Part shown: piece after piece, positions 1-64,000 of the stretch
Layout of the letters: the number at the start of each line of letters is the position of its first letter
Numbering within the stretch: the first letter of the stretch is position 1
From: Pilimelia terevasa
Lineage (GTDB): Bacteria; Actinomycetota; Actinomycetes; Mycobacteriales; Micromonosporaceae
Length of the DNA stretch: 64,000 nt
Direction: 5' to 3'
Assembly (NCBI RefSeq): GCF_014647915.1
Contig: NZ_BMQC01000007.1
Coordinates: 62,001 to 126,000 of the forward strand
Translations under genes and position numbers: made by a program
The notes under the pieces: generated by a model
Seen by the model: the letters and a program-made list of their open reading frames with translations, nothing else
What the model was told of the DNA's origin: nothing
Database searches by the model: none

Positions 1-55
1 ATGTGCGCCGGTACTGGTGTTCCCACCGCTTGGGTACGGCCGGAGGGAGTACACG

Positions 56-1408
56 GTGGCGGAACGGTCAGTCGGGCAGGGTGCGGACACACTGCCGGTA
101 CCGCGGCGGGTCGCCACCCTCTCGGTGCACACCTCCCCCCTGCACCAACCGGGCACCGGGGACGCGGGCGGGCTGAACGTCTACGTCGCCGAGGTCTCGC
201 GCCGCCTGGCCGCCCGCGGCGTCGAGGTCGAGGTGTTCACCCGCGCGACCGCGAGCGGGGTGCCGCCGGTGGTCGAGCTGGCACCGGGGGTCCGCGTCCG
301 GCACGTCGTGGCGGGCCCGTTCGAGGGCCTGGCCAAGGAGGACCTGCCCGCCCAGCTCTGCGCGTTCGCCACCGGGGTGCTGCGGGCCGAGGCCGGGCGC
401 CCGCCGGGGTGGTACGACGCGGTGCACTCCCACTACTGGCTGTCCGGGCAGGTGGGCTGGCTGGCCCGGGACCGCTGGGGCGTACCGCTGGTGCACACCG
501 CGCACACCCTGGCCAAGGTCAAGAACGCGCAGCTCGCGGCCGGGGACCGGCCCGAGCCGCTGGCCCGGCTGATCGGCGAGGAGCAGGTGGTCGGCGAGGC
601 CGACCGGCTGGTGGCCAACACCGCCGCGGAGGCCGCCGCGCTGGTCGACGGGTACGGCGCCGCGGCCGACCAGGTCGCCGTCGTCGCCCCGGGCGTGGAC
701 CTGGACAGGTTCCGCCCGCCGAGCGTCGGCTGCGCGCAGACGGTGCGGCGGCGCTCGCGGCGCGAGTGCGGCCTGCCGCCGGACGGCCCGCTGGTGGCCT
801 TCGTCGGCCGGATCCAGCCGCTGAAGGGGCCGGAGGTCCTGCTGCGCGCGGTGGCCGCGCTGGCGCGGCGCGACCCGGCTGCGGTCGCCGGGCTCACCGT
901 CGCCGTCGTGGGTGGACCCAGCGGCAGCGGCCTGGACCGGCCGGCCGGCCTGATCGAGCTGGCGCACCGGCTCGGCATCGCCGACCACGTCCACTTCCTC
1001 GCGCCGCTGCCCCCGCCGCGGCTCGCCGTCCTGTACCGGGCGGCGGACGTGGTCGCCGTGCCGTCGTACAGCGAGTCGTTCGGCCTGGTGGCGCTGGAGG
1101 CCCAGGCCTGCGGTACGCCGGTGCTGGCGGCCGCGGTCGGCGGCCTGGTGACCGCCGTCCGCGACGGCGTCAGCGGGGCCCTCGTCGAGGGGCACGACCC
1201 GCAGCGGTGGGCGGCCGCGCTGGCCCGGCTGCTGGGCGATCCGGCCCGCCTGGCGGCGCTGGGCGCCGGGGCGGCCGCCCACGCCGAGCGGTTCTCCTGG
1301 GACCGCACGGTCGACAGCCTGCTGACCGTCTACGGTGAGGCGATGCGCCGTAACCAGCACCGCCTGCGCGCCCGCCTGGCCGCGACCGCCGGCCGGGCCG
1401 CCTGGTGA
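56..1408 (+). CDS. mshA: D-inositol-3-phosphate glycosyltransferase (mycothiol synthesis)
   Basis: First committed enzyme of mycothiol synthesis: a cytoplasmic GT4 retaining glycosyltransferase joining GlcNAc from UDP-GlcNAc to 1L-inositol 3-phosphate. The N-terminal Rossmann half carries the GGLNVYV loop (about residues 38-44), and the C-terminal half carries the EX7E signature ESFGLVALE (Glu340/Glu348). The reading frame is open to the window edge, but GTG at 56 has a GGAGG ribosome site at 42-46 and gives 450 aa, usual for the family, so it was preferred to GTG 17. The next gene starts inside the stop codon. The mshA-YbjN-gpmA-senX3-regX3 order is a known actinobacterial neighbourhood. Confidence 0.95.
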
Positions 1409-1905
1409 GCGACCCGGCCGTCGTCGCCGACCTCATCGCGCGGTTCTGCGCCGAGGGGGAGCTGGCGTGCGAGGCGACGGGGCCGCGGTCGTTCGCGGTG
1501 ACGCTGCCCGGTACGCACAAGCTGAAGACCGTCTGCAACCTCATCGTCGGCGAGCACGCGCTGCGGGTCGAGGCGTTCGTGATGCGCCAGCCGGACGAGC
1601 GCCGCGAGGACCTGTGGGCCTGGCTGCTGCGCCGCAACGCCCGGCTGTACGGCGTGGCGTTCTCCATCGACGGCGCCGGTGACGTCTACCTGACCGGCCG
1701 CGTGGGCCTGGGCGCCGTCGACGCCGACGAGCTGGACCGGCTGCTGGGCGCGGTCCTGACGTACGCCGACGAGTCCTTCGACATGCTGCTGGAGATCGGC
1801 TTCGGGGAGGCGATCCGGCGGGAGTGGCGGTGGCGGCGCAGCCGCGGCGAGTCGGTCGCCAACCTGCGGGCGTTCGCGCACCTGATGCCCGCGGAGTCCG
1901 ACTAG
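1405..1905 (+). CDS. YbjN domain-containing protein
   Basis: A 166-aa cytoplasmic protein of the YbjN family, a chaperone-like fold related to type III secretion chaperones. No enzymatic role is established. The GTG start overlaps the mshA stop as GTGA, so the two genes are translationally coupled. The protein is mixed alpha/beta without signal peptide or membrane segment, with an acidic C-terminal half around the DELDRLL and [12 protein letters not shown] stretches. This gene commonly follows mshA in actinobacteria; its contribution to mycothiol metabolism, if any, is unknown. Confidence 0.85.
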
Positions 1906-1984
1906 CGCGGTTCGCGGCGTGACCCCGTTCACTGGTCGTGATGTTCCGCGACCACATTGTGACCGTCCCGACATGTGCGGGCCG

Positions 1985-2014
1985 TTGTCCCCGGGTGTGC
2001 CGACCTCCTAGAGT
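1985..2014 (+). promoter_or_regulatory. Promoter of first tandem RNA cassette
   Basis: TTGTCC (1985-1990), an 18-bp spacer and TAGAGT (2009-2014) form a good housekeeping-type promoter. No coding start follows; the downstream sequence is a structured non-coding segment ending in a strong hairpin. The same box pair recurs at 2291-2319. Confidence 0.6.
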
Positions 2015-2019
2015 CGACG

Positions 2020-2215
2020 GCGGCACCGGTTGTGGGACCGGGTGCCGACCAGACTCCGGGCCGCCTGGCGGCGTCGCGTCCGCGGCGTCCGCGCGACGGG
2101 GGAGTGCTGGGGTGGGGTAAAAGGGGCGGCGCGCCGCCTCGCCGTTGGGGAACGGCCAGGGAAGCCGGCAGGCTCCGACCACGACAGTGGCGGAGCACGC
2201 CGGCTTCATCCGTTC
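2020..2215 (+). ncRNA. Candidate structured small RNA, copy 1
   Basis: Predicted transcript of about 195 nt. It opens with a CGGCACC/GGTGCCG hairpin whose loop contains GTGGGA, continues through ACCAGACTCCG, a purine-rich GCTGGGGTGGG stretch and a short CCGTT-GGGG-AACGG hairpin, and ends in a long hairpin (GAAGCCGGC 2161-2169 pairing with GCCGGCTTC 2199-2207, with inner GCTCCG/CGGAGC pairing). All of these recur in the same order in copy 2. I found no open frame with a ribosome site. The 3' hairpin has no long T run, which is common for actinobacterial terminators. The RNA family was not recognised. Confidence 0.5.
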
Positions 2216-2290
2216 CCCCCGGTGCGGGGCGGCCCGCGGCCCGGTCGCTCCCCCTCACCGCGGTATGACCAGAATGAGTTTCACGAACCG

Positions 2291-2319
2291 TTGTCCCCGG
2301 CGCCCGGGTTCCCTACAGT
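2291..2319 (+). promoter_or_regulatory. Promoter of second tandem RNA cassette
   Basis: TTGTCC (2291-2296), a 17-bp spacer and TACAGT (2314-2319). The -35 hexamer and its CCGTTGTCCCCGG surroundings match the first cassette's promoter, while the spacer sequence differs, so it is the promoter elements that have been conserved. Confidence 0.6.
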
Positions 2320-2324
2320 CGATG

Positions 2325-2515
2325 TCGGCACCGCGGTGGGACACGGTGCCGAACCAGGCTCCGCCACCGGCGGCGCCGCCCCCCGGGGCGGTGCCGCCGC
2401 CGTGCGGAGCGCTGGGGGTGGGATCGACGGCTCGGCCGTCACGCCGTTGGGGAACGGCCCTGGAACCGGCGGACCGCCGGCCGCCGCGCGCGGTCGGGTC
2501 CGCCGGTTCCTCGTC
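2325..2515 (+). ncRNA. Candidate structured small RNA, copy 2
   Basis: Predicted transcript of about 190 nt, a diverged duplicate of the RNA at 2020-2215. Shared elements in order are the CGGCACCG/CGGTGCCG hairpin, ACCAGGCTCCG, GCTGGGGGTGGG, and CCGTT-GGGG-AACGG. It ends in a perfect 13-bp stem (2462-2474 with 2498-2510). The segment between conserved blocks differs in sequence but again folds into GC hairpins, which suggests selection on structure. It could instead be a long leader of gpmA, since the hairpin ends about 60 nt before that gene. Confidence 0.5.
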
Positions 2516-2573
2516 GGCGGCGCGGCGCCGGGGCAGCGTCGCCGCGTGCCCCGCGGTCGGGCACTATGAGGCC

Positions 2574-3323
2574 ATGACTGTGGGTACCCTCGTGCTGCTG
2601 CGGCACGGCGAGAGCGAGTGGAACGTCAAGAACCTGTTCACCGGCTGGGTCGACGTCGACCTGACCGCCCGGGGCGAGGACGAGGCGCGCCGGGGCGGCG
2701 AGCTGCTGGTCGCGCAGGGCATCCTGCCCGACGTGGTCCACACCAGCCTCCAGCGGCGGGCCATCCGCACCGCGCAGCTCAGCCTGGAGACGTGCGACCG
2801 GCACTGGATCCCGGTGCGCCGCTCGTGGCGGCTCAACGAGCGCCACTACGGGGCGTTGCAGGGCAAGGACAAGAAGCAGACGCTCGCCGAGTACGGCGAG
2901 GAGCAGTTCATGAAGTGGCGGCGCTCGTACGACACGCCGCCGCCGCCGCTGCCCGACGACGCGGAGTTCTCGCAGGTCCACGACCCGCGGTACGCGGAGC
3001 TGCCGGGCGAGCTGCGCCCGCGCAGCGAGTGCCTCAAGGACGTCGTGGCGCGGATGCTGCCGTACTGGTACGACCGGGTCGTCCCGGACCTGCGCGCCGG
3101 CCGCACCGTCCTGGTGGCCGCGCACGGCAACTCGCTGCGCGGCCTGGTCAAGCACCTGGACGGGATCTCCGACGCCGACATCGCGGCACTGAACATCCCC
3201 ACCGGGATGCCGCTGCGCTACGACCTGGACGCGGACCTGCGCCCGACCAACCCCGGCGGTACCTACCTGGACCCGGCCGCGGCCACCGCCGCCGCGGCCG
3301 CCGTGGCGGCCCAGGGGCGCTGA
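2574..3323 (+). CDS. gpmA: 2,3-bisphosphoglycerate-dependent phosphoglycerate mutase
   Basis: Interconverts 3- and 2-phosphoglycerate in glycolysis and gluconeogenesis through a phosphohistidine. The protein is 249 aa, the normal length. The catalytic motif is LRHGESEWN with His11, and the second active-site histidine lies in AAHGNSLRG. The frame runs open far upstream, but ATG 2574 is where homology to the family begins ([14 protein letters not shown]). There is no convincing ribosome site; a CACTAT element six bases upstream could make the mRNA leaderless. The C-terminus is an alanine-rich tail. A strong terminator follows. Confidence 0.95.
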
Positions 3324-3329
3324 CGGAGC

Positions 3330-3361
3330 GCCCGTGCGGCCCCCGCGGGGGCCGCACGGGC
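3330..3361 (+). terminator. Rho-independent-type hairpin after gpmA
   Basis: Perfect inverted repeat with a 14-bp GC stem (GCCCGTGCGG arm) and a very short loop, beginning seven bases after the gpmA stop. No T tract follows. Confidence 0.75.
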
Positions 3362-3409
3362 CCTCTGCGATGCATCGCCTGTGCCGAGTTCGGGCACAGC
3401 ACGGTCACT

Positions 3410-3449
3410 GACGTTCACGGGAGTCGTTCTCCGGTTCACCGTGAACGTC
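3410..3449. promoter_or_regulatory. Inverted repeat / possible operator upstream of protease gene
   Basis: GACGTTCACGG (3410-3420) and CCGTGAACGTC (3439-3449) are perfect 11-bp inverted repeats 18 bp apart; the right arm also contains the palindrome GTTCAC-C-GTGAAC (3434-3446). The GTTCAC core is the same word repeated between phoU and senX3. The rest of 3362-3781 holds a small TGTGCC/GGCACA dyad (3380-3398) and no recognised gene. Confidence 0.4.
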
Positions 3450-3781
3450 CCGCGTGATTGCCTGAGGCCCAGCCCACGACCGGCTCCGCGTCCCCGGCGT
3501 CCCAAGGTCTTCCCACCTGCTTGTCCGCTCCTGGTGACTGCCCCAACGTTGGTGCAGCAAACGGAAATGGATCGCACCGATCACGTCCGCCCGCTGCCAA
3601 CGCCGAGCGCGCCGCGCCGCACCTGTTGTCGCGTACCCATGAGTGGACCCACATAGGGCCAATCTTCGTGCTTTCCATGTCCTGCAAGGCCCCACTCGGC
3701 CGTGCTGCAGGAGCGATGTGTTCGGCGCCGGGGCAGCGCACACCGCGTCCTCGTAGCGAGGACACAAGGAGAGGAAACACG

Positions 3782-5587
3782 ATGCAGACAGCGATTGCCA
3801 CAATGGCCGTTCTGTTGGCGGCGGCTGCCCTGCCGGGGTCGGCCGCCGGCCCGACAACGCCCGCCGAACGCACGACCAGCGGCCCGCACGCCCCGGCACT
3901 GGAGGCGCTGCTCGGGGGGCGCGTGGGCGTGCCCACCGGCCCGCTGCCCACGTCGACGCCGCCGACGACGTCGCCGACAGACGGCGCCGACATGACCGGC
4001 TTCGTCTGCGATGGCAACGGCGGCGCCCGCGCCGAGGTGCTCTACGTGCGGGAGGCCACCATGCCCGACCGCCACGCGGCGATGCAGCCGGTGCTGCAAG
4101 CGTGGCTGGTGAACGCCGACGCCGCGTTCAACGACGGCGCGGCGCGGCAGGGGCAGAGCCGGCACCTGCGGTTTCTGACCGAGAAGGTCGGCGACGGCTG
4201 CCGGGCGGTGGTCAAGCACGTGGTAGTGCCGGAGGGTTCCCTCAAGGACTTCGAACAGTCGGTGGACGCGGTCCGCGCCCTCGACTACGACCAGAATGAC
4301 CGCAAGTATTTGATGATCACTGAGTCCACGGAGGTCTGCGGCATCGCCGGCTACTCCAGTGACGACTCGCCCGGCCCCGGCAACGCCTCGAACACCGGCA
4401 CCAGCTATCTGCGGGTCGACGCCACCGCCGGCTGCCTCGGCGCCAACGCGATCGCCCACGAGATGGGGCACGCGCTGGGTGCGGTGCAGGACTCTGCCCC
4501 GCACGCTGACGACGGGCACTGCACGCAGGCGCTCGACATGATGTGTCACGACGACAAGACGCCCACGCCCGACTGCCCGGAGTGGGACTCCAAGCGGCTA
4601 CCCGACTGCGCCGGCGACGACTACTTCAACGTCGCCCCGCCAGCGGGCAGCTACCTGGCCACCCACTGGAACCTCGCCCGGTCGCGGTACTTCTACGCCA
4701 GCGACGCTCCCAGCAACGCCGACTACCCCCGGCCTGGTTTCACCTACCTGGTGACGAACGCGGCGTCGGGCGCGGCGTTGGACATCGACCCCGCCGACGG
4801 CTCCACCAACGACCCCAGGCGCTACCTGTCCGCCGCCCCCGCCGACAGCGCCTCCGCCACCCAGAAGTGGCTGGTCGGTTACGACCTGGGCATCCAGCTC
4901 ATGAACAACGACAGCCTCCTCTGCCTCGACTCCGCCAACCGTAGCCAGAAGCCCGGCACCCGTTCGTACCAGGTTGAATGCGCCGGTGAGGATGGACAGC
5001 GCTGGGCCTACCTGCCGCACACCGACGGTTCGTTCAGCATCCTGAACTGGCTGACGGGCCTGGCGCTGACCCAGGGTCGTCCGGACAAGCCGCTGGTGAA
5101 GCAGCAGGTGTACTCGGGCGCGGCGAACCAGCGGTGGCACGTCAAGCGGATCGCCGACCCGGCGCCGCTGGGCAGCTCCGGCACCTACCACCTGGCCGCC
5201 CTCAGCTCCCGGGACGCGGTGTCCGCTCCGGCCCCCAGCCTGCCCGGCACCGTCGTCACGCACAGCCCCCGCAGCAACGCGACCAGCCAGCAGTGGCGGC
5301 TGACCGCCCGGGGACAGTACTGGCAGCTCAAGCTCTCCTCGACGGCCCTGTGCGTGAGCAACAACCGCGCCACCACGGTCGGCGGCGAGCTGACACTGCG
5401 CCCCTGCGCCATCACGGGCACCGACCAGCAGTGGAGCCTGACGCGCATCGCCGACGGCCGGTACCAGTTGGTCAACCGCCTCAGCGGCCTGGCCATGGCC
5501 ATGACCGACGGCGACCTGTCCGCCCTGCAGCAGCAGCCCGCCGATGCCAAGAACCGGGCGCAGGTCTTCGCGTTGACGCTGGACTGA
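3782..5587 (+). CDS. Secreted HExxH zinc metalloprotease with C-terminal ricin-type lectin repeats
   Basis: A 601-aa exported protein. ATG 3782 has a strong AAGGAGAGG site at 3766-3774 and starts a signal peptide (about residues 1-22, cleavage near SAAG), followed by a Thr/Pro-rich linker. The catalytic domain has HEMGHALG (His226, Glu227, His230), a metallopeptidase zinc motif. The position where classical metzincins have the third ligand (HExxHxxGxxH) is Gln, so the third ligand must lie elsewhere; a His-rich SAPHADDGH stretch and DMMCHDD follow. Roughly residues 318-601 contain repeated QxW motifs (QKW, QRW, QRW, QQW, QQW), indicating two ricin-B beta-trefoils for carbohydrate binding. Probable role is degradation of extracellular protein or glycoprotein. 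It is monocistronic, between terminators. Confidence 0.8.
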   Translation: MQTAIATMAVLLAAAALPGSAAGPTTPAERTTSGPHAPALEALLGGRVGVPTGPLPTSTPPTTSPTDGADMTGFVCDGNGGARAEVLYVREATMPDRHAAMQPVLQAWLVNADAAFNDGAARQGQSRHLRFLTEKVGDGCRAVVKHVVVPEGSLKDFEQSVDAVRALDYDQNDRKYLMITESTEVCGIAGYSSDDSPGPGNASNTGTSYLRVDATAGCLGANAIAHEMGHALGAVQDSAPHADDGHCTQALDMMCHDDKTPTPDCPEWDSKRLPDCAGDDYFNVAPPAGSYLATHWNLARSRYFYASDAPSNADYPRPGFTYLVTNAASGAALDIDPADGSTNDPRRYLSAAPADSASATQKWLVGYDLGIQLMNNDSLLCLDSANRSQKPGTRSYQVECAGEDGQRWAYLPHTDGSFSILNWLTGLALTQGRPDKPLVKQQVYSGAANQRWHVKRIADPAPLGSSGTYHLAALSSRDAVSAPAPSLPGTVVTHSPRSNATSQQWRLTARGQYWQLKLSSTALCVSNNRATTVGGELTLRPCAITGTDQQWSLTRIADGRYQLVNRLSGLAMAMTDGDLSALQQQPADAKNRAQVFALTLD

Positions 5588-5651
5588 CCACGGAGACGGC
5601 GCCGCCCGTCCTCCCAGCGGCAAGCGGACGACGGCACCGCCGAGATCGTGA

Positions 5652-5687
5652 GGATCGGACCCGCGCAGACCGCGTCGGGTCCGATCC
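5652..5687. terminator. Bidirectional terminator between protease gene and phoU
   Basis: GGATCGGACCC (5652-5662) pairs perfectly with GGGTCCGATCC (5677-5687). It lies between convergent genes and can serve both. Confidence 0.7.
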
Positions 5688-5690
5688 CGC

Positions 5691-6371
5691 TCAGATCGCG
5701 GTCGGCGCCGGGCCGGCCGCCGCCGCGGGACCGGCCGGGGCGCCGGTGACCAGGTAGACCACGTGCCGGCCCGCGTTGACCGCGTGGTCGGCGTACCGCT
5801 CGTAGAAGCGGCCCAGCAGCGCCGCGTCGACCGCGGGTTCGATGCCGTGCGGCCAGCCCGGCCCCAGGACCACCTGGAGGAGCTGGCGGTGCAGGGCGTC
5901 CATCGCGTCGTCGGCGTCGTCCATCCGGGCGGCCCGGGCGGCGTTGGGGGCGGACAGCACCGTGGCCATCTCCCCGGCGAGCTTGTCGGCGACGTTGCCC
6001 ATCTGGCGGAACACGCCCACCAGCTCCTGCGGCAGCGCCGGTGCCGGGTGCCGGCGGCGGGCCGTCCGGGCGACGTGGGTGGCCAGGTCGCCCATACGCT
6101 CGATGTCGCCGGCGATGTGCAGGGCGCTGACCACGGTCCGCAGGTCGCTGGCGACCGGTGCCTGGCGCGCCAGCACCTGGTGCACGGTGCGCTCGACCTC
6201 CTGGTACGTGGTGTCGACCTCGGCGTCGCGGGCGACCACGCCCTCGGCCAGCGCCAGGTCGGCGTCGATCAGCGCGTCCGTGGCCTGGCTCATCGCCGTG
6301 CGGACGGCCTCGGCCATGGACACCAGCAACCGGCCGATCTCCAGCAGGGCGGCGTCGAACTCCTCGCGCAT
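5691..6371 (-). CDS. phoU: Phosphate transport/signalling regulator PhoU
   Basis: Cytoplasmic all-helical protein that links the Pst phosphate transporter to the SenX3-RegX3 two-component system and restrains it when phosphate is plentiful. The protein is 226 aa, with the two PhoU three-helix repeats visible through the paired metal-site motifs (EVDTTYQEVE... and DIERMGDLATHVA in the first; ARMDDADDAMD and RFYERYADHAVN in the second). The ATG at 6371 has a GAGGAG site five bases upstream, preferred to longer upstream starts. It is divergent from senX3. A Pro/Ala-rich C-terminal tail is added. Confidence 0.93.
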   Translation of the reverse strand: MREEFDAALLEIGRLLVSMAEAVRTAMSQATDALIDADLALAEGVVARDAEVDTTYQEVERTVHQVLARQAPVASDLRTVVSALHIAGDIERMGDLATHVARTARRRHPAPALPQELVGVFRQMGNVADKLAGEMATVLSAPNAARAARMDDADDAMDALHRQLLQVVLGPGWPHGIEPAVDAALLGRFYERYADHAVNAGRHVVYLVTGAPAGPAAAAGPAPTAI

Positions 6372-6397
6372 GTAGCTCCTCACCTCGGTGTACGGCC

Positions 6398-6515
6398 ACG
6401 GTAGGGCGCGGGAGGCGGCTCCCAGGTGAACTGCGGTGAACGCTTCCCGGCGCCGCCGTGAACTCTGCCTTGCCGCCGCCGCTTTCGTCACGATCACTGC
6501 CCGGCTGGGGTGAAC
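6398..6515. promoter_or_regulatory. phoU-senX3 divergent promoter with Pho-box-like repeats
   Basis: GGTGAAC occurs at 6425-6431, 6435-6441 and 6509-6515, with GTGAAC again at 6458-6463 and at the senX3 start (6537-6542). Read on the minus strand these are GTTCACC direct repeats, the unit bound by PhoP/RegX3 regulators in actinobacteria. For phoU a minus-strand -10 (TACCGT, 6398-6403) places the first repeat over the -35. For senX3 a TACGAT -10 (6525-6530) lies six bases before GTG 6537. Confidence 0.7.
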
Positions 6516-6536
6516 AATCGACCGTACGATCAAGTA

Positions 6537-7823
6537 GTGAACTCGGCGGTGGTACCAGCGCTGACCGACGCTGCGGTGCTCAGCGCGGTCGCCGGCTTCG
6601 TCGGCGGCCTGGCCGCCGCGTACGTCGTGCGCCTCCTCCACCGCCGTTCTTCGCCGGCGCCGACGCCCGACGGGGGTCGGCGCCCGGCCCTGGGGAGGTC
6701 GGCCATCAGCCTGTCGCAGCTACCGCTCACCGCGGACGTCCACCGCCGCAGCCTCGACGCGCTGCGTGCCGGCGTCGTCGTCCTGGACACCGACGACGAA
6801 CCCGTGCTGGTCAATCCCGCCGCCCGGGCCATGGGCCTGCTGCGCTCCGGCGGCACGCCCGGCTCCGTCGTCGCCCACCCGATCATCCGCACGCTGGCCG
6901 GCCAGGTCCGGCGGACCGGGGTGCTGCGCGAGGTCGAACTGGACCTGCCGCGCGGCCCCGACCGCACCCAGGACCCGCTGGGCATCCACCTGTGCGCGGT
7001 GTCGCTGGGCGGCGGGTACGTGGCCGTGGAGGCCGCCGACGTCACCGAGGCGCACCGGGTCGCGCGGGTCCGCAAGGACTTCGTCGCCAACGTGAGCCAC
7101 GAGCTGAAGACGCCGATCGGCGCGCTGCAACTGCTGGCCGAGGCGCTGCTGGGCGCCACCGACCCCGACACGGTCGCCGAGGACCCGACCGAGGACATGG
7201 CGGCGGCGCGGCGGTTCGCCGAGCGGATCCAGGTCGAGTCGACCCGGCTGGGCCGGCTGGTCAACGAGCTGCTGGAGCTGTCCCGCCTCCAGGGCGGCGA
7301 GCCGCTACCCGACCTGCTGCCGGTCCCGCTGGACTGGGTGCTCGCCGAGGTCGTGGACCGCTCGCGCACCGCGGCCAACGCCAAGCGGATCGAGGTGGTG
7401 GTCCGCAGCGACAGGGGCCTGACCGTGTACGGCAGCGACTCCCAGGTCGCCACCGCGGTGGCCAACCTGGTCGAGAACGCCATCGCGTACGCGGGCGAGA
7501 ACACCCGGGTGACGGTCCAGGTGCGACCGGAGGGCGAGTACCTGGCGATCGCCGTGAGCGACCAGGGCATCGGGATCGCCGCCGCGGACCTGGACCGCAT
7601 CTTCGAACGGTTCTACCGTACGGACCAGGCGCGTTCCCGGACCACCGGCGGCACCGGGCTGGGGCTGGCGATCGTCAAGCACATCGCCACCAACCACGGG
7701 GGCCGGGTGGACGTGCGCAGCACCCTGGGTGAGGGGTCCACGTTCACCCTGCGGCTACCGGCCAGCCCGCCGGACGAGTCGTCCGGGACACCGCTCCCCG
7801 GTGGGATCGGCGGCGGACAGTGA
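6537..7823 (+). CDS. senX3: Phosphate-sensing histidine kinase SenX3
   Basis: Membrane sensor kinase that phosphorylates RegX3 under phosphate limitation. The 428-aa product has an N-terminal hydrophobic anchor (AVLSAVAGFVGGLAAAYVV), a PAS-like segment, and an H-box FVANVSHELKTP with phospho-acceptor near His188. The ATPase domain follows with N-box NLVENAI, DQGIGIA and GGTGLGLAIVKH. GTG 6537 was chosen because a TACGAT -10 lies six bases upstream (apparently leaderless) and it keeps the anchor; GTG 6510 is an in-frame alternative adding nine residues. It ends overlapping the first possible regX3 start. Confidence 0.9.
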   Translation: MNSAVVPALTDAAVLSAVAGFVGGLAAAYVVRLLHRRSSPAPTPDGGRRPALGRSAISLSQLPLTADVHRRSLDALRAGVVVLDTDDEPVLVNPAARAMGLLRSGGTPGSVVAHPIIRTLAGQVRRTGVLREVELDLPRGPDRTQDPLGIHLCAVSLGGGYVAVEAADVTEAHRVARVRKDFVANVSHELKTPIGALQLLAEALLGATDPDTVAEDPTEDMAAARRFAERIQVESTRLGRLVNELLELSRLQGGEPLPDLLPVPLDWVLAEVVDRSRTAANAKRIEVVVRSDRGLTVYGSDSQVATAVANLVENAIAYAGENTRVTVQVRPEGEYLAIAVSDQGIGIAAADLDRIFERFYRTDQARSRTTGGTGLGLAIVKHIATNHGGRVDVRSTLGEGSTFTLRLPASPPDESSGTPLPGGIGGGQ

Positions 7824-7858
7824 AGGCGGCGTTGGCCGTGCAGAGGGAGGAAGTTCAG

Positions 7859-8542
7859 TTGGCCCGGGTTCTGGTCGTGGAGGACGAGGAGTCGTTCTCC
7901 GACGCGTTGTCGTACATGCTGCGCAAGGAGGGTTTCGAGGTCTCCGTCGCGGCTACCGGCACGGCGGCGCTGACGGAGTTCGACCGGACCGGGGCCGACA
8001 TCGTGCTGCTGGACCTCATGCTGCCGGAGATGGCCGGCACCGAGGTGTGCCGGCAGCTCCGGCAGCGCTCCGCGGTACCGATCATCATGGTGACCGCGCG
8101 CGACAGCGAGATCGACAAGGTGGTCGGGCTGGAGATCGGCGCCGACGACTACGTGACGAAGCCGTACTCGCCCCGGGAGCTGGTCGCCCGGATCCGTGCG
8201 GTCCTGCGCCGGCAGTCGGCGGAGCCGGTCGAGTCGACGGCGGGCACGCTGTCGGCCGGGCCGGTGCGGATGGACGTGGAGCGGCACGTGGTGACCGTGG
8301 ACGGCGGGCCGGTCCAGCTCCCGCTCAAGGAGTTCGAGCTGCTGGAGCTGCTGCTGCGCAACGCCGGCCGGGTGCTGACCCGGGGCCAGTTGATCGACCG
8401 GGTGTGGGGCGCGGACTACGTCGGGGACACCAAGACGCTGGACGTACACATCAAGCGGCTGCGCTCCAAGGTGGAGCCGGAGCCGTCGGCGCCGCGGCAC
8501 ATCGTCACCGTCCGCGGCCTGGGCTACAAGTTCGAGCCGTAG
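7859..8542 (+). CDS. regX3: Response regulator RegX3 (PhoP-type, OmpR family)
   Basis: DNA-binding response regulator of the phosphate-starvation regulon. The receiver domain carries the acidic pocket (VEDEES) and phospho-acceptor Asp52 in LLLDLMLPEM. The winged-helix output domain has the recognition segment DTKTLDVHIKRLRSK. TTG 7859 has an AGGGAGGAAG ribosome site at 7844-7853 and gives 227 aa, the length I recall for mycobacterial RegX3. GTG 7820, overlapping the senX3 stop, is an alternative adding 13 residues without family similarity. It is cotranscribed with senX3. Confidence 0.92.
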   Translation: MARVLVVEDEESFSDALSYMLRKEGFEVSVAATGTAALTEFDRTGADIVLLDLMLPEMAGTEVCRQLRQRSAVPIIMVTARDSEIDKVVGLEIGADDYVTKPYSPRELVARIRAVLRRQSAEPVESTAGTLSAGPVRMDVERHVVTVDGGPVQLPLKEFELLELLLRNAGRVLTRGQLIDRVWGADYVGDTKTLDVHIKRLRSKVEPEPSAPRHIVTVRGLGYKFEP

Positions 8543-8579
8543 GCCGGGTGGATCGCCGCCGCACCGGGGGGAGTCGCCG

Positions 8580-9110
8580 TTGAGACAGGATCAGGATCCG
8601 GGGCTGTCCGGGCCGGGGCTCGCGGTGGCCGAGCCCGGCGAGTTGCTGGTCGGGTACCTGCGGTGGTACCGGGAGGCGCTGCGGCGCAAGCTGGCCGGCC
8701 TGGGCGAGGAGCAGTTGCGCACCCCGCTCGCCGCGACGGGCTGGGCGCCGCTGGCGCTGGTCCAGCACCTGGGCTGGATGGAGCACCGCTGGCTGCGCTG
8801 GGGCCTGCGCGCCGAGCAGGTCGACGCCCGCCCGCCGGGCGGCCTGGTCGCCGAGTGGCGGGTCGACCGCCCGACCGCCGACATCTGGGCCACCTACGAC
8901 GCCCAGACCGCCGCCGCGGACGAGATCCTCGACGGGCTCGCCCCGTGGACCGCGCTGGCGACCCGTGCCGCCGTCGGCGGCCGCTTCACCCGCCCGGACA
9001 CCGCGCCCCCGCTGTCGCGCATCCTCGTCCACCTGCTCCAGGAGTACGCCCGCCACCTCGGCCACCTGGACATCGCCCGCCAACTCCTGGACGGCCACAC
9101 CGGCGAGTAG
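8580..9110 (+). CDS. DinB/DUF664 family protein
   Basis: A 176-aa four-helix-bundle protein of the DinB/DUF664 superfamily, probably metal-dependent and related to mycothiol-dependent enzymes; the substrate is unknown. Metal-ligand candidates are His in LVQHLGWMEHRW near the N-terminal third and His in QEYARHLGHLDIARQ near the C-terminus, the usual three-histidine arrangement. The start is TTG 8580 with a GGGGGGAG site at 8566-8573. The last 39 bases of this gene recur with four mismatches at 11505-11543, marking the left end of a duplicated segment. Confidence 0.8.
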   Translation: MRQDQDPGLSGPGLAVAEPGELLVGYLRWYREALRRKLAGLGEEQLRTPLAATGWAPLALVQHLGWMEHRWLRWGLRAEQVDARPPGGLVAEWRVDRPTADIWATYDAQTAAADEILDGLAPWTALATRAAVGGRFTRPDTAPPLSRILVHLLQEYARHLGHLDIARQLLDGHTGE

Positions 9111-9132
9111 CCCGCCCGACCGGGCGACAGCG

Positions 9133-9342
9133 TCAGTCGGCTCGCGGCGGCGGCGGGTAGCCGGCCTGGGCGAGGCAGCGTCGGTAGTGGGCGCGGTGCC
9201 GCAGCAGGGTTTCGGCATGGGGGCAGGGGTCGGGGCGTCCGCAGGCGCAGCAGGCGCCGCCGCCCGGGCCGTGTCGGGCGAGGATGGCGGCGATGTCGGC
9301 GAGCTGCGCGGCGGCGTACGCGGCGAAGGCGGTGGCGTCCAC
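9133..9342 (-). CDS. Small Cys-containing hypothetical protein, copy 1
   Basis: A 69-aa protein starting MDATAFAAYAAAQLAD, a short amphipathic helix, followed by CCACGRPDPCPH, whose clustered Cys/His residues could bind a metal such as zinc. No family was recognised. It lies three bases after the 93-aa gene on the same strand, so they form an operon reading toward dinB. A close duplicate at 11567-11773 keeps every Cys and the CPH motif, evidence that this is a real gene. Confidence 0.7.
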   Translation of the reverse strand: MDATAFAAYAAAQLADIAAILARHGPGGGACCACGRPDPCPHAETLLRHRAHYRRCLAQAGYPPPPRAD

Positions 9343-9345
9343 GGC

Positions 9346-9627
9346 TCAGCTCCGGATGAGGCGCTCGGCCTCGGCGAGCAGGACGTTCAGCCGTCGTAGG
9401 GCTCGCCGGCCGAAGTCGAGGACGCCGTCCGCGCGCAGGGCCACGACCGGTTCGGTCGCCCCGGGATACTGCTGGATGCTGATCCGGACGCGGGTCACCT
9501 CGGCGTGGTCGGGTGCGATCGGCACCTCGCCGACGAGCCGGTAGTGGACGCGCGTGCGCGGCGTCGCGTGCGTGGTCATGTCACACCACTCAGGACACTG
9601 GCTCCGGTCGTGCGTCGCGCTGTTCAC
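9346..9627 (-). CDS. DUF6907-like small protein, copy 1
   Basis: A 93-aa cytoplasmic protein with an N-terminal CPEWC motif, a beta-rich middle (HYRLVGEVP, TRVRISIQQYPG) and a C-terminal amphipathic helix (RRLNVLLAEAERLI). This layout resembles the actinomycete DUF6907 family, of unknown function. GTG 9627 has a GGAGG site six bases upstream and was chosen over a longer frame. Transcription probably comes from a minus-strand TATACT at 9733-9738. A paralogue lies at 11778-12062. Confidence 0.7.
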   Translation of the reverse strand: MNSATHDRSQCPEWCDMTTHATPRTRVHYRLVGEVPIAPDHAEVTRVRISIQQYPGATEPVVALRADGVLDFGRRALRRLNVLLAEAERLIRS

Positions 9628-9732
9628 TCTCAACCTCCGGGTTGGTCGGTCGGCCCGGAACTGGTGCCGGTCGCCCGCGAACCTGGCACCGCACCTCACT
9701 AACTGGACGCGTCTCGGGTGCCAGGTGGATTA

Positions 9733-9819
9733 AGTATAGGTACTCACGTCCACTTGTGTCTACAAGTTCACCTAGAGATGCGGGCGGAGAACTCATGTCA
9801 GTGAGCACACAAGTAGACT
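9733..9819. promoter_or_regulatory. Divergent control region of the small-gene pair and gntR
   Basis: ACTTGT-GTCT-ACAAGT (9752-9767) is a perfect dyad. Its left half extended, ACTTGTGT (9752-9759), recurs inverted as ACACAAGT (9807-9814), where it touches a plus-strand TAGACT -10 (9814-9819) for gntR. A minus-strand TATACT -10 (9733-9738) serves the small genes. This arrangement suits an autoregulating GntR repressor that also controls the divergent pair. Confidence 0.5.
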
Positions 9820-9846
9820 GGCCTGCGCAAACGAGTGGAGGTGACC

Positions 9847-10662
9847 ATGAGCCAGCCCATCGACCGGCGAGCCGACCGACCGGTATACAAACAGCTTGCT
9901 GACGACCTGCGGCGACGCATCCTCGCCGGGGAGTTTCCGCACGGCGGGCCACTGCCGTCGGAAGCGCAGCTCAGCCTGGAGTACGACGCCGTCTCGCGCA
10001 CGATGGTCCGGCAAGGTCTCACGCTGCTCAAGAACGAAGGACTGGTCAGCTCCCAGCACGGGCGCGGTTGGTATGTCCGCAGGCATCGCGAGGTGCGCCG
10101 GATGGCCTCGACCCGCTATCAGGCCGAGCTGGATCAGGTCGCCCGGGCCGCGGAGACACGCGACTCGACGCCCTTCCACTACGACCACAGGGACTTCGAG
10201 AGGTTCACGCTCGACAAGCGCGGCGAGGACGTACCCGCTGACGCGGAGCTTGCCGAGGTCTTCGACGTACCCGAGGGCACGGTCCTGTTCCGGCGGACGT
10301 TCACGTTCCACTTCGACGGGGAGCCGCACCGCCGTTCGTACAGCTACCTGCTGCGCGACATGTTCGACGGGACGGCCGTCCTGGACGTGGCGAACGAGCC
10401 GTGGCCGGGCGGCACGATGGCGCAGCTCGACCTTGTCGGTGTCCGCGTGACAGCGGTGGACGAGATTGTCAACGCCCGGATGCCGACCCCCGAGGAGTCC
10501 AGGGCGCTCCAGATTGATGACGGCGTCCCGGTCCTGGCGGTGCGCCGCCTCATGTACGCGGGCGAACGCGTCGTCGAGGCGTGTGTCGACATCGTGATCC
10601 CGGCCGACCGTGTGAGCCTGCACTACCGCACCGAGCTGTCCGACCCGCGTCCGCCTGCCTAG
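9847..10662 (+). CDS. GntR-family transcriptional regulator (HutC subfamily)
   Basis: A 271-aa regulator. Residues about 10-75 are a GntR winged helix (PVYKQLADDLRRRILAGEF, then LPSEAQLSLEYDAVSRTMVR), and the C-terminal two thirds are a UTRA effector-binding domain, placing it in the HutC subfamily that senses small ligands. ATG 9847 is preceded by a perfect GGAGGTGA ribosome site. A repeated ACTTGTGT/ACACAAGT dyad upstream is the likely operator. The HD-domain gene follows 121 bp downstream. The ligand is unknown. It sits as cargo inside the first half of a duplicated segment. Confidence 0.85.
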   Translation: MSQPIDRRADRPVYKQLADDLRRRILAGEFPHGGPLPSEAQLSLEYDAVSRTMVRQGLTLLKNEGLVSSQHGRGWYVRRHREVRRMASTRYQAELDQVARAAETRDSTPFHYDHRDFERFTLDKRGEDVPADAELAEVFDVPEGTVLFRRTFTFHFDGEPHRRSYSYLLRDMFDGTAVLDVANEPWPGGTMAQLDLVGVRVTAVDEIVNARMPTPEESRALQIDDGVPVLAVRRLMYAGERVVEACVDIVIPADRVSLHYRTELSDPRPPA

Positions 10663-10783
10663 ATGGTGGAGGGGCTGGGCCGTACTCCGCGCGGCGCGCC
10701 TGCGCACACACCACGGCCGGGGCGAACCTGAAGAGACGGGTGGTCGCGCGGAAGAATCGCCAGGTCTACGTAGGGAGCCGACC

Positions 10784-11389
10784 GTGTCCAAATCGCACTC
10801 CGCCGACGACGGTGGAACCATCGCGTTTCTGTACGAGGCTGGATATCTGAAGCATCTGCCGCGGACCGGGTGGCAGATTGTCGGGGTGCCGCAGCCCGAG
10901 TCGGTGGCAGAGCACTCCTACCGGGTCGGCCTGGTCGCGTTCGTGGTCGCGACCATGGAGGGCTGCAACGCCGACCGCGCGGCGACCCTCGGCATTCTGC
11001 ACGACATCCCGGAGTGCCGCATCGGGGACGTGCCGCTCATCGGCAAGCCGCACGTGAGTACCCGCGACGCCGTCGAGGTGCTCGGCCTCCAGACGGAGCG
11101 GATGAGCGAGCCGGCACGCGCGGCGGTGCGGGGTGCGCTGGCGGAGTACGAGGGCCGGGCGACGCCGGAGGCGCAGTGCACGAAGGACGCGGATCGGATC
11201 GAGTGCCTGCTCCAGGCGCGCGAGTACGGCGCCCGGGGCAACCCGCTCGTCCAGCCGTGGATCGACTCCTGCCTCGCGGGCGTGCGAACCGAATCGGGCA
11301 AGCGGCTCGCGGCTGCGGCCCTCGAAATCGACCCCAACCAGTGGTGGCGCGACGCACGCATCGCCCCACGCCCCGCGCCGTCGGAGTGA
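10784..11389 (+). CDS. HD-domain phosphohydrolase (YfbR/HDDC2-like)
   Basis: A 201-aa cytoplasmic HD-superfamily metal-dependent phosphohydrolase, resembling the YfbR/HDDC2 5'-deoxynucleotidases. Metal-binding residues are His in VAEHSYRVG, the HD pair in LGILHDIPEC and the conserved Asp in [16 protein letters not shown] 10784 has a GGGAG site at 10773-10777. Expected activity is dephosphorylation of a nucleotide monophosphate, inferred from family only. A 48-bp piece of a second copy (44/48 identical) survives at 14959-15006. Confidence 0.8.
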   Translation: MSKSHSADDGGTIAFLYEAGYLKHLPRTGWQIVGVPQPESVAEHSYRVGLVAFVVATMEGCNADRAATLGILHDIPECRIGDVPLIGKPHVSTRDAVEVLGLQTERMSEPARAAVRGALAEYEGRATPEAQCTKDADRIECLLQAREYGARGNPLVQPWIDSCLAGVRTESGKRLAAAALEIDPNQWWRDARIAPRPAPSE

Positions 11390-11467
11390 TCCTCGTCGAC
11401 CTGATCGGGTGAGGTCGGACGGCGAGGCCGCTGGTTCGGCGCCGCCTGGGGTGAGGAGGGGGCGCGG

Positions 11468-11488
11468 GGCGGCTGTGGTCGCCGGGTG
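11468..11488 (-). pseudogene. Putative 3'-end scrap of the Cys-rich conserved gene
   Basis: On the minus strand this encodes HPATTAA, identical to the seven residues near the natural C-terminus of the intact gene at 14951-15844; surrounding bases are also similar. It lies just after an HD-domain gene in both places. The match is short, so the call rests on position as much as sequence. Confidence 0.4.
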
Positions 11489-11504
11489 GGCGCCAGGGGT
11501 GGTG

Positions 11505-11543
11505 CTCGCCCGCGAACTCCTCGACGGCCGCACCGGCGAGTAG
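11505..11543 (+). pseudogene. Remnant of dinB 3' end
   Basis: 39 bases including the stop codon match the end of the dinB gene (9072-9110) at 35 of 39 positions, keeping the residues LLDG-TGE before the stop. The remainder of the gene is missing: upstream is the scrap of another gene. As in the intact locus, the two-gene minus-strand pair follows directly. Confidence 0.75.
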
Positions 11544-11566
11544 ATCACCGCAGTACCACGCGGCCG

Positions 11567-11773
11567 TCAGTCGACTCGCGGTTGTGGTTGGCGGGTCTGG
11601 GTGAGGCAGCGTTGGTAGTGGGTGCGGTATCGGAGGAGGGTTTCGACGTGGGGGCAGGGGTGGGGTCGTCCGCAGGCGCAGCAGGCGCCGCCGGCCGGTC
11701 CGTGTTGGGTGAGGATTGCGGCGATGTCGGCGAGTTGTGCGGCGGCGTATGCGGCGAAGACGGTGGCGTCCAA
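11567..11773 (-). CDS. Small Cys-containing hypothetical protein, copy 2
   Basis: A 68-aa paralogue of the protein at 9133-9342, about three quarters identical by eye. It conserves the N-terminal MDAT-FAAYAAAQLAD helix and the CCACGRPHPCPH cluster; most changes fall in the C-terminal tail, which is Gln/Pro-rich here. It is four bases downstream of the DUF6907-like gene on the same strand. The function is unknown and a metal-binding role is possible. Confidence 0.7.
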   Translation of the reverse strand: MDATVFAAYAAAQLADIAAILTQHGPAGGACCACGRPHPCPHVETLLRYRTHYQRCLTQTRQPQPRVD

Positions 11774-11777
11774 TGGT

Positions 11778-12062
11778 TCAGTTTCGGAGGAGGCGTTCGG
11801 CCTCGGTGAGTAGGTTGTTCAGTCGTCGTAGTGTTCGTCGGCCGAAGTCGAGTACGCCGTCGGTGCGTAGGGCGACGATGGGTTCGGTGGTGTGGGGGTG
11901 TTGTTGAATGGTGATGTGGACGCGGGTCACCTCGGCGTGTTCGCGCGGGACTGGTACCTCGCCGATTAGGCGCCAGTGGACATGCTTGTGCGGCGCCGTG
12001 TGGGCTGTTGGCGCGTCGCACCACTCGGGACATTCGTCATTGCCGCTCACTGCTCTACTCAC
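11778..12062 (-). CDS. DUF6907-like small protein, copy 2
   Basis: A 94-aa paralogue of the protein at 9346-9627, sharing CPEWC, the LIGEVP strand, TRVHITIQQ and the C-terminal TLRRLNNLLTEAERLL helix; the region between CPEWC and the first strand has diverged and is His/Thr-rich. GTG 12062 is used, but GTG 12050 is also possible because neither has a clear ribosome site. Retention of an intact pair in both halves of a duplication suggests selection. Confidence 0.65.
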   Translation of the reverse strand: MSRAVSGNDECPEWCDAPTAHTAPHKHVHWRLIGEVPVPREHAEVTRVHITIQQHPHTTEPIVALRTDGVLDFGRRTLRRLNNLLTEAERLLRN

Positions 12063-12222
12063 TTCCGACCCCCATTTGGCTTGATCCCAGTCAAGACGTC
12101 AGGGTGCCGGTCAGTCCACGAACCGGTACCGCACCGCGACCGAACCAGCCCTGCACTCCCTCCCTCCGGACTGCCCGGACGCCGCTAAGGTTTGCCCGCA
12201 GTGGGGCTCCCGGAGGTGGCGT

Positions 12223-13440
12223 GTGTCGGTCGTGATGGCCTCGTGGAGCGGTCGCAGTGCGCGTGCACTCCGGCTCGCCCTCCGGCTGAGTGGCGACGAC
12301 TTCGCCGCGATGCTCGGCGTCTCCGGGCGCGGTGTGAGCAAGTGGGAGGCGTCCCCGGCCACCGAGTTGGCGTTGCGGAGTCAGCAACTACTGGACACCG
12401 CGCTCTCGCGCGCCGATGCCGACGTCCAGGCGAGGTTCGGAAAACTGGTCGCGGTAGCCGAATCCACCGCTCTACCAACCGGTTCCGTCGACACCGCGAC
12501 CGCCGATTGCGGGGCCGTGCTTCCCGACGACGACGCGTACCATCCGGGTCCGCAGTTGGTCGCCAGCCTGCGCCAGTCACTCCACGACTATTATCTGGCT
12601 GACAATCTGCTCGGGCCACGGGTCCTGATGCCGGTGGTCCGGGTCTTCACCGGAACCGTCGAGCACGTCCGCCGGGGCGTTACCGGCCGGGTGCTCGACG
12701 AGCTGCTCCGCGTCGGCGCGAGGTACGCCGAGCTCACCGGCTGGCTTGCCCACGACGCGGGCGACGCCTCCGCCGCCACCGGTTGGTACCGGCAGGCGCT
12801 GGAGTGGGCGCAGTGCGGCGGCGACCTGCGGATGGCGTCGTTCGTGCTCGTCCGGCGATCTGTCCAGGCGGCCGGCCAGCGCGACGGCGGTCTCGCCGCG
12901 CGGCTGGCAATCGCGGCGCAGCGTGACGCCTCGCCAGGCGCTGGCCGGGTCCAGGCGATTGCCGCCCAGGCCGAGGCGGTGGGGCACGCGATTGCGGGTA
13001 GCGAGCGCGAAACCGCGGCCGCACTCGGCCGCGCCACAACTCTGGCGGAGTCCGCTGTCGATTCCACCGCGGACGACCCGGCCACGGGTAGGTACTGCGA
13101 GATGCCGCTCCACCTGGCGATCACGCGAGCGACGTGTCATCTCGAACTCGGGCGGCCGACCGCGGCGATCGAGGGATTCACCGCGGTGCTCGCTGTGCTG
13201 CCGCCGCACTACCACCGGGACCGCGGGCAGTACCTCGCGCGGCTGGCGCACGCCCACGCCCTGGCGGGGCAGCCTGACGAGGCGTGTCGTCGTGCGGAAG
13301 AATCGTTGGCGATCGCCCTGACTACGGGGTCGTCGCGGACGGTCACCGACCTGCGCGAGACCGCTCGGCAACTTGGTCCGTGGGCGCGGCACGCGGCTGT
13401 CGCAAACCTCCGTGCGGCGCTGACTCTCGACGGGAGGTGA
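12223..13440 (+). CDS. Helix-turn-helix regulator with TPR-like domain
   Basis: A 405-aa predicted cytoplasmic regulator. The N-terminal 60 residues form an XRE-type helix-turn-helix (LRLSGDDFAAMLGVSGRGVSKWE), and the rest is a helical, TPR-like array rich in AL-repeats (for example AATGWYRQALEWAQ and DEACRRAEESLAIA). GTG 12223 has a GGAGG site at 12212-12216. The stop is four bases before a broken PP2C-like gene, with which it probably formed a regulator-effector operon. It occupies the cargo position of the second half of the duplicated segment. Confidence 0.75.
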   Translation: MSVVMASWSGRSARALRLALRLSGDDFAAMLGVSGRGVSKWEASPATELALRSQQLLDTALSRADADVQARFGKLVAVAESTALPTGSVDTATADCGAVLPDDDAYHPGPQLVASLRQSLHDYYLADNLLGPRVLMPVVRVFTGTVEHVRRGVTGRVLDELLRVGARYAELTGWLAHDAGDASAATGWYRQALEWAQCGGDLRMASFVLVRRSVQAAGQRDGGLAARLAIAAQRDASPGAGRVQAIAAQAEAVGHAIAGSERETAAALGRATTLAESAVDSTADDPATGRYCEMPLHLAITRATCHLELGRPTAAIEGFTAVLAVLPPHYHRDRGQYLARLAHAHALAGQPDEACRRAEESLAIALTTGSSRTVTDLRETARQLGPWARHAAVANLRAALTLDGR

Positions 13441-13444
13441 GCTG

Positions 13445-13881
13445 GTGTGCGCGATCGCCACCGATGGTGCTCCGGGTCGACCCAATGAGGACTTCGTCGT
13501 CGCGACAGCCGATCTGGTCGTGGTGGTGGACGGCGCGGGAATTCCCCACGGCGGATGCCATCCCGGTACGCCGTGCGCGGCGGTGGGAATCCTGCGGGTC
13601 AGCGCCGCGACCGCGGACACGCTGGCCCTCACCGACGTCACGATCGTCGTGGAGACCGCCGACGGACCGCAGGTCACATGCGACCTGGCGATCGAGCCGG
13701 AACGGGACCGAACCGGACTCGCTGCGACAAGCTCGGCCCGGTCGAGCGCATCGGCCAGGTACGGACGATCGAGAACGCCGACCCCAGCGGCGCGCGGTAC
13801 CCCAGGACCAAGCGGCACGACGGCGCCACGGTCGCCTGCGCGCTGCCGGGCGCCACGCCCGCGTACGGGAGCCGGCCGTGA
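13445..13881 (+). pseudogene. Decayed PP2C-like phosphatase gene
   Basis: The frame from GTG 13445 begins like a PP2C-type protein (DGAPGRPNEDFVV, then DLVVVVDGAG), but the segment that should follow the VVDGAGIPHGG region is absent: GGCH runs directly into PGTPCAAVGIL. After DLAIE (about 13695) the frame is lost. The typical C-terminal end (IENADPSGARYPRTKRHD) continues in another frame to the stop at 13879-13881. So at least two internal deletions, one frameshifting, have removed most of the enzyme. Its intact partner regulator lies directly upstream. Confidence 0.65.
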
Positions 13882-13949
13882 TCACGCCGCGCTCCGCGGC
13901 GACAGCTCGTGACCGCCCGGGACGTAGCCGAGTACTCGAACCTTGTCGA

Positions 13950-14924
13950 TCAGTCGAAGTAGTCGTCGTCGACCTCGATCAGGTCGACGGTCTGGCGCAC
14001 CTGGACGCCGACACTGAATTTGATCATCAGGTTGGCGAGCTGCGGTCCGTCGACGACGACCATTCCACCGCGCATGGCCGCACCGTACTCGCGGGCCTGG
14101 GCCGTGAACGTGGAGGTGGTCAGGAACACGCCGCGATCCGCGGCATGCCCGTTCAGCGCGCCGACGAATCCCTGCAGCTCCGGCCGGCCGACCGCGTTAC
14201 CCTCGGCGTACCGCTTGGCCTGGACGTAGATGGTCCGCAGGCCGAGGGCGTCCTGTTCGATGACGCCGTCCACGCCGCCGTCGTGCGTCTTGCCGAGATG
14301 CCTCGCGCGGCCGCTGGCGCCGCCGTAGCCCATCGCGATGAGCAGGTCCAGCACAGTCCGCTCGAAGAACTCCGGCGAGGCCGCGCGCAGCCGGGTGAGC
14401 AAATCGGCGGCGGCTTCGGCCCGGTTTACCGCCACTGCCGCTTCAACGACCTCGTCCGGGCTCGCGTCGGTGGCGACCGCGTCCGCCACGTCTTCCAGAT
14501 TCATCTGTACCCCCGACGCGGCGGCCGGCGCCTTGGGGGCCTCCGCGCGCTGGGCGCGCAGCCCTTCCTGGTAGGCGTCCCACGCCGGCAGGCCGAGGAG
14601 GTCACGCTCCCTGATCGGTTCCGGACCGCGGGCGGCGAACTGGCGACCAGTATCGGTGATGCGGTAGAGGCCCTTGGCCAGCCGCTGCAGGACGCCCGCG
14701 TGGTAGAAGCTGCTGACCGCCCACGCGATCCGGTTGTCGGCGCGCAGTTCGCCGCTGGCCATCCGCTCCGCGCGTTGGTCGTCGGTCAGGCCGGCATGCT
14801 GCTTGACCGCCTCGCGGATGTCGCGAATGTGCCAGGTCTGCCCGTCCGTGACGACGGCGAGAACCACCGGCCGAAACTCGTCAATTTTTGGCACCTGCGA
14901 AACGGGTCCGGACAGGACGATCAC
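13950..14924 (-). CDS. mrr: Mrr-family type IV restriction endonuclease
   Basis: A 324-aa nuclease expected to cut modified (methylated) foreign DNA. The N-terminal Mrr_N winged-helix domain (PKIDEFRPVVLAVV, HIRDIREAV) binds DNA. The C-terminal PD-(D/E)xK-type domain has the active-site segment GGVDGVIEQD and the YVQAKRY lysine motif. GTG 14924 is annotated; GTG 14894, starting at VPKIDEF where family similarity begins, may be the true start. It stands alone on the minus strand, between a decayed phosphatase gene and a fragment of an HD gene. It is typical mobile defence cargo. Confidence 0.82.
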   Translation of the reverse strand: MIVLSGPVSQVPKIDEFRPVVLAVVTDGQTWHIRDIREAVKQHAGLTDDQRAERMASGELRADNRIAWAVSSFYHAGVLQRLAKGLYRITDTGRQFAARGPEPIRERDLLGLPAWDAYQEGLRAQRAEAPKAPAAASGVQMNLEDVADAVATDASPDEVVEAAVAVNRAEAAADLLTRLRAASPEFFERTVLDLLIAMGYGGASGRARHLGKTHDGGVDGVIEQDALGLRTIYVQAKRYAEGNAVGRPELQGFVGALNGHAADRGVFLTTSTFTAQAREYGAAMRGGMVVVDGPQLANLMIKFSVGVQVRQTVDLIEVDDDYFD

Positions 14925-14950
14925 CCCTTAGCTCGCGACAACCGCCGAGT

Positions 14951-15844
14951 TTACCGACGCGGAGTGCGCGAAGGACGCGGACCGGATCGAGTGCCTGCTC
15001 CGGGCGGTGGCGCTGGTCGCCAGATCGGCGGGACCGCCGGCCCGGCGCCGGCCGCGGTGGTGGCCGGGTGCGGGGCCAGGGGGGCGGTGCCGGCGCGGGC
15101 GGCGCAGAGGCGGGCGAGTTCGTCGTAGGCGGGGCGGCCGATGAGCGCGGTCAGCTCGGGGGCGTACGACAGGTACATCGGCTCGGCGCCGACGTGGGCC
15201 TCGGGCGAGGACGTGCACCACCAGTGCAGGTCGTGGCCGCCCTCGCCCCAGCCACGCCGGTCGAACTCGCCCAGCGTGGTCACCAGGATCCGGGTGCCGT
15301 CGGGCCGGTCGACCCAGTCCTGTTCCCGGCGGACCGGGAGCTGCCAGCACACGTCCGGCTTGTACTCCAGCGGGTGGGCGCCGTCGCGCAGCGCCTGCCC
15401 GTGCAGCGCGCAGCCGCCCCCGCCGGGGAAGTCGGCGTCGTTGAGGAAGACGCACGGGCCGTCGTCGCGGGTGGCGGTGCGTCGGGCGGGGGACTCGCCA
15501 TCGACGCTGTCCATCTCGGTGTAGTTGGCGAAGCCGCGGCGGTAGTGCTGCCAGGTGGCCCGGGTGAGCCTGGCCGCGGCGGCGCGGGTCCGCTTCTCGT
15601 CGTCGGCGTCGGTGAAGAAGGCGCCGTGCGAGCAGCAGCCGTCGGCGGCGCGCCCGGCCACGATGCCGTGGCAGCCGCGGCCGAAGATGCAGGTCCAGCG
15701 GGACAGCAGCCAGGTCAGGTCCGCGCGGACGCGGTGCTCGCCGTCGGCCGGATCGGCGAAGTCGAGCCACTCGCGGGCGAAGTCGAGCCCGACTTCGCGG
15801 TCGCGGGGGCTGATCACGACCGGGACGGGAGCACGGGTAGGCAC
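14951..15844 (-). CDS. Conserved Cys-rich protein (DUF3109-like), with atypical C-terminal extension
   Basis: A 297-aa protein of a conserved actinobacterial group with spaced cysteines ([42 protein letters not shown]) that look like a metal or cluster site, plus a [10 protein letters not shown] segment. No function is established. GTG 15844 starts at [15 protein letters not shown] where conservation begins; no ribosome site is visible. From memory, relatives end shortly after the HPATTAA motif. Here about 30 further Pro/Arg-rich residues are read through the antisense strand of the HD-gene fragment, so the C-terminus looks like a product of rearrangement. Confidence 0.65.
14959..15006 (+). 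pseudogene. Fragment of a second HD-domain gene
   Basis: 48 bases match positions 11171-11218 of the intact HD gene at 44 of 48 sites and keep its reading frame and the conserved metal-site segment [10 protein letters not shown]. Similarity stops on both sides. It overlaps, in antisense, the 3' end of the Cys-rich gene on the other strand. Confidence 0.75.
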
Positions 15845-15932
15845 CCCGTGAGGGTAGGGGAGGCCGGGCACCCGGCGGGTGATCCGCGCGGTATGTCGCC
15901 CGGGAGCCGGGGGACGGGACCCGGCGGGGCGG

Positions 15933-17918
15933 TCAGGCCCGGGTGCTGTCGGCCGAGCCGACCAGCCGGACCCCGTCGTGGACGAGCGCGGCGGCGGCCG
16001 CCGCCGCGGTGCGCGGCGCGGCGGGACCCGCGGCGGCGTGGTCGGCGGCCGCATGGTTGACGGCGGCGCGGCCGGTGGCGTGGTGCGGGCTCGCGGGGTC
16101 CGGCGCGGCCGGGTCGGGGACCGCGCACAGCTCGGCGAGCACGGCGCGCAGGTGCGCCTCGTCGCCGTACGGGTCGAGCAGGCGCAGCAGCGCGGGGTCG
16201 AGCGCGGGTACCGCGACGTGGGACACCATCGGGTGGATCGGCCGGACGTCGCGCTCGCCCGCCCCGAACAGGTCCTCGTGGATCTTCTCGCCCGGCCGCA
16301 GTCCCGTGTAGACGATGTCGGGCTGGCGGCCCATCATCTCGCCCATCTGCCGGGCCACGTCCACGATCCGCACCGGCGGCCCCATCTCCAGGATCAGCGC
16401 CTCCCCGGCCCGGCCGATCTCGGCGGCCTGGATGACCAGGCCGACGGCCTCCCGGACGGTCATGAAGTAGCGGGTGACCTCGGGGTGGGTGACGGTGACC
16501 GGGCTGCCGGCCCGCAACTGCGCCCGGAAGGCGGTCAGCACCGAGCCGCGGCTGCCCAGGACGTTGCCGAAGCGGACGGACAGAAACGTCCCGCCGGCCT
16601 CCCGCGCGGCGTGCGCGGTGAGCCGCTCGGTGATCCGCTTGGACCACCCCAGCACGCTGGTGGGGTTGGCGGCCTTGTCGGTGGAGATGTTCACGAACCG
16701 GGCCACGTCGGCGCACGCGGCCAGGACGTTGCGGGTACCGAGGATGTTGGTCTTGACCGCCTCGGCGGGGTGGGTCTCCAGCATCGGCAGGTGCTTGAGC
16801 GCGGCGGCGTGGAAGACGACGTCGGGCCGCCGGTCGGCGACGACGCGCCGCAGGCCGGCGGCGTCGCGGATGTCGGCGAGGATGGTCTCCCGGCCGTCCA
16901 GCAGGGCCCGCCCGGACATCGAGAGCTGGGTGGCGTGCAGCGCGGACTCGTCGCGGTCCAGCAGCATCAGCTCGGCCGGGTCCAGCCGGGCGATCTGCCG
17001 GCACAGCTCCGCGCCGATCGAGCCGCCGGCCCCGATGACCAGGACCCGCTTGCCGGTGAGGTAGTCGGTGCCGCCGGCCAGGTCGGTGTGCACGGGCGCG
17101 CGGCCGAGCAGGCTGGTCACGTCCCAGGCGCCCGGCTCGTCCGCGCCCTCGATGAGCAGGTTCGTCTCCGGCAGCGGCTGGACCGCGGCGCCGGCCGCGC
17201 GGGCCCGCCGGCACAGGGCGTCCAGCCGGTCCGGGGGTACCGGGGAGGTGAGGACGACCAGGCGGGCGCCGGTCGCCGCGAGCGCGGGGCCGACGTCGGC
17301 GCGGTCGCCGACGACGGGCAGCTCGGCGTCGACCGCCGCCACGTCGACCGGGTGGTCCGGCACCAGGCCGACCGGGCGGTACCGGCACGCGGCGTCGGTG
17401 CGCATGAGCCGGGCGAGGGCGGCGGCGCTGGCGGCGGTGCCGTAGAGCAGGACGGGTGTGCGGGCCGAGGGGGCGCCGCGGCGGCGGTACCGCCAGCCGG
17501 CCCGGCCGCCGAGCATGAGGGCGGCCGCGACCGCGCAGCCCAGGCCCACGGCGCCGGGGTCCAGCAGCGCGCCCGCCGGGGGGAGCGCCAGGGCGACGAG
17601 CAGCGCGGCGGTGACCAGCAGGGTCGCGCCCAGCCAGGCGGCCTCCCGCGCGGCGGTGCGGCGCAGCCGGGGCGGGGGCAGGGCCCGGAGCAGGACCTGG
17701 TGCAGGCCGAAGGCGACGGCGGCGGTGACCACGAACGGGTCGGGGTGGTGGGGGAGGTCCAGGGCGGCGCCGAGGCCGAGGCCGGCGGTCCAGGCGAGCG
17801 CGTCGGGGATCACCCAGCCGGTCGCGGGGGCGGCGGTGGGTTCGCGGACGCTCACGGCTCGGCCTGCCCTCACTCGTACCGACGGGCCCGCCGGTGCGGG
17901 CGGTGTGCGGGGGTGCAT
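15933..17918 (-). CDS. Membrane nucleotide-sugar 4,6-dehydratase (PglF/WbpM/CapD family)
   Basis: Probable UDP-GlcNAc 4,6-dehydratase, the first step toward a 4-amino sugar. An N-terminal block of about four membrane segments is followed by a CoA-binding-like Rossmann domain ([18 protein letters not shown]) and a catalytic short-chain-dehydrogenase domain ([19 protein letters not shown] for [20 protein letters not shown], then WSKRITE, and the [10 protein letters not shown] end). The family's usual Met in NPTxxMG is Leu here. ATG 17918 is annotated; GTG 17855 is an in-frame alternative. The C-terminus is an alanine-rich tail. It is divergent from the Wzz/kinase gene. Confidence 0.85.
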
Positions 17919-18034
17919 CGAGCCTAAAGCGCTGAAAGCGGCTTCTTTGGTGATTTCGCCTAATCGGTCCGCTCAGGTTATCTGTGCTCATATAGTCAAT
18001 AAATACGTTTTGTCCGAGACTGCGGGGTGGTCGG
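17919..18034. promoter_or_regulatory. Low-GC divergent promoter region of the polysaccharide locus
   Basis: This 116-bp gap is markedly richer in A/T than its surroundings, especially 17971-18015, and separates the divergent dehydratase and Wzz/kinase genes. TATAGT (17991-17996) is a plausible plus-strand -10, but no good -35 lies 16-18 bp upstream, suggesting activator dependence or another sigma factor. Confidence 0.35.
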
Positions 18035-19468
18035 ATGAATGTCCGCGACGTGCTGCGGGTTCTGCGCAAGCGCTGGTGGTGGGTACTCGGCGCGGTCACC
18101 GCGGCGCTGTGCCTGGCCGCGCTGATCACGGTGAAGACGACACCGCGGTACCAGACCAGCGTCACCTTCTTCGTCACCACGCCGAACTCCGGCGTCGGCG
18201 AGGCGTACGAGGGCGGCCTGTTCTCCCAGGCCCGGGTCAAGTCCTACGCGGCGCTGCTGACCAGCGACCGGCTCTCGGCGGCCGTCAGCCGCAAGTCCAA
18301 CACCGGCCTCACGCCGGCCGAGGTCCGCGACCGGGTCCGGGCCGAGCCCAACCCGGACACCGTGCTGCTCGACGCGACCGTCACCGACGAGTCCCAGCAG
18401 CGGGCCCGGCTGCTGGCCACCCACGTCGCGGCGGAGTTCAAGGCCCTGGTCGAGCTGCTGGAGACCCAGCCCGGGCGCCCGCAGTCCTCGGTCAAGGTCG
18501 AGGTGGTCGCCGGACCGACCGTCAACGACACCCCGGTGGCCCCGCAGCCCGTGCGCAACTTCCTCGTCGCCGGGCTGCTCGGCCTCCTGCTCGGGGCCAG
18601 CGCCGCCACCATGCGCGAGCTGCTCGACACGACCGTCAAGACCAATGACGCGCTCGCCGAGGCGGCCGGCGCCCCGGTGCTGGCCGCCGTGCCGGTGGAG
18701 AGCGCGCTGCGCGACACCCCGCACCGCCTCGTCACCGCGATGGCCCACACCCCCCGCGCCGAGGCGCTGCGCCAACTGCGCACCAACCTCCAGTTCGTGG
18801 ACGTGGACCGGCCGGTGCGCACGGTCGTGGTGACCAGCGCGATCGCGGGCGAGGGCAAGTCCTCCACGGCCTGCAACCTGGCCACCCTGTTCGCCGAGGC
18901 CGGCAAGCGGGTGCTCCTCGTGGACGCCGACCTGCGCCGGCCGCGGGTGGCCGAGTACCTCGGCATCGAGGGCGCCGCCGGCCTCACCACGCTGCTGGCC
19001 GGGCAGGCCCGGCTGGACGACGTGGCCCAGGAGTACGGCACCGGCATGTGGGTGCTGCCCTCGGGCTTCCAGCCGCCGAACCCCAGCGAGCTGCTCGGCT
19101 CGGCGCACATGGCCGACCTGCTGGAGGACTTCCGGGAGCGGTACGACCTGGTGATCGTCGACTGCCCGCCGCTGCTGCCGGTGACCGACGGCGCCGTCGT
19201 GGCCGCCCGCGCCGACGGGGCGCTGCTGGTGACCCGGGCGCGGCAGACGACGCAGGCGCAGGTGCACGCCGCCGCGGGGGCACTGCGCTCGGTGGACGCG
19301 CGGCTGCTGGGCTGCGTGTTCAACATGGTCATGCGCAGCGACGGGGACCCGTACCAGTACTACGGCTACGGCTATGGCGCGCCCGGCCAGGCGGGGGCCC
19401 GGTCGCTGGTGGACGACCTGTCCGCCCCCGAGGAGCCGCGCGGGGTGCCCGTCAGCGCGGGGCGATGA
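18035..19468 (+). CDS. Polysaccharide co-polymerase fused to BY-kinase (Wzz/CpsD-like tyrosine kinase)
   Basis: A 477-aa inner-membrane protein controlling chain length and export of an exopolysaccharide. The N-terminus has a Wzz domain framed by two membrane segments (WWWVLGAVTAALCLAALI and FLVAGLLGLLLGASAAT). The cytoplasmic C-terminal kinase has Walker A AIAGEGKSSTACN, Walker A' VLLVDADLRRP and Walker B LVIVDCPP. A terminal tyrosine cluster (YQYYGYGYG) is the autophosphorylation site typical of BY-kinases. The ATG start lies 10 bp after GGGG, a weak site. The cognate phosphatase gene is convergent and overlaps its 3' end by 17 bp. Confidence 0.9.
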   Translation: MNVRDVLRVLRKRWWWVLGAVTAALCLAALITVKTTPRYQTSVTFFVTTPNSGVGEAYEGGLFSQARVKSYAALLTSDRLSAAVSRKSNTGLTPAEVRDRVRAEPNPDTVLLDATVTDESQQRARLLATHVAAEFKALVELLETQPGRPQSSVKVEVVAGPTVNDTPVAPQPVRNFLVAGLLGLLLGASAATMRELLDTTVKTNDALAEAAGAPVLAAVPVESALRDTPHRLVTAMAHTPRAEALRQLRTNLQFVDVDRPVRTVVVTSAIAGEGKSSTACNLATLFAEAGKRVLLVDADLRRPRVAEYLGIEGAAGLTTLLAGQARLDDVAQEYGTGMWVLPSGFQPPNPSELLGSAHMADLLEDFRERYDLVIVDCPPLLPVTDGAVVAARADGALLVTRARQTTQAQVHAAAGALRSVDARLLGCVFNMVMRSDGDPYQYYGYGYGAPGQAGARSLVDDLSAPEEPRGVPVSAGR

Positions 19469-20039
19469 CGGTGGCGAACTCCTCGACGGCCGTGCGGATC
19501 CGGTCCGCGCACGCCGCGAAGTCGGCCAGCGGGCCGGTCACCGGGTCCCGCAGGTCGTCGTCCTCGGGCATCCGGGGCGCCGCCTGCGCCCGCAGCCGCG
19601 GGACGGCGCCGACCAGCCGGTGCAGCCGCTCGCCCGGGTCGGCCTCCTCACCCAGTTCGTCGGCCGGGAGCACGGCGGCCAGCCGGGCGAACTGGAGCAG
19701 CGTGAACGTCCGCCCGACCGCGGCCGGCGCCAGCCGCGCACACTCGGCGCGGTGGGCCCGCGAGGCGGTGAGGACGAGCTGCGCCCGGTGCAGCAGCTCG
19801 GGCGTGAGCCGGCGGCTGCGAAAGTCGCCGTCGACCAGCCCGTGCGTGCGCAGGGTCTCGGTCGCGTGCGGGTGCATGGCCGCGCCGTCGCGGGCGTGGG
19901 TGCCGGCGCTGGCGACCGCCAGCCCGTGCCGCCGCCCGGCCGTGCGGTCGCGCAGGATGCCCGCGGTCAGCCGCTCGGCCATCGGCGAGCGGCACAGGTT
20001 CGCGCGGCAGACGACGAGGATGTGGAACTGTCTGGCCAC
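19452..20039 (-). CDS. Low-molecular-weight protein-tyrosine phosphatase (Wzb-like)
   Basis: A 195-aa cytoplasmic phosphatase expected to dephosphorylate the tyrosine cluster of the adjacent BY-kinase. The catalytic P-loop VVCRANLCRSPMAE keeps the nucleophilic Cys and the Arg of CX5R, though the usual CxGN has Ala in place of Gly. The general-acid Asp is probably in LRDPVTGPL near the C-terminus. GTG 20039 has a GGAGGG element about ten bases upstream. The region between P-loop and acid loop is longer than in the roughly 150-aa classical enzymes. Its convergent placement, overlapping the kinase gene, implies separate transcription. Confidence 0.87.
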   Translation of the reverse strand: MARQFHILVVCRANLCRSPMAERLTAGILRDRTAGRRHGLAVASAGTHARDGAAMHPHATETLRTHGLVDGDFRSRRLTPELLHRAQLVLTASRAHRAECARLAPAAVGRTFTLLQFARLAAVLPADELGEEADPGERLHRLVGAVPRLRAQAAPRMPEDDDLRDPVTGPLADFAACADRIRTAVEEFATVIAPR

Positions 20040-20129
20040 GGTCGGCGGCCCTCCCTCCGTGCCGGCGCCGCCCCCCGGTACGCCGGTCGCCCGCCACGAT
20101 ATCCCGCGCCGCCCGGCCAGGAGGCGATC

Positions 20130-21281
20130 ATGACCGGCCGCGTCCTGCTGTCCCCTCCCGACATCGGGGCGCTGGAGGAGGAGTACGTCCTGCGGGCGCT
20201 CCGCTCCGGCTGGCCCGCCCCCGGCGGCCCCGAGGTCGCCCTGTTCGAGGCGGAGCTGGCGGCGGCCGTCGGGGTGCCGCACGCGGTGGCGGTCAGCTCC
20301 GGTACCGCGGCCCTGCACCTCATCCTGCGCGCGGCCGGCGTCGGCCCCGGCGACGAGGTGGCCGTGCCGACGCTGACCTTCGCCGCCACCGTCAACGCCG
20401 TCCGGTACGTCGGCGCCACGCCGGTCCTGGTCGACGTCGACCCCGGCGACGGCACGCTGGACGTCGACCTGCTCGGCGCCGCGCTCGCCGCCCGGCCGGC
20501 GCTGCGCGCGGTGCTGCCCGTAGACCTGTTCGGCCGGTGCGCCGACCACGCCCGCGTCGCGTCGCTGTGCGCGCGGTACGGGGTGGCGCACCTGGTGGAC
20601 GCCGCCGAGTCCCTCGGCGCGCGCCGCGACGGCGTGCCCGCCGGCACCGCCGGGCGCGCCGCCGCCCTGTCGTTCAACGGCAACAAGATCCTGACCACCT
20701 CCGGCGGCGGCGCGGTCGTCTCCGGCGACGCCGCGCTCGCCGAGCGCTGCCGCCACCTCGCCAACCAGGCCCGGCTGCCGGGCGCCGAGTACGCCCACGA
20801 CGAGGTCGGCTACAACTACCGGCTCAGCGCCCTGCTGGCCGCGCTCGGCCGCGCCCAGCTCCGCCGGCTCCCGGCGCTGCTGGAGCGCCGCCGGACGGTC
20901 CGCGCGCGGTACGTCGCCGCGTTCGCCGGCCGGCCGGGCGTGCGGCTGCCCGGCGCCGGGGACCCGGACGCCAACTGCTGGCTCACGCCGCTGGCGGTCG
21001 ACCCGGCGGCGGCGGGCTGGTCCGCGGGCGAACTCGGCGCCGCGCTGGCACTGGCCGACGTGGAGACCCGCCCGATGTGGCGGCCGATGCACCGGCAGCC
21101 GGCCTTCGCGGACTGCCCGGCGCACCTGTCCGGCGCGGCCGACGCGCTGCACCGCGACGGCCTGGTCCTGCCCAACGGCTCGGCGACCGACGACGCGGCG
21201 TTCGGGCGGCTGTTCGACCGGCTGCACGACTTCCTGGACCGCCGCGGCGCACCCGCCGGCCGGGCCGCCGCCGGCCGGTGA
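20130..21281 (+). CDS. DegT/DnrJ/EryC1-family aminotransferase (PglE-like)
   Basis: A 383-aa PLP-dependent sugar aminotransferase, expected to aminate the 4-keto sugar made by the dehydratase at 15933-17918. Motifs: SSGTAALHLILRAAGV (phosphate cup), VPTLTFAATVNAV, HLVDAAESLGA with the PLP-binding Asp, SFNGNKILTTSGGG with the Schiff-base Lys, and the VGYNYRLSALLAALG segment. ATG 20130 has AGGAGG at 20119-20124. It leads an operon with the phosphoglycosyl transferase and the acetyltransferase, all with overlapping stop-start codons. Confidence 0.88.
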   Translation: MTGRVLLSPPDIGALEEEYVLRALRSGWPAPGGPEVALFEAELAAAVGVPHAVAVSSGTAALHLILRAAGVGPGDEVAVPTLTFAATVNAVRYVGATPVLVDVDPGDGTLDVDLLGAALAARPALRAVLPVDLFGRCADHARVASLCARYGVAHLVDAAESLGARRDGVPAGTAGRAAALSFNGNKILTTSGGGAVVSGDAALAERCRHLANQARLPGAEYAHDEVGYNYRLSALLAALGRAQLRRLPALLERRRTVRARYVAAFAGRPGVRLPGAGDPDANCWLTPLAVDPAAAGWSAGELGAALALADVETRPMWRPMHRQPAFADCPAHLSGAADALHRDGLVLPNGSATDDAAFGRLFDRLHDFLDRRGAPAGRAAAGR

Positions 21282-21904
21282 GGGCCGACCCGCGCGGCAA
21301 GCGCGCGCTCGACGTCGCCGCCGCGGCGGTGCTGCTGGCGGTGGCGGCGCCGCTGTACCTGGCGGTGGCGGTCACCGTCGCGGTGGCACTGGGCCGGCCG
21401 GTGCACTTCACGCAGTGGCGGCCCGGGCGGGGGGCGCGGCCGTTCCGGCTGGTCAAGTTCCGCACGATGCGGCCCGTCGCCCCCGGGCGCGAGAGCGACG
21501 CCGACCGGCTGACCCCGTGCGGCCGGTGGCTGCGCCGGTGCAGCCTGGACGAACTGCCGACCCTGTGGAACGTGCTGCGCGGCGACATGAGCCTGGTCGG
21601 GCCGCGCCCGCTGCTGACGGCCTACCTGGACCGGTACACCCCGGCGCAGGCCCGGCGGCACGAGGTGCGGCCGGGCGTGACCGGGCTCGCCCAGGTCCGG
21701 GGCCGCAACGACATCGCGTGGTCGCGGCGGCTCGCGCTGGACACCTGGTACGTCGAGCACCGCAGCCTGCGCCTCGACCTGCGGATCCTCGCCGCGACGG
21801 CGACGGCGGTGTGGCGCGGTACCGGGGTGGCGGCGCCCGGGGAGGCGACGATGGCGGAGTTCCGGGGCACGGCGGGCGCCGCTCCGGCGCAGGCCGGGCG
21901 ATGA
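21278..21904 (+). CDS. Undecaprenyl-phosphate phosphoglycosyl transferase (PglC-like)
   Basis: A 208-aa monotopic membrane enzyme that transfers a sugar-1-phosphate from a UDP-sugar to undecaprenyl phosphate, starting repeat-unit assembly. It has the short PglC-type architecture: one N-terminal hydrophobic reentrant helix (AAAAVLLAVAAPLYLAVAV), a LVKFRTM motif, the catalytic Asp-Glu in CSLDELPTLWNVLRGDMS, VGPRPLL, and a RPGVTGLAQVRGRN segment. GTG 21278 overlaps the upstream stop (GTGA), and its own stop overlaps the next ATG (ATGA). Confidence 0.9.
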   Translation: MRADPRGKRALDVAAAAVLLAVAAPLYLAVAVTVAVALGRPVHFTQWRPGRGARPFRLVKFRTMRPVAPGRESDADRLTPCGRWLRRCSLDELPTLWNVLRGDMSLVGPRPLLTAYLDRYTPAQARRHEVRPGVTGLAQVRGRNDIAWSRRLALDTWYVEHRSLRLDLRILAATATAVWRGTGVAAPGEATMAEFRGTAGAAPAQAGR

Positions 21905-22551
21905 CGCCGCGCGGGGTGGTCGTGGTCGGGGCCGGCGGCTTCGGGCGGGAGGTCGCGCAGTACGCCGCGCAGCGCTGGGGCGAGGGGGTCGTGCGGGGTT
22001 TCCTCGACGACCGGTACCCCGGCGGCGGGGACATCGGGGCCGGTGCGCCCGTCCTCGGCGGCCTGGCGCGGGTGGCGGCGGGCGTCGACCACGTCGTCGC
22101 CGTCGGGCACGCGGGGGTCCGCGCCGCGCTCGCCGGGCGGGTGGCGGCGGCCGGGGGGCGACTGGTGACGCTCGTCCACCCCGGGGCGCACGTGGCGCCG
22201 ACGGCCCGGCTGGGGGAGGGGTGCGTGCTGTGCCCGTACGCGTTCGTCGGGGCGGGCGCGGTGCTCGGCGCGAACGTCGTCCTCAACACGTACGCCTCGG
22301 TCGCGCACGACGCGGTGGTCGGCCGGGACACGGTGCTCTCCCCGTACGCGACCGTCAACGGCGCGGTGCGGGTGGGCGCCGCGGTGTTCCTCGGCACCCG
22401 CGCCACGGTCACCCCCGGTCACGCGGTGGGCGACGGGGCGGCACTGAGCGCGGGCGCGGTCGCCTTCCACGACGTGCCCGCGGGCGCGACGGTGGCCGGG
22501 AACCCGGCGGTACCCCGCCGCTCCCTGCGCCTGGCCGCCGCCACCCGCTGA
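21901..22551 (+). CDS. Left-handed beta-helix acetyltransferase (PglD-like)
   Basis: A 216-aa sugar N-acetyltransferase of the NeuD/PglD family, acting on the UDP-4-amino sugar with acetyl-CoA. The N-terminal Rossmann-like domain is VVVVGAGGFGREVAQYA; the C-terminal half is a hexapeptide beta-helix (GANVVLNTYASVAHDAVVG). The catalytic His is probably in ASVAHDAVVG. The usual terminal motif GNPA is present. With dehydratase, aminotransferase and phosphoglycosyl transferase it completes a bacillosamine-type set. It is translationally coupled to the preceding gene. Confidence 0.87.
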   Translation: MTPRGVVVVGAGGFGREVAQYAAQRWGEGVVRGFLDDRYPGGGDIGAGAPVLGGLARVAAGVDHVVAVGHAGVRAALAGRVAAAGGRLVTLVHPGAHVAPTARLGEGCVLCPYAFVGAGAVLGANVVLNTYASVAHDAVVGRDTVLSPYATVNGAVRVGAAVFLGTRATVTPGHAVGDGAALSAGAVAFHDVPAGATVAGNPAVPRRSLRLAAATR

Positions 22552-22577
22552 CCGGCTCCGACCACCCGCCTCCGCCG

Positions 22578-22664
22578 GACCGCTCCGCACCCGACCCGCT
22601 CCGCACCCGACCCGCTCTCCTTGACCCGCTCTGCTTGACCCGCTCTGCCTGGCCCGCTCTGCCT
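22578..22664. repeat. Tandem 14-bp repeats (GACCCGCTCTGCTT family)
   Basis: Six imperfect head-to-tail units of 14-16 bp start at 22578, 22593, 22609, 22623, 22637 and 22651; the last four are exactly 14 bp. They fill the gap between convergent genes. A related three-unit array lies at 62721-62762. Confidence 0.75.
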
Positions 22665-22684
22665 GGCAGGTCTTGCCGGTGGGG

Positions 22685-23923
22685 TCAGATCGAGGGTGTC
22701 GGGGTGGCGGTCCGGGTGGGGGCGGCGGCGTCGCGCAGGACGTCGTGGAAGCGGGAGAACAGGGCGTCGCGGCGGAAGTGGCGGTCGGCGACCTCCGCGG
22801 CCGCGCGGCGGGCCGCCGCCAGCCGGTCCGGGTCGGCCAGCCAGCCCGCCAGGGCGCGGGCGGCGGCGTCGGGGTCCCCGGGCGGCAGGTACAGGCCGGC
22901 GCCCGCAGCCACCAGGAGGTCGGTGAGCCAGCCCCCGTAGTTGGCGGCCACCGGCCGGCGCGCGGCCAGCGAGTCGAACACCTTGTTCGGGGCGCTGCCC
23001 TGGAGCGAGGGCAGGTCGACCAGGGTGGACACGGTGAGCGTGCTCGCCCCGAACCAGGCCGCCGCCTCTTCCTTGCCGACCGGGTCGCGCAGGTAGAGGT
23101 TGCGCTCCAGCACCCCGGCCGCCGCCGCGGCGGCGCCCACGTCGGCGCGGCGGTTGCCGGTGCCGAGGACGACGACGCAGGCCCGCGGCGCGTGCCGCGC
23201 CAGGGCGGCGGCGAGCCGCACCAGGTAGTCGACGCCGTTGGCCAGGCCGACCGTGCCGGCGTACAGCAGCATCGGCCGCTCGCCCAGCCACGCCTCGCGC
23301 GCCCGCAGCGCGGCCCCGCGCGCGTCGGCGTCGGCAAACACGTCGGCGTCGGCGCCGTTGGGGACCAGGTGCACCGACGCACCCGGGAAGCGGTCCCGGA
23401 TGCTGTCGGCGATCCCCGGGGTCAGCGCGACGATCTCGTCGGCGTGCCGGTACGCCCACCGCTCCAGCGCGAACCCCGCCCGCCGCGCCGCGGGGGACCG
23501 CAGCGCGCCGAAGTCGATGGGGAGCTGGGGCCACAGGTCGCGGATCTCCAGGACCACGGGCGCCGCCCAGCGCCGGGCGACGGCCACGGCGGGCACGGCG
23601 ACGGTCAGCGGGGTGCTGGTGGCGAAGACCAGGTCCGCCGGCACCCGGCGGCCCCGGGCGGCGGCGCCGCACGCGTACGCGCCGAACGCCCCCAGCCGCC
23701 GCCGGAAGCCCATCCGGTTGTCGCAGGCTACCGGCAGCCAGACGACGCGGGCCCCGGCCGCCTCGGCCGGCAGCGCCCCGCCGGCCGACCCGGCCGGGGG
23801 CAGCCCGGTGAGCACCGTGACGTCGTGGCCGGCGGCGACGAGCCGGCGGGCGAACTCGTAGGCGCGGGTGCCGCCGCCCATCGGCGGGGTTCGGAAGTAC
23901 TGGGTCAGGTACGTGATCCGCAC
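22685..23923 (-). CDS. GT4 glycosyltransferase (WbuB-like)
   Basis: A 412-aa cytoplasmic glycosyltransferase with two Rossmann domains (GT-B fold), resembling WbuB/WcaI proteins that add an N-acetylated sugar to a lipid-linked acceptor. Motifs include the nucleotide-sugar domain start ITYLTQYFRTPPMGGGTRAYEFARRL, given here in pieces: YLTQYF and GGGTRAYEF; VLEIRDLWPQLP; VPNGADADVF; LLYAGTVGLANGVD; and APNKVFDSLAARRPV in the donor site. GTG 23923 starts the protein. It probably adds the second sugar after the PglC-like enzyme; this is inferred from context. Confidence 0.87.
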   Translation of the reverse strand: MRITYLTQYFRTPPMGGGTRAYEFARRLVAAGHDVTVLTGLPPAGSAGGALPAEAAGARVVWLPVACDNRMGFRRRLGAFGAYACGAAARGRRVPADLVFATSTPLTVAVPAVAVARRWAAPVVLEIRDLWPQLPIDFGALRSPAARRAGFALERWAYRHADEIVALTPGIADSIRDRFPGASVHLVPNGADADVFADADARGAALRAREAWLGERPMLLYAGTVGLANGVDYLVRLAAALARHAPRACVVVLGTGNRRADVGAAAAAAGVLERNLYLRDPVGKEEAAAWFGASTLTVSTLVDLPSLQGSAPNKVFDSLAARRPVAANYGGWLTDLLVAAGAGLYLPPGDPDAAARALAGWLADPDRLAAARRAAAEVADRHFRRDALFSRFHDVLRDAAAPTRTATPTPSI

Positions 23924-24101
23924 CCGCCCATCAAGCCGCGCCGCCGGCCCGCGGGACCGGCCTTTCCGCAGACAATCACCCGGCGAGCCGGAAAACGGTC
24001 ATTTTCCCGCGAGCGAATCGGGCTATTCAGTACCGTCTACGCCAGATGGGCGACTCCACCCGTGCGACGGTGGCGCTTGCCGGCGGGGGGAAAGGCCAGT
24101 G

Positions 24102-25349
24102 ATGTCCGCGGCGGGGAAGACGACCGGGTACCTGCTCGCCGGCCACGGCGTGGTCCTCGGCGTCAGCCTCGCCGTCAACGCGCTCTCCGCCCACGCCCTC
24201 GGGCCCGACGGCCGCGGGGCGCTGGCCCTGGCGTTGCAGTGCGCCTACCTGCTGCACCTCGTCGTCGTCGCCGGGGTCGACCGGGCCTACCCGCTGGCGC
24301 TGCCGGCGCCCGCGGCGGTCGGGCCGGCCGCCCGCGAGTGCGGGCGGCTCGTCGTCCCCGGGGCGGTGGCCGTGGCGGTCCTGGGCGCCGCCGTCGGCGC
24401 GCTGCTGGCCGCCCGCGGCGGCGGCGCGGCCGCGGGCGCACCGCTGCCGGTGCTCGTCGCCGCGGTGGCGGTGGCCTCGGTGGGGCTCACGGCGGTCCGC
24501 ACCGCGGCGGTGACCGTCGGCGACGGCGCCACCTACCTGCGGGCGCACCTGCTCGGCCAGGCGACCGTGCTGTGCGGCGCCGTCGTCCTCGCGGCCGCCG
24601 GGCAGGGGGCGCCGACGGCGTGGCTGGCGCTGTACGCCGCCGCGCCCCTGGTCGTGGTGGGCGCCGGATACCTGCGCGGCCGGGGCGGCCCCGCCCCCGA
24701 CGCCGGCCCGGCGCGGGCCGGCCGGATCCGGTCGGCCGGCCGCCGACTGCTGCCCGGCGCGCTTGCCGCCTTCGGCACCCTGCGCGCCGACCGGCTGCTC
24801 CTGCCGCTGCTCGCCTCGGTACCCGCCCTCGGCCTGTACGCGGTGGCGGCCGCCTTCGCCGAGCTGTGCGTCGTCCCCGTCCAGAACTACGTCGACGCCC
24901 ACCTCCCCCGGTGGCGGGACGGGGCGGTACCGCCGCTGGGCCGCCTGTTCGGCGCCGCCGCCGCCTACGCGCTCGCCGCCGCCGCCGCGGTCGCCGTCGC
25001 GGGGGCGGCGTTCATCCGCGTCGCGCTGCCCGCGGCGTTCGCCGAGTCGGCGCGGGTGCTCCCGGTGCTCGCGGCCGCCGCGGGCGCCTGGGCGTTCTCC
25101 CGCGTCGCCGCGGGCGTGGTGACCGCCGCGCGCCCGCCCGGCGCGGTGTCCGGCGCGGACGCCGCGGTGCTCGTCCTGACCGTGTCGGCGCACCTGGCGC
25201 TGATCCCGCGGTACGGGCTGTGGGGCGCGGCCGGCGCCGCGCTGGGCGGCTACCTGGCGGCCGCCGTCCTCATGGCCTGGCTCGCCGTGACGGCGGCCCG
25301 GCCGCCGCGCCCCGACCGACAGGCGGTGACCGCCCGTGCGGCGCGCTGA
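24102..25349 (+). CDS. Polysaccharide flippase-like membrane protein (Wzx/MATE superfamily)
   Basis: A 415-aa integral membrane protein with about 11-12 hydrophobic segments, fitting a lipid-linked oligosaccharide flippase of the MOP superfamily. The N-terminal GYLLAGHGVVLGVSLAVN and LGPDGRGALALALQ segments match the usual start of Wzx proteins. ATG 24102 follows a GGGGGGAAAGG ribosome site. It overlaps the ligase-like gene downstream by 14 bp, so the two are cotranscribed. Sequence is extremely Ala/Val-rich, as is common for this family in high-GC genomes; substrate cannot be deduced. Confidence 0.78.
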   Translation: MSAAGKTTGYLLAGHGVVLGVSLAVNALSAHALGPDGRGALALALQCAYLLHLVVVAGVDRAYPLALPAPAAVGPAARECGRLVVPGAVAVAVLGAAVGALLAARGGGAAAGAPLPVLVAAVAVASVGLTAVRTAAVTVGDGATYLRAHLLGQATVLCGAVVLAAAGQGAPTAWLALYAAAPLVVVGAGYLRGRGGPAPDAGPARAGRIRSAGRRLLPGALAAFGTLRADRLLLPLLASVPALGLYAVAAAFAELCVVPVQNYVDAHLPRWRDGAVPPLGRLFGAAAAYALAAAAAVAVAGAAFIRVALPAAFAESARVLPVLAAAAGAWAFSRVAAGVVTAARPPGAVSGADAAVLVLTVSAHLALIPRYGLWGAAGAALGGYLAAAVLMAWLAVTAARPPRPDRQAVTARAAR

Positions 25350-26580
25350 CCGGATCCCGGCCGCCCCGCCGCTGCTCGTCGGCGCGCTGTTCCTCGTCGT
25401 GCTCGGCGGCCGGTTCGCGCCCGTCGGCGGCGCGGACGGCATCGCCGGCCTGGACGTGCGCACGCTCGCCTGCCTCGTCCTGCTGCTCGTGGCGACCACC
25501 TGGTCCTTCGCCGGGCCGGCGGCGCGGCTGCCGCTGCGGCCCGTCGGCGGCGTGCTGCTGCTGTGCGGCTACCTGCTGCTCGCCGCGCTCTGGGCGCCGC
25601 CGTCGGCCCGGCTCGGCTCCGCCGCCACCGACATCGCCATGCTCGTCGCGCTGATCCTGACGACCGCGCTGGTCGCCGCGCGCGACCCGCAGCGGGTGGT
25701 GCGGTGGTTCTTCCTGTGCAGCCTCGCCGCCGCCGTGGTCTTCGCCCTCGGCGCGTGGTGGGCCGGGCCGGGCCTGCAGGGCCGGTACGCCGCGTTCGGC
25801 GGGGGGCCCAATGTCTTCGTCCGCATCCAGTGCCTCGGCGTCATCGCGGCGGTGGCCCTGGCGGTGCGGTCGCGGCGGCTGCGCTACCTGCTGCCGACGC
25901 CGCTGCTGCTGTACTCGGCGTTCCTGTCCGGCTCCCGCGGCGGCCTCGCCGCCCTCATCGTGGCCGGGGCGCTCGGCCTGGTCCTGGCCCGCCGGCTGCG
26001 GCTGGGGCACGCGGTCGGGGTACTGGCGGTGTCCGGCGGCCTCGCGGTCGTCGCCTACGTCGCCGGTAACCGGGCGGTCGGCGGCGTGTACCGGCGGTAC
26101 TCGCTCGCGCAGCTTGAGGACAGCGACTTCTCGGTCCGCCCCGAACTGCTGCGCCGGGCCTGGCGGGTCTTCCTCGACGACCCGGTGGCCGGCGCCGGGC
26201 TCGACGGCTTCCAGGCGCTCTCGGGCCGGTACATCGGCATCGACTACCCGCACAACGTCGTCGCGCAGATCGGCGCCGACGGCGGCCTGGTCGGCCTGGC
26301 CCTGCTCGCGGGCGCCCTCTGGTGGCAGTTGCGCACCACCGGCGCCGGCCGGAGCCTGGCGAGCTGGGACCGCGGCGGCTGCGCGGTCGCCGCCGCGTAC
26401 GTCGCCGCGGCGAGCATGTTCTCCGGCAGCTACTACGACACCCGGCAGTGGTGGGTGTACCTGACACTCCTGGCCGCGCTCGCGGTCGGGGGCGGCGCGG
26501 CGCCGGGTGCACCGCCGCCGGCCGCCGCGCGCGCGCCGACGCCCCGCGCCGGCACCGACCGGAGGGAGCTGGTCCCGTGA
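25336..26580 (+). CDS. O-antigen ligase/polymerase-like membrane protein
   Basis: A 414-aa polytopic membrane protein with around ten hydrophobic segments and, near the C-terminus, a soluble loop containing SVRPELLRRAW, GAGLDGFQAL and YPHNVVAQIGADGG. The PHN-containing loop is the hallmark of the Wzy_C/O-antigen ligase family. Likely role is polymerisation or ligation of the exported glycan on the outer face of the membrane. The GTG start overlaps the flippase gene and the stop overlaps the DUF4012 gene (GTGA). Confidence 0.82.
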   Translation: MRRADRIPAAPPLLVGALFLVVLGGRFAPVGGADGIAGLDVRTLACLVLLLVATTWSFAGPAARLPLRPVGGVLLLCGYLLLAALWAPPSARLGSAATDIAMLVALILTTALVAARDPQRVVRWFFLCSLAAAVVFALGAWWAGPGLQGRYAAFGGGPNVFVRIQCLGVIAAVALAVRSRRLRYLLPTPLLLYSAFLSGSRGGLAALIVAGALGLVLARRLRLGHAVGVLAVSGGLAVVAYVAGNRAVGGVYRRYSLAQLEDSDFSVRPELLRRAWRVFLDDPVAGAGLDGFQALSGRYIGIDYPHNVVAQIGADGGLVGLALLAGALWWQLRTTGAGRSLASWDRGGCAVAAAYVAAASMFSGSYYDTRQWWVYLTLLAALAVGGGAAPGAPPPAAARAPTPRAGTDRRELVP

Positions 26581-28439
26581 CCGTCACCGTCGACGCCGCG
26601 ACCCGGGAGGCCCGCGCCGCCGCGGCGCGCGCCAGCCGGGTGGCCGCCAGCCGCCGCCGACGCGGCCGGCGCCCGCGCCGCGGGCTGCGCCGGCCGGGCG
26701 CCGCCCTGCTGGCCTGCGCCGCGCTGCTGCTGCCCGGCCTGGTCTGGACGGCCAGCCGCGGCTGGATGGTCCGCGAGCACCTCACCGCCGCCGCGGGCCT
26801 GGTCCGGACGCTCAACGGCCAGTTGCGCGGCGGCGACCTCGACGCCGCCGCCCGCACGCTCAGCCAGCTCCAGGTGCACGCCGACGCCGCCCGCGCGTAC
26901 GCCGACGACCCGCTGTGGCGCGGCGCCGGCCACACGCCCGGACTGGGCGACGACGTGCGCGCCGTCTCCGCCGTCAGCCGGACTGTCGACGAACTGGCCA
27001 ACGTCGGCCTGCCCGCCCTCCTGCGGTCGATCGGGCAGGTGCGGTGGGAGCGGTTCGCCCCGGTGGGGGGCCGGCTGCCGCTGACGCCGCTGGCCCGGAT
27101 CGCCCCGGACCTGGCCACCGCCGACGCCGCGTTCGCCGCGGGCCGGTCCCGGATCGCGGCCGTCGACCGCCGGGGGCTGGTCGGCCCGGTGGGGGCCGCG
27201 GTCGCCCAGCTCGGCGCGGAGCTGGCCACGGCCTCCCGCGACCTGGGCACCGCCGCCCGCGCCGCCGCGCTGATCCCGGCGCTCGCCGGGGCCAGCGGGC
27301 CCCGCACGTTCCTGCTCGTCTTCCAGAACCTGGCCGAGGTCCGCGCCACCGGCGGCCTGCCCGGCGCGTACGCCGTGGTCGAGGCCGACCACGGCCGGCT
27401 GCGGGTCCGGCACCAGGGCAGCGCGTCCGGCCTGCGCCCCTTCCCGCGCCCGGTGCTGCCCCTGGACCCGGCGCAGCAGGCCCTGTACAGCGACCGCTTC
27501 GGCACCTACCCCGCGGACGTGAACCTGACCCCCGACTTCCCGACCGCCGCCGCCACGCTGCGCGAGATGTACCGCCGCCGGACCGGCCGGACCGTCGACG
27601 GCGTGCTGGCCACCGACCCGGTCGCGCTGTCCTACGTGCTGCGCGTGCAGGGCCCGGTCCCCGTCCCGGGCGGCCCGACCCTGACCGGCGCCACCGCCGT
27701 GCGCACCCTGCTCTCGGACACCTACCGCCGGGTCGTCTCGCCGACCACCCAGGACCGGTACTTCGCCGCCGCGGCCCGGGCGACCTTCGCCGCGCTGACC
27801 GGCCGGGCCGCCCGGCCGGTGGCCCTGGTCCGCGCGCTGGGCCGGGCGGCGGGCGAGCGGCGGCTGCTGGTCTGGTCCGCGGACCCGGCCGAGCAGCGGC
27901 GGCTGGAGGAGACGGTGCTCGGCGGCCGGCTCCCGGCCGACGACGGGCGGGAGCCGACGGTCGGGGTGTTCCTCAACGACGGCAGCGGCGCCAAGCTCGG
28001 CTACTACCTGCGGCAGCGGGCGGCCCTGGACACCCGGCCCTGCGTGGCCGGCCGCCGCGAGTACGCCCTGCGGGTGCGCCTGTCGTCGCTGGCCCCCGCC
28101 GCCGGGCTGCCGAAGGCGGTGACGGGGCTGGCTCTGGCCGGCGACCCGTTCACGCTGCGGACCAACGTCGTCGTCCTCGCCCCGACCGGCGGCTCGCTCG
28201 TGACGATGCGCCTGGACGGCCGGCCGGTGCCCTACGGCGCGGGCAGCGACCGGGGCCGGCGCGCCGGCAGCCTGCTGGTCGACCTGCCGCCGGGCGGGTC
28301 CGCGGACCTGGAGGTGGTGGTCCGGGCGGGTACCGCGGTCAGTGCCTTCCGGCACGTTCCCCGGCTGTGGGTCACGCCGCGCGTGACGGACTGGTCGCTA
28401 TCCACCCAATCGACTGACGCGTGCCCTCCTGGCCAGTAG
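26577..28439 (+). CDS. DUF4012 domain-containing membrane-anchored protein
   Basis: A 620-aa protein with an Arg-rich N-terminus, one membrane anchor (about residues 40-60, AALLACAALLLPGLVW) and a large extracytoplasmic DUF4012 domain, recognisable from FLLVFQNLAEVRATGGLPGA, the TPDFPTAAATLREMY segment and VDGVLATDPVALSYVL. The family occurs beside polysaccharide genes in actinobacteria and has structural similarity to LytR-CpsA-Psr-associated proteins, but its function is unproven; attachment or export of the glycan is inferred. Its GTG is coupled to the ligase gene's stop. Confidence 0.85.
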   Translation: MTVTVDAATREARAAAARASRVAASRRRRGRRPRRGLRRPGAALLACAALLLPGLVWTASRGWMVREHLTAAAGLVRTLNGQLRGGDLDAAARTLSQLQVHADAARAYADDPLWRGAGHTPGLGDDVRAVSAVSRTVDELANVGLPALLRSIGQVRWERFAPVGGRLPLTPLARIAPDLATADAAFAAGRSRIAAVDRRGLVGPVGAAVAQLGAELATASRDLGTAARAAALIPALAGASGPRTFLLVFQNLAEVRATGGLPGAYAVVEADHGRLRVRHQGSASGLRPFPRPVLPLDPAQQALYSDRFGTYPADVNLTPDFPTAAATLREMYRRRTGRTVDGVLATDPVALSYVLRVQGPVPVPGGPTLTGATAVRTLLSDTYRRVVSPTTQDRYFAAAARATFAALTGRAARPVALVRALGRAAGERRLLVWSADPAEQRRLEETVLGGRLPADDGREPTVGVFLNDGSGAKLGYYLRQRAALDTRPCVAGRREYALRVRLSSLAPAAGLPKAVTGLALAGDPFTLRTNVVVLAPTGGSLVTMRLDGRPVPYGAGSDRGRRAGSLLVDLPPGGSADLEVVVRAGTAVSAFRHVPRLWVTPRVTDWSLSTQSTDACPPGQ

Positions 28440-28497
28440 GTTCAGGAAAAGGAGGCCTATACGAAAAAGTGCCTTACCACGTTCATGGGGGGTCATT

Positions 28498-29034
28498 GTG
28501 CGTTTCCTGCGAGTCCTGCTGCCCGCGCTGGCGGTGTTGGCGTTCGCCGCGCCGGCCGCGGCCGCGCCCTACCCGGCGGAGCCGCCGCCGGCCCAAGTCT
28601 CCACCAGCACGATCGGTTCCGGCGGTACCGTCACGTTCAGCGCGAGCGGCTTCCTGGCCAACGAGCGGGTATCGATCACCGTGACCTACCGGCGGTTCGC
28701 GCTGCGCGCCACGAACCTGGAGCTGACCTCCGCCCGCCGCGACGTCATCGACACCGTGATCGCCAACGGCAGCGGCTCCATCTCCGTACCGGTCACGCTG
28801 CACACCCCGGGCACCGCCACGATCACCGCGACGGGCCTCGTCTCGGGGGTCACCGTGAGTACGACGGTGACCGTCCTGGGCGGGGCCGGCGAGGCGGGCC
28901 TGCCGGTGACCGGCGGGACCCCGGGCGGGCTGCTGCGCAACCTGCTGCTCGGCGGCGTCGGCGCGGTCCTGCTGGGCGCCTGGCTGGTCGCCTGGATGCT
29001 GCGCCGCAGGCGGACCGTCCACGCACCCGCCTGA
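28498..29034 (+). CDS. LPxTG-type sortase-anchored surface protein
   Basis: A 178-aa secreted protein: signal peptide (about 1-26, cleaved near AAAAPYP), an Ig-like beta-sandwich of about 90 residues (GSGGTVTFSASGF, TATITATGLVSG), then the sorting signal LPVTGGTPG, a membrane helix (LLLGGVGAVLLGAWLVAWML) and an RRRR tail. A sortase would cleave at LPVT-G and link it to peptidoglycan. GTG 28498 has a GGGGGG site at 28487-28492. The 58-bp upstream gap is A-rich for this genome and probably holds its own promoter. No sortase gene is in the window. Confidence 0.85.
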   Translation: MRFLRVLLPALAVLAFAAPAAAAPYPAEPPPAQVSTSTIGSGGTVTFSASGFLANERVSITVTYRRFALRATNLELTSARRDVIDTVIANGSGSISVPVTLHTPGTATITATGLVSGVTVSTTVTVLGGAGEAGLPVTGGTPGGLLRNLLLGGVGAVLLGAWLVAWMLRRRRTVHAPA

Positions 29035-29042
29035 GCGCGCCC

Positions 29043-29074
29043 GGTGAACGGCCCGGCCGGCCCGGGCCGTTCAC
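29043..29074. terminator. Hairpin terminator after LPVTG gene
   Basis: GGTGAACGGCCCGG and its complement form a near-continuous 13-bp stem with a short loop (29043-29074), starting eight bases after the stop. Confidence 0.7.
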
Positions 29075-29204
29075 CGTGTCCGGCCCGCCCGCACCGGCGC
29101 TACCGTGGCGGGAGCGGCGCCGCCGCCGCGCCCCCGCGGGGCCGCCACCCACCCGGCCGCGACCCACCGCCCGAGCCGCGACCCACCGCCCGAGAGGAGT
29201 GCGC

Positions 29205-29759
29205 GTGTCCGACATCGCCGAGGCGCACCGCACCGCCGCCGCCGCCTTCACCGACCGCGTGCGGGGTGTCGCCCCCGACGCCTGGGACAACCCCGCGCCG
29301 TGCGCCGGCTGGGTCGCCCGCGACGTCGTCCGGCACCTCGTGGAGTGGCTGCCCGGCTTCCTCGCGGCCGGCTCGACGGCGACCCTGCCCGCCGTCCCCG
29401 ACGTGGACGCCGACCCGCTCGCGGCGTGGACCGCGCACCGCGACGCCGTGCAGGCGCTGCTGGAGGACCCGGCCCGCGCGGCGGCCGTCCTGCACAACCC
29501 GCACCTGGGCGAGCTGCCGGTGGCCCGCGCGGTCGACATGTTCTACACGACGGACGTGTTCCTGCACACGTGGGACCTCGCCCGCGCCACCGGCCAGGAC
29601 GAGCGCCTCGACCCCGACCGGTGCGCGGCGCTGCTCGCGGGCATGACCGGTATGGAGCAGGCGATGCGGGCCAGCGGGCAGTTCGGCCCCGCGGTGCCGG
29701 TCCCCGCCGACGCCGACGCCCAGACCCGCCTGCTCGGCTTCATCGGCCGCCAGCCCTGA
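29205..29759 (+). CDS. Maleylpyruvate isomerase-family (mycothiol-dependent) protein
   Basis: A 184-aa member of the TIGR03086/MDMPI family of DinB-fold, metal-binding, probably mycothiol-dependent enzymes. Signature segments are the N-terminal PAPCAGWVARDVVRHLVEW with a ligand His, and VFLHTWDLARATG, containing the second conserved His-Thr-Trp-Asp motif. GTG 29205 has an AGGAG site at 29195-29199; an upstream open frame lacks similarity and was excluded. It acts in the cytoplasm on an unknown substrate; the presence of mshA in this window fits mycothiol use. Confidence 0.85.
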   Translation: MSDIAEAHRTAAAAFTDRVRGVAPDAWDNPAPCAGWVARDVVRHLVEWLPGFLAAGSTATLPAVPDVDADPLAAWTAHRDAVQALLEDPARAAAVLHNPHLGELPVARAVDMFYTTDVFLHTWDLARATGQDERLDPDRCAALLAGMTGMEQAMRASGQFGPAVPVPADADAQTRLLGFIGRQP

Positions 29760-29793
29760 CGCACCCCGGTCCCGCGGGCCGGGAGGCGGCGGG

Positions 29794-30348
29794 TCAGCGG
29801 GGCCAGGCGTGCAGGACGTCGAGGATGATCCGGCTGTCCCCGCCCGGCCCGGCGGCGGTGAAGACGCGGAACGGCAGCCGCGCCCGCACCCCCACCGCGA
29901 ACGTCGACTGACCCTCGAAGCTGCCGCCGAACACCCCGTCGCGCAGTGTCCGGTACCGGATCGCGTTCACCGCGTGCGCGCCGGTGCCGACGGTGAAGCC
30001 GGGCGGCTGCGCGGGCGCGAGCAGCGTCACGTTCAGCAGCGCCCCGCCGGCGGTGTACGGCGACAGGGCCCGCCCCTCGCCCTCGGTGTACGTCTCGCCG
30101 TACCGCACGCGGTACCCGTTCACCGACCCGGCGAAGGTGAAGGTGAGCCGGTCCCAGCACGCGGACGTCGACGGGATGACCCGGAACAGGCCGGGCAGGT
30201 GCATACCGCCGCCGGACTTCGGGGCGCTGCCCCAGTCGTGGGCGCAGGCGGCGGCGCTGGCCGGCGCCGGTACGACCAGGTAGGCCCCGAGCAGCAGGGC
30301 GGTCAGTGCGGCGCGGTGCAGCGTGCGGGTGCCGTGGATGCGTGTCAT
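29794..30348 (-). CDS. Secreted AMIN-like domain protein
   Basis: A 184-aa exported protein: signal peptide (about 1-32, ending PAPASAAA), then a beta-rich domain like the actinobacterial AMIN-like family (CWDRLTFTFAGSVNGYRVRYG, SPYTAGGALLNVTL, SRIILDVLHAWPR). AMIN domains usually bind glycans or peptidoglycan; here this is inference. Two cysteines (CAHDWG and ACWDRL) could form a disulfide. ATG 30348 follows GGAGGTACCGCC. It is monocistronic and divergent from ppx; the 208-bp gap between them shows no gene. Confidence 0.75.
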   Translation of the reverse strand: MTRIHGTRTLHRAALTALLLGAYLVVPAPASAAACAHDWGSAPKSGGGMHLPGLFRVIPSTSACWDRLTFTFAGSVNGYRVRYGETYTEGEGRALSPYTAGGALLNVTLLAPAQPPGFTVGTGAHAVNAIRYRTLRDGVFGGSFEGQSTFAVGVRARLPFRVFTAAGPGGDSRIILDVLHAWPR

Positions 30349-30556
30349 GGCGGTACCTCCGCGATCGGCCGCGCCGGTCCGCGCCCGGCCGGCCACCGCG
30401 GGGTGCCGTCGCCGGCATCGGGCGGTCGCCGGGATCAATGGCCCCCCTGGCCCCGCGGCCGGCGTCCCTGGGGCGAGCCTACGCCCGCCGCCGCCCGCCC
30501 GGATCCCGCCGGGGGACTACTGCCCGATGATCGGTTGATGCCCTAGGGTGCCTGGC

Positions 30557-31498
30557 ATGCGACTCGGTGTGCTCGATGTCGGCTCCAACACGGTGCACCT
30601 GGTCGTGGTGGACGCCCACCGGGGCGGTCACCCGTGGCCCGCCCACTCGGAGAAGACCCCGGTGCGGCTCGTCGAGCGGCTGGACGCCACCGGGGCGGTG
30701 AGCGAGGACGGCGCCGCGGCGCTCGTGGAGGCGGTCGGGCGCGCGCGGGCGGCGGCCGAGGAGCACCGGGCCGGCGAGCTGCTGGCGTTCGCCACCTCGG
30801 CGCTGCGCGAGGCCGGCAACGGGCCGGCCGTCCTGGAGCAGGTCCGGGCCGAGACGGGCGTGGACCTGCGGGTCCTCTCCGGGGCGGACGAGGCCCGGCT
30901 CACCTTCCTCGCCGTCCGCCGGTGGGTCGGCTGGTCGGCCGGGCGGCTGCTGGTGCTCGACATCGGCGGCGGCTCGCTGGAGCTGGCCGCGGGCGTGGAC
31001 GAGGAGCCGGCCGAGGCGCTGTCGGTACCCCTGGGCGCCGGCCGGCTCACCCGCCAGTGGCTGGGCCTCACGCCGGCCTCGCGCACGCCGCCCGACGAGG
31101 AGGCCGTCACGCGGCTGCGGGCGTACGTCGAGGAGCTGCTGGCCCCCGCCGTGCGCAAGCTCGGCGAGGCCGGGTGGGACCGCGTGGTCGTCACCTCGAA
31201 GACGTTCCGCACCCTGGCCCGGCTGTCCGGCGCCGCCCCCTCGTCGGCCGGCCTGTGGGCGCCCCGCCAGCTCAGCCGGACCGGGCTGCGGCAGGTGCTG
31301 GGCTTCGTCCGGCACATCCCGCCGGCCGCCCTCACCCAGTTGGAGGGCGTGAGCCCCGCGCGGGCGCACCAGCTCCTCGCGGGCGCGGTGGTGGCCGAGG
31401 CGGCCCTGCGCGCGCTGCGGATCGAGGTGGCGGACGTCTGCCCGTGGGCGCTGCGCGAGGGAGTGATCCTGCGCCGCCTCGACCGGGAACGCCGCTAG
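30557..31498 (+). CDS. ppx: Exopolyphosphatase / pppGpp phosphohydrolase
   Basis: A 313-aa Ppx/GppA-family enzyme releasing phosphate from polyphosphate or pppGpp. ASKHA-fold motifs: RLGVLDVGSNTVHLVV (phosphate 1), LAFATSALREAGN, and VLDIGGGSLELAAG (phosphate 2). It is the short single-module type (Ppx1-like). ATG 30557 lies seven bases after a TAGGGT -10 (30544-30549), so the mRNA appears leaderless; GTG 30548 overlaps that -10 and was rejected. Confidence 0.93.
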   Translation: MRLGVLDVGSNTVHLVVVDAHRGGHPWPAHSEKTPVRLVERLDATGAVSEDGAAALVEAVGRARAAAEEHRAGELLAFATSALREAGNGPAVLEQVRAETGVDLRVLSGADEARLTFLAVRRWVGWSAGRLLVLDIGGGSLELAAGVDEEPAEALSVPLGAGRLTRQWLGLTPASRTPPDEEAVTRLRAYVEELLAPAVRKLGEAGWDRVVVTSKTFRTLARLSGAAPSSAGLWAPRQLSRTGLRQVLGFVRHIPPAALTQLEGVSPARAHQLLAGAVVAEAALRALRIEVADVCPWALREGVILRRLDRERR

Positions 31499-31561
31499 AT
31501 TCCTCCCTCTTTGGGATGGTCTCCGCCTGCCCGGTCGGCGTGGCGGTTATACCCTGGCACC

Positions 31562-32353
31562 GTGGTACCGGTATTGCTCTCCAGCAGCTCGGTCTTTCCC
31601 GAGCCGACCGCCGCCGCCTTCGAGATGGCCGCGACGCTGGGCTACGACGGCGTCGAGGTGATGGTCTGGACCGACCCGGTCAGCCAGGACGCGGGCGCCC
31701 TGCGGGGCCTGTCCGCGCACTACGGCGTACCGGTCGGCTCCGTGCACGCCCCCTGCCTCCTGGTCACCCAGCGCGTGTGGAGCCCCGACCCGTGGGAGCG
31801 GCTGCGCCGGGCCGCGCGGCTCGCCACCGACCTGGCGGCGCCGACCGTCGTCGTCCACCCGCCCTTCACCTGGCAGCGCGACTACGCGCGCGGCTTCGCC
31901 GACGGCCTGGCCGACATGACGGCCGAGTTCGGCCACCTGCGCTTCGCCGTCGAGAACATGTACCCGGTCCGGCTGGGCCGGCGCGAGTTCGTCCCGTACG
32001 TGCCCGGCTGGAACCCGGTCGAGGCCGGCTACCCGGCCTACACCCTGGACATCTCCCACTGCGCCGCCGCCCGGACGGACCCGCTGGCGATGGCCGACGC
32101 GATGGCCGGCGGGCTGGCCCACGTGCACCTCGGCGACGGGACCGGCGAGGGGCGCGACGAGCACCTGGTCCCGGGGCGCGGGGCCCAGCCGTGCGCGGAC
32201 CTGCTGGGGTCCCTGGGGCGGCGCGGCTTCACCGGCGCCGTGGCCGTGGAGGTGGCCACCCGCCGGGCCCCGACCCGCGCCAGCCGCGAGGCGGACCTGG
32301 CCGAGTCCCTGGCCTTCGCCCGGCGCTACCTGCCCGCCGCCCAGCACGCCTGA
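31562..32353 (+). CDS. Sugar phosphate isomerase/epimerase (xylose isomerase-like TIM barrel)
   Basis: A 263-aa AP-endonuclease-2/xylose-isomerase-type TIM barrel. Typical ligands appear in [15 protein letters not shown] (metal Glu), [10 protein letters not shown] (Asp/His) and HVHLGDG. It follows ppx in many actinobacteria; substrate unknown. GTG 31562 lies eight bases after a TATACC -10 (31548-31553), a likely leaderless start, and begins [15 protein letters not shown] where similarity starts; the frame open upstream to 31511 is not used. Confidence 0.85.
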
Positions 32354-32388
32354 CCCGGGGTCGCCACCCGCCCGGGAGACTCCTCGCC

Positions 32389-32399
32389 GGGGGGGGGGG
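32389..32399. repeat. G11 homopolymer tract
   Basis: Eleven consecutive G residues between two convergent stop codons. It affects no coding frame as annotated but is a potential slippage or sequencing-error site. Confidence 0.8.
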
Positions 32400-32406
32400 C
32401 GAACGG

Positions 32407-32937
32407 TCAGGCCGGCGCGGCGGCGCGCTTGCGGGCGCGGTGGGCCGCCACGTGGGCGCGGGTGGCGCAGCGCTCGGAGCAGAAGCGGCGGCAGCGGTTG
32501 GAGGACGTGTCGAGGTACACGTTCGGACAGCGGGCGTCCGCGCAGGCGCCCAACCGGGAACTCCCGTGCTCGCACAGCCACACCGCCAGCCCCCACGCCG
32601 CCCCGGCCAGGAACTCGGCCGCCGCCGACGCCCCGCGCCCGGTGACGTGCATGTGCCAGTCGCTCGCGTCGTGGCCGGAGATGCGGGGGCGGGCGGGGAA
32701 GTCGTCCAGCAGCGCGTTGACCAGGGTGACGGTCTCCGGGTCGCGGCCGGAGGTGCCGAGGGCGAAGACCTCGCGGAAGCGCGGCTGGGCCCGGCGCAGG
32801 GCGGCGAGGTCCCGGTCGTCGGCCTCCTCGCGCATCCAGCCGAGGTCGCCGGTGAAGATGTCCGCGGCGGCGTCGAGGTCGGTCAATGTGCCGTTGGCCA
32901 GCGACACGGCCGTCTGCGCATAAGCGGCGAAGTCCAC
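32407..32937 (-). CDS. CGNR zinc-finger / ABATE-domain regulator
   Basis: A 176-aa presumed transcription regulator. The N-terminal ABATE-like ligand domain contains SLANGTLTDLDAAADIF. The C-terminal CGNR-type zinc finger spans the cysteines of ACADARCPNVYLDTSSN and RFCSERCATRAHVAAHRARK; the motif at the usual CGNR position is SSNRC, a common variant. GTG 32937 lies six bases from a minus-strand TAGGGT -10 (32944-32949), so it may be leaderless. It is divergent from proline dehydrogenase, 98 bp away, making that gene a possible target. Confidence 0.82.
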   Translation of the reverse strand: MDFAAYAQTAVSLANGTLTDLDAAADIFTGDLGWMREEADDRDLAALRRAQPRFREVFALGTSGRDPETVTLVNALLDDFPARPRISGHDASDWHMHVTGRGASAAAEFLAGAAWGLAVWLCEHGSSRLGACADARCPNVYLDTSSNRCRRFCSERCATRAHVAAHRARKRAAAPA

Positions 32938-33035
32938 AGCATCACCCTAAACGCGGAGCGGGTCCGCGCCCATAGCAGGTTACGGCTTGATATGCGGCCG
33001 GAGTACGAGCGTACGGGGGCGGTAGTCTCTGCGCC

Positions 33036-33956
33036 ATGCTGCGGAAGTTGATCCTCGCCGCCTCGCGCTCGCCCAAGGTCGAGCAGGTGGTGGTCGGTGC
33101 GCCGGTGAGTCGGGACGTGGTCCGGCGGTTCGTCGCGGGATCGACGATCGACGACGCCCTCACCGTCACCCGGGAGCTGGTGGACGAGGGCCTCACGATC
33201 ACGATCGACAATCTCGGCGAGGACACCACGAACCTCGACCAGGCCGCCGGGGTGCGCGAGGAGTACGTCGCCCTGCTGGCGGCGCTGTCGGCCGCCGAGC
33301 TGACGCCGGCCGCCGAGGTGAGCGTGAAGCTCTCCGCGCTCGGCCAGCTCGTGGACGAGAAGGCGGCGCTGGAGAACGTCCGCGCGATCTGTACCGCGGC
33401 GACCGAGGCCGGTACGACGGTGACCCTCGACATGGAGGACCACACCACCACCGACTCGACGCTGGAGATCCTCGCCACGCTGCGCAAGGACTTCCCGACG
33501 ACCGGCGCGGTGCTCCAGGCGTACCTGCGGCGCACCGAGGCCGACTGCCGGGAGCTGGCGGGCGCCGGCTCGCGGGTGCGGCTGTGCAAGGGCGCCTACA
33601 AGGAGCCGGAGTCGGTCGCCTATCAGGACAAGCTGGATGTCGACAAGGCGTACGTCCGCTGCCTGAACATCCTGATGGCCGGCGACGGCTACCCGATGCT
33701 GGCCACCCACGACCCCCGCCTGGTGGCGATCAGCCAGGACCGGGCGCGCTGGTTCGGCCGCAGCCAGGACCGGTTCGAGTTCCAGATGCTGTACGGCATC
33801 CGGCCGCACGAGCAGCGCCGCCTGGCGGCCGAGGGCTACACGACGCGGGTGTACGTGCCCTACGGCTCCGACTCCTTCGGCTACCTCATGCGCCGCCTCG
33901 CCGAGCGCCCCACCAACCTGATGTTCTTCGCCCGCGCGCTGGCCAGCCGCGGCTGA
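33036..33956 (+). CDS. Proline dehydrogenase (monofunctional PutB type)
   Basis: A 306-aa FAD-dependent enzyme oxidising proline to delta-1-pyrroline-5-carboxylate. TIM-barrel motifs: VSVKLSALGQ, TLDMEDHT, QAYLRRTEADC, RLCKGAYKEPE (substrate/FAD contact) and FQMLYGIRP, with YVPYGSDSFGYLMRRLAERP closing the barrel. It is the short monofunctional form; the partner P5C dehydrogenase is not in the window. ATG 33036 is seven bases after TAGTCT (33023-33028), consistent with leaderless translation. Confidence 0.93.
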   Translation: MLRKLILAASRSPKVEQVVVGAPVSRDVVRRFVAGSTIDDALTVTRELVDEGLTITIDNLGEDTTNLDQAAGVREEYVALLAALSAAELTPAAEVSVKLSALGQLVDEKAALENVRAICTAATEAGTTVTLDMEDHTTTDSTLEILATLRKDFPTTGAVLQAYLRRTEADCRELAGAGSRVRLCKGAYKEPESVAYQDKLDVDKAYVRCLNILMAGDGYPMLATHDPRLVAISQDRARWFGRSQDRFEFQMLYGIRPHEQRRLAAEGYTTRVYVPYGSDSFGYLMRRLAERPTNLMFFARALASRG

Positions 33957-33980
33957 CCGCGGCCCGGCGCCGGCCCGCGG
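33957..33980 (+). terminator. Hairpin after proline dehydrogenase
   Basis: A self-complementary 24-bp GC segment (CCGCGG at both ends around CCGGCGCCGG) begins immediately after the stop codon. Confidence 0.55.
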
Positions 33981-34084
33981 CCCCGCGCCACGCCCGCCAC
34001 GCCACGCCGACCGGGCGACCCGTCGGCGTGTCGCCTTGACGATCACCGAAAGTCGCCACGCCCCCACAGCGGTCTCGCTACCGT

Positions 34085-34106
34085 GCAGGTGACACGCAGG
34101 TGACGC
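34085..34106. promoter_or_regulatory. 11-bp direct repeat upstream of bldC-like gene
   Basis: GCAGGTGACAC (34085-34095) is followed directly by GCAGGTGACGC (34096-34106), 43 bp before the start codon. A period of one helical turn suggests a head-to-tail protein-binding site. A TACCGT at 34079-34084 may be the -10. Confidence 0.4.
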
Positions 34107-34148
34107 GCGGTGCCGCCGCGCCGGGCGCGGACGGGTTGGGGTGATCAC

Positions 34149-34361
34149 GTGGCCAGGACGCCGCAGGTCGACGGCGAGCTCGCGGAGGTCAGGTTCCTCA
34201 CCGTCGCCGAGGTGGCCACGGTGATGCGCGTGTCGAAGATGACCGTGTACCGGCTGCTGCACGGCGGCGAGCTGGCCGCCGTGCGGGTGGGCCGCTCCTT
34301 CCGGGTGCCCGAGCACGCCGTGCACGAGTACCTGCGCGGCGCGTTCTCCGAATCGGCGTGA
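34149..34361 (+). CDS. BldC-like MerR-type DNA-binding protein
   Basis: A 70-aa protein that is nearly all winged helix-turn-helix: FLTVAEVATVMRVSKMTVYRLLHGGELAAVRVGRSFRVPE. It lacks the dimerisation helix of classic MerR proteins, as in BldC, which binds direct repeats cooperatively and controls development timing in Streptomyces. GTG 34149 follows GGGGTGA. The neighbourhood with bS22, an epimerase and an acyltransferase is conserved in actinobacteria, supporting the call; whether this is the BldC orthologue or a paralogue is undecided. Confidence 0.82.
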   Translation: MARTPQVDGELAEVRFLTVAEVATVMRVSKMTVYRLLHGGELAAVRVGRSFRVPEHAVHEYLRGAFSESA

Positions 34362-34372
34362 CCGGGGCCGGG

Positions 34373-34402
34373 TTGGTCGTGGCCCGCGGGGTTCGTTACG
34401 CT
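34373..34402 (+). promoter_or_regulatory. Promoter of the bS22 transcript
   Basis: TTGGTC (34373-34378), 18-bp spacer, TACGCT (34397-34402). The start would give an approximately 245-nt untranslated leader before bS22. Within it, ATG 34454 opens a 16-codon frame (stop 34502-34504) after AGGGA; whether it is translated is unknown. No other feature was recognised in 34403-34640. Confidence 0.5.
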
Positions 34403-34655
34403 GAGGCCCGACCGCTGACCGCCATGTCCCCACCGGGTACCCCAGGGACGGCCATGAGCACTCCGGGTGGCCCGCTCCGTGCGGGTCTGTCGCGTGGTGG
34501 GTGAACCCCCGCGCCGCGACGTCCGGCGTGCAGGGCCATCCTGACGCCCGGTGCCCGCGGACGCGACGTGTCGCCGGTCCGGTGTCCAGTTTCTGGGGTC
34601 GCACCGTGCCGGGCGTCGCGCCCGGTACGCCGACCCGGGTAGGGAAGGCTTTCGT

Positions 34656-34757
34656 ATGGGCTCGGTGGTCAAGAAGCGCCGCAAGCGTATGGCTAAGAAG
34701 AAGCACCGCAAGCTGCTGCGCAAGACCCGCGTCCAGCGTCGTCGTCTCGGCAAGTAG
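34656..34757 (+). CDS. Small ribosomal subunit protein bS22 (AURKAIP1/COX24 domain)
   Basis: A 33-aa, extremely basic protein ([19 protein letters not shown], then [14 protein letters not shown]): 20 of 33 residues are Lys/Arg. It matches bS22, the small protein found in mycobacterial 30S subunits near the decoding region. ATG 34656 follows a GGGAAGG site at 34642-34648. Lower-GC codons (AAG, CGT) than the neighbours are consistent with high expression. Confidence 0.93.
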
Positions 34758-34795
34758 CCACGACCGGTCGACCGCTCCACGGTGAGGGAGGTGTC

Positions 34796-35911
34796 ATGCA
34801 CCCGTCCCACCGTGGCGCGGCGGCCGACCGTGCCCCGCGGGCGGCTCCGGTCGCCCAGGCTGTGGTCGTCACCGGCGTCAGCCGGTACCTGGCGGCCACC
34901 GTCGCCGCCCGGCTCGCGGCGGACCCGCGCGTCGGCCGCGTCGTCGGGCTCGACGCCGCCGCCCCGCCGGCCGACGTCGCCCCCCAGCTCGACGGCGTCA
35001 CCACGGTGGTCGCCGAGCCGCACCGCGCCGCCGACGTCCTCGCCGACCTGCGCGCCGACGTGGTCGTGCACATGGCCGTCACCAGCCGCCCGCCCCGGGC
35101 CGACGACGCCGACGACGACGCCAAGGAGCGCAACGTCATCGGCACGATGCAGCTCCTGGCGGCCTGCCAGCGCGCGCCGCTGCTGCGCAAGCTGATCGTC
35201 CGGTCCTCCACCGCCGCCTACGGCGCCTCGTTCAAGGACCCGGCGGTCTTCACCGAGGAGACCGCGCCCCGGGCCACCCCGCGCGGCGGCTTCGCCCGCG
35301 ACATCCTCGACATCGAGGGCTACCTGCGCGGCTTCGCCCGCCGCCGCCCGGACGTGCTGGCCACGGTCCTGCGGTTCGCGCCGATCATCGGCTCGGCGGC
35401 CGACACGACACTGACCCGGTACTTCGCCAGCCCGTTCGTGCCGACCGTGCTGGGGCGGGACCCGCGGCTGCAGTTCGTCCACCTCGACGACGTGCGGGAG
35501 ATCCTGCACGAGGCGGTCGTCGGCGCCCACCCCGGCACGTTCAACGTCGCGGGCGCCGGGGTGCTGACGCTGTCCCAGGCGATCCGGCGGGCGGGCCGGA
35601 TCCCGGTGCCGGTACCCGAGCAGGGGCTGTCGGCGGCCGCGGCGCTGGCCCGCGGGCTCGACCTCGGCGGGTACGGCTTCGACCAGCTCGACCTGTTCGT
35701 GCACGGCCGGGTGGTGGACACCGCCCGGCTCGTGGCCGAGTTCGGCGTCACCCCCCGCACGACCGCCGAGGCGTTCGACGACTTCATCCGCGCCCACCGC
35801 GGCGGCACCGTCCTGCCCGCCACCCAGGTCGCCGCCGTGGAGCAGGCGCTGCTGGACGGCATCCGGCGCATCCGCGCCGCCCGCCCGGAGGCCGCCGATG
35901 TCGCCGGTTGA
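34796..35911 (+). CDS. NAD-dependent epimerase/dehydratase family protein
   Basis: A 371-aa extended short-chain dehydrogenase/reductase. The usual N-terminal GxxGxxG is altered: VVVTGVSRYLAATVAARLA, so cofactor binding may be atypical. Other landmarks are VVVHMAVTSRP, the SSTAAYGAS active-site serine region, LRFAPIIGSAADTT and the LQFVHLDDVREIL motif. It is followed, with a 14-bp overlap, by a lysophospholipid acyltransferase; this pair is conserved next to bS22 in actinobacteria, suggesting a lipid or envelope role. ATG follows GGGAGGTGTC. Confidence 0.85.
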   Translation: MHPSHRGAAADRAPRAAPVAQAVVVTGVSRYLAATVAARLAADPRVGRVVGLDAAAPPADVAPQLDGVTTVVAEPHRAADVLADLRADVVVHMAVTSRPPRADDADDDAKERNVIGTMQLLAACQRAPLLRKLIVRSSTAAYGASFKDPAVFTEETAPRATPRGGFARDILDIEGYLRGFARRRPDVLATVLRFAPIIGSAADTTLTRYFASPFVPTVLGRDPRLQFVHLDDVREILHEAVVGAHPGTFNVAGAGVLTLSQAIRRAGRIPVPVPEQGLSAAAALARGLDLGGYGFDQLDLFVHGRVVDTARLVAEFGVTPRTTAEAFDDFIRAHRGGTVLPATQVAAVEQALLDGIRRIRAARPEAADVAG

Positions 35912-36767
35912 CCCGCCCCCGGCCACCGACCCGTGGGACCGGCGGGTCGCCGACGCGCTGGCGTTCCTGCGCGGCCGGCTGACCGGCCAGTACGAGGTCG
36001 ACGAGTTCGGCTTCGACGCGCAGCTCACCGAGCGGGTGTTCCTACCGATGCTGCGGCGGCTGTACCAGGACTGGTTCCGCACCGAGGTGACCGGCCGCGA
36101 GTTCCTGCCCGAGAAGGGCGGCGCCCTCGTCGTGGCCAACCACGCGGGGACGGTCGCGCTGGACGGGCTGATGCTGTCGGTGGCCGTCCACGACGCCCAC
36201 GACCCCGCCCGGCACCTGCGGCTGCTCGGGGCGGACCTGGTGTTCACCACGCCGGTCCTGTCCGAGCTGGCCCGCAAGATGGGCACCACGGTCGCCTGCC
36301 ACGCCGACGCCGAGCGCCTGCTGCGCACCGGGGAGCTGGTCGGCGTGTTCCCGGAGGGCTTCAAGGGCGTGGGCAAGGGCTACGCCGAGCGGTACCGGCT
36401 CCAGCGGTTCGGGCGCGGCGGATTCGTGGCCTCGGCGCTGCGCACCGGGCAGCCGATCCTGCCGGTGGCGATCGTCGGCGCCGAGGAGGCGTACCCGATG
36501 CTCGCCGACATCCAGCCCCTGGCCCGGCTGCTCGGCCTGCCGTACTTCCCGGTCACGCCGACCTTCCCGGCGCTGGGGCCGCTGGGCCTGCTGCCGCTGC
36601 CCAGCAAGTGGCTGATCGAGTTCTGCCCGCCGATCTCCACGGCCGGCCGGTCGGAGGCCGCCGACGACCCAATGGTGGTGTTCGACCTCGCCGACGAGGT
36701 CCGCGAGACGATCCAGTCCACCGTCGACCGACTGCTGGCCCGCCGCCCGGACCCGTTCGGCCCGTGA
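35898..36767 (+). CDS. 1-acylglycerol-3-phosphate acyltransferase family protein
   Basis: A 289-aa PlsC-superfamily acyltransferase, probably membrane-associated, acting in phospholipid or glycolipid synthesis. The catalytic motif is VVANHAGTVALDG, i.e. His and Asp separated by six residues rather than the textbook four, as in this actinobacterial branch. The second motif is GVFPEGFKGVGKGY, and the third region is PILPVAIVGAEEAYP. ATG 35898 overlaps the epimerase gene, giving translational coupling. Confidence 0.87.
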   Translation: MSPVDPPPATDPWDRRVADALAFLRGRLTGQYEVDEFGFDAQLTERVFLPMLRRLYQDWFRTEVTGREFLPEKGGALVVANHAGTVALDGLMLSVAVHDAHDPARHLRLLGADLVFTTPVLSELARKMGTTVACHADAERLLRTGELVGVFPEGFKGVGKGYAERYRLQRFGRGGFVASALRTGQPILPVAIVGAEEAYPMLADIQPLARLLGLPYFPVTPTFPALGPLGLLPLPSKWLIEFCPPISTAGRSEAADDPMVVFDLADEVRETIQSTVDRLLARRPDPFGP

Positions 36768-36770
36768 CGG

Positions 36771-36792
36771 GCCGGCCGCCGCGCCGGCCGGC
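36771..36792. terminator. Hairpin between convergent genes
   Basis: GCCGGCC (36771-36777) pairs with GGCCGGC (36786-36792) in the 25-bp gap between convergent genes. Confidence 0.5.
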
Positions 36793-38067
36793 TCAGGCGA
36801 GCGCGCGCAGGTCGAGGGTGTGCCACCGGGTGTTGCCGGTACCGCCGGTGGACCACCACAGCCACCCGTCGCGGCTGTTGACCAGCCCGACACCCTGCGC
36901 CACGACCAGCATCCGGCGCCGCGCCAGGTCGTACAGCAGCAGCTCCTGCTGACTGTCGGCCGCCCCCTGCTCACTGGCCCGGGTCAGCACCTCGAACCGG
37001 TCCAGCACGGCCACGTCCGTGACCGCCGCGCTGGTCCCGGGCCCGGCGATCTCGCGGCGGCCGCCGCCGTCGGGCCGCATCGCGTCCAGCCGGGACGGGC
37101 CGGCGTCGCCGAGGACCTGCACCCGGCACCACTGCGGGCCGCAGGCGACCAGGTCGCTGGTGCCGGCCGGTACCTCGGCGCGCTGGTTGGTGGCCAGGTT
37201 GAACCGGGCCGGCTGGCCGTGGTCCTCGGCGGCGCTGACCAGCCACGGCCAGGCCGACTGGGTCCACTGGCCGGGCAGGTCCCGGACCGTGACGGCGCCG
37301 CCGGTCAGCGGTACCGACCGCAGTTGCGTCACCGGGGTCGCCCCGGCGCCGACGGCGACCCAGCGCAGCCGGTCCTCGGCGACGACCAGGTCGTACGCGG
37401 AGTGGAAGAAGGCCAGCGCCCCCGTGTCGGCGGTCAGCCGGACCGGCTCCCCCGCCCCGCGCGCCGCCGCCGTCCACAGGCTGCTGGACGCCGCGCCGCC
37501 GGTGCCGCTGACGGTCTCCGCCCAGATCAGCGTGTCCCCGGCGACGGTCAGGCCGCCGAACAGCGGGTCGGCGCCGACCGGCAGCGCGCGCAGCGTCCGG
37601 GCCTGGCCGCCGCGGTGCAGGACGAGGCGCAGGGTGCGGCCGTCGGGGGTCGGCGCGGTGCCCACCGAGGTGTCGGCGTCCAGCAGCAGGGCCGGGTCGT
37701 AGGCCGGGCCGTCGGGCAGGTGCGCGGGCAGCGCGCCGGTCCGGGCCGCGGGGTACGCCTCGCCCAGGGGTACCGGGCGGCCGGTGTCGCGCTCCCGCCA
37801 GCGCGGGCCGAGCAGCAGCAGGCCGGCGGCGGCGACGGCGAGGGCCAGGACGGCCACGCCCGGCGACCACGAGCGCAGCGGCGACCGGCGGCGCCGCCCG
37901 CCGGACTCCGCCGCCGCGGACTCGCGGGCGGCGGCGGCCGCGGCGGCCCGCCCGGCCGACCCCGGCCCTTTGCCGACCGGCCCGCCCGGGTCGTCGTCGG
38001 GCGCCGCTCCGCGCGCCCGCGCGATCGCCCGGGCCCGCCCCGCCGCGCCGGGGCCGTGGTCGGTCAA
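36793..38067 (-). CDS. Membrane-anchored beta-propeller-like protein
   Basis: A 424-aa protein. An Ala/Arg-rich cytoplasmic N-terminus (about 65 residues) precedes one membrane anchor ([18 protein letters not shown]); the remaining 330 residues form repeated beta-strand blocks ([46 protein letters not shown]) like a TolB/YVTN-type propeller exposed outside. Two cysteines in [10 protein letters not shown] may bridge. The TTG at 38067 overlaps the stop of the HAD gene (TTGA), which fixes the start by coupling. Function unknown. Confidence 0.72.
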
Positions 38068-38912
38068 CGGGTGGCCGCCCGGCGCCGGAACACCGCCATG
38101 CCCGCCGTGACGCCGCCGACGACGGCGCCCGCCGCGAGCGCGGTGGGGATGGCCAGCCGGGCGGCCTTGCGGCCGGTGCGGAAGTCGCGGACCTCCCAGC
38201 CGCGGTGCCGGGCCTCCCGGCGCAGGGCGCTGTCGGGGTTGACGGCCACGGCGCGGCCGACCGCGCTGAGCATCGGGATGTCGTTGGCGGAGTCGCTGTA
38301 GGCGGTACAGCGGGCCAGGTCCAGCCCCTCGGCGGCGGCGATCCGGGCGATGGCCTCGGCCTTGGCCGGGCCGTGCATGAGGTCGCCGACGAGGCGTCCG
38401 GTGTAGACGCCGTCCTCGATCTCCGAGACGGTGCCGATGGCCCCGGTCAGGCCGAGCCGCCGGGCGATCATCCGGCCGATCTCCACCGGCGCCGCGGTGA
38501 CCAGCCACACCCGCTGCCCGGCGGCGAGGTGGGTCTCGGTCAGCGCGCGGGTACCGGGCCAGATCCGGTCGGCCATCAGCTCGTCGTAGATCTCCTCGCC
38601 GATGACCTCCAGTTCGGCGACGCGCCAGCCCTCGATGAACGCGAGCGCCATCTCGCGGGCGCGGTCCATGTGGCCGGCGTTCTCGGTGGCCAGGACGCGG
38701 AAGCGGAGCTGCCCCCAGGCGAACCGGGCCAGGTCGCCGGCGGTGAAGTAGCTGCGCGCGGCGAGGCCGCGGGCGAGCCAGTAGATCGAGGCGCCCTGCA
38801 TGATCGTGTTGTCGACGTCGAAGAACGCCGCCGCGGCGGGGTCGGGCGGCATGGCCGCCGCGTCCGGGTCGACCGGCAGCATCGGGAGCGGGTCCTGCCC
38901 CTGTCTGCCCAT
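38064..38912 (-). CDS. HAD-IB family phosphatase with C-terminal membrane anchor
   Basis: A 282-aa HAD-superfamily subfamily IB (SerB-like) hydrolase. Motif I is [11 protein letters not shown], motif II is VTAAPVEI, and motif IV is [13 protein letters not shown] hydrophobic C-terminal helix ([22 protein letters not shown]) would tether it to the membrane. ATG 38912 follows AGGAGGGACGCGG; the frame extends upstream without similarity. Members of this family next to acyltransferases are candidate phospholipid head-group phosphatases; here that is inference. Confidence 0.88.
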
Positions 38913-39083
38913 CCGCGTCCCTCCTCGCCCGCCGCCGCGCCCGGCTCCGCCCGTCCCTGCGAGCGTATCGGCCCGCGCGGGCCGGGGACCGCACGCGGTG
39001 CCGGCGCGCCCCGGAGCGCGGCGGGCCGGCACCGCGTGCGCTCCGGTCGCCGGTGGGTGGCACGCGCCGCCGCGGGCGGCGGT

Positions 39084-40211
39084 TCAGTCGCGGGCGGCCG
39101 CGGGGGCGGGGGTGGTGAGCAGGTTGGGCAGCTCCAGCGACGGCGGCGGCAGGGGGAGCCCGCCGTCCTCCGGGGGCGGCGTCGTCTCGTCGGCGGTCGG
39201 CTCGGGCGTCGGGCCGCCGCGCGGCTGGGCGGTGGCCTCGTCCGGCGGCGTGGTCCCGCGGGTCCGGCCGTGCGGGGTGGCGCTGCGCTCGGGGGCGGCG
39301 GTGGTGGCCCGCGCCGAGGGCGTGGCCGCCACCCCGCACGGCCGCGGCTGCGGCTTGGGGCCGAGGTTGTCGGTACCGGCCAGGTCGGCCCCGCAGCTCA
39401 GCGCGTTGTTGAGGCTCTGGGCCCGCTTGGCCACCGAGTCCAGCAGCAGCAGCGACCACAGGGTGCGGCTGCGGTTGTTGACGCTGACCTGGCCGATCAG
39501 CCCGCCGAGTGCCATCCGGTGGCTGGTCACGAACGCGTCGATCGCCTGCAGGGGCGCCGGGTTGCGCTCCTTGACCGCCGCCGTGGTCAGCAGCCGCACG
39601 CCGTCGCGGACGTCGTTCTCCATGTCGGTGAGGACGCGGTCGTAGCTGGCGACGTTCTGCCGGACGGCCATCGCCTCGTCGACCCGGGTCTTGGCCAGCG
39701 CCAGGTGCCGCTCGCCACGCTCGACGTCGGAGGTGGTCAGGCCGATCGCGGCCCGCTCGGTCACCCGCTTGACCGAGTACAGGACGTCGCCGGGCATCGC
39801 GCTGTCGCTGGCGGCGGACATGCCGGAGAGCACGACGGCGCCGACGGTGACGCCGACCAGGGCGCTGATCCGGGCCTGGGTCCGGCTCAGGCGGGGCAGG
39901 AGGCGCCGCTGGCCGACGGCGACGACCGGCTCGGGGTCCGGCTCCTGCGCGGTGACGCCGATGCCCTGCCGCTCGGCGGTGGCCACCAGCAGGGCGCGCA
40001 GCCCCGTGCGGAACTCCTCCTCCGGCCCCGACCGGGCCGTCAGGGCGTCGCCGAGGTGCGCGGTCCGGCGGCTGAGACCGACGAGCGCGGTCAGCTCGTC
40101 GTCGGCGGGCGTGCGGGAGCGGCGCCGGCGGCTGACGGGGGGGTCCTCGGTCAGCTCGTGGAACCGTTCGGCCCGCAGCCGGCCGAAGAGTGTCGATCTC
40201 ACCGCGGGCAC
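39084..40211 (-). CDS. DUF5667 protein, probable anti-sigma factor for the BldN-like sigma factor
   Basis: A 375-aa single-pass membrane protein. The cytoplasmic N-terminus of about 125 residues contains FGRLRAERFHELTEDP and DELTALVGLSRRTAHL, followed by a membrane helix (ISALVGVTVGAVVLSGM) and the extracytoplasmic DUF5667 region (SAMPGDVLYSVKRVTERAAI, long helices), then a Pro/Thr-rich tail. In Streptomyces the gene next to bldN encodes RsbN, a membrane anti-sigma factor with this topology; the same order here supports that role. GTG 40211 is used. It is 163 bp downstream of the sigma gene, same strand. Confidence 0.72.
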   Translation of the reverse strand: MPAVRSTLFGRLRAERFHELTEDPPVSRRRRSRTPADDELTALVGLSRRTAHLGDALTARSGPEEEFRTGLRALLVATAERQGIGVTAQEPDPEPVVAVGQRRLLPRLSRTQARISALVGVTVGAVVLSGMSAASDSAMPGDVLYSVKRVTERAAIGLTTSDVERGERHLALAKTRVDEAMAVRQNVASYDRVLTDMENDVRDGVRLLTTAAVKERNPAPLQAIDAFVTSHRMALGGLIGQVSVNNRSRTLWSLLLLDSVAKRAQSLNNALSCGADLAGTDNLGPKPQPRPCGVAATPSARATTAAPERSATPHGRTRGTTPPDEATAQPRGGPTPEPTADETTPPPEDGGLPLPPPSLELPNLLTTPAPAAARD

Positions 40212-40374
40212 CTGCTTTCGTCGAAAGCTGCGGTGGCGGCGGGTCGGCCGCTGTGCAGTCCGGGAGTGGCGAGGAGTGTCGGTACTCCGGTCAACGGGCG
40301 GCGGACGTCGATGGTTACGGCTTTCGGGGTACGGGAGTCCGGTTCGGAGGGTGCGGCGGCGAGGGGGGTAGGGA

Positions 40375-41328
40375 TCACGGTCGGAAACCGTCCGGGAGTA
40401 GTCGGTTCAGGGCGCGGACAGCACGGTACTGGAGAGCCTTGATCGCGCCCTCGTTCTTGCCCATCGCCCGGGCGGTCTCGGCCACCGAGAAGCCCTGGAG
40501 GAACCGCAGGACGATGCACTCCTGCTGCTCGGGGTTGAGCTGCTTGACGGCGGTGAGCAGGGCGACGTTGGTGATGTGGTCGACGACGGCGGCCTCGGGG
40601 CTGCCCTCGGGGCCGTACTCCGGCTTGTCGGCGTCCATGACGTCGCCGGTGGTGACCTCCAGCCGGTACCGGCCGGACTTGAAGTGGTCGGCGACCAGGT
40701 TGCGGGCGATCGTCACCAGCCAGGCGCCCAGGTCGCGCCCCTGCCAGGTGAAAGAGCTGATCCGCTTCAGCGCCCGCAGGAACGTGTCCGAGGTGAGGTC
40801 CTCGGCGAGCTGGCGGTTACCGACCCGGAAGTAGATGAACCGGAACACCGTGTCCACGTACCGGTCGTAGATCAGCCCGAACGCCTCGGCCTCGCCGGCC
40901 TGCGCCCGCTCGACCAGCGCCCACACCTCGGCGGCCGGGTCGCCGCGCTCCGGCCGGCTCGGCGGCGGGGGCGGCGCGGCCGGGGGCGGCGGCCCCTCGG
41001 CGGTCTGCTCGGCGACGCGGGCGGTGCCGACGGCCGGGGCGGGCTCGGCCGGCTGCTCGGCCGGTCCGGGCTGCTGGGGCATCGGCGGGCGGGCCGGGCT
41101 GGGCACGCGCGCCCCGAGCGGCTTGGCGCTGTTGCTCGCGCCGGGCCGGGTGTGCGGGTCGGTGTGCGGCCGGTTGCGGGTCCGCTTGACGCTGTCGCCG
41201 CCGCGCACGGCGACACTGAGGCTCACCATGTCGTGCAGGGCCGCGCCGAGCATGGAGAGCCCGTCGGCCAACGCCTGCCGGGCCGGGGTGCCGGGGCGGA
41301 GTCCACCGGTGTGGGCGTACCCGGTCAT
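40375..41328 (-). CDS. bldN: ECF sigma factor, BldN-like
   Basis: A 317-aa sigma-70-family factor. Region 2 contains AFGLIYDRYVDTVFRFIYFR, TSDTFLRALKRI and GAWLVTIARNLVADHFK; region 4 contains AVKQLNPEQQECIVLRFLQG and AETARAMGKNEGAIKALQYR. An N-terminal extension of about 130 Pro/Ala-rich residues is much longer than in ordinary ECF factors, reminiscent of the pro-sequence of Streptomyces BldN. Position two genes from rex-hemA matches bldN loci. ATG 41328 follows GAGGTGAATGC. Expected role is control of aerial growth or sporulation genes. Confidence 0.82.
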   Translation of the reverse strand: MTGYAHTGGLRPGTPARQALADGLSMLGAALHDMVSLSVAVRGGDSVKRTRNRPHTDPHTRPGASNSAKPLGARVPSPARPPMPQQPGPAEQPAEPAPAVGTARVAEQTAEGPPPPAAPPPPPSRPERGDPAAEVWALVERAQAGEAEAFGLIYDRYVDTVFRFIYFRVGNRQLAEDLTSDTFLRALKRISSFTWQGRDLGAWLVTIARNLVADHFKSGRYRLEVTTGDVMDADKPEYGPEGSPEAAVVDHITNVALLTAVKQLNPEQQECIVLRFLQGFSVAETARAMGKNEGAIKALQYRAVRALNRLLPDGFRP

Positions 41329-41698
41329 GCATTCACCTCGCTGATCCGCTGGGTGGGTGTCCGCCGCTGCGGTGGGCGGTGCGACGCCGCCCGGCGAATG
41401 GCGATGGGTGGGTCGTTCGCGTCCGCACACCGCGGGGCGCGGTGGGTGGGGGGCGCGAAAACGGGCACAGCGGCCTCCTCAGGATGAGGGGTGGCGACTC
41501 GATACGAAAACGGACGAGTCAGCCTGAACCCGATGATAGGTCACTGTCCCCGGGTGTGCTGATTCTCTTTCTGGGAGTGGAATTCTTCCCTTGATCCCGC
41601 AAATGAAGTCGCACAGATTGTCCGTCCCGTGTGTCGCCACGCGGCGGCGCGCGGAACTTTCGGGGTACACACGGTGCTGGTGTCCTGTGCCACACTTT
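41329..41698. promoter_or_regulatory. Long control region between bldN and the AMP-binding gene
   Basis: This 370-bp divergent gap is lower in GC than its surroundings between about 41500 and 41700. It contains an imperfect dyad with GACTCG (41496-41501) and CGAGTC (41515-41520), 13 bp apart, which extends outward with one mismatch. No gene was found. It probably integrates developmental control of bldN, but no known regulator box could be assigned with confidence. Confidence 0.4.
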
Positions 41699-42961
41699 GT
41701 GGCCGTGGAGGAGTCCCGCGAACCATTGCGCCGCCATCCTGCCTCGCCGTCCGAGAGTCCCCGTGCCGTGCCGGATCATCGAGATTTAGCCGAATATGTA
41801 CGCACAGCGGCGGCCCATTCGCCGGGCCGGCCGGCCTTCCGCACCGCGAGCCGGCTTCTCACCTGGGGGGCGCTGGACGCGCGGGTCGAGGCGCTGGCCA
41901 GCGAGTTCGCCGCCCTGCGGCCGGCGGCGCCGGCGGCCGGGGGCGGCGGCTGCCCGCCCCGGCTCGTCCTCGCCCTCGCCGACGGGCTCGACTTCGCCGC
42001 CGCCTACTTCGGCTGCCTGCGCGCCGGCCTGGTGGCCGTGCCGGTCGACCCCCGCGCCCCGGCCGGCTGGCGGGCGCACGTCCTCGCCGACAGCGGCGCC
42101 GCGGCCGTGCTCGACGCCGACGGGATCCGGCACACGTCACCCGTACCGGGGTCCTCCCCAGGCGGGGCCGAGGCGCCCGCCCTGCTGCTGTACCCCCCGT
42201 CGGGGTCGGCCGTGATGCTGCCGCACCGCGCGCTGCTCGCCCACCACGCCCAGCTCTCGCAGGTGGAGCCGCCGCTGGTCCGCGGGGACGACACGGTCCT
42301 CGTCGCCGCCCCGCTGCACCAGGTGTACGGGCTCAACTGCGGCGTCGGCGCCGTCGCCTACCACGGGGCGTGCGGCGTGCTGGCCGACCACACCGACCCG
42401 GCCGGCGTCCGGGAGCTGGTCGCCGCCCACCACGTGACGACCGTGCTCGGGGTCCCGTCGCTGTACGCCGGCTGGGCCGGGCTGCCCGGGGTGGACGCCG
42501 ACCTGGAGACCGTCCGGGTGGCCGCCTGCGGGCCGGTCCCGCCGGAGCCGGGCGTGGCGGCGCGGTTCACCGCCCGCACCGGCCAGCCGATCTTCTCCGG
42601 GTACGGCCTGGCCGAGGCCGGCCCGGTGGTCACCACCACGCTGGTCGACGCCGGGCGCCGCGCCGCCGCCGCGGACGGCGGCGTGCGGATCGGCTCCCCG
42701 CTGCCGGGCGTCCGGGTGGGGCTGCGCGCCCCCGACGGCCGGCTGGTGCCCGTCGCCCCGCACGCCGACGCCGCCCCGGCGCGCGGCGAGCTGGCCGTCA
42801 GCGGACCCAACCTGTTCACCGGCTACTGGCCCGACAGCCGCGGCGGCCCGGACCGGGACGGCTGGTGGGCCACCGGCGACCGCGCGTACGCCGACGTCAA
42901 CGGGGTCCTCTACCTTGAGGGGCGCGGCGGCCCCGGACCGCGGGCCGCGGAGGGGGAGTGA
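41699..42961 (+). CDS. Degenerate AMP-binding (acyl-CoA synthetase-like) protein
   Basis: A 420-aa relative of ANL adenylating enzymes. The large N-terminal domain is recognisable (LAEYVRTAAAHSPGRPAF, APLHQVYGLNCGV, IFSGYGLAEAGPVVTT, LAVSGPNLFTGYW, DGWWATGDRAYADVNG). The Thr/Ser/Gly-rich phosphate loop is replaced by LLLYPPSGSAVMLPHRAL, lacking the TSGTTGxPKG motif. The protein stops shortly after the hinge Asp region, so the C-terminal domain with the catalytic lysine is absent. It may be a non-catalytic binding protein. GTG 41699 or 41705 are possible starts. Confidence 0.72.
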   Translation: MAVEESREPLRRHPASPSESPRAVPDHRDLAEYVRTAAAHSPGRPAFRTASRLLTWGALDARVEALASEFAALRPAAPAAGGGGCPPRLVLALADGLDFAAAYFGCLRAGLVAVPVDPRAPAGWRAHVLADSGAAAVLDADGIRHTSPVPGSSPGGAEAPALLLYPPSGSAVMLPHRALLAHHAQLSQVEPPLVRGDDTVLVAAPLHQVYGLNCGVGAVAYHGACGVLADHTDPAGVRELVAAHHVTTVLGVPSLYAGWAGLPGVDADLETVRVAACGPVPPEPGVAARFTARTGQPIFSGYGLAEAGPVVTTTLVDAGRRAAAADGGVRIGSPLPGVRVGLRAPDGRLVPVAPHADAAPARGELAVSGPNLFTGYWPDSRGGPDRDGWWATGDRAYADVNGVLYLEGRGGPGPRAAEGE

Positions 42962-42962
42962 C

Positions 42963-43211
42963 GTGGGCGAGCCGCGGCTGACGCTGATCACCCGGGCCGG
43001 CTGCCACCTGTGCGACGAGGCGAAGGCGACCCTGGCCCGGGTCGCCGCCGACACCGCCGCCGGCTGGTGGGAGGTCGACGTGGCCGCCGACATCGAGCTG
43101 GAGCGCGAGTACGGCGACCGCGTCCCGGTCCTGCTCCTCGACGGCCGCGAGCACGGCTACTGGCGGGTGGAGGAGGAGCGCCTGCGGCGCGACCTGGCGG
43201 CCCCCCGGTGA
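42963..43211 (+). CDS. Glutaredoxin-like thiol-disulfide protein
   Basis: An 82-aa thioredoxin-fold protein of the DUF836/glutaredoxin-like group, with an N-terminal active site CHLC in LITRAGCHLCDEAKATL and a cis-Pro region in DRVPVLLLDG. It is cytoplasmic and may act with mycothiol or thioredoxin reductase. GTG 42963 follows a purine-rich GGAGGGGGAG site, one base after the upstream stop, and its stop overlaps the next GTG (GTGA). The frame extending upstream to 42915 was not used. Confidence 0.85.
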   Translation: MGEPRLTLITRAGCHLCDEAKATLARVAADTAAGWWEVDVAADIELEREYGDRVPVLLLDGREHGYWRVEEERLRRDLAAPR

Positions 43212-43852
43212 GCCGCCCGCACCTGGTCTGGGACTGGAACGGCACGCTGCTCGACGACCTGGCGCTGGTGATCTCGGCCACGAACGCCGCGTTCACCAGC
43301 GCGGGCGCCGGGGCCGTGGACCCCGACACCCACCGCCGCCGGTTCCGCCGCCCGATCGTCGACTACTACGGCGAGGTGCTCGGCCGGGAGCTGAGCGCCG
43401 CGGAGTTCGCCGGGCTCGACGCGGTGTTCCACGAGGCGTACCGGCGCGGGCTGGTGGACGTGCGCCTGGCGGCCGACGCCGAGGCCGCGATGCGCGCCTG
43501 GCCCGGCGGGCAGTCGCTGCTGTCCATGTGGTTCCACGACGAGCTGGTGCCCGCGGTCCGGGGGTACGGGCTGGACGGCCTGCTGCGGCGGGTCGACGGG
43601 CTGCGGCACGAGGTCGGCGGCGGCTCCAAGCACGCCCACCTGGTCGCCCACCTGGCCGCGCTGGAGTTGCCCGGGTCACAGGTGGTCCTCATCGGCGACA
43701 CCGTCGACGACGCCGAGGCCGCCGCCGCGGTCGGCGCGGCGTGCGTCCTGTACACCGGCGGCCTCACCGATCCGGACCAGCTCCGGGGGGCCGGCGTCCC
43801 CGTCGCGGACACCCTGCTGGCGGCCGTGGAGCTGGCCCGCGCGACGGGCTGA
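43208..43852 (+). CDS. HAD-IA family hydrolase (phosphoglycolate phosphatase-like)
   Basis: A 214-aa HAD hydrolase. Motif I is VWDWNGTLLDD (nucleophile Asp, acid Asp changed to Trp-Asn-Gly form DxN, as in some members), motif II is SLLSMWFHDE, and motif III/IV is GSKHAHLVAHL with VVLIGDTVDDAEAA. Substrate unknown, perhaps phosphoglycolate. It is translationally coupled to the glutaredoxin-like gene by GTGA overlap and lies just upstream of the Rex-controlled haem operon. Confidence 0.83.
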   Translation: MSRPHLVWDWNGTLLDDLALVISATNAAFTSAGAGAVDPDTHRRRFRRPIVDYYGEVLGRELSAAEFAGLDAVFHEAYRRGLVDVRLAADAEAAMRAWPGGQSLLSMWFHDELVPAVRGYGLDGLLRRVDGLRHEVGGGSKHAHLVAHLAALELPGSQVVLIGDTVDDAEAAAAVGAACVLYTGGLTDPDQLRGAGVPVADTLLAAVELARATG

Positions 43853-43891
43853 GCGAGCCCGACACCCGTCCCGACCTGCCAAGATCGCGAT

Positions 43892-43920
43892 TTGTGCGTG
43901 CGTTCACAAGCGCCTACGCT
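43892..43920 (+). promoter_or_regulatory. Rex operator overlapping the rex-hem promoter
   Basis: TGTGCGTGCGTTCACA (43893-43908) matches the Rex operator pattern TGTGAACGCGTTCACA at 12 of 16 positions, including both TGTG/CACA ends. It overlaps the -35 of a promoter TTGTGC (43892-43897), 17-bp spacer, TACGCT (43915-43920). Rex bound at low NADH/NAD+ would block this promoter. The remaining leader to 44068 holds no recognised feature. Confidence 0.75.
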
Positions 43921-44068
43921 GTGCTCGTCAGACCGTGGCGCCCGGGGTCCCTCCCGTGTCGCCGCGCCGCCTGACCAGCATCGGGAGACCCGCCCCGCGG
44001 GCCGGCCCGCAGACCAGCCGCGGGCCGCCGCACGTGTCGGCGCCACCGCGTTTCAGCGTCGGAGTCAG

Positions 44069-44812
44069 ATGAGCCAGGCAACTTCCGGGGTCGGGTCGGG
44101 GACGGGTGCCGCCGCCGGCGCCACCACCCCGTCGGACTTCCCGGACCTGCCCGAGGCCACCGTCGCCCGCCTGCCCGAGTACCTGCGGGCGCTGCACCAG
44201 CTCGCCGACACCGGCCACGACACCGTCTCCAGCGAGGCCCTGGCCGCGGCCGCCGGGGTCAACTCGGCCAAGCTGCGCAAGGACCTGTCCCACCTGGGCT
44301 CGTACGGCACCCGCGGCGTCGGCTACGAGATCAGCCTGCTGATCGCCCAGATCGAGCACGTCCTCGGGCTCACCCAGCGGCGCGGCGTCGCGCTCGTGGG
44401 CGTCGGCAACCTCGGCCACGCGCTGGCCGGGTACGCGGGCTTCGGCAGCCGCGGCTTCCGGGTGGTCGCGCTGTTCGACGCCGACCCCCGGCTCGTCGGC
44501 AAGACGATCAACGGCCTCGTCGTCCGGCACGTCGACCTGCTGGTCGAGTTCGCCCCCGCCGAGGGCGTGGCGATCGGCGTCATCGCCACGCCGGCCTCGG
44601 CCGCGCAGGCCGTCGCCGACATGCTGGTCGCCGCGGGGGTGACCAGCATCCTGAACTTCGCCCCCTGCGTGCTCGCCGTGCCGGATGGTGTGGACGTGCG
44701 TAAGGTCGATCTCGCCATCGAACTCCAGATCCTCTCCTTCCACGAGCACCGCAAGTCGGCCGCGGGCGGCGCGGTCGCGGTCGGTGCCGGAGCGGAGGCA
44801 CTGCCCCGATGA
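44069..44812 (+). CDS. rex: Redox-sensing transcriptional repressor Rex
   Basis: A 247-aa repressor that senses the NADH/NAD+ ratio and controls respiration and haem genes. The N-terminal winged helix (LPEYLRALHQLADTG, VNSAKLRKDLSHLGSYGTRGVGYE) recognises the ROP box; the Rossmann domain VALVGVGNLGHALAGYAGF binds NADH, and the C-terminal ILSFHEHRKSA helix is domain-swapped in the dimer. ATG 44069 follows GGAG. It heads the operon with hemA, hemC, hemD and hemB and has its own operator upstream, so it is autoregulated. Confidence 0.95.
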   Translation: MSQATSGVGSGTGAAAGATTPSDFPDLPEATVARLPEYLRALHQLADTGHDTVSSEALAAAAGVNSAKLRKDLSHLGSYGTRGVGYEISLLIAQIEHVLGLTQRRGVALVGVGNLGHALAGYAGFGSRGFRVVALFDADPRLVGKTINGLVVRHVDLLVEFAPAEGVAIGVIATPASAAQAVADMLVAAGVTSILNFAPCVLAVPDGVDVRKVDLAIELQILSFHEHRKSAAGGAVAVGAGAEALPR

Positions 44813-46182
44813 ACCTGCTCGTGGTCGGACTGTCCTTCCGCACCGCGCCGGTCGCGCTGCTGGAGCGGCTCGCCGTACCCGCGGACGAGACGGCCGGCGT
44901 GCTGCACCTGCTCGTCGGCCAGCCGTACGTCGGCGAGGCCGTCCTCGTCTCGACCTGCAACCGCGTCGAGGTGTACGCGGCCGTCTCCGGCTTCCACGGC
45001 GGCCTGGACGACATCTGCGCGGTACTCGCCGCCCGGGCCGAGGTGGCGCCGGCCACGCTCGCGCCCCACCTGTACGTGCACTACGCCGACGCCGCCGTCC
45101 GGCACGCGTTCCGGGTCGCCTGCGGCCTGGACTCGATGGTCGTCGGCGAGGCGCAGATCCTCGGCCAGCTCCGGACCTCGTACGACGCCGCCGCGGCCTG
45201 CGACGCCACCGGCCGCCTGCTGCACGAGCTCATGCAGCAGGCGCTGCGGGTGGGCAAGCGGGCGCACTCGGAGACCGGCATCGACCGGGCCGGCCAGAGC
45301 GTCGTCAGCGCCGCGCTGGAGGTCGCCGCCGCCACCCTCGCCGACCCGGCCCGCCCGGCGCCGCCGCAGGACGCCGCGGCCGGGCCGGCCGGGGTGGTCG
45401 GGCTGGCCGGTCGCCCGGCGCTGGTCGTGGGTGCCGGCGCGATGGGGGCGCTGGCCGTGGCCACGCTCAGCCGGGTCGGCGCCGACCCGATCCGCGTCGC
45501 CAACCGCGGCGAGGCGCGGGCCGCCCGCCTGGCGGAGTCCTACGCCGCGCACGTCCTGCCGTACGCGGGGGTGGGCGCCGCGCTGCGCGAGGTGGACATC
45601 GTCGTGACCGCCACCGCCGCCGCCGAGCCGGTCCTGGACGCGCCGGCCGTCGCCGCCGCCGTGGCCGCCCGCCCGGCCGGCGCGGCGCCCCTGGTGCTGC
45701 TCGACCTGGCCGTCCCCCGCGACGTGGACCCGGCCGTCGCGGCGCTGCCCGGCGTCCGCCTGGTCGACATCGAGTCGCTCAGCCACCAGCTCCGCGGCGG
45801 GCCGGCCGCGGCCGACGCCGCCGCGGTCGACGAGATCGTCGCGGCCGAGGTGGAGTCCTTCCTGAGCTGGCTGCGCGGCGCGGACGTGGCGCCGACCGTG
45901 GCGGCCCTGCGCGCCCGCGCCGACGACGTGGTCAGCGCCGAGCTGGCCCGGCTGGGCCAGCGCCGCCCCGAACTCGACGAGGCGCAGCGGGCCGAGGTCG
46001 CGCACGCCCTGCACCGCGTCGTCCAGCGGCTGCTGCACTCCCCGACGGTCCGGGTGCGGCAGCTCGCCGCCGCGCCGGGCGGCGACCAGTACGCCTCGCT
46101 CCTGCGCGAACTCTTCGACCTGGACGTGCCGCACACCACCTCCGCGGGCTCCGTCCCCTCCCTGGAAGGTGGTGACCGATGA
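44809..46182 (+). CDS. hemA: Glutamyl-tRNA reductase
   Basis: A 457-aa NADPH-dependent enzyme making glutamate-1-semialdehyde from glutamyl-tRNA, the entry step of tetrapyrrole synthesis. The catalytic Cys is Cys50 in LVSTCNRVEVYA; GLDSMVVGEAQILGQL is the family signature; the NADPH domain has LVVGAGAMGALAVATL; and the C-terminal dimerisation helices end near RELFDLD. ATG 44809 overlaps the rex stop (ATGA). Confidence 0.96.
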   Translation: MNLLVVGLSFRTAPVALLERLAVPADETAGVLHLLVGQPYVGEAVLVSTCNRVEVYAAVSGFHGGLDDICAVLAARAEVAPATLAPHLYVHYADAAVRHAFRVACGLDSMVVGEAQILGQLRTSYDAAAACDATGRLLHELMQQALRVGKRAHSETGIDRAGQSVVSAALEVAAATLADPARPAPPQDAAAGPAGVVGLAGRPALVVGAGAMGALAVATLSRVGADPIRVANRGEARAARLAESYAAHVLPYAGVGAALREVDIVVTATAAAEPVLDAPAVAAAVAARPAGAAPLVLLDLAVPRDVDPAVAALPGVRLVDIESLSHQLRGGPAAADAAAVDEIVAAEVESFLSWLRGADVAPTVAALRARADDVVSAELARLGQRRPELDEAQRAEVAHALHRVVQRLLHSPTVRVRQLAAAPGGDQYASLLRELFDLDVPHTTSAGSVPSLEGGDR

Positions 46183-47177
46183 GCGCACCCCTGCGGCTGG
46201 GCACCCGCGGCAGCGCCCTGGCCCGCGCCCAGTCCACCCACGTCGCCGACGCGCTGCGCGCCCGGACCGGCCGGCCGGTCGAGCTGGTCGAGATCGCTAC
46301 GACCGGCGACCGGACCGACCGCCCCGTCAGCGAGCTGGGCGTCGGCGTGTGGGTGTCGGCGCTGCGCGAGGCACTGCTCGCCAAGGAGATCGACTTCGCC
46401 GTCCACTCCTACAAGGACCTGCCCAGCGCGCCCGCCGACGGCCTGGTCGTGGCGGCGGTACCGCCGCGGCAGGACCCGCGCGACGCCCTGGTGGCCCGCG
46501 ACGGCCTGCCGCTGTCGGCCCTGCCGCCGGGCGCCCGCATCGGCACCGGCGCCGTCCGGCGGATCGCCCAGCTCCACGCCCTCGGCCACCAGCTCGACGT
46601 GCGCCCGATCCGCGGCAATGTGGACACCCGGCTGCGCAAGGTCGCCGACGGCGAGCTGGACGGCGTCGTCCTCGCCCGCGCCGGCCTGGCCCGGCTGGGC
46701 CGTGCCGGCGAGATCACCGAGTCGTTGGATCCCATGCTGATGCTGCCGGCCCCCGCCCAGGGCGCGCTGGCGGTGGAGTGCCGCGACGGCGCCGTCACCG
46801 ACGACGACGCCGCGCTCAGCGAACTGCTGCGCGGCCTCGACGACCTCGACACCCGGCTCTGCGTCGCCGCCGAGCGCGCGCTGCTGGCCACCCTGGAGGC
46901 GGGGTGCAGCATGCCGATCGCGGCGCTCGCCGTCCTGGCGGAGGACGAGGACGGCAGCCTGGAGCTGTACCTGCGCGGTGCGGTGATCAGCCCGGACGGT
47001 GCTCAGGCCATCCGGCTGTCCCGCAGCGCGACCCTGCCCGCCACCGACCCTGAGCCCGCGGCCGCCGACATCGGCCGTGACCTGGCCGCCGACCTGCGTG
47101 AAGCCGGGGCCGACGACCTTCTCGCGCCGCCCCGCGGCGGCGCGGGAGCTGACGATGTTGCTGGGAGAGCACGATGA
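46179..47177 (+). CDS. hemC: Porphobilinogen deaminase (hydroxymethylbilane synthase)
   Basis: A 332-aa enzyme polymerising four porphobilinogens into hydroxymethylbilane. Motifs: LGTRGSALARAQST, VHSYKDLPSAPADGL, GTGAVRRIAQL, VRPIRGNVDTRLRK, and EAGCSMPIAAL with the dipyrromethane-cofactor Cys243. ATG 46179 overlaps the hemA stop and its own stop overlaps hemD, so translation is coupled throughout. Confidence 0.96.
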   Translation: MSAPLRLGTRGSALARAQSTHVADALRARTGRPVELVEIATTGDRTDRPVSELGVGVWVSALREALLAKEIDFAVHSYKDLPSAPADGLVVAAVPPRQDPRDALVARDGLPLSALPPGARIGTGAVRRIAQLHALGHQLDVRPIRGNVDTRLRKVADGELDGVVLARAGLARLGRAGEITESLDPMLMLPAPAQGALAVECRDGAVTDDDAALSELLRGLDDLDTRLCVAAERALLATLEAGCSMPIAALAVLAEDEDGSLELYLRGAVISPDGAQAIRLSRSATLPATDPEPAAADIGRDLAADLREAGADDLLAPPRGGAGADDVAGRAR

Positions 47178-48784
47178 GTCGCAGCCGTAAGCCCACTGGG
47201 CGGATCTCCTTCGTCGGGGCCGGACCCGGCGACCCGGGGCTGCTGACCCGGCGGGCGCATGACGCGCTCGTGGGGGCCGGCCAGGTGGTCTACGACCGTT
47301 CCCTGCCCGCCGCGCTGCTGGACGCGCTGCGGGCCGACGCCGCCGCGGCCGTGGCCGACGGCAGCCGGAGCGAGGAGCCGCAGTTCAGCGTCGCCGAGGG
47401 CGGCCCCGGCGACATCGCCAAGGTGCTGCTGTCCGCGGCGAAGGCGGGACAGCCGGCGGTGCACCTGGTCGCCGGCGACCCGTTCGGGCACGACTCGGTG
47501 GTGCGCGAGGTCCAGGCGGTCACCCGGACGGCGGTGCCGTTCGAGGTCATCCCCGGCGTGGGGCAGGCGGCCGGCGTCGCCACCTACGCGGGCGTGCCGC
47601 TGAGCGGCGTGCGGACCGCCGCCGACGTCGAGGACGTCCAGGCGCTCGACTTCGCCGCGCTGACCACGGCCGCCGCCCGCGGCCCGGTCGCCCTGGCCGT
47701 GGACGCCGCGGACATCGCGGCCGTCCAGGACGGCCTGCGCGCGGCCGGCGTCCCCGCCGACCTGCCGGTCGCGGTGACCGGCGACGGCACGGGCGAGACG
47801 CAGTACACCACCGGCGCGACGCTGGACAGCGTCGTGAACTCGGCGCTGGGCTTCACCGGCCGGGTCGTGCTGACCGTCGGCCGGGCCGTCGCCGACCGGG
47901 ACGCGCTCGGCTGGTGGGAGTCGCGCCCGCTGTACGGCTGGAAGGTGCTGGTCCCGCGGACCAAGGAGCAGGCCGGCGCGATGAGCGCGCTGCTGCGCGG
48001 GTACGGGGCCATCGCGTGCGAGGTGCCGACGATCGCCGTCGAGCCGCCGCGCACCCCCGCGCAGATGGAGCGGGCGATCAAGGGACTGGTCGACGGCCGG
48101 TACGCCTGGGTCGTCTTCACCTCGGTCAACGCGGTCCGCGCGGTCTGGGAGAAGTTCGCCGAGCACGGCCTGGACGCCCGGCACTTCGGCGGCGTCAAGA
48201 TCGCCTGTATCGGGCCGGCGACGGCCGACGCGGTGCGCGCCTTCGGCATCCAGCCCGAGCTGGTACCGGCCGGCGAGCAGTCCAGCGAGGGCCTGCTGGC
48301 CGAGTTCTCCCCGCACGACGAGGTCCTCGACCCGGTCGGCCGGGTGCTGCTGCCGCGCGCCGACATCGCCACCGAGACGCTGGCCGCCGGCCTGACCGAG
48401 CGCGGCTGGGAGGTCGACGACGTGACGGCCTACCGGACCGTCCGGGCGGCGCCGCCGCCCGCGGACATCCGCGACGCGATCAAGTCGGGCGGGTTCGACG
48501 CGGTGCTGTTCACCTCGTCCTCCACCGTGCGCAACCTGGTCGGCATCGCCGGCAAGCCGCACGCCCGCACGGTCGTGTCGGTGATCGGCCCCAAGACCGC
48601 CGAGACGGCCACCGAGTTCGGCCTGCGGGTCGACGTGCGCCCGGAGCACGCGAGCGTCGCCGACCAGGTGGAGGCGCTGGCGGCCTACGCGGTGGAGCTG
48701 CGGGAGAAGCTGGCCACGATGCCGCCCAAGCAGCGCCGCGGCGCCAAGGTCCAGGGTCCGACCGCGCTGCGCTACCGGGCCTGA
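47174..48784 (+). CDS. hemD: Fused uroporphyrinogen-III methyltransferase-like / uroporphyrinogen-III synthase
   Basis: A 536-aa two-domain protein. The N-terminal half resembles SUMT/CobA methyltransferases ([45 protein letters not shown]). The C-terminal half from about residue 255 is HemD ([51 protein letters not shown]), cyclising hydroxymethylbilane. Whether the methyltransferase half is active, feeding sirohaem or B12, cannot be judged; the fused form is usual in actinobacteria. Confidence 0.93.
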
Positions 48785-48788
48785 GGAC

Positions 48789-49808
48789 ATGCCGGCGAAC
48801 GGGGGAGCCGACGGTGGCGGCGCGGGCCGGGGGAGCTTCCCCGCGGTCCGGCCGCGGCGACTGCGTCGGACGGCGGCCCTGCGCCGCCTGGTGGCCGAGG
48901 TCCGGGTGGACCCGGCGCAGCTCGTGCTGCCGCTGTTCGTCCGCGAGGGCCTGGCCGCGCCGCGGCCGGTGGAGTCCCTGCCGGGCGTCCTCCAGCACAC
49001 CCGGGACTCGGTGCGCAAGGCCGCCGCCGAGGCCGCGGCGGCGGGGCTGGGCGGCGTGATGCTGTACGGCGTACCGGAGCGCCGCGACCCCGCGGGCTCG
49101 GCCGGCGCGGACCCCGACGGCGTGCTCAACGTCGCCATCGCCGACGTGCGGGCGGAGGTCGGCGACGACCTCGTGGTCATGTCCGACCTGTGCCTGGACG
49201 AGTTCACCTCGCACGGCCACTGCGGCCTGCTCGCCCCCGGCGGCGACGTCGACAACGACGCCACCCTCGGCGCGTACGCCGCGATGGCCCGCGCCCAGGC
49301 CGCCGCCGGGGCGGACCTGCTCGGCGCCTCCGGCATGATGGACGGCCAGGTCGGGGCGGTCCGGGCGGCCCTGGACGCCGCCGGCCACGCCGACACCGGC
49401 GTGCTCGCCTACGCCTGCAAGTACGCCTCGGCCTTCTACGGGCCGTTCCGCGACGCGGTCGAGTCCACGCTCGTCGGCGACCGCCGCACGTACCAGCAGG
49501 ATCCGGCCAACGCGGTCGAGTCGCTGCGCGAGGTGCGGCTCGACGTCGCCGAGGGCGCCGACATCGTCATGGTGAAGCCGGCGCTGCCGTACCTGGACGT
49601 GCTGGCCGCGGTCCGCGCCGAGGTCGCCGTACCGGTGGCCGCCTACCAGGTCTCCGGCGAGTACGCGATGGTCGAGGCCGCCGCCGCCCGCGGCTGGATC
49701 GACCGCGACGCCGCGATCGTGGAGTCCCTGACCTCGATCGCCCGCGCGGGCGCCGACATCCTGCTCACCTACTGGGCGCTGCCGGCGGCGCACCTGCTGC
49801 GCCGCTGA
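48789..49808 (+). CDS. hemB: Delta-aminolevulinic acid dehydratase (porphobilinogen synthase)
   Basis: A 339-aa enzyme condensing two 5-aminolevulinates. Active-site lysines are in [16 protein letters not shown] and [10 protein letters not shown]. The metal region is [15 protein letters not shown], where the second and third zinc-type cysteines are not all present (Asp in place of one), pointing to the Mg/K-dependent rather than full zinc type. The start is ATG 48789, four bases after hemD, so it is the last gene of the rex-hemACDB operon. An upstream Gly-rich N-terminal stretch is unconserved. Confidence 0.95.
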
Positions 49809-49826
49809 GCCGGCCGCCCGGCCGGC
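49809..49826. terminator. Terminator of the haem operon
   Basis: GCCGGCCG-CC-CGGCCGGC perfect inverted repeat immediately after the hemB stop, between convergent genes. Confidence 0.6.
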
Positions 49827-49829
49827 GCC

Positions 49830-50834
49830 TCACCGGGCCAGGCGGGCGACCAGCGCGGGCACCTCCGCCTCGTACTCCAGCCACGGCCGGTCGGTGCGGA
49901 AGCCCATGTCCGCGTTGATGTTGATCAGGTGCCGGTCCTGCGGGTCGTTCCAGGTCTGCACCTCGCGCACCCGCGGGGCGGCCGCCCGCAGCTCGAACAG
50001 CATCCGCGCCTTCATGGCCCGGTCGATGCCGTAGCCGCGGTGGTCGGGGACGACGACCGTGTCGTACTGGTCGGCGCGGCTCGGCCGCTGGGCGGGCACC
50101 ACCACCTCGGTCAGCCCGGCGACCTCGTCGCTGCGCTCGTGGACCGCGACGATCACGTGCGGCGACATGCCCCGGCGCTCCAGGCAGGCGAGGCTCTCGG
50201 TCAGCCGCTGCGGGTCGTACGAGCCGGGCCGCAGCTCCAGGTCGCCGTCGCCGCCCGCGTTGCGCATCTCGGCCTTGGCCAGCGTGTAGGAGGCCAGCAG
50301 CTCGGCCGGCGGGCCGCCGCGGTGGTACGCCAGCCGGTACCCCGAGCCGATCCCGCGGGCCATCTCGCCCAGGGCCAGCCAGTCGACGCTGCCCAGGTCC
50401 AGGACGCTGCGCACCTCGGCGTACGCCTGCCGGAAGCCCAGCCCCCCGTAGAAGGCCACGCCCGGCGTGTCGCCGGGCACCTCCACCCCGACGGAGGTGT
50501 ACCCCTGCGCGTGCGCCCAGCGCACCGCCCGGCCGAGCAGCCGCCGGCCCAGCCCGCGGCGGCGGTCCGCCGGGTGGACGAGCAACTCCACGACGCCGGT
50601 GTCACCCATCAGGAGCATGTTCACGTGGCCGCACAGCCGGCCGTCGCCGTCGTGCGCCGTCCACGCCTGGCGGCGCTGGCCGGGTACGAGTTCGGTGATG
50701 CACTCGCGGAACCGGTCGTTGCGCCACAGTGGATCACCGGGCTGGTCCGCGGCGAGGGCGGCGTTGAGCATCGCCAGCAGGGCTTCCACCTCGGCATCCG
50801 GCGCGGTACGGGCGTCCCACTCGCGAAACAGCAC
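49830..50834 (-). CDS. Tandem GNAT-domain acetyltransferase
   Basis: A 334-aa protein with two GNAT folds, similar in layout to mycothiol synthase MshD. The N-terminal domain keeps the acetyl-CoA loop in VVELLVHPADRRRGLGRRLLG; the C-terminal domain has the weaker VVVPDHRGYGIDRAMK and NDPQDRHLININADMGFR motifs, typical of the actinobacterial double-GNAT group. Substrate unknown; it is probably not mshD itself because the C-terminal substrate motifs differ. GTG 50834 (VLFREWD) begins similarity; no ribosome site is evident, and longer in-frame starts exist. Confidence 0.82.
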   Translation of the reverse strand: MLFREWDARTAPDAEVEALLAMLNAALAADQPGDPLWRNDRFRECITELVPGQRRQAWTAHDGDGRLCGHVNMLLMGDTGVVELLVHPADRRRGLGRRLLGRAVRWAHAQGYTSVGVEVPGDTPGVAFYGGLGFRQAYAEVRSVLDLGSVDWLALGEMARGIGSGYRLAYHRGGPPAELLASYTLAKAEMRNAGGDGDLELRPGSYDPQRLTESLACLERRGMSPHVIVAVHERSDEVAGLTEVVVPAQRPSRADQYDTVVVPDHRGYGIDRAMKARMLFELRAAAPRVREVQTWNDPQDRHLININADMGFRTDRPWLEYEAEVPALVARLAR

Positions 50835-50898
50835 GCGTACAGCTTGCCCCGTGCCGACTTCCGACGGAAGCGCCGGACCGACCCCGGCGCGCATCGTC

Positions 50899-51882
50899 CT
50901 AGCTGCGGCTGAGCACGCCGTAGTCGTTCGCGTGTCGGTACACGTCCTGGGCGTACCTTCCGACGTTGTTGTAGCTGAGGATGGCCTGCCACCACTGGGT
51001 GATGTCACCGAGGTCCCGTCCGTTGGCGCACAGGTACTGGCCCGCGCTCACCGCCGCGTCGTCGATGTCGCTGGGGTCCGTCGCGCCGTCGCCGTCGGCG
51101 TCGACGCCGTGCTTGCGCCAGGTCCCCGGGATGAACTGCATCGGCCCGACCGCCCGGTCCCAGACGCGGTCGCCGTCGATGACGCCGCGGTCGGTGTCGG
51201 GGATGCGGGCGTTGCCCTTCGTCCCGTCCAGCGGGGCACCGTAGATGGTCGGCAGCGCCTTGCCGTTGCGGTCCAGCGTCGCCTGGTGGGAGCCGTGCCG
51301 GGACTCCACCTGGCCGATCGCCGCCAGGGTGGTCCAGCTCAGATGGCAGGCGGGCCGGTCGCGGGCGACGGCGAGTTCGGCGTACCCGTAGGCCTCCAGC
51401 GCCGTGGGCGGGACCTTCACCCGGGCGGTCAGGCCGGCGGCCCACCCGCGCAGCGCGTCGGCGGGCCGGCCGGTGCCGGGCGCCCCGCCGCCCGGGGCGC
51501 CGCCGGTGAGCTGGCCGGCGGTCGGGGTGCCGGCCCCGGCGGTCGGCACCGGCAGGCCGCCGGACAGGCTGGGTGTCGGGTCCGGCGGCAGCGGGGCCGA
51601 CGCCGCCGTGCGGTGCAGGGCGGGCAGCAGCCCGCCGGTGACGACGGCGGCGCTCATCAGGGTGACCATCACCAGGTACGGCGCCGCGAGCCGGACCCCC
51701 GGGTGGCGGATCCAGCCGCCGAGCGTGCGGTGCGGCGGCGGGAGGGCGGCGTCGCGGTGCCGGCCCGCGTCGGCGCCCGGCGTACCGGGGCGCAGGGCCG
51801 GGCGCCCGGGGCTGACGGTGGGCGCGGCGGCGCGCAGGCGGGGGGTGTCGCGCTCCGGGTCCGGTCCGCTGGTCGGGCTCAC
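50899..51882 (-). CDS. Membrane-anchored lytic murein transglycosylase
   Basis: A 327-aa cell-wall enzyme: basic Pro-rich cytoplasmic N-terminus, one membrane anchor (APYLVMVTLMSAAVVTGGLL, about residues 68-90), a Gly/Pro linker, then an SLT/MltB-like catalytic domain with WTTLAAIGQVESRHGSH (catalytic Glu in VESRHG), GPMQFIPGTWRKHG, and SYNNVGRYAQDVYR. An Asp-rich DADGDGATDPSDIDD loop could bind calcium. It cleaves peptidoglycan glycan strands outside the membrane. GTG 51882 start. Confidence 0.88.
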   Translation of the reverse strand: MSPTSGPDPERDTPRLRAAAPTVSPGRPALRPGTPGADAGRHRDAALPPPHRTLGGWIRHPGVRLAAPYLVMVTLMSAAVVTGGLLPALHRTAASAPLPPDPTPSLSGGLPVPTAGAGTPTAGQLTGGAPGGGAPGTGRPADALRGWAAGLTARVKVPPTALEAYGYAELAVARDRPACHLSWTTLAAIGQVESRHGSHQATLDRNGKALPTIYGAPLDGTKGNARIPDTDRGVIDGDRVWDRAVGPMQFIPGTWRKHGVDADGDGATDPSDIDDAAVSAGQYLCANGRDLGDITQWWQAILSYNNVGRYAQDVYRHANDYGVLSRS

Positions 51883-52152
51883 CCGTCCAGTATCGCGCAG
51901 GTGGCCGACGCGGTCCGCCCGGACTCCCGATCGCCGGCTGGCGGGACCCCACTAGGCTCGGTCCAACTCGGAGAACCCGTCCGGCCCGACCCGCCGGGGC
52001 GCCGCGGACCGCACTGCGCGTGTGGTGCGCTGTCAGGGTCCGGCGCTACCGTCACAGGCGCCGGCCGGGTATCGCGTGACGGTCGGTCTACGCAGGGTCA
52101 GCGACCGGATCAGCCGGTGTGCCGCGATGGCGACATGTGATCTGCTGACGGG

Positions 52153-54870
52153 GTGACGAGCGGGGCGGAGGTCCACCGGGTGCCGGCACAGGGGCAGGGG
52201 GTGTTGCCCGGCGGCCCCGCCGTGCCCAGTGGACAGGTCACCTTCGTCTTCACCGACATCGAGGGCTCCACCCGCCTCGCGCACCTGCTCGGCAACCGGT
52301 ACCAGGCCCTGCTCGTGGCCCACCGGCGCCTCCTGCGCGCCCACCTGACCCGGCACGGCGTCGAGCTGTTCACCGAGGGCGACTCGCTGTTCCTGGCCTT
52401 CACCGACGCGCGCGCCGCGGTCGCCGGCTGCCTCGCCGCGCAGCGGGCACTCGCCGCGGCCGCCTGGCCGCCCGGCGCGCGGCCGCGGGTGCGGATGGGG
52501 CTGCACACCGGCTACGCGGAGCCCACGGCCGGCGAGTACGCCAGCCCGGAGGTCCACCGGGCCGCGCGCGTGGCCTCGGCGGCCCACGGCGGCCAGATCC
52601 TGTGCTCGGCGGCCACCGTCCGCGAGGCCGGCGGGCTGCCGCCGACCGTGGACGTGCGCGACCTGGGCCTGCACCGGCTGCGCGGGTTCGACGGGCGGAC
52701 CCGGCTGCTCCAGCTCAGCGGCGACGGCGTGGCGCACGAGTTCCCCCGGCCGCGGACCTCCGGCGTCGTCCGGCACAACCTCCCGGCGGCGGTGACACCG
52801 TTCGTGGGCCGGGAGCGGGACCGGGTGGAGCTGCGCGACCTGCTCGGCGCGCACCGGCTGGTCACCGTCGTCGGCGCGCCCGGGGTGGGCAAGACGCGGC
52901 TGGCGGTCCGGGTGGCGCAGGCGCAGACGGAGCGGTTCGCCGACGGCGTCTGGTACGTGGACCTCGCCGCGCTGGGCCCGGCCCGGGTGGCCGACGCAGT
53001 GGCCGCGGGGCTGGGCGTGCGCTGGGACGCGGACATGGGGCCGCCCGCGGCGGCGGTCGAGCTGGCCGGGGCGCACGACGTCCTGCTGGTCCTCGACAAC
53101 AGCGAGGTGGCGCCGACCGAGACCGCGCAGGTGGCCCAGCGGATCCTGGCCGGCTGCGGGGGCGTCCGGCTGCTCGTGGTCGGCCGCCGCCCGCTCGGCG
53201 TGCCGGGGGAGTGCGTGTGGCGGGCGGCCCCGCTGAAGTGCGACCCGGGACCGGGCGGCGAGGTCAGCGAGGCGGCGGCGCTGCTGCTGCGCCGGGCGGA
53301 GGCCGCCCGCGGCGGGCAGCCGGTGGCGCCCGCCGACCTGCCGGTGCTCCAGGAGGTGGCGGCGCGGCTGGAGGGCCTGCCGCTGGCGCTCGAACTGGCC
53401 GCGGCGCGGCTGCGCTGCGTCCCGGTGCCGGACCTGCCGGCCGAGCTGCCGACGCTGCTCGCGGCGGCGCCGGGGGAGGCCGGCGCCCGGTCCGCGGCCG
53501 CGGACCGGGCGGCCAGTCTGGCCGCGAGCGTCGAGTGGTCGTACCAGCTCCTCGCCCCGCGCGCCGCGCGGCTGCTGCGCACCCTGTCGGTGTTCGCCGG
53601 CCCGGTGACCGCCGCCGCGATCCGGTGGGTCGTCCAGGACGACCCGTCGGCGGACCTGGCGGCGCTGGTGGACGCGTCGCTCGTGGAGACGCTGCCGGAC
53701 GCGGGCGGGGTGCGGTACCGGCTGCTCGGCCCGGTCCGGGCGTACGCCGGCCGGCGGCTCGCGGCACTCGGCGAGGTGGCGCTGGCCCGCGGCCGGCACG
53801 CGCGCTGGGTCGCCCGGGAGCTGGCCCGGCTGCACGTCGCCGCCGACGGCCGCCCGGCGACCTGGGCGCTGTCGGAGATCGACCCGCTGCGCGCCGAGGT
53901 GGAGGACGCGCTGGCCTGGACGGTCACCGCCGGTGACCCGTGGCAGGGCCTGCACCTGGTGCGTGCCCTGGGCTCGTGGTGGATCGAGCGCGGCGCCACG
54001 GCGGCGGCGCGCGCCTGGCTGGGTCGGCTGTACGGCCGGCTCGGCGGCCCGGACCGCCTCACCGGCGCCGTGCCCGCCAGCCGGGCGCCGCTGGTGACCG
54101 AACTGTTCCTGCTGCACAGCCGCTTCGCGGCGGCCAGCGCCGACCTGCCGGTCCAGGCGGTCTTCGCGGCCCGGGCGCGGCGCGTGGCGGCCGTGGTGGA
54201 CGACCCGGCGCTGAGCCTGCGGGTGGACGCGCGGGCGCCGCTGGACGGCTCCGAGGAGGGGCTGCGCGCGCTGCTGGCCCGCGCGGCGGCGCTGCGGCTG
54301 TCCGGTCACGTGCTGGCCGCGGTGTCCGCCCTCGCCCGCCTGCTCTGGCGCCGCGGCGCGTGGGGCGAGCTGACGGCGCTGCTGCACGAGGCCCGGCCGG
54401 TCGAGGCGTCCCGCCCGGCGTGCCGGGGGCGCCGGTCGGTGGACGCCTGGCTCGGCTTCGTGGCGCTCGCCCGGGACGAGCCGGCCGTCGCGCACCGGCA
54501 CCTGACGGCCGCGCTGCGCGGGCAGGTGGCGTTCGGGTACGACCTGGCGGCCTGCGACACCGTCGCGGGTCTGGCCGCCTGCCGGGCGGCGGCCGGGGAC
54601 GTGCTGACGGCGGCGCGGCTGTTCGGGGCGGCCGACGCCAACCGCACCGCGCGGCACGCGCGCGCCGACGAGCTGGCCCTGTTCTTCGCCCAGCGCGAGG
54701 AGGGCGTGCGGGCCGGCGGGGACGCGGCGTTCGATGCGGCGTACGCGCACGGGGCCACGTGGAGCCTGGGCGAGGCCGCCGACGTGGCGCTGGCGCTGCC
54801 CCGGCCGGAGGTGCCGGACACCCCGCGGTACCGCCCGTCGCCGGATCCGGCGATGCTGCCCCACCGCTGA
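52153..54870 (+). CDS. Class III cyclase-like / STAND ATPase signalling protein
   Basis: A 905-aa cytoplasmic protein. Residues about 28-185 are a class III nucleotidyl cyclase homology domain (FVFTDIEGSTRLAHLLG with a metal Asp, and TEGDSLFLAF with the second). The usual Asn of the transition-state motif is replaced (VHRAARVASAAHGGQIL), so activity may be reduced or lost. Residues about 215-480 are an AfsR/STAND-type ATPase (VTVVGAPGVGKTRLAVRVA, LLVLDNSE, LEGLPLALELAAARL); the rest is helical, TPR-like. No DNA-binding domain was found. GTG 52153 start. Probably a signalling switch. Confidence 0.8.
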   Translation: MTSGAEVHRVPAQGQGVLPGGPAVPSGQVTFVFTDIEGSTRLAHLLGNRYQALLVAHRRLLRAHLTRHGVELFTEGDSLFLAFTDARAAVAGCLAAQRALAAAAWPPGARPRVRMGLHTGYAEPTAGEYASPEVHRAARVASAAHGGQILCSAATVREAGGLPPTVDVRDLGLHRLRGFDGRTRLLQLSGDGVAHEFPRPRTSGVVRHNLPAAVTPFVGRERDRVELRDLLGAHRLVTVVGAPGVGKTRLAVRVAQAQTERFADGVWYVDLAALGPARVADAVAAGLGVRWDADMGPPAAAVELAGAHDVLLVLDNSEVAPTETAQVAQRILAGCGGVRLLVVGRRPLGVPGECVWRAAPLKCDPGPGGEVSEAAALLLRRAEAARGGQPVAPADLPVLQEVAARLEGLPLALELAAARLRCVPVPDLPAELPTLLAAAPGEAGARSAAADRAASLAASVEWSYQLLAPRAARLLRTLSVFAGPVTAAAIRWVVQDDPSADLAALVDASLVETLPDAGGVRYRLLGPVRAYAGRRLAALGEVALARGRHARWVARELARLHVAADGRPATWALSEIDPLRAEVEDALAWTVTAGDPWQGLHLVRALGSWWIERGATAAARAWLGRLYGRLGGPDRLTGAVPASRAPLVTELFLLHSRFAAASADLPVQAVFAARARRVAAVVDDPALSLRVDARAPLDGSEEGLRALLARAAALRLSGHVLAAVSALARLLWRRGAWGELTALLHEARPVEASRPACRGRRSVDAWLGFVALARDEPAVAHRHLTAALRGQVAFGYDLAACDTVAGLAACRAAAGDVLTAARLFGAADANRTARHARADELALFFAQREEGVRAGGDAAFDAAYAHGATWSLGEAADVALALPRPEVPDTPRYRPSPDPAMLPHR

Positions 54871-54926
54871 CGGGTAACTCTGTCCGAAATGCGTGTCTTT
54901 ATGTGATTCGTATAGTTATCTCGGAC

Positions 54927-56612
54927 GTGTGGGGTGATGTCGATCAGGTGACGTACCAGCGCTTCCTCGACGAGGCGCACGTCTACTGGCGCGGCCATCT
55001 CGCCCCGGCCCACGGCGACCAGCTCGTCGTCGCCGACGGCAGCCACCGCGACCCCCGCGCGCTGATCCGGGTCCTCACCCTCGCCAACGCCGTCCGCCGG
55101 CTGCACCCCGCCCGGCTGGTCCTCATCGGCCCGGCGCCCGCCGACGGCGCCGAGGCCGACGCGGCGCCGCTGGCCGCGCTCGCCGCCGCGTACGCCGTCG
55201 ACGAGGTCGTCGACCTCGCCGGCCGGACCGACCGGCAGGTCACCGCCCTCGCCGCGCGCGCGGCCGGCGCCGCCGCGCCGCCGGTCGAGGTGCACGGGCT
55301 GACCCCGTACGTCGACACCGGCTACCGCCGCCGCGGCGGCGGCCCGCTGACCCCGCTGCGCCGCACCGCCCCCGAGTACCAGCTCGCCGCCCTGCGCGCC
55401 CGCGCCCGCGCGGCCGTCTACGACGAGATCCTCGCCGCGGGCCGCCCGGTCGCGCTCGTCGCCGTCGACCCGACCGACGACCACGCCGGCCTCGCGGTGC
55501 GGGCCGCCCGGCGCGCCCACGTCCCGGTGCTGACCGTCGTGCCGCGCGGCGGGCTGCGGGCGTACTGCCTGTTCCCGGGTCACGGCGACCCGGCGGTCCC
55601 GTACGCCGAGGCGCTCCAGCCGCTGGTCGGCGAGTTCTTCGGCCGCCACGTCTGGTCCCGGCGCGCCGAGCTGGCCGAGGCCGCCGACCGCACCGTGTGG
55701 CGGGTCGGGCGCGGGCTGGACCGCCCGGTCGGGCGCCGCCCCGACGCCGTCGAGCTGGCCGACCCGGCGGCCCGCCGGCAGGTGCGCGCGCACGTCGCCG
55801 CCCGGTACGGCCTGCGCCCCGACCGGCCGACCGTCGTGGTCGCCCACCGGCCGGTCACCGAGGCGCCGACCGGCATCGCCGACGAGGTCGCGGACTGGTA
55901 CGCCCGGACCGCGCAGTACGCCCACGAGCTGCCCGCCGCCAACTGGCTCCTGCTCGACCACCCCGCCCAGGACGACCGCACCGGCAGCGTCGCCGCGCTG
56001 GCCGCGTACCACTCCGACGCCGGCCACCTGCGGTTCCTGCCCGGCGGTACCCTCAGCCGCAACGCCCTGCTCAGCCTCGCCGACCTGGCCGTCGTGCTGC
56101 ACGGCCGGCTGCCGGCCACGCTCGCCGGGTACGGACTGCCGGTCCTCGCCGCCGGGCGCGGCCCGTGGGGCGACTGCGGCTTCACCACCGCCGTCGCCGA
56201 CCCCGCCGGGTACGCCGACCAGCTCGCCGACGGCGTGACCGCGCTGACCGCCGGCCATCCGCCGGTGCGGGGCGGGCAGGTGGCCCGCGCGCGGCTGTGG
56301 CGCTGGCTGACCGAGGCCGGCGCGGACGTGGCCTCCGGGCTCGTGCCGCACTGGGACCTGTGGCCCGCCGAGCACCTGCTGCGGGCGATGACCGTCCACC
56401 TGCGCCAGGTCGAGCCCGACGGCGAGCCGGTGTTCGCCGCCGTCGCCCGGATGTTCGCCCAGCGCCAGCCGATGCTCACCCGGCTGGACCTCGCCGCGCC
56501 GGGCCAGTCCCGGCGCGCGGCGGCACCCGCGGTGCCGCACACCCGGGCCCCCGACCCGGGACCGGTGGCCGGCACCGCGCACCGGGCCGGGGCCGCGGCG
56601 GTGGCCGAGTGA
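54927..56612 (+). CDS. Unrecognised protein, GT-B-like folds suspected
   Basis: A 561-aa cytoplasmic protein that I could not assign. It has alternating Rossmann-like blocks (LVLIGPAP, ALVAVDPTDDHAGLAVRAA, HVPVLTVVPRGG, TVVVAHRP). A C-terminal segment, LSRNALLSLADLAVVLHGRL and then LAGYGLPVLAAGRGPWG, resembles donor-site regions of capsule or surface-carbohydrate transferases, so a glycan-related role is possible. GTG 54927 is 10 bases after TATAGT (54911-54916), a low-GC promoter-like patch; GTG 54903 and 54948 are alternatives. It overlaps the next gene (GTGA). Confidence 0.5.
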   Translation: MWGDVDQVTYQRFLDEAHVYWRGHLAPAHGDQLVVADGSHRDPRALIRVLTLANAVRRLHPARLVLIGPAPADGAEADAAPLAALAAAYAVDEVVDLAGRTDRQVTALAARAAGAAAPPVEVHGLTPYVDTGYRRRGGGPLTPLRRTAPEYQLAALRARARAAVYDEILAAGRPVALVAVDPTDDHAGLAVRAARRAHVPVLTVVPRGGLRAYCLFPGHGDPAVPYAEALQPLVGEFFGRHVWSRRAELAEAADRTVWRVGRGLDRPVGRRPDAVELADPAARRQVRAHVAARYGLRPDRPTVVVAHRPVTEAPTGIADEVADWYARTAQYAHELPAANWLLLDHPAQDDRTGSVAALAAYHSDAGHLRFLPGGTLSRNALLSLADLAVVLHGRLPATLAGYGLPVLAAGRGPWGDCGFTTAVADPAGYADQLADGVTALTAGHPPVRGGQVARARLWRWLTEAGADVASGLVPHWDLWPAEHLLRAMTVHLRQVEPDGEPVFAAVARMFAQRQPMLTRLDLAAPGQSRRAAAPAVPHTRAPDPGPVAGTAHRAGAAAVAE

Positions 56613-57706
56613 GCGCCCGCGGCGCGGCCGGCGCCCACTTCGCCACGCGCTTCGACGGTCCGGTCGCCGCGCTGGCGGTACCCGGCGCCGTGGGCTCCGG
56701 CGACGCCGGGGCGCTGGCCGTGGTGGACCAGGTGGTCCGCGGGCGTACGGTGGTCGGTCGCTGCCTGGCGGCGGGCGCGCTGGTCGGCGTCCGGGTCGCC
56801 GCGGCCGACCGGCCGCTGCAGGTCACCGTCGCGCTGCGCTGGGACCGCGGCGCGGCGGACTGGACCGACCCGGCCGGCCGCGACGCCGACCTGCCCCGGC
56901 TGCTGGTGGTCGGCGCCTCGGGCGGCGCGCGGCGCGGGGTCCTGCTGTCGCGGTACCGGCGCGGGGCGGCCGAGGTGCGGGCGCGGGTCCGCCTCGGGGT
57001 ACCGGCCGGCGCGGTCCCCGACGACGGCCTCCTGGTGATCGACTTCACCGACGGCGCCGCGCGGCTGCCGGCGGCGCTCGCGCCCGCCTTCGCCGCCGCC
57101 GGGCCGGTCGGCGTGCGGATCGACCGGGTGGACGTCACGCCCGGCGGCCCCCACGCCGCCGATACCCGCGCCGCCGCAGCCCGCGACGCCCGCGACGCCG
57201 CCCTCGCCGACGCCGCGGCCGACGCCGACGCCGGTCCCGTGGACGGCCGGTCCGCCGAGTGGTCCGGCCTGGTCAGCTCCGGCGGCCTGCGCGGCGAGGC
57301 GACCCAGCGCACCGGCGCGGCGCACAGCCCGTACCTCGTCGTGAACCCGCCGCCCGGCCGGCCGCTGCGCTGCCGGCTGCGCGGGGCGCTGCTGCCCTCC
57401 CGGATCGGCGGCGGCACGGCGCCGGCCCGGGTCGCCCAGGCCGTCGAGGGCGCGCTGCGGCGCGCCCTGCCGGCGGCCGCCCGACCGGTGCCGGCCGCGG
57501 ACCTGGTGGTCCGCGCCGTCGGCCTGGGCGACGGCGCGGCCGTGCCCGTCGAGCTGGTTGCCGACGGCGGCGACCTGACCGCCGTGGTGCCGGCGACCGA
57601 CTCCGGGCCGGTCCTGCTGGCCGCCGGGCTGCGGTACGAACTGCCGCGCCGCACCCGCCTGGTCACGGAGCTGGTCGACTGCGGCACCGACGGGCCGGCG
57701 GCGTAG
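56609..57706 (+). CDS. Unrecognised beta-rich protein
   Basis: A 365-aa protein without signal peptide or membrane segment. The N-terminal half is beta-rich (FDGPVAALAVPG, LVGVRVAAADRPLQVTVALRW, LLVIDFTDGAARLPAA), a middle Ala/Asp-rich helix (about residues 185-212) acts as linker, and the C-terminal half contains LVVNPPPGRPLRCRLRG and a final strand-rich section (LLAAGLRYELPRRTRLVTEL). No family or catalytic motif was recognised. Its GTG overlaps the preceding stop, so it is cotranscribed and likely functionally linked with the 54927-56612 product. Confidence 0.5.
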   Translation: MSARGAAGAHFATRFDGPVAALAVPGAVGSGDAGALAVVDQVVRGRTVVGRCLAAGALVGVRVAAADRPLQVTVALRWDRGAADWTDPAGRDADLPRLLVVGASGGARRGVLLSRYRRGAAEVRARVRLGVPAGAVPDDGLLVIDFTDGAARLPAALAPAFAAAGPVGVRIDRVDVTPGGPHAADTRAAAARDARDAALADAAADADAGPVDGRSAEWSGLVSSGGLRGEATQRTGAAHSPYLVVNPPPGRPLRCRLRGALLPSRIGGGTAPARVAQAVEGALRRALPAAARPVPAADLVVRAVGLGDGAAVPVELVADGGDLTAVVPATDSGPVLLAAGLRYELPRRTRLVTELVDCGTDGPAA

Positions 57707-57722
57707 CGCCGGCCCGGTCACC

Positions 57723-58773
57723 TCAGGTCAGGGTCCAGGTGTCGCCGGCGTGCAGCAGCGCGGTGAGCTGCTGCCGCGGCGTGCTGGTGACCGGGATGCG
57801 GGCCTCGGCCACCTGCTGCCGGACCGTGTCGTCGTAGGTGGGCCGGGGCACGTCCCGGAACACCCCGACGGGCGTGTGCCGCAGGTCCGGCCGCGGCAGC
57901 CGGGACAGCGCGAACGCGTACGACGGGTCGGCGATCCCGGTGTCGTGGACCACGATGTCGGCCTCGGCGACCGCCTCGGTGGGCCGCACCTCCAGCCCGA
58001 ACCCGCCCGCCGTGCGCGCCACGCACCACTGCCCCTCGGCGCCGAACACCAGGGGCCGGCCGTGCTCCAGGCGCAGCAGGAAGTCGTCCCGGGTGTCGGC
58101 GTCCTTGAGCGGCTCGAACGCCCCGTCGTTGAAGATGTTGCAGTTCTGGTAGATCTCCACCAGCGCCGAGCCCGGGTGCGCGGCGGCGGCGCGCAGCACG
58201 CTCTGGAGGTGTCGGCGGTCGGAGTCGATCGTCCGGGCGACGAACGACGCCTCGGCGCCCAGCGCCAGCGACACCGGGTTGAACGGGGCGTCCGCCGAGC
58301 CGGCCGGCGTCGACTTGGTGATCTTGCCAGCCTCGGAGGTCGGCGAGTACTGGCCCTTGGTCAGCCCGTAGATCTGGTTGTTGAACAGCAGGATCTTCAG
58401 GTTGACGTTGCGCCGCAGCGCGTGGATCAGGTGGTTGCCCCCGATCGACAGCGCGTCGCCGTCGCCGGTGATCACCCACACCGACAGGTCGGGCCGGGTG
58501 ACCGACAGTCCGGTGGCGATCGCCGGGGCGCGGCCGTGGATCGAGTGCATCCCGTAGGTGTTCAGGTAGTACGGGAACCGCGACGAGCAGCCGATCCCCG
58601 ACAGGAAGACGATCTTCTCCCGGGCGATCCCCAGCTCGGGCAGGAAGCCCTGGACGGCGGCCAGGATCGCGTAGTCCCCGCAGCCGGGGCACCAGCGGAC
58701 CTCCTGGTCGCTCTTGAAGTCCTTCATGGTCAGCGTGACCGGCACGGGCGCCGCGCCGTTGACCCGGGTCGAC

Positions 58774-58781
<8 letters not shown>
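57723..58781 (-). CDS. korB: 2-oxoacid:ferredoxin oxidoreductase, beta subunit
   Basis: A 352-aa thiamine-diphosphate-binding subunit of a 2-oxoglutarate-type ferredoxin oxidoreductase. Cluster/TPP motifs: WCPGCGDYAILAA, GIGCSSRFPYYLNTYGMHSI (given in part), TGDGDALSIGGNHLIHALRR and LFNNQIYGLTKGQYSPTSE. It converts a 2-oxoacid and CoA to acyl-CoA, CO2 and reduced ferredoxin, together with KorA. The ATG at 58781 overlaps the korA stop by eight bases. Ferredoxin gene not in the window. Confidence 0.93.
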
Positions 58782-60669
<1,888 letters not shown>

Positions 60670-60845
60670 CGGTACCCGCGCCTCCTGCCTTGTGGCTCCC
60701 CGACCACGCCGGACCGGGGGTCCCCGGCCGCGCGGGCTGGGGCGCGGTCGGGGGCTTCTTAGGAAAGCCTACGTCGCCGCCGCCCGCCGCGGTCGTCCCG
60801 GGTGTCCGCCCCCGCACCTGCCGCTGTTCGCCCCGGAATCCGCCC

Positions 60846-60859
60846 GTGACCCAGGTCAC
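60846..60859. promoter_or_regulatory. Crp/FNR-type palindrome between korA and TAP peptidase gene
   Basis: GTGACCCAGGTCAC is a perfect 14-bp dyad fitting the GTGA-N6-TCAC pattern of Crp-type regulators. It lies nearly midway (about 175 bp from each start codon) in the 362-bp divergent gap. The remainder of 60670-61031 shows no gene. Confidence 0.55.
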
Positions 60860-61031
60860 CGCGCCCGCACGCCCGGCCGGTCCGGCGCCGCGATCGAGTG
60901 GCGAGCGTCACGGGTCGGGTTGTCGCGGGACGGCCGCCGGGTGGCGCGGGCGTGGTCGAGTGAGGAGGAGTCGGACGTTCGCCTGTGGACTACGGCGGCG
61001 GTCGGCCATCCCCTCACCGAAAGGTTGTGGA

Positions 61032-62726
61032 ATGCGAAGAAAATCAGTTCTTGTCGGCGTGGTCGGCGCGGCGCTGGTGTGCGGCACCCTCGCCGGTCCC
61101 TCGGCCGCGGGCGCGGCCCCCGCCGCCGGTGCGCCACCCGCTCGCCCGTCGGCCGCGGGCGGCCACGACACCACCAGTCCGGCCGAGGCGCGCCGGGTCG
61201 ACGGCGTGGCGACGCCGCACGTGCGCTGGCAGCCCTGCCGCGAGTCCTTCGAGTGCGCCCACGTCGCCCTGCCCGCCGACTACGACCGGCCCGGCGGCCC
61301 GCTGGTGAAGGTCGGCCTGCTGCGGTCGCCCGCCACCGACCCCGCGCGGCGGATCGGCTCACTGTTGATCAACCCCGGCGGCCCGGGCGGCTCGGGCATG
61401 GACATGGCCCAGGTCCTGACCGGGATGCTGGCGCCGGAGATGAGGGCCCGCTTCGACCTCGTCGGCTTCGACCCGCGCGGCGTCGGCGAGAGCGAGCGGC
61501 TGGACTGCCTGCCCGACGACGCCGCCCGGGACAAGATTCTCGCCGCCTACGTCGCCGCCCCGGTGCCCGTCACCGACGCCCAGCGCCGGAGCCGGACGGG
61601 CGCCGCGAGGGCGATCGCCGCCGGCTGCGCCGAGGCCGGCCGGCGGACCGTCGCCGGAATGCACACCGCCCAGGTGGCCCGGGACATGGACGTGCTGCGC
61701 CGCGCCCTCGGCGACGCCAGGCTCAACTACCTCGGGTTCTCCTACGGCTCGATCCTCGGCCAGTACTACGCCGCGATGTTCCCCGACCGGTTCCGCGCGC
61801 TGGCGATCGACGGGGTGGTCGACAGCCGGGACTGGATCGGCGTGGGCGGCCAGCGCCGCCGGCCCGTGTTCGACCGGATCGGCAGCGCCCCGGCCTCCGA
61901 GCGGGCCGTCCAGGAGTTCCTGCGGCGCTGCCGCGCGGCCGGGGCGGCCCGGTGCCCGCTGGCCGGCGTCGGCGACCCCGCCGCGGTGTACGAGGACATC
62001 GCCGTCCGCCTGCGGGCCAAGCCCGTCGAGGTGGGCGGGGCGCCCTTCGGCTACCAGGAGTTCGTGCAGCTCGCCGTCATGGTCGCCTATGCCCCGGAGT
62101 TCCTCCAGCAGTACGACACGGCGCTGCTGGGCCTGTACCACCTGACCCACCCCGCCGACGCCCGGACCCGCGCGGCCGCGTCGACGGCGCTCGACGCCCT
62201 CGTCCGCCGCACCGGGCTGCGGGACACCCCCGACTTCCGCGGGCTGGAGGCGACGTACGGCGTGATGTGCGGGGACGCCGGGCACACCAGCGACCTGCGC
62301 CGGTGGCCGGCCCTGGCCGACGACGCCGCGCGGCGGGCCGGCCACACCGGCCGGTTGCGGGCCTGGCAGGACGACATCTGCGCCGCCGACGTGTGGGCGG
62401 CGCCGGCCCGGGACCGGTACACCGGAGCGCCCCACCGCCGGACCGCCGCGCCGGTCCTGGTCTCGGGCAACACCTGGGACCCGGCCACGGCGCGCGAGAA
62501 CGCCTTCACCGTCGCCCGGGAACTGGCCGGCAGCTACCTGCTGGACACTGACGCCTGGGGGCACCTGTCCTACCTGGCCTCGGGGTGCGCGCGCGAGGCG
62601 ATCGACGCGTACCTGCTGACGGGCGCCCGCCCGCCGGCCGCGCAGTGCCGGGACGCCTGGCAGCCCTTCCAGGACCGCCGCGCCGCGACCCCGCCCGCCC
62701 CGTTCGCGCGGACGCCGCTGCTCTGA
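61032..62726 (+). CDS. Secreted tripeptidyl-aminopeptidase-family alpha/beta hydrolase
   Basis: A 564-aa exported serine peptidase of the TAP/SlpD family removing N-terminal peptides. Signal peptide about 1-28 (LVGVVGAALVCGTLAGPSAA), oxyanion-hole region LLINPGGPGGSGMDMAQ, nucleophile in YLGFSYGSILGQYY, catalytic Asp in SGNTWDPATARENA and His in DAWGHLSYLASG, the last two in the C-terminal TAP-like domain. Cysteine pairs (CRESFEC, CREAID region) suggest disulfides. ATG 61032 follows GAAAGG at 61019-61024; longer frames upstream were rejected. Monocistronic. Confidence 0.88.
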   Translation: MRRKSVLVGVVGAALVCGTLAGPSAAGAAPAAGAPPARPSAAGGHDTTSPAEARRVDGVATPHVRWQPCRESFECAHVALPADYDRPGGPLVKVGLLRSPATDPARRIGSLLINPGGPGGSGMDMAQVLTGMLAPEMRARFDLVGFDPRGVGESERLDCLPDDAARDKILAAYVAAPVPVTDAQRRSRTGAARAIAAGCAEAGRRTVAGMHTAQVARDMDVLRRALGDARLNYLGFSYGSILGQYYAAMFPDRFRALAIDGVVDSRDWIGVGGQRRRPVFDRIGSAPASERAVQEFLRRCRAAGAARCPLAGVGDPAAVYEDIAVRLRAKPVEVGGAPFGYQEFVQLAVMVAYAPEFLQQYDTALLGLYHLTHPADARTRAAASTALDALVRRTGLRDTPDFRGLEATYGVMCGDAGHTSDLRRWPALADDAARRAGHTGRLRAWQDDICAADVWAAPARDRYTGAPHRRTAAPVLVSGNTWDPATARENAFTVARELAGSYLLDTDAWGHLSYLASGCAREAIDAYLLTGARPPAAQCRDAWQPFQDRRAATPPAPFARTPLL

Positions 62727-62762
62727 CCCGACTGCTCTGACCCGACTGCGCTGACCCGACCC
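62721..62762. repeat. Three tandem 14-bp repeats (CTCTGACCCGACTG)
   Basis: Units at 62721-62734, 62735-62748 and 62749-62762; the first contains the stop codon of the peptidase gene. The GACCCG core and 14-bp period resemble the array at 22578-22664. Confidence 0.75.
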
Positions 62763-62823
62763 ACGCGCCGCCCCGGCGCCGCGGACACCGCGGCCCGGGG
62801 CGGCCGCGGGTTACGCTGCGCCC

Positions 62824-63198
62824 GTGACGTACCTCGGCAGCTACGCGACCCTGGGCCTGCTGCTGGTCGTCGGCGCCGCGGCGTTCGTGGGCGCCTTCGC
62901 CCTGAACCGGGTGCTCCGGCCGGCCCGCCCCGCCGAACCGGCGGGCAAGCGCACCCCGTACGAGTGCGGCCTCGACCCCGTCGGCGGCGACTGGGCGCAG
63001 ACGCAGATCCGCTACTACCTGTACGCCTACCTCTACGTCCTGTTCGCCGTGGAGAGCGTCTTCCTCTTTCCCTGGGCCGTCGTGTTCGACCGCCCGGGGT
63101 TCGGCGGCCCGGCCGTGGCCGAGATGGGCCTGTTCGTCGGCATCCTGGCCCTCGGCCTGGCCTACGCGTGGCGCAGGGGCGCACTGCGCTGGCAGTGA
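62824..63198 (+). CDS. nuoA: Lone NADH-quinone oxidoreductase subunit A
   Basis: A 124-aa membrane subunit of respiratory complex I with three transmembrane helices. Landmarks: KRTPYECGLDPVGGDWAQ (conserved loop with the Glu-Cys-Gly motif), RYYLYAYLYVLFAVESVFLFPWAVVF, and a third helix ending WRRGALRWQ. GTG 62824 is six bases after TACGCT (62812-62817), so it is probably leaderless. No nuoB follows: the next gene is convergent. In Streptomyces a partial second nuo operon lies near korAB, so this may be a remnant of, or stand-alone relative to, such a set. Confidence 0.87.
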   Translation: MTYLGSYATLGLLLVVGAAAFVGAFALNRVLRPARPAEPAGKRTPYECGLDPVGGDWAQTQIRYYLYAYLYVLFAVESVFLFPWAVVFDRPGFGGPAVAEMGLFVGILALGLAYAWRRGALRWQ

Positions 63199-63249
63199 GC
63201 CCCTGCGGTCCGACCTCGGCCGGCGGCGGTCCGTCGACCGGGCGGCGTT

Positions 63250-63846
63250 TCAGTCGATCAGGTAGATCGTGAACAGCTCGCGGCTCTGCTGGGTGCGGGC
63301 GGCCCGGACCATGTTCTGGGCGTTGCGGGGGTAGCGGGTCTCGACGCCGAGGTACTTGCCGGTGTGGGCGGACTGGAGCGCGACCAGGCCGGCCTCGTCC
63401 TTGAAGTAGAAGACGAACGCGGTGTCGTCGCCGAGCTTCGGCGCGGCGGCGCGGACCATGCCGGCGAGCTTGTCCTTGGCCCGCGGCTCGGTGCGGACGT
63501 ACTGGCCGACGGCCGTCGAGCGGATGTACCCGTGGACCTTCGTGGCGGTGTCCCCGTCGACCGGTTCCAGGCAGATCTCGAAGCGCTGCCGGGAGTTGGT
63601 GGTCTTCTGGGTGGCGCGCAGCATGTTCTTGGTCGAGCCCTGGAAGCTCGTCTCCGGGACGACGAACTTCTTCGTGGCGTTGTGCCGGATGTAGAGGTTC
63701 TTGGTGCACGCGTCGCCGCTGTGCCGCAGCATCTCGGCCGTGAGGGGCCTGAGCTGGGGGGCGGCCGAGGCCGGGGCGCCCGCGAGCGCGCCGGTCGTGG
63801 TGGCGGCGGCGACGATGACCGCGGTGGCGGCGTGGCGGAGGTTCAC
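63250..63846 (-). CDS. Secreted beta-trefoil protein
   Basis: A 198-aa exported protein: signal peptide (about 1-29, ending PASAAP), then three similar beta-trefoil lobes marked by LYIRHNATKKFVV, GYIRSTAVGQYVRTE and ALQSAHTGKYLGVETRY, each followed by basic/Asn segments. The pattern resembles AbfB/fascin-like carbohydrate-binding folds rather than QxW ricin repeats. Two cysteines (DACTKN, EICLEP) may bridge. No catalytic motif. GTG 63846 is used. The remaining 154 bases to the window end show no gene. Confidence 0.72.
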   Translation of the reverse strand: MNLRHAATAVIVAAATTTGALAGAPASAAPQLRPLTAEMLRHSGDACTKNLYIRHNATKKFVVPETSFQGSTKNMLRATQKTTNSRQRFEICLEPVDGDTATKVHGYIRSTAVGQYVRTEPRAKDKLAGMVRAAAPKLGDDTAFVFYFKDEAGLVALQSAHTGKYLGVETRYPRNAQNMVRAARTQQSRELFTIYLID

Positions 63847-64000
63847 GGGGGTGGCGCTCCATTCTGGAAGGTCGGGTCACCCGTACGGGTGTGGCCGTGC
63901 CCGACCACCCAACCAAGCCGCCGCCGCCTTGTCCAACGGATCGACATGTTCGTCGGGTTTCGGACAGTGGTCGCCGCCCAGGCGGTCAGGCCAGGGCGCG

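Follow-up and report, generated by a model that had tools for sequence, protein, structure and literature searches.

The region between the ybjN-like and gpmA-like genes of Pilimelia terevasa raises the question of what two similar, consecutive cassettes are doing there, each with a promoter, a putative RNA and a final hairpin. Are they a regulatory leader of gpmA, or small RNA genes in their own right, and if the latter, of what kind? The region lies in a 64-kb stretch of DNA that was analysed as a whole and is termed here the window.

The cassettes occupy positions 1958–2515 and are offset by about 305 nt (Table 1). When the copies are aligned with each other (1958–2215 against 2264–2515), the local alignment score is 126, compared with 27.1 ± 4.5 (maximum 43) for 500 dinucleotide shuffles, and the best alignment runs from the −35 box as far as the beginning of the final hairpin. 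Direct repeats with a spacing of 306 cover the TTGTCC box, where 13 of 13 bases match, and others with a spacing of 302 cover the H3 region, where 27 of 31 match. An alignment so far above the shuffles, together with the direct repeats, points to a tandem duplication that has since diverged. Both cassettes share CGGCACC/GGTGCCG hairpins, ACCAG-CTCC, GCTGGGG(G)TGGG and a final long hairpin, and CCGTTGGGGAACGG is present in each (2142–2155 and 2444–2457).

An earlier, sequence-only reading of this DNA had listed such elements, and direct inspection of the letters finds every one of them where it had been placed. Its division into two units also stands, but not the start it gave, as the unit begins further 5′ at TGTGA-N8-ACA (1958; degenerate at 2264). 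Two of its descriptions are not supported: the ends are not recognizable terminators, since the final hairpins are without a U-tract and a terminator scan returned none, and the promoters cannot be called strong, a sigma-70 consensus scan having also returned none.

Table 1. Features of the window locus between and including the two syntenic anchor genes
Feature	Position	Strand	Basis or remark
ybjN-like gene, upstream syntenic anchor	1405–1905	+	ORF; homologues in 92/101 genomes; name from the sequence-only reading
Copy 1 upstream element TGTGACCGTCCCGACA (TGTGA-N8-ACA)	1958–1973	+	Element in 64/72 upstream regions of relatives
Copy 1 promoter: −35 TTGTCC 1985–1990, −10 TAGAGT 2009–2014, spacer 18	1985–2014	+	−35 starts 27 nt after element start (relatives: 26–27, spacer 17–18)
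Copy 1 RNA, ~190 nt, both ends inferred	2021–2210	+	Fold; R1 match 2127–2203
Copy 1 5′ hairpin, loop GTGG	2021–2047	+	Predicted fold
Copy 1 tract GGGGG-N6-GGGG-T-GGGG-N5-GGGG	2098–2126	+	Quadruplex-type motif; copy 2 is without such a motif
Copy 1 H3 hairpin CCGTT-GGGG-AACGG	2142–2155	+	Homologous loop in 61/61 relatives, in part because the search pattern contains H3
Copy 1 3′ terminal hairpin, terminator-like, without U-tract	2161–2207	+	
Copy 2 degenerate upstream element TATGACCAGAATGAGT	2264–2279	+	Starts 27 nt before TTGTCC; read by eye
Copy 2 promoter: −35 TTGTCC 2291–2296, −10 TACAGT 2314–2319, spacer 17	2291–2319	+	
Copy 2 RNA, ~187 nt, both ends inferred	2326–2512	+	Fold; R1 match 2426–2506
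Copy 2 5′ hairpin, loop GTGGGA	2326–2351	+	Predicted fold
Copy 2 long hairpin CCAG-GCTCCG...CGGAGC-GCTGG	2354–2415	+	Predicted fold
Copy 2 GGGGGTGGG	2414–2422	+	
Copy 2 H3 hairpin CCGTT-GGGG-AACGG	2444–2457	+	Outside minimum-energy fold; pair probability ~0.29
Copy 2 3′ terminal hairpin, perfect outer stem of 14 bp	2462–2510	+	
gpmA-like gene, downstream syntenic anchor	2574–3323	+	ORF; homologues in 57/61 genomes; name from the sequence-only reading

BLASTN of the 531-nt region against its own genome and relatives recovers this region and numerous short matches rich in GC, and homologues were sought instead through motifs, synteny and covariance. The syntenic region of relatives was located by means of GpmA and YbjN, and a motif scan then applied to it reveals a conserved RNA near ybjN/gpmA in many of them. 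Named genomes were scanned with a pattern that includes the H3 hairpin; 94 stretches resulted, of which 80 are listed. These 80 loci are mostly from Micromonospora, and the remainder include Salinispora, Catellatospora, Phytohabitans, Asanoa, Hamadaea, Rhizocola, Allorhizocola, one ‘Verrucosispora’ and two unclassified Micromonosporaceae. They yield 66 RNAs, 61 of them distinct; nine of the other 14 loci have no promoter match and five have too little upstream sequence.

The 3′ domain of the RNA was described by a covariance model, R1, of 103 positions. The 25 segments cut for it included both window copies and the divergent L043, L096 and L097; these five were deliberately omitted, and the model is based on the remaining 20, all from relatives. 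R1 has 12 matches in the 64-kb window up to E 10, and the two cassettes rank first (copy 2, 2426–2506, 22.7 bits, E 0.0057) and second (copy 1, 2127–2203, 17.7 bits, E 0.068). In searches on the scale of whole genomes the source genome has no R1 match at E 0.01, the window copies being below threshold there. At E 0.01 the model matches 46 of 151 relatives, each within Micromonosporaceae, and 281 of 354 Micromonosporaceae genomes, representing 22 of 44 genera, with 73 genomes missed. Two of 296 genomes in a class sample have matches and both belong to Micromonosporaceae. No match was found outside this family among the 151 relatives or in the class sample, which may or may not include Streptomyces.

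Weaker R1 matches are found about 90–300 nt downstream of ybjN in several genera that have no clear match (G002, E 3e-5; G006, 0.019; G022, 0.021; G078, 0.044; G070, 0.076; G034, 0.1; G076, 0.89), and the sequences at these places show G-rich hairpin loops. It should be pointed out that a single weak match proves little, since chance matches on the opposite strand arise in the same search at E 0.018 and 0.045 (L092, +; L077, −).

A search of Rfam, which the sequence-only reading had proposed, matched no family inside the cassettes: with Rfam 15, positions 1500–3000 of the window give six matches up to E 10, all below their own cut-offs and none within either cassette. Ten RNA-bearing loci of relatives give nothing above cut-off and one chance microRNA match. 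As judged from these searches, the RNA family is absent from Rfam 15 and is found only in Micromonosporaceae. A literature search of open-licence papers found no description of the G-loop RNA; PMC7682106 has no match to small-RNA terms and PMC11077062 has none to the gene names looked for.

Proposed secondary structures of the relatives' RNAs, which have a mean length of 170 nt, reveal a common plan. The consensus starts with a 5′ multibranch domain, P1, which has hairpin H1 (GTTC-GGGG-GAAC) and a second hairpin whose loop is mostly GATCA. This is followed by a linker, GGGGGAYGGGTGG, then by a stem GGTGGC/GCCACC that encloses H3 (CCGTT-GGGG-GACGG), and finally by a long hairpin at the 3′ end that is capped by a GGGG loop. 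Three GGGG hairpin loops are present in 59 of the 61 distinct RNAs and in none of 305 shuffles, P1 is closed in 60 of the 61, and fold z-scores for the first 15 average −7.0. The invariance of H3 is partly by construction, as the search pattern holds H3; H1, the terminal loop and the promoter are outside the pattern. The sequence-only reading had pointed to a conserved single-stranded purine tract. The G-tracts are indeed conserved, but in the canonical relatives they are mostly hairpin loops rather than a tract of that kind. The GATCA pentaloop accounts for 46 hairpin loops among the 61 RNAs, and its self-complementary GATC core could allow dimers.

Comparative alignment, also proposed in the sequence-only reading, detects covariation in the stems of the relatives. 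In an alignment of 68 distinct rows out of 82, which was fitted to the model, leans towards it and includes two reverse-strand matches (L165, +; L197, −), 98.1% of cells are paired. Both-sided changes affect 8 pairs and 38 cells of this alignment; shuffles give 3.0 and 7.3 (0/500), and slid versions reach at most 4 pairs and 12 cells. A smaller alignment that was not fitted to a model (nine sequences) has both-sided changes in 11 of 51 predicted pairs, some of them in H1 and H2.

The absence of a coding frame, asserted earlier, holds only in part. Open frames do cross the cassette region in the window, but no frame is kept among the 61 relatives. Stops are present in the three frames in 16, 34 and 36 of the 61, compared with 47% in shuffles, and the distance from H3 to the terminal loop takes all three residues modulo 3 (33, 25, 3). 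One reading frame is stop-free in 45 of the 61, and coding by the RNA region is judged unlikely rather than impossible.

How do the two window copies compare with this plan? Both are predicted to fold more stably than shuffles (z −4.5 for copy 1 and −3.7 for copy 2). In copy 1 the 5′ hairpin, with loop GTGG, is followed by a middle domain, by H3 with its GGGG loop and finally by the terminal hairpin. The elements of copy 2 come in the same order, but its minimum-energy fold lacks H3; the CCGTTGGGGAACGG hairpin described earlier for both copies has a pair probability of ~0.72 in copy 1 and ~0.29 in copy 2. The H3 GGGG loop sequence and a G-rich 5′ loop (GTGG in copy 1, GTGGGA in copy 2) are retained, and neither copy has a G-loop in its terminal hairpin, so that the three GGGG hairpins of the relatives are not complete in either. 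Because this terminal G-loop is lacking, the window copies are best classed as divergent homologues and not as canonical members of the family. Homology itself is suggested jointly by the ranking of the two cassettes under R1, by a promoter element spaced as in the relatives, and by the H3 and the locus that they have in common with them.

The second option of the sequence-only reading was that the cassettes form a cis-acting tandem leader of gpmA, such as a riboswitch or attenuator. The arrangement in the window is in keeping with this, as the RNA follows ybjN (end 1905) and precedes gpmA (2574) on the same strand, and copy 2 ends about 60 nt before gpmA. However, a position 5′ of gpmA is not constant among the 80 named loci. 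The counts here are lower bounds, many stretches ending before one anchor: ybjN precedes the RNA in the same orientation in 49 (at 126–1738 nt), gpmA is downstream on the same strand in 44, but 1.2–4.1 kb away, gpmA is convergent in nine (29–256 nt), a CaiB-like gene comes next after the RNA in six, and four stretches have neither ybjN nor gpmA. Moreover, each RNA closes with its own strong hairpin, and the genus g17 has extra copies elsewhere, with three or four RNA copies in 11 of the 11 genomes listed. In four g17 genomes with places listed, the copies are far apart or on different contigs (e.g. G016:C7:71345, G016:C12:36301 and G016:C33:3560). With neighbours that vary and additional copies in g17, a gpmA leader becomes highly improbable and action in trans likely. 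The sequences thus favour a free-standing small RNA, not a leader of gpmA, and we infer that it is transcribed and acts in trans. Further downstream in the window, the open reading frame at 3782–5587 has, by reading, a zinc-protease-like motif, HEMGHALG.

The upstream sequences provide a separate line of evidence. Of the 80 loci, 74 have enough upstream sequence, and 72 of these regions are distinct. TGTGA-N8-ACA is found in 64 of the 72, and in 62 regions a TTG −35 box follows 26–27 nt after its start, with a TA...T box after another 17–18 nt; the consensus in the 62 is TGTGAC(C/G)GGCGAGACA, with 11 distinct sites. Copy 1 has the element exactly, at 27 nt, and copy 2 only in degenerate form. 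The full pattern of element plus promoter matches the window once, at 1958–2014 (copy 1), and this is also its one match in the entire source genome. The pattern was written after the element had been seen by eye in the relatives and copy 1, which makes the window shuffle control optimistic and the genome-wide count the fairer test. In 61 genomes the count is 22 matches in 20 genomes, 14 of them (the one in the window included) directly upstream of the RNA as judged by where R1 places it; the pattern run backwards gives one match. The TGTGA half-site is presumably akin to CRP sites, and the other half-site is GACA, not TCACA. The full pattern also matches two perfect TGTGA-N6-TCACA sites before TTG/TA boxes in one relative (G026:C3:350077-350133 and G026:C17:198358-198412), which we take to be what a CRP-type regulon would show.

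Perhaps the conserved unit has no RNA function at all and serves at the DNA level, or in termination, near ybjN and gpmA. In favour of this, the RNA is so far a prediction from sequence. Yet the promoter is conserved at fixed spacing, the stems show compensatory changes and the unpaired loops are nearly invariant, and such a role appears extremely unlikely. The sequence-only reading's first option, duplicated small RNAs of about 190 nt, fares well: the similarity of the copies, the many Micromonosporaceae homologues, the covariation and the conserved promoter all argue for it. That the cassettes belong to a real, structured and free-standing family of small RNAs is considered very probable.

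What the RNA does is less clear from its sequence. The sequence-only reading suggested that it might bind RNA polymerase or a metabolite. The former would be a role like that of 6S or Ms1 RNA, and a length of about 170–190 nt and a free-standing RNA gene in an actinobacterium are in line with it. Ms1/6S RNA is a rod in which the 5′ and 3′ ends pair. However, the ends are paired in none of the 61 distinct RNAs of the relatives, the G-loop RNA has separate hairpin domains, and neither the cassettes nor the ten relatives' loci searched have an Rfam match above cut-off. Ms1, to which the G-loop RNA is similar in length and in its actinobacterial origin, is reported in a different gene neighbourhood, a HAD-hydrolase locus, Micromonosporaceae genera included (PMC9130861). 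An RNA polymerase-binding role is thus most doubtful, and this part of the earlier proposal is not supported.

Alternatively, the repeated GGGG hairpins and the G-rich linker might act as a decoy that titrates a protein. The loops and their closing pairs are almost invariant, and protein sponges are typically built in this way, with a number of nearly identical loops in a single RNA. CsrA is the classical partner of a GGA loop, and a CsrA sponge like CsrB/RsmZ can be envisaged, at least in CsrA-bearing genera such as that of the window. The source genome encodes CsrA (E 1e-23; G000:C2:272678-272833), the loops and linkers of the RNA contain GGA, divergent and weakly matching forms of it are present in several other CsrA genera, and it resembles the CsrB/RsmZ type in having several similar G-rich hairpin loops. 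The CsrA-binding loop motif is ANGGA, whereas the loops here are GGGG, and a CsrA match is lacking in 40 of the 46 genomes that carry the canonical RNA. With CsrA in six of the 46 R1-positive genomes, a CsrA sponge was rejected as the general function, and even in the CsrA-bearing genera it seems very improbable. The same count shows that CsrA is not the general partner of a protein decoy, which in its broader form is rather unlikely, though worth bearing in mind. CsrA is found in 47 of 151 relatives, and the CsrA genera g7, g23, g25 and g66 have weak R1 matches or none.

Other actinobacterial small RNAs offer a different type of partner. Streptomyces scr5583 and scr1434 are structured intergenic RNAs like the G-loop RNA (PMC3765725), but with C-rich loops, not G-rich ones. 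The 6C RNA (Rfam RF01066) and its homologue B11 are likewise actinobacterial, with hairpins that have homopolymer loops. They differ in that the loops are C-runs and not GGGG, and the model has 75 positions against about 170–190 nt; at the gathering cut-off of 6C there is no match in window positions 1500–3000 or in ten RNA-bearing loci of relatives. In Mycobacterium abscessus, B11 acts via its loops: these C-rich loops repress a target through a G-tract, and a double mutation restores both pairing and repression (PMC10470900). With this precedent, the nearly invariant G-tract loops might pair with C-rich RNA, 6C being the first candidate. Such pairing is put forward tentatively, as a reasonable possibility that falls somewhat short of an even chance.

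The following scheme can be proposed. A CRP-like regulator would switch the RNA gene via the TGTGA half-site. The RNA would then present several G-tract loops and a G-rich linker to C-rich single strands of other RNAs, with the C-rich loops of 6C-type small RNAs as prime candidate partners, and pairing would titrate or regulate these partners. A duplication of the RNA gene in the source genome has left two copies, both of them now diverged. For the explanation as a whole, i.e. tandem small-RNA paralogues, a CRP-like switch and loop pairing with C-rich RNA, the chances appear evenly balanced.

The distribution of 6C is compatible with pairing but does not discriminate: at E 0.001, in one set, 6C RNA is present in 18 of 20 R1-positive genomes, 10 of 17 other genomes of the family and 18 of 24 outside genomes. 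The 6C cut-off is exceeded in 43 of the 61 genomes of the set, and the source genome has only a match below it (41 bits against 47; G000:C3:133826-133899). A duplex was also computed for the RNA of one relative with a 6C locus, the strand of the 6C letters being unchecked; it was discarded as evidence, since strong pairing of a G-rich with a C-rich strand is expected regardless of function.

A narrower version would make the RNA a dedicated 6C antagonist under a CRP-like switch. Kissing contacts would form between the C-run loops of 6C and the GGGG loops and G-rich linker of the RNA, whose G-tracts would mimic the G-rich sites in the mRNA targets of 6C. We know of no loop-against-loop small-RNA pair of this type in Actinobacteria, and the narrower version is regarded as unlikely. 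To our knowledge, GGGG is also not a stabilizing tetraloop.

The RNA would thus be a regulatory small RNA that stands out by its G-loop design, and its nearly invariant GGGG loops point to a defined partner. It adds an uncatalogued and strongly conserved small RNA, as predicted here, to a family of antibiotic producers that comprises Micromonospora, Salinispora and their relatives. If the partner is 6C, a small-RNA sponge circuit in Actinobacteria would become directly testable.
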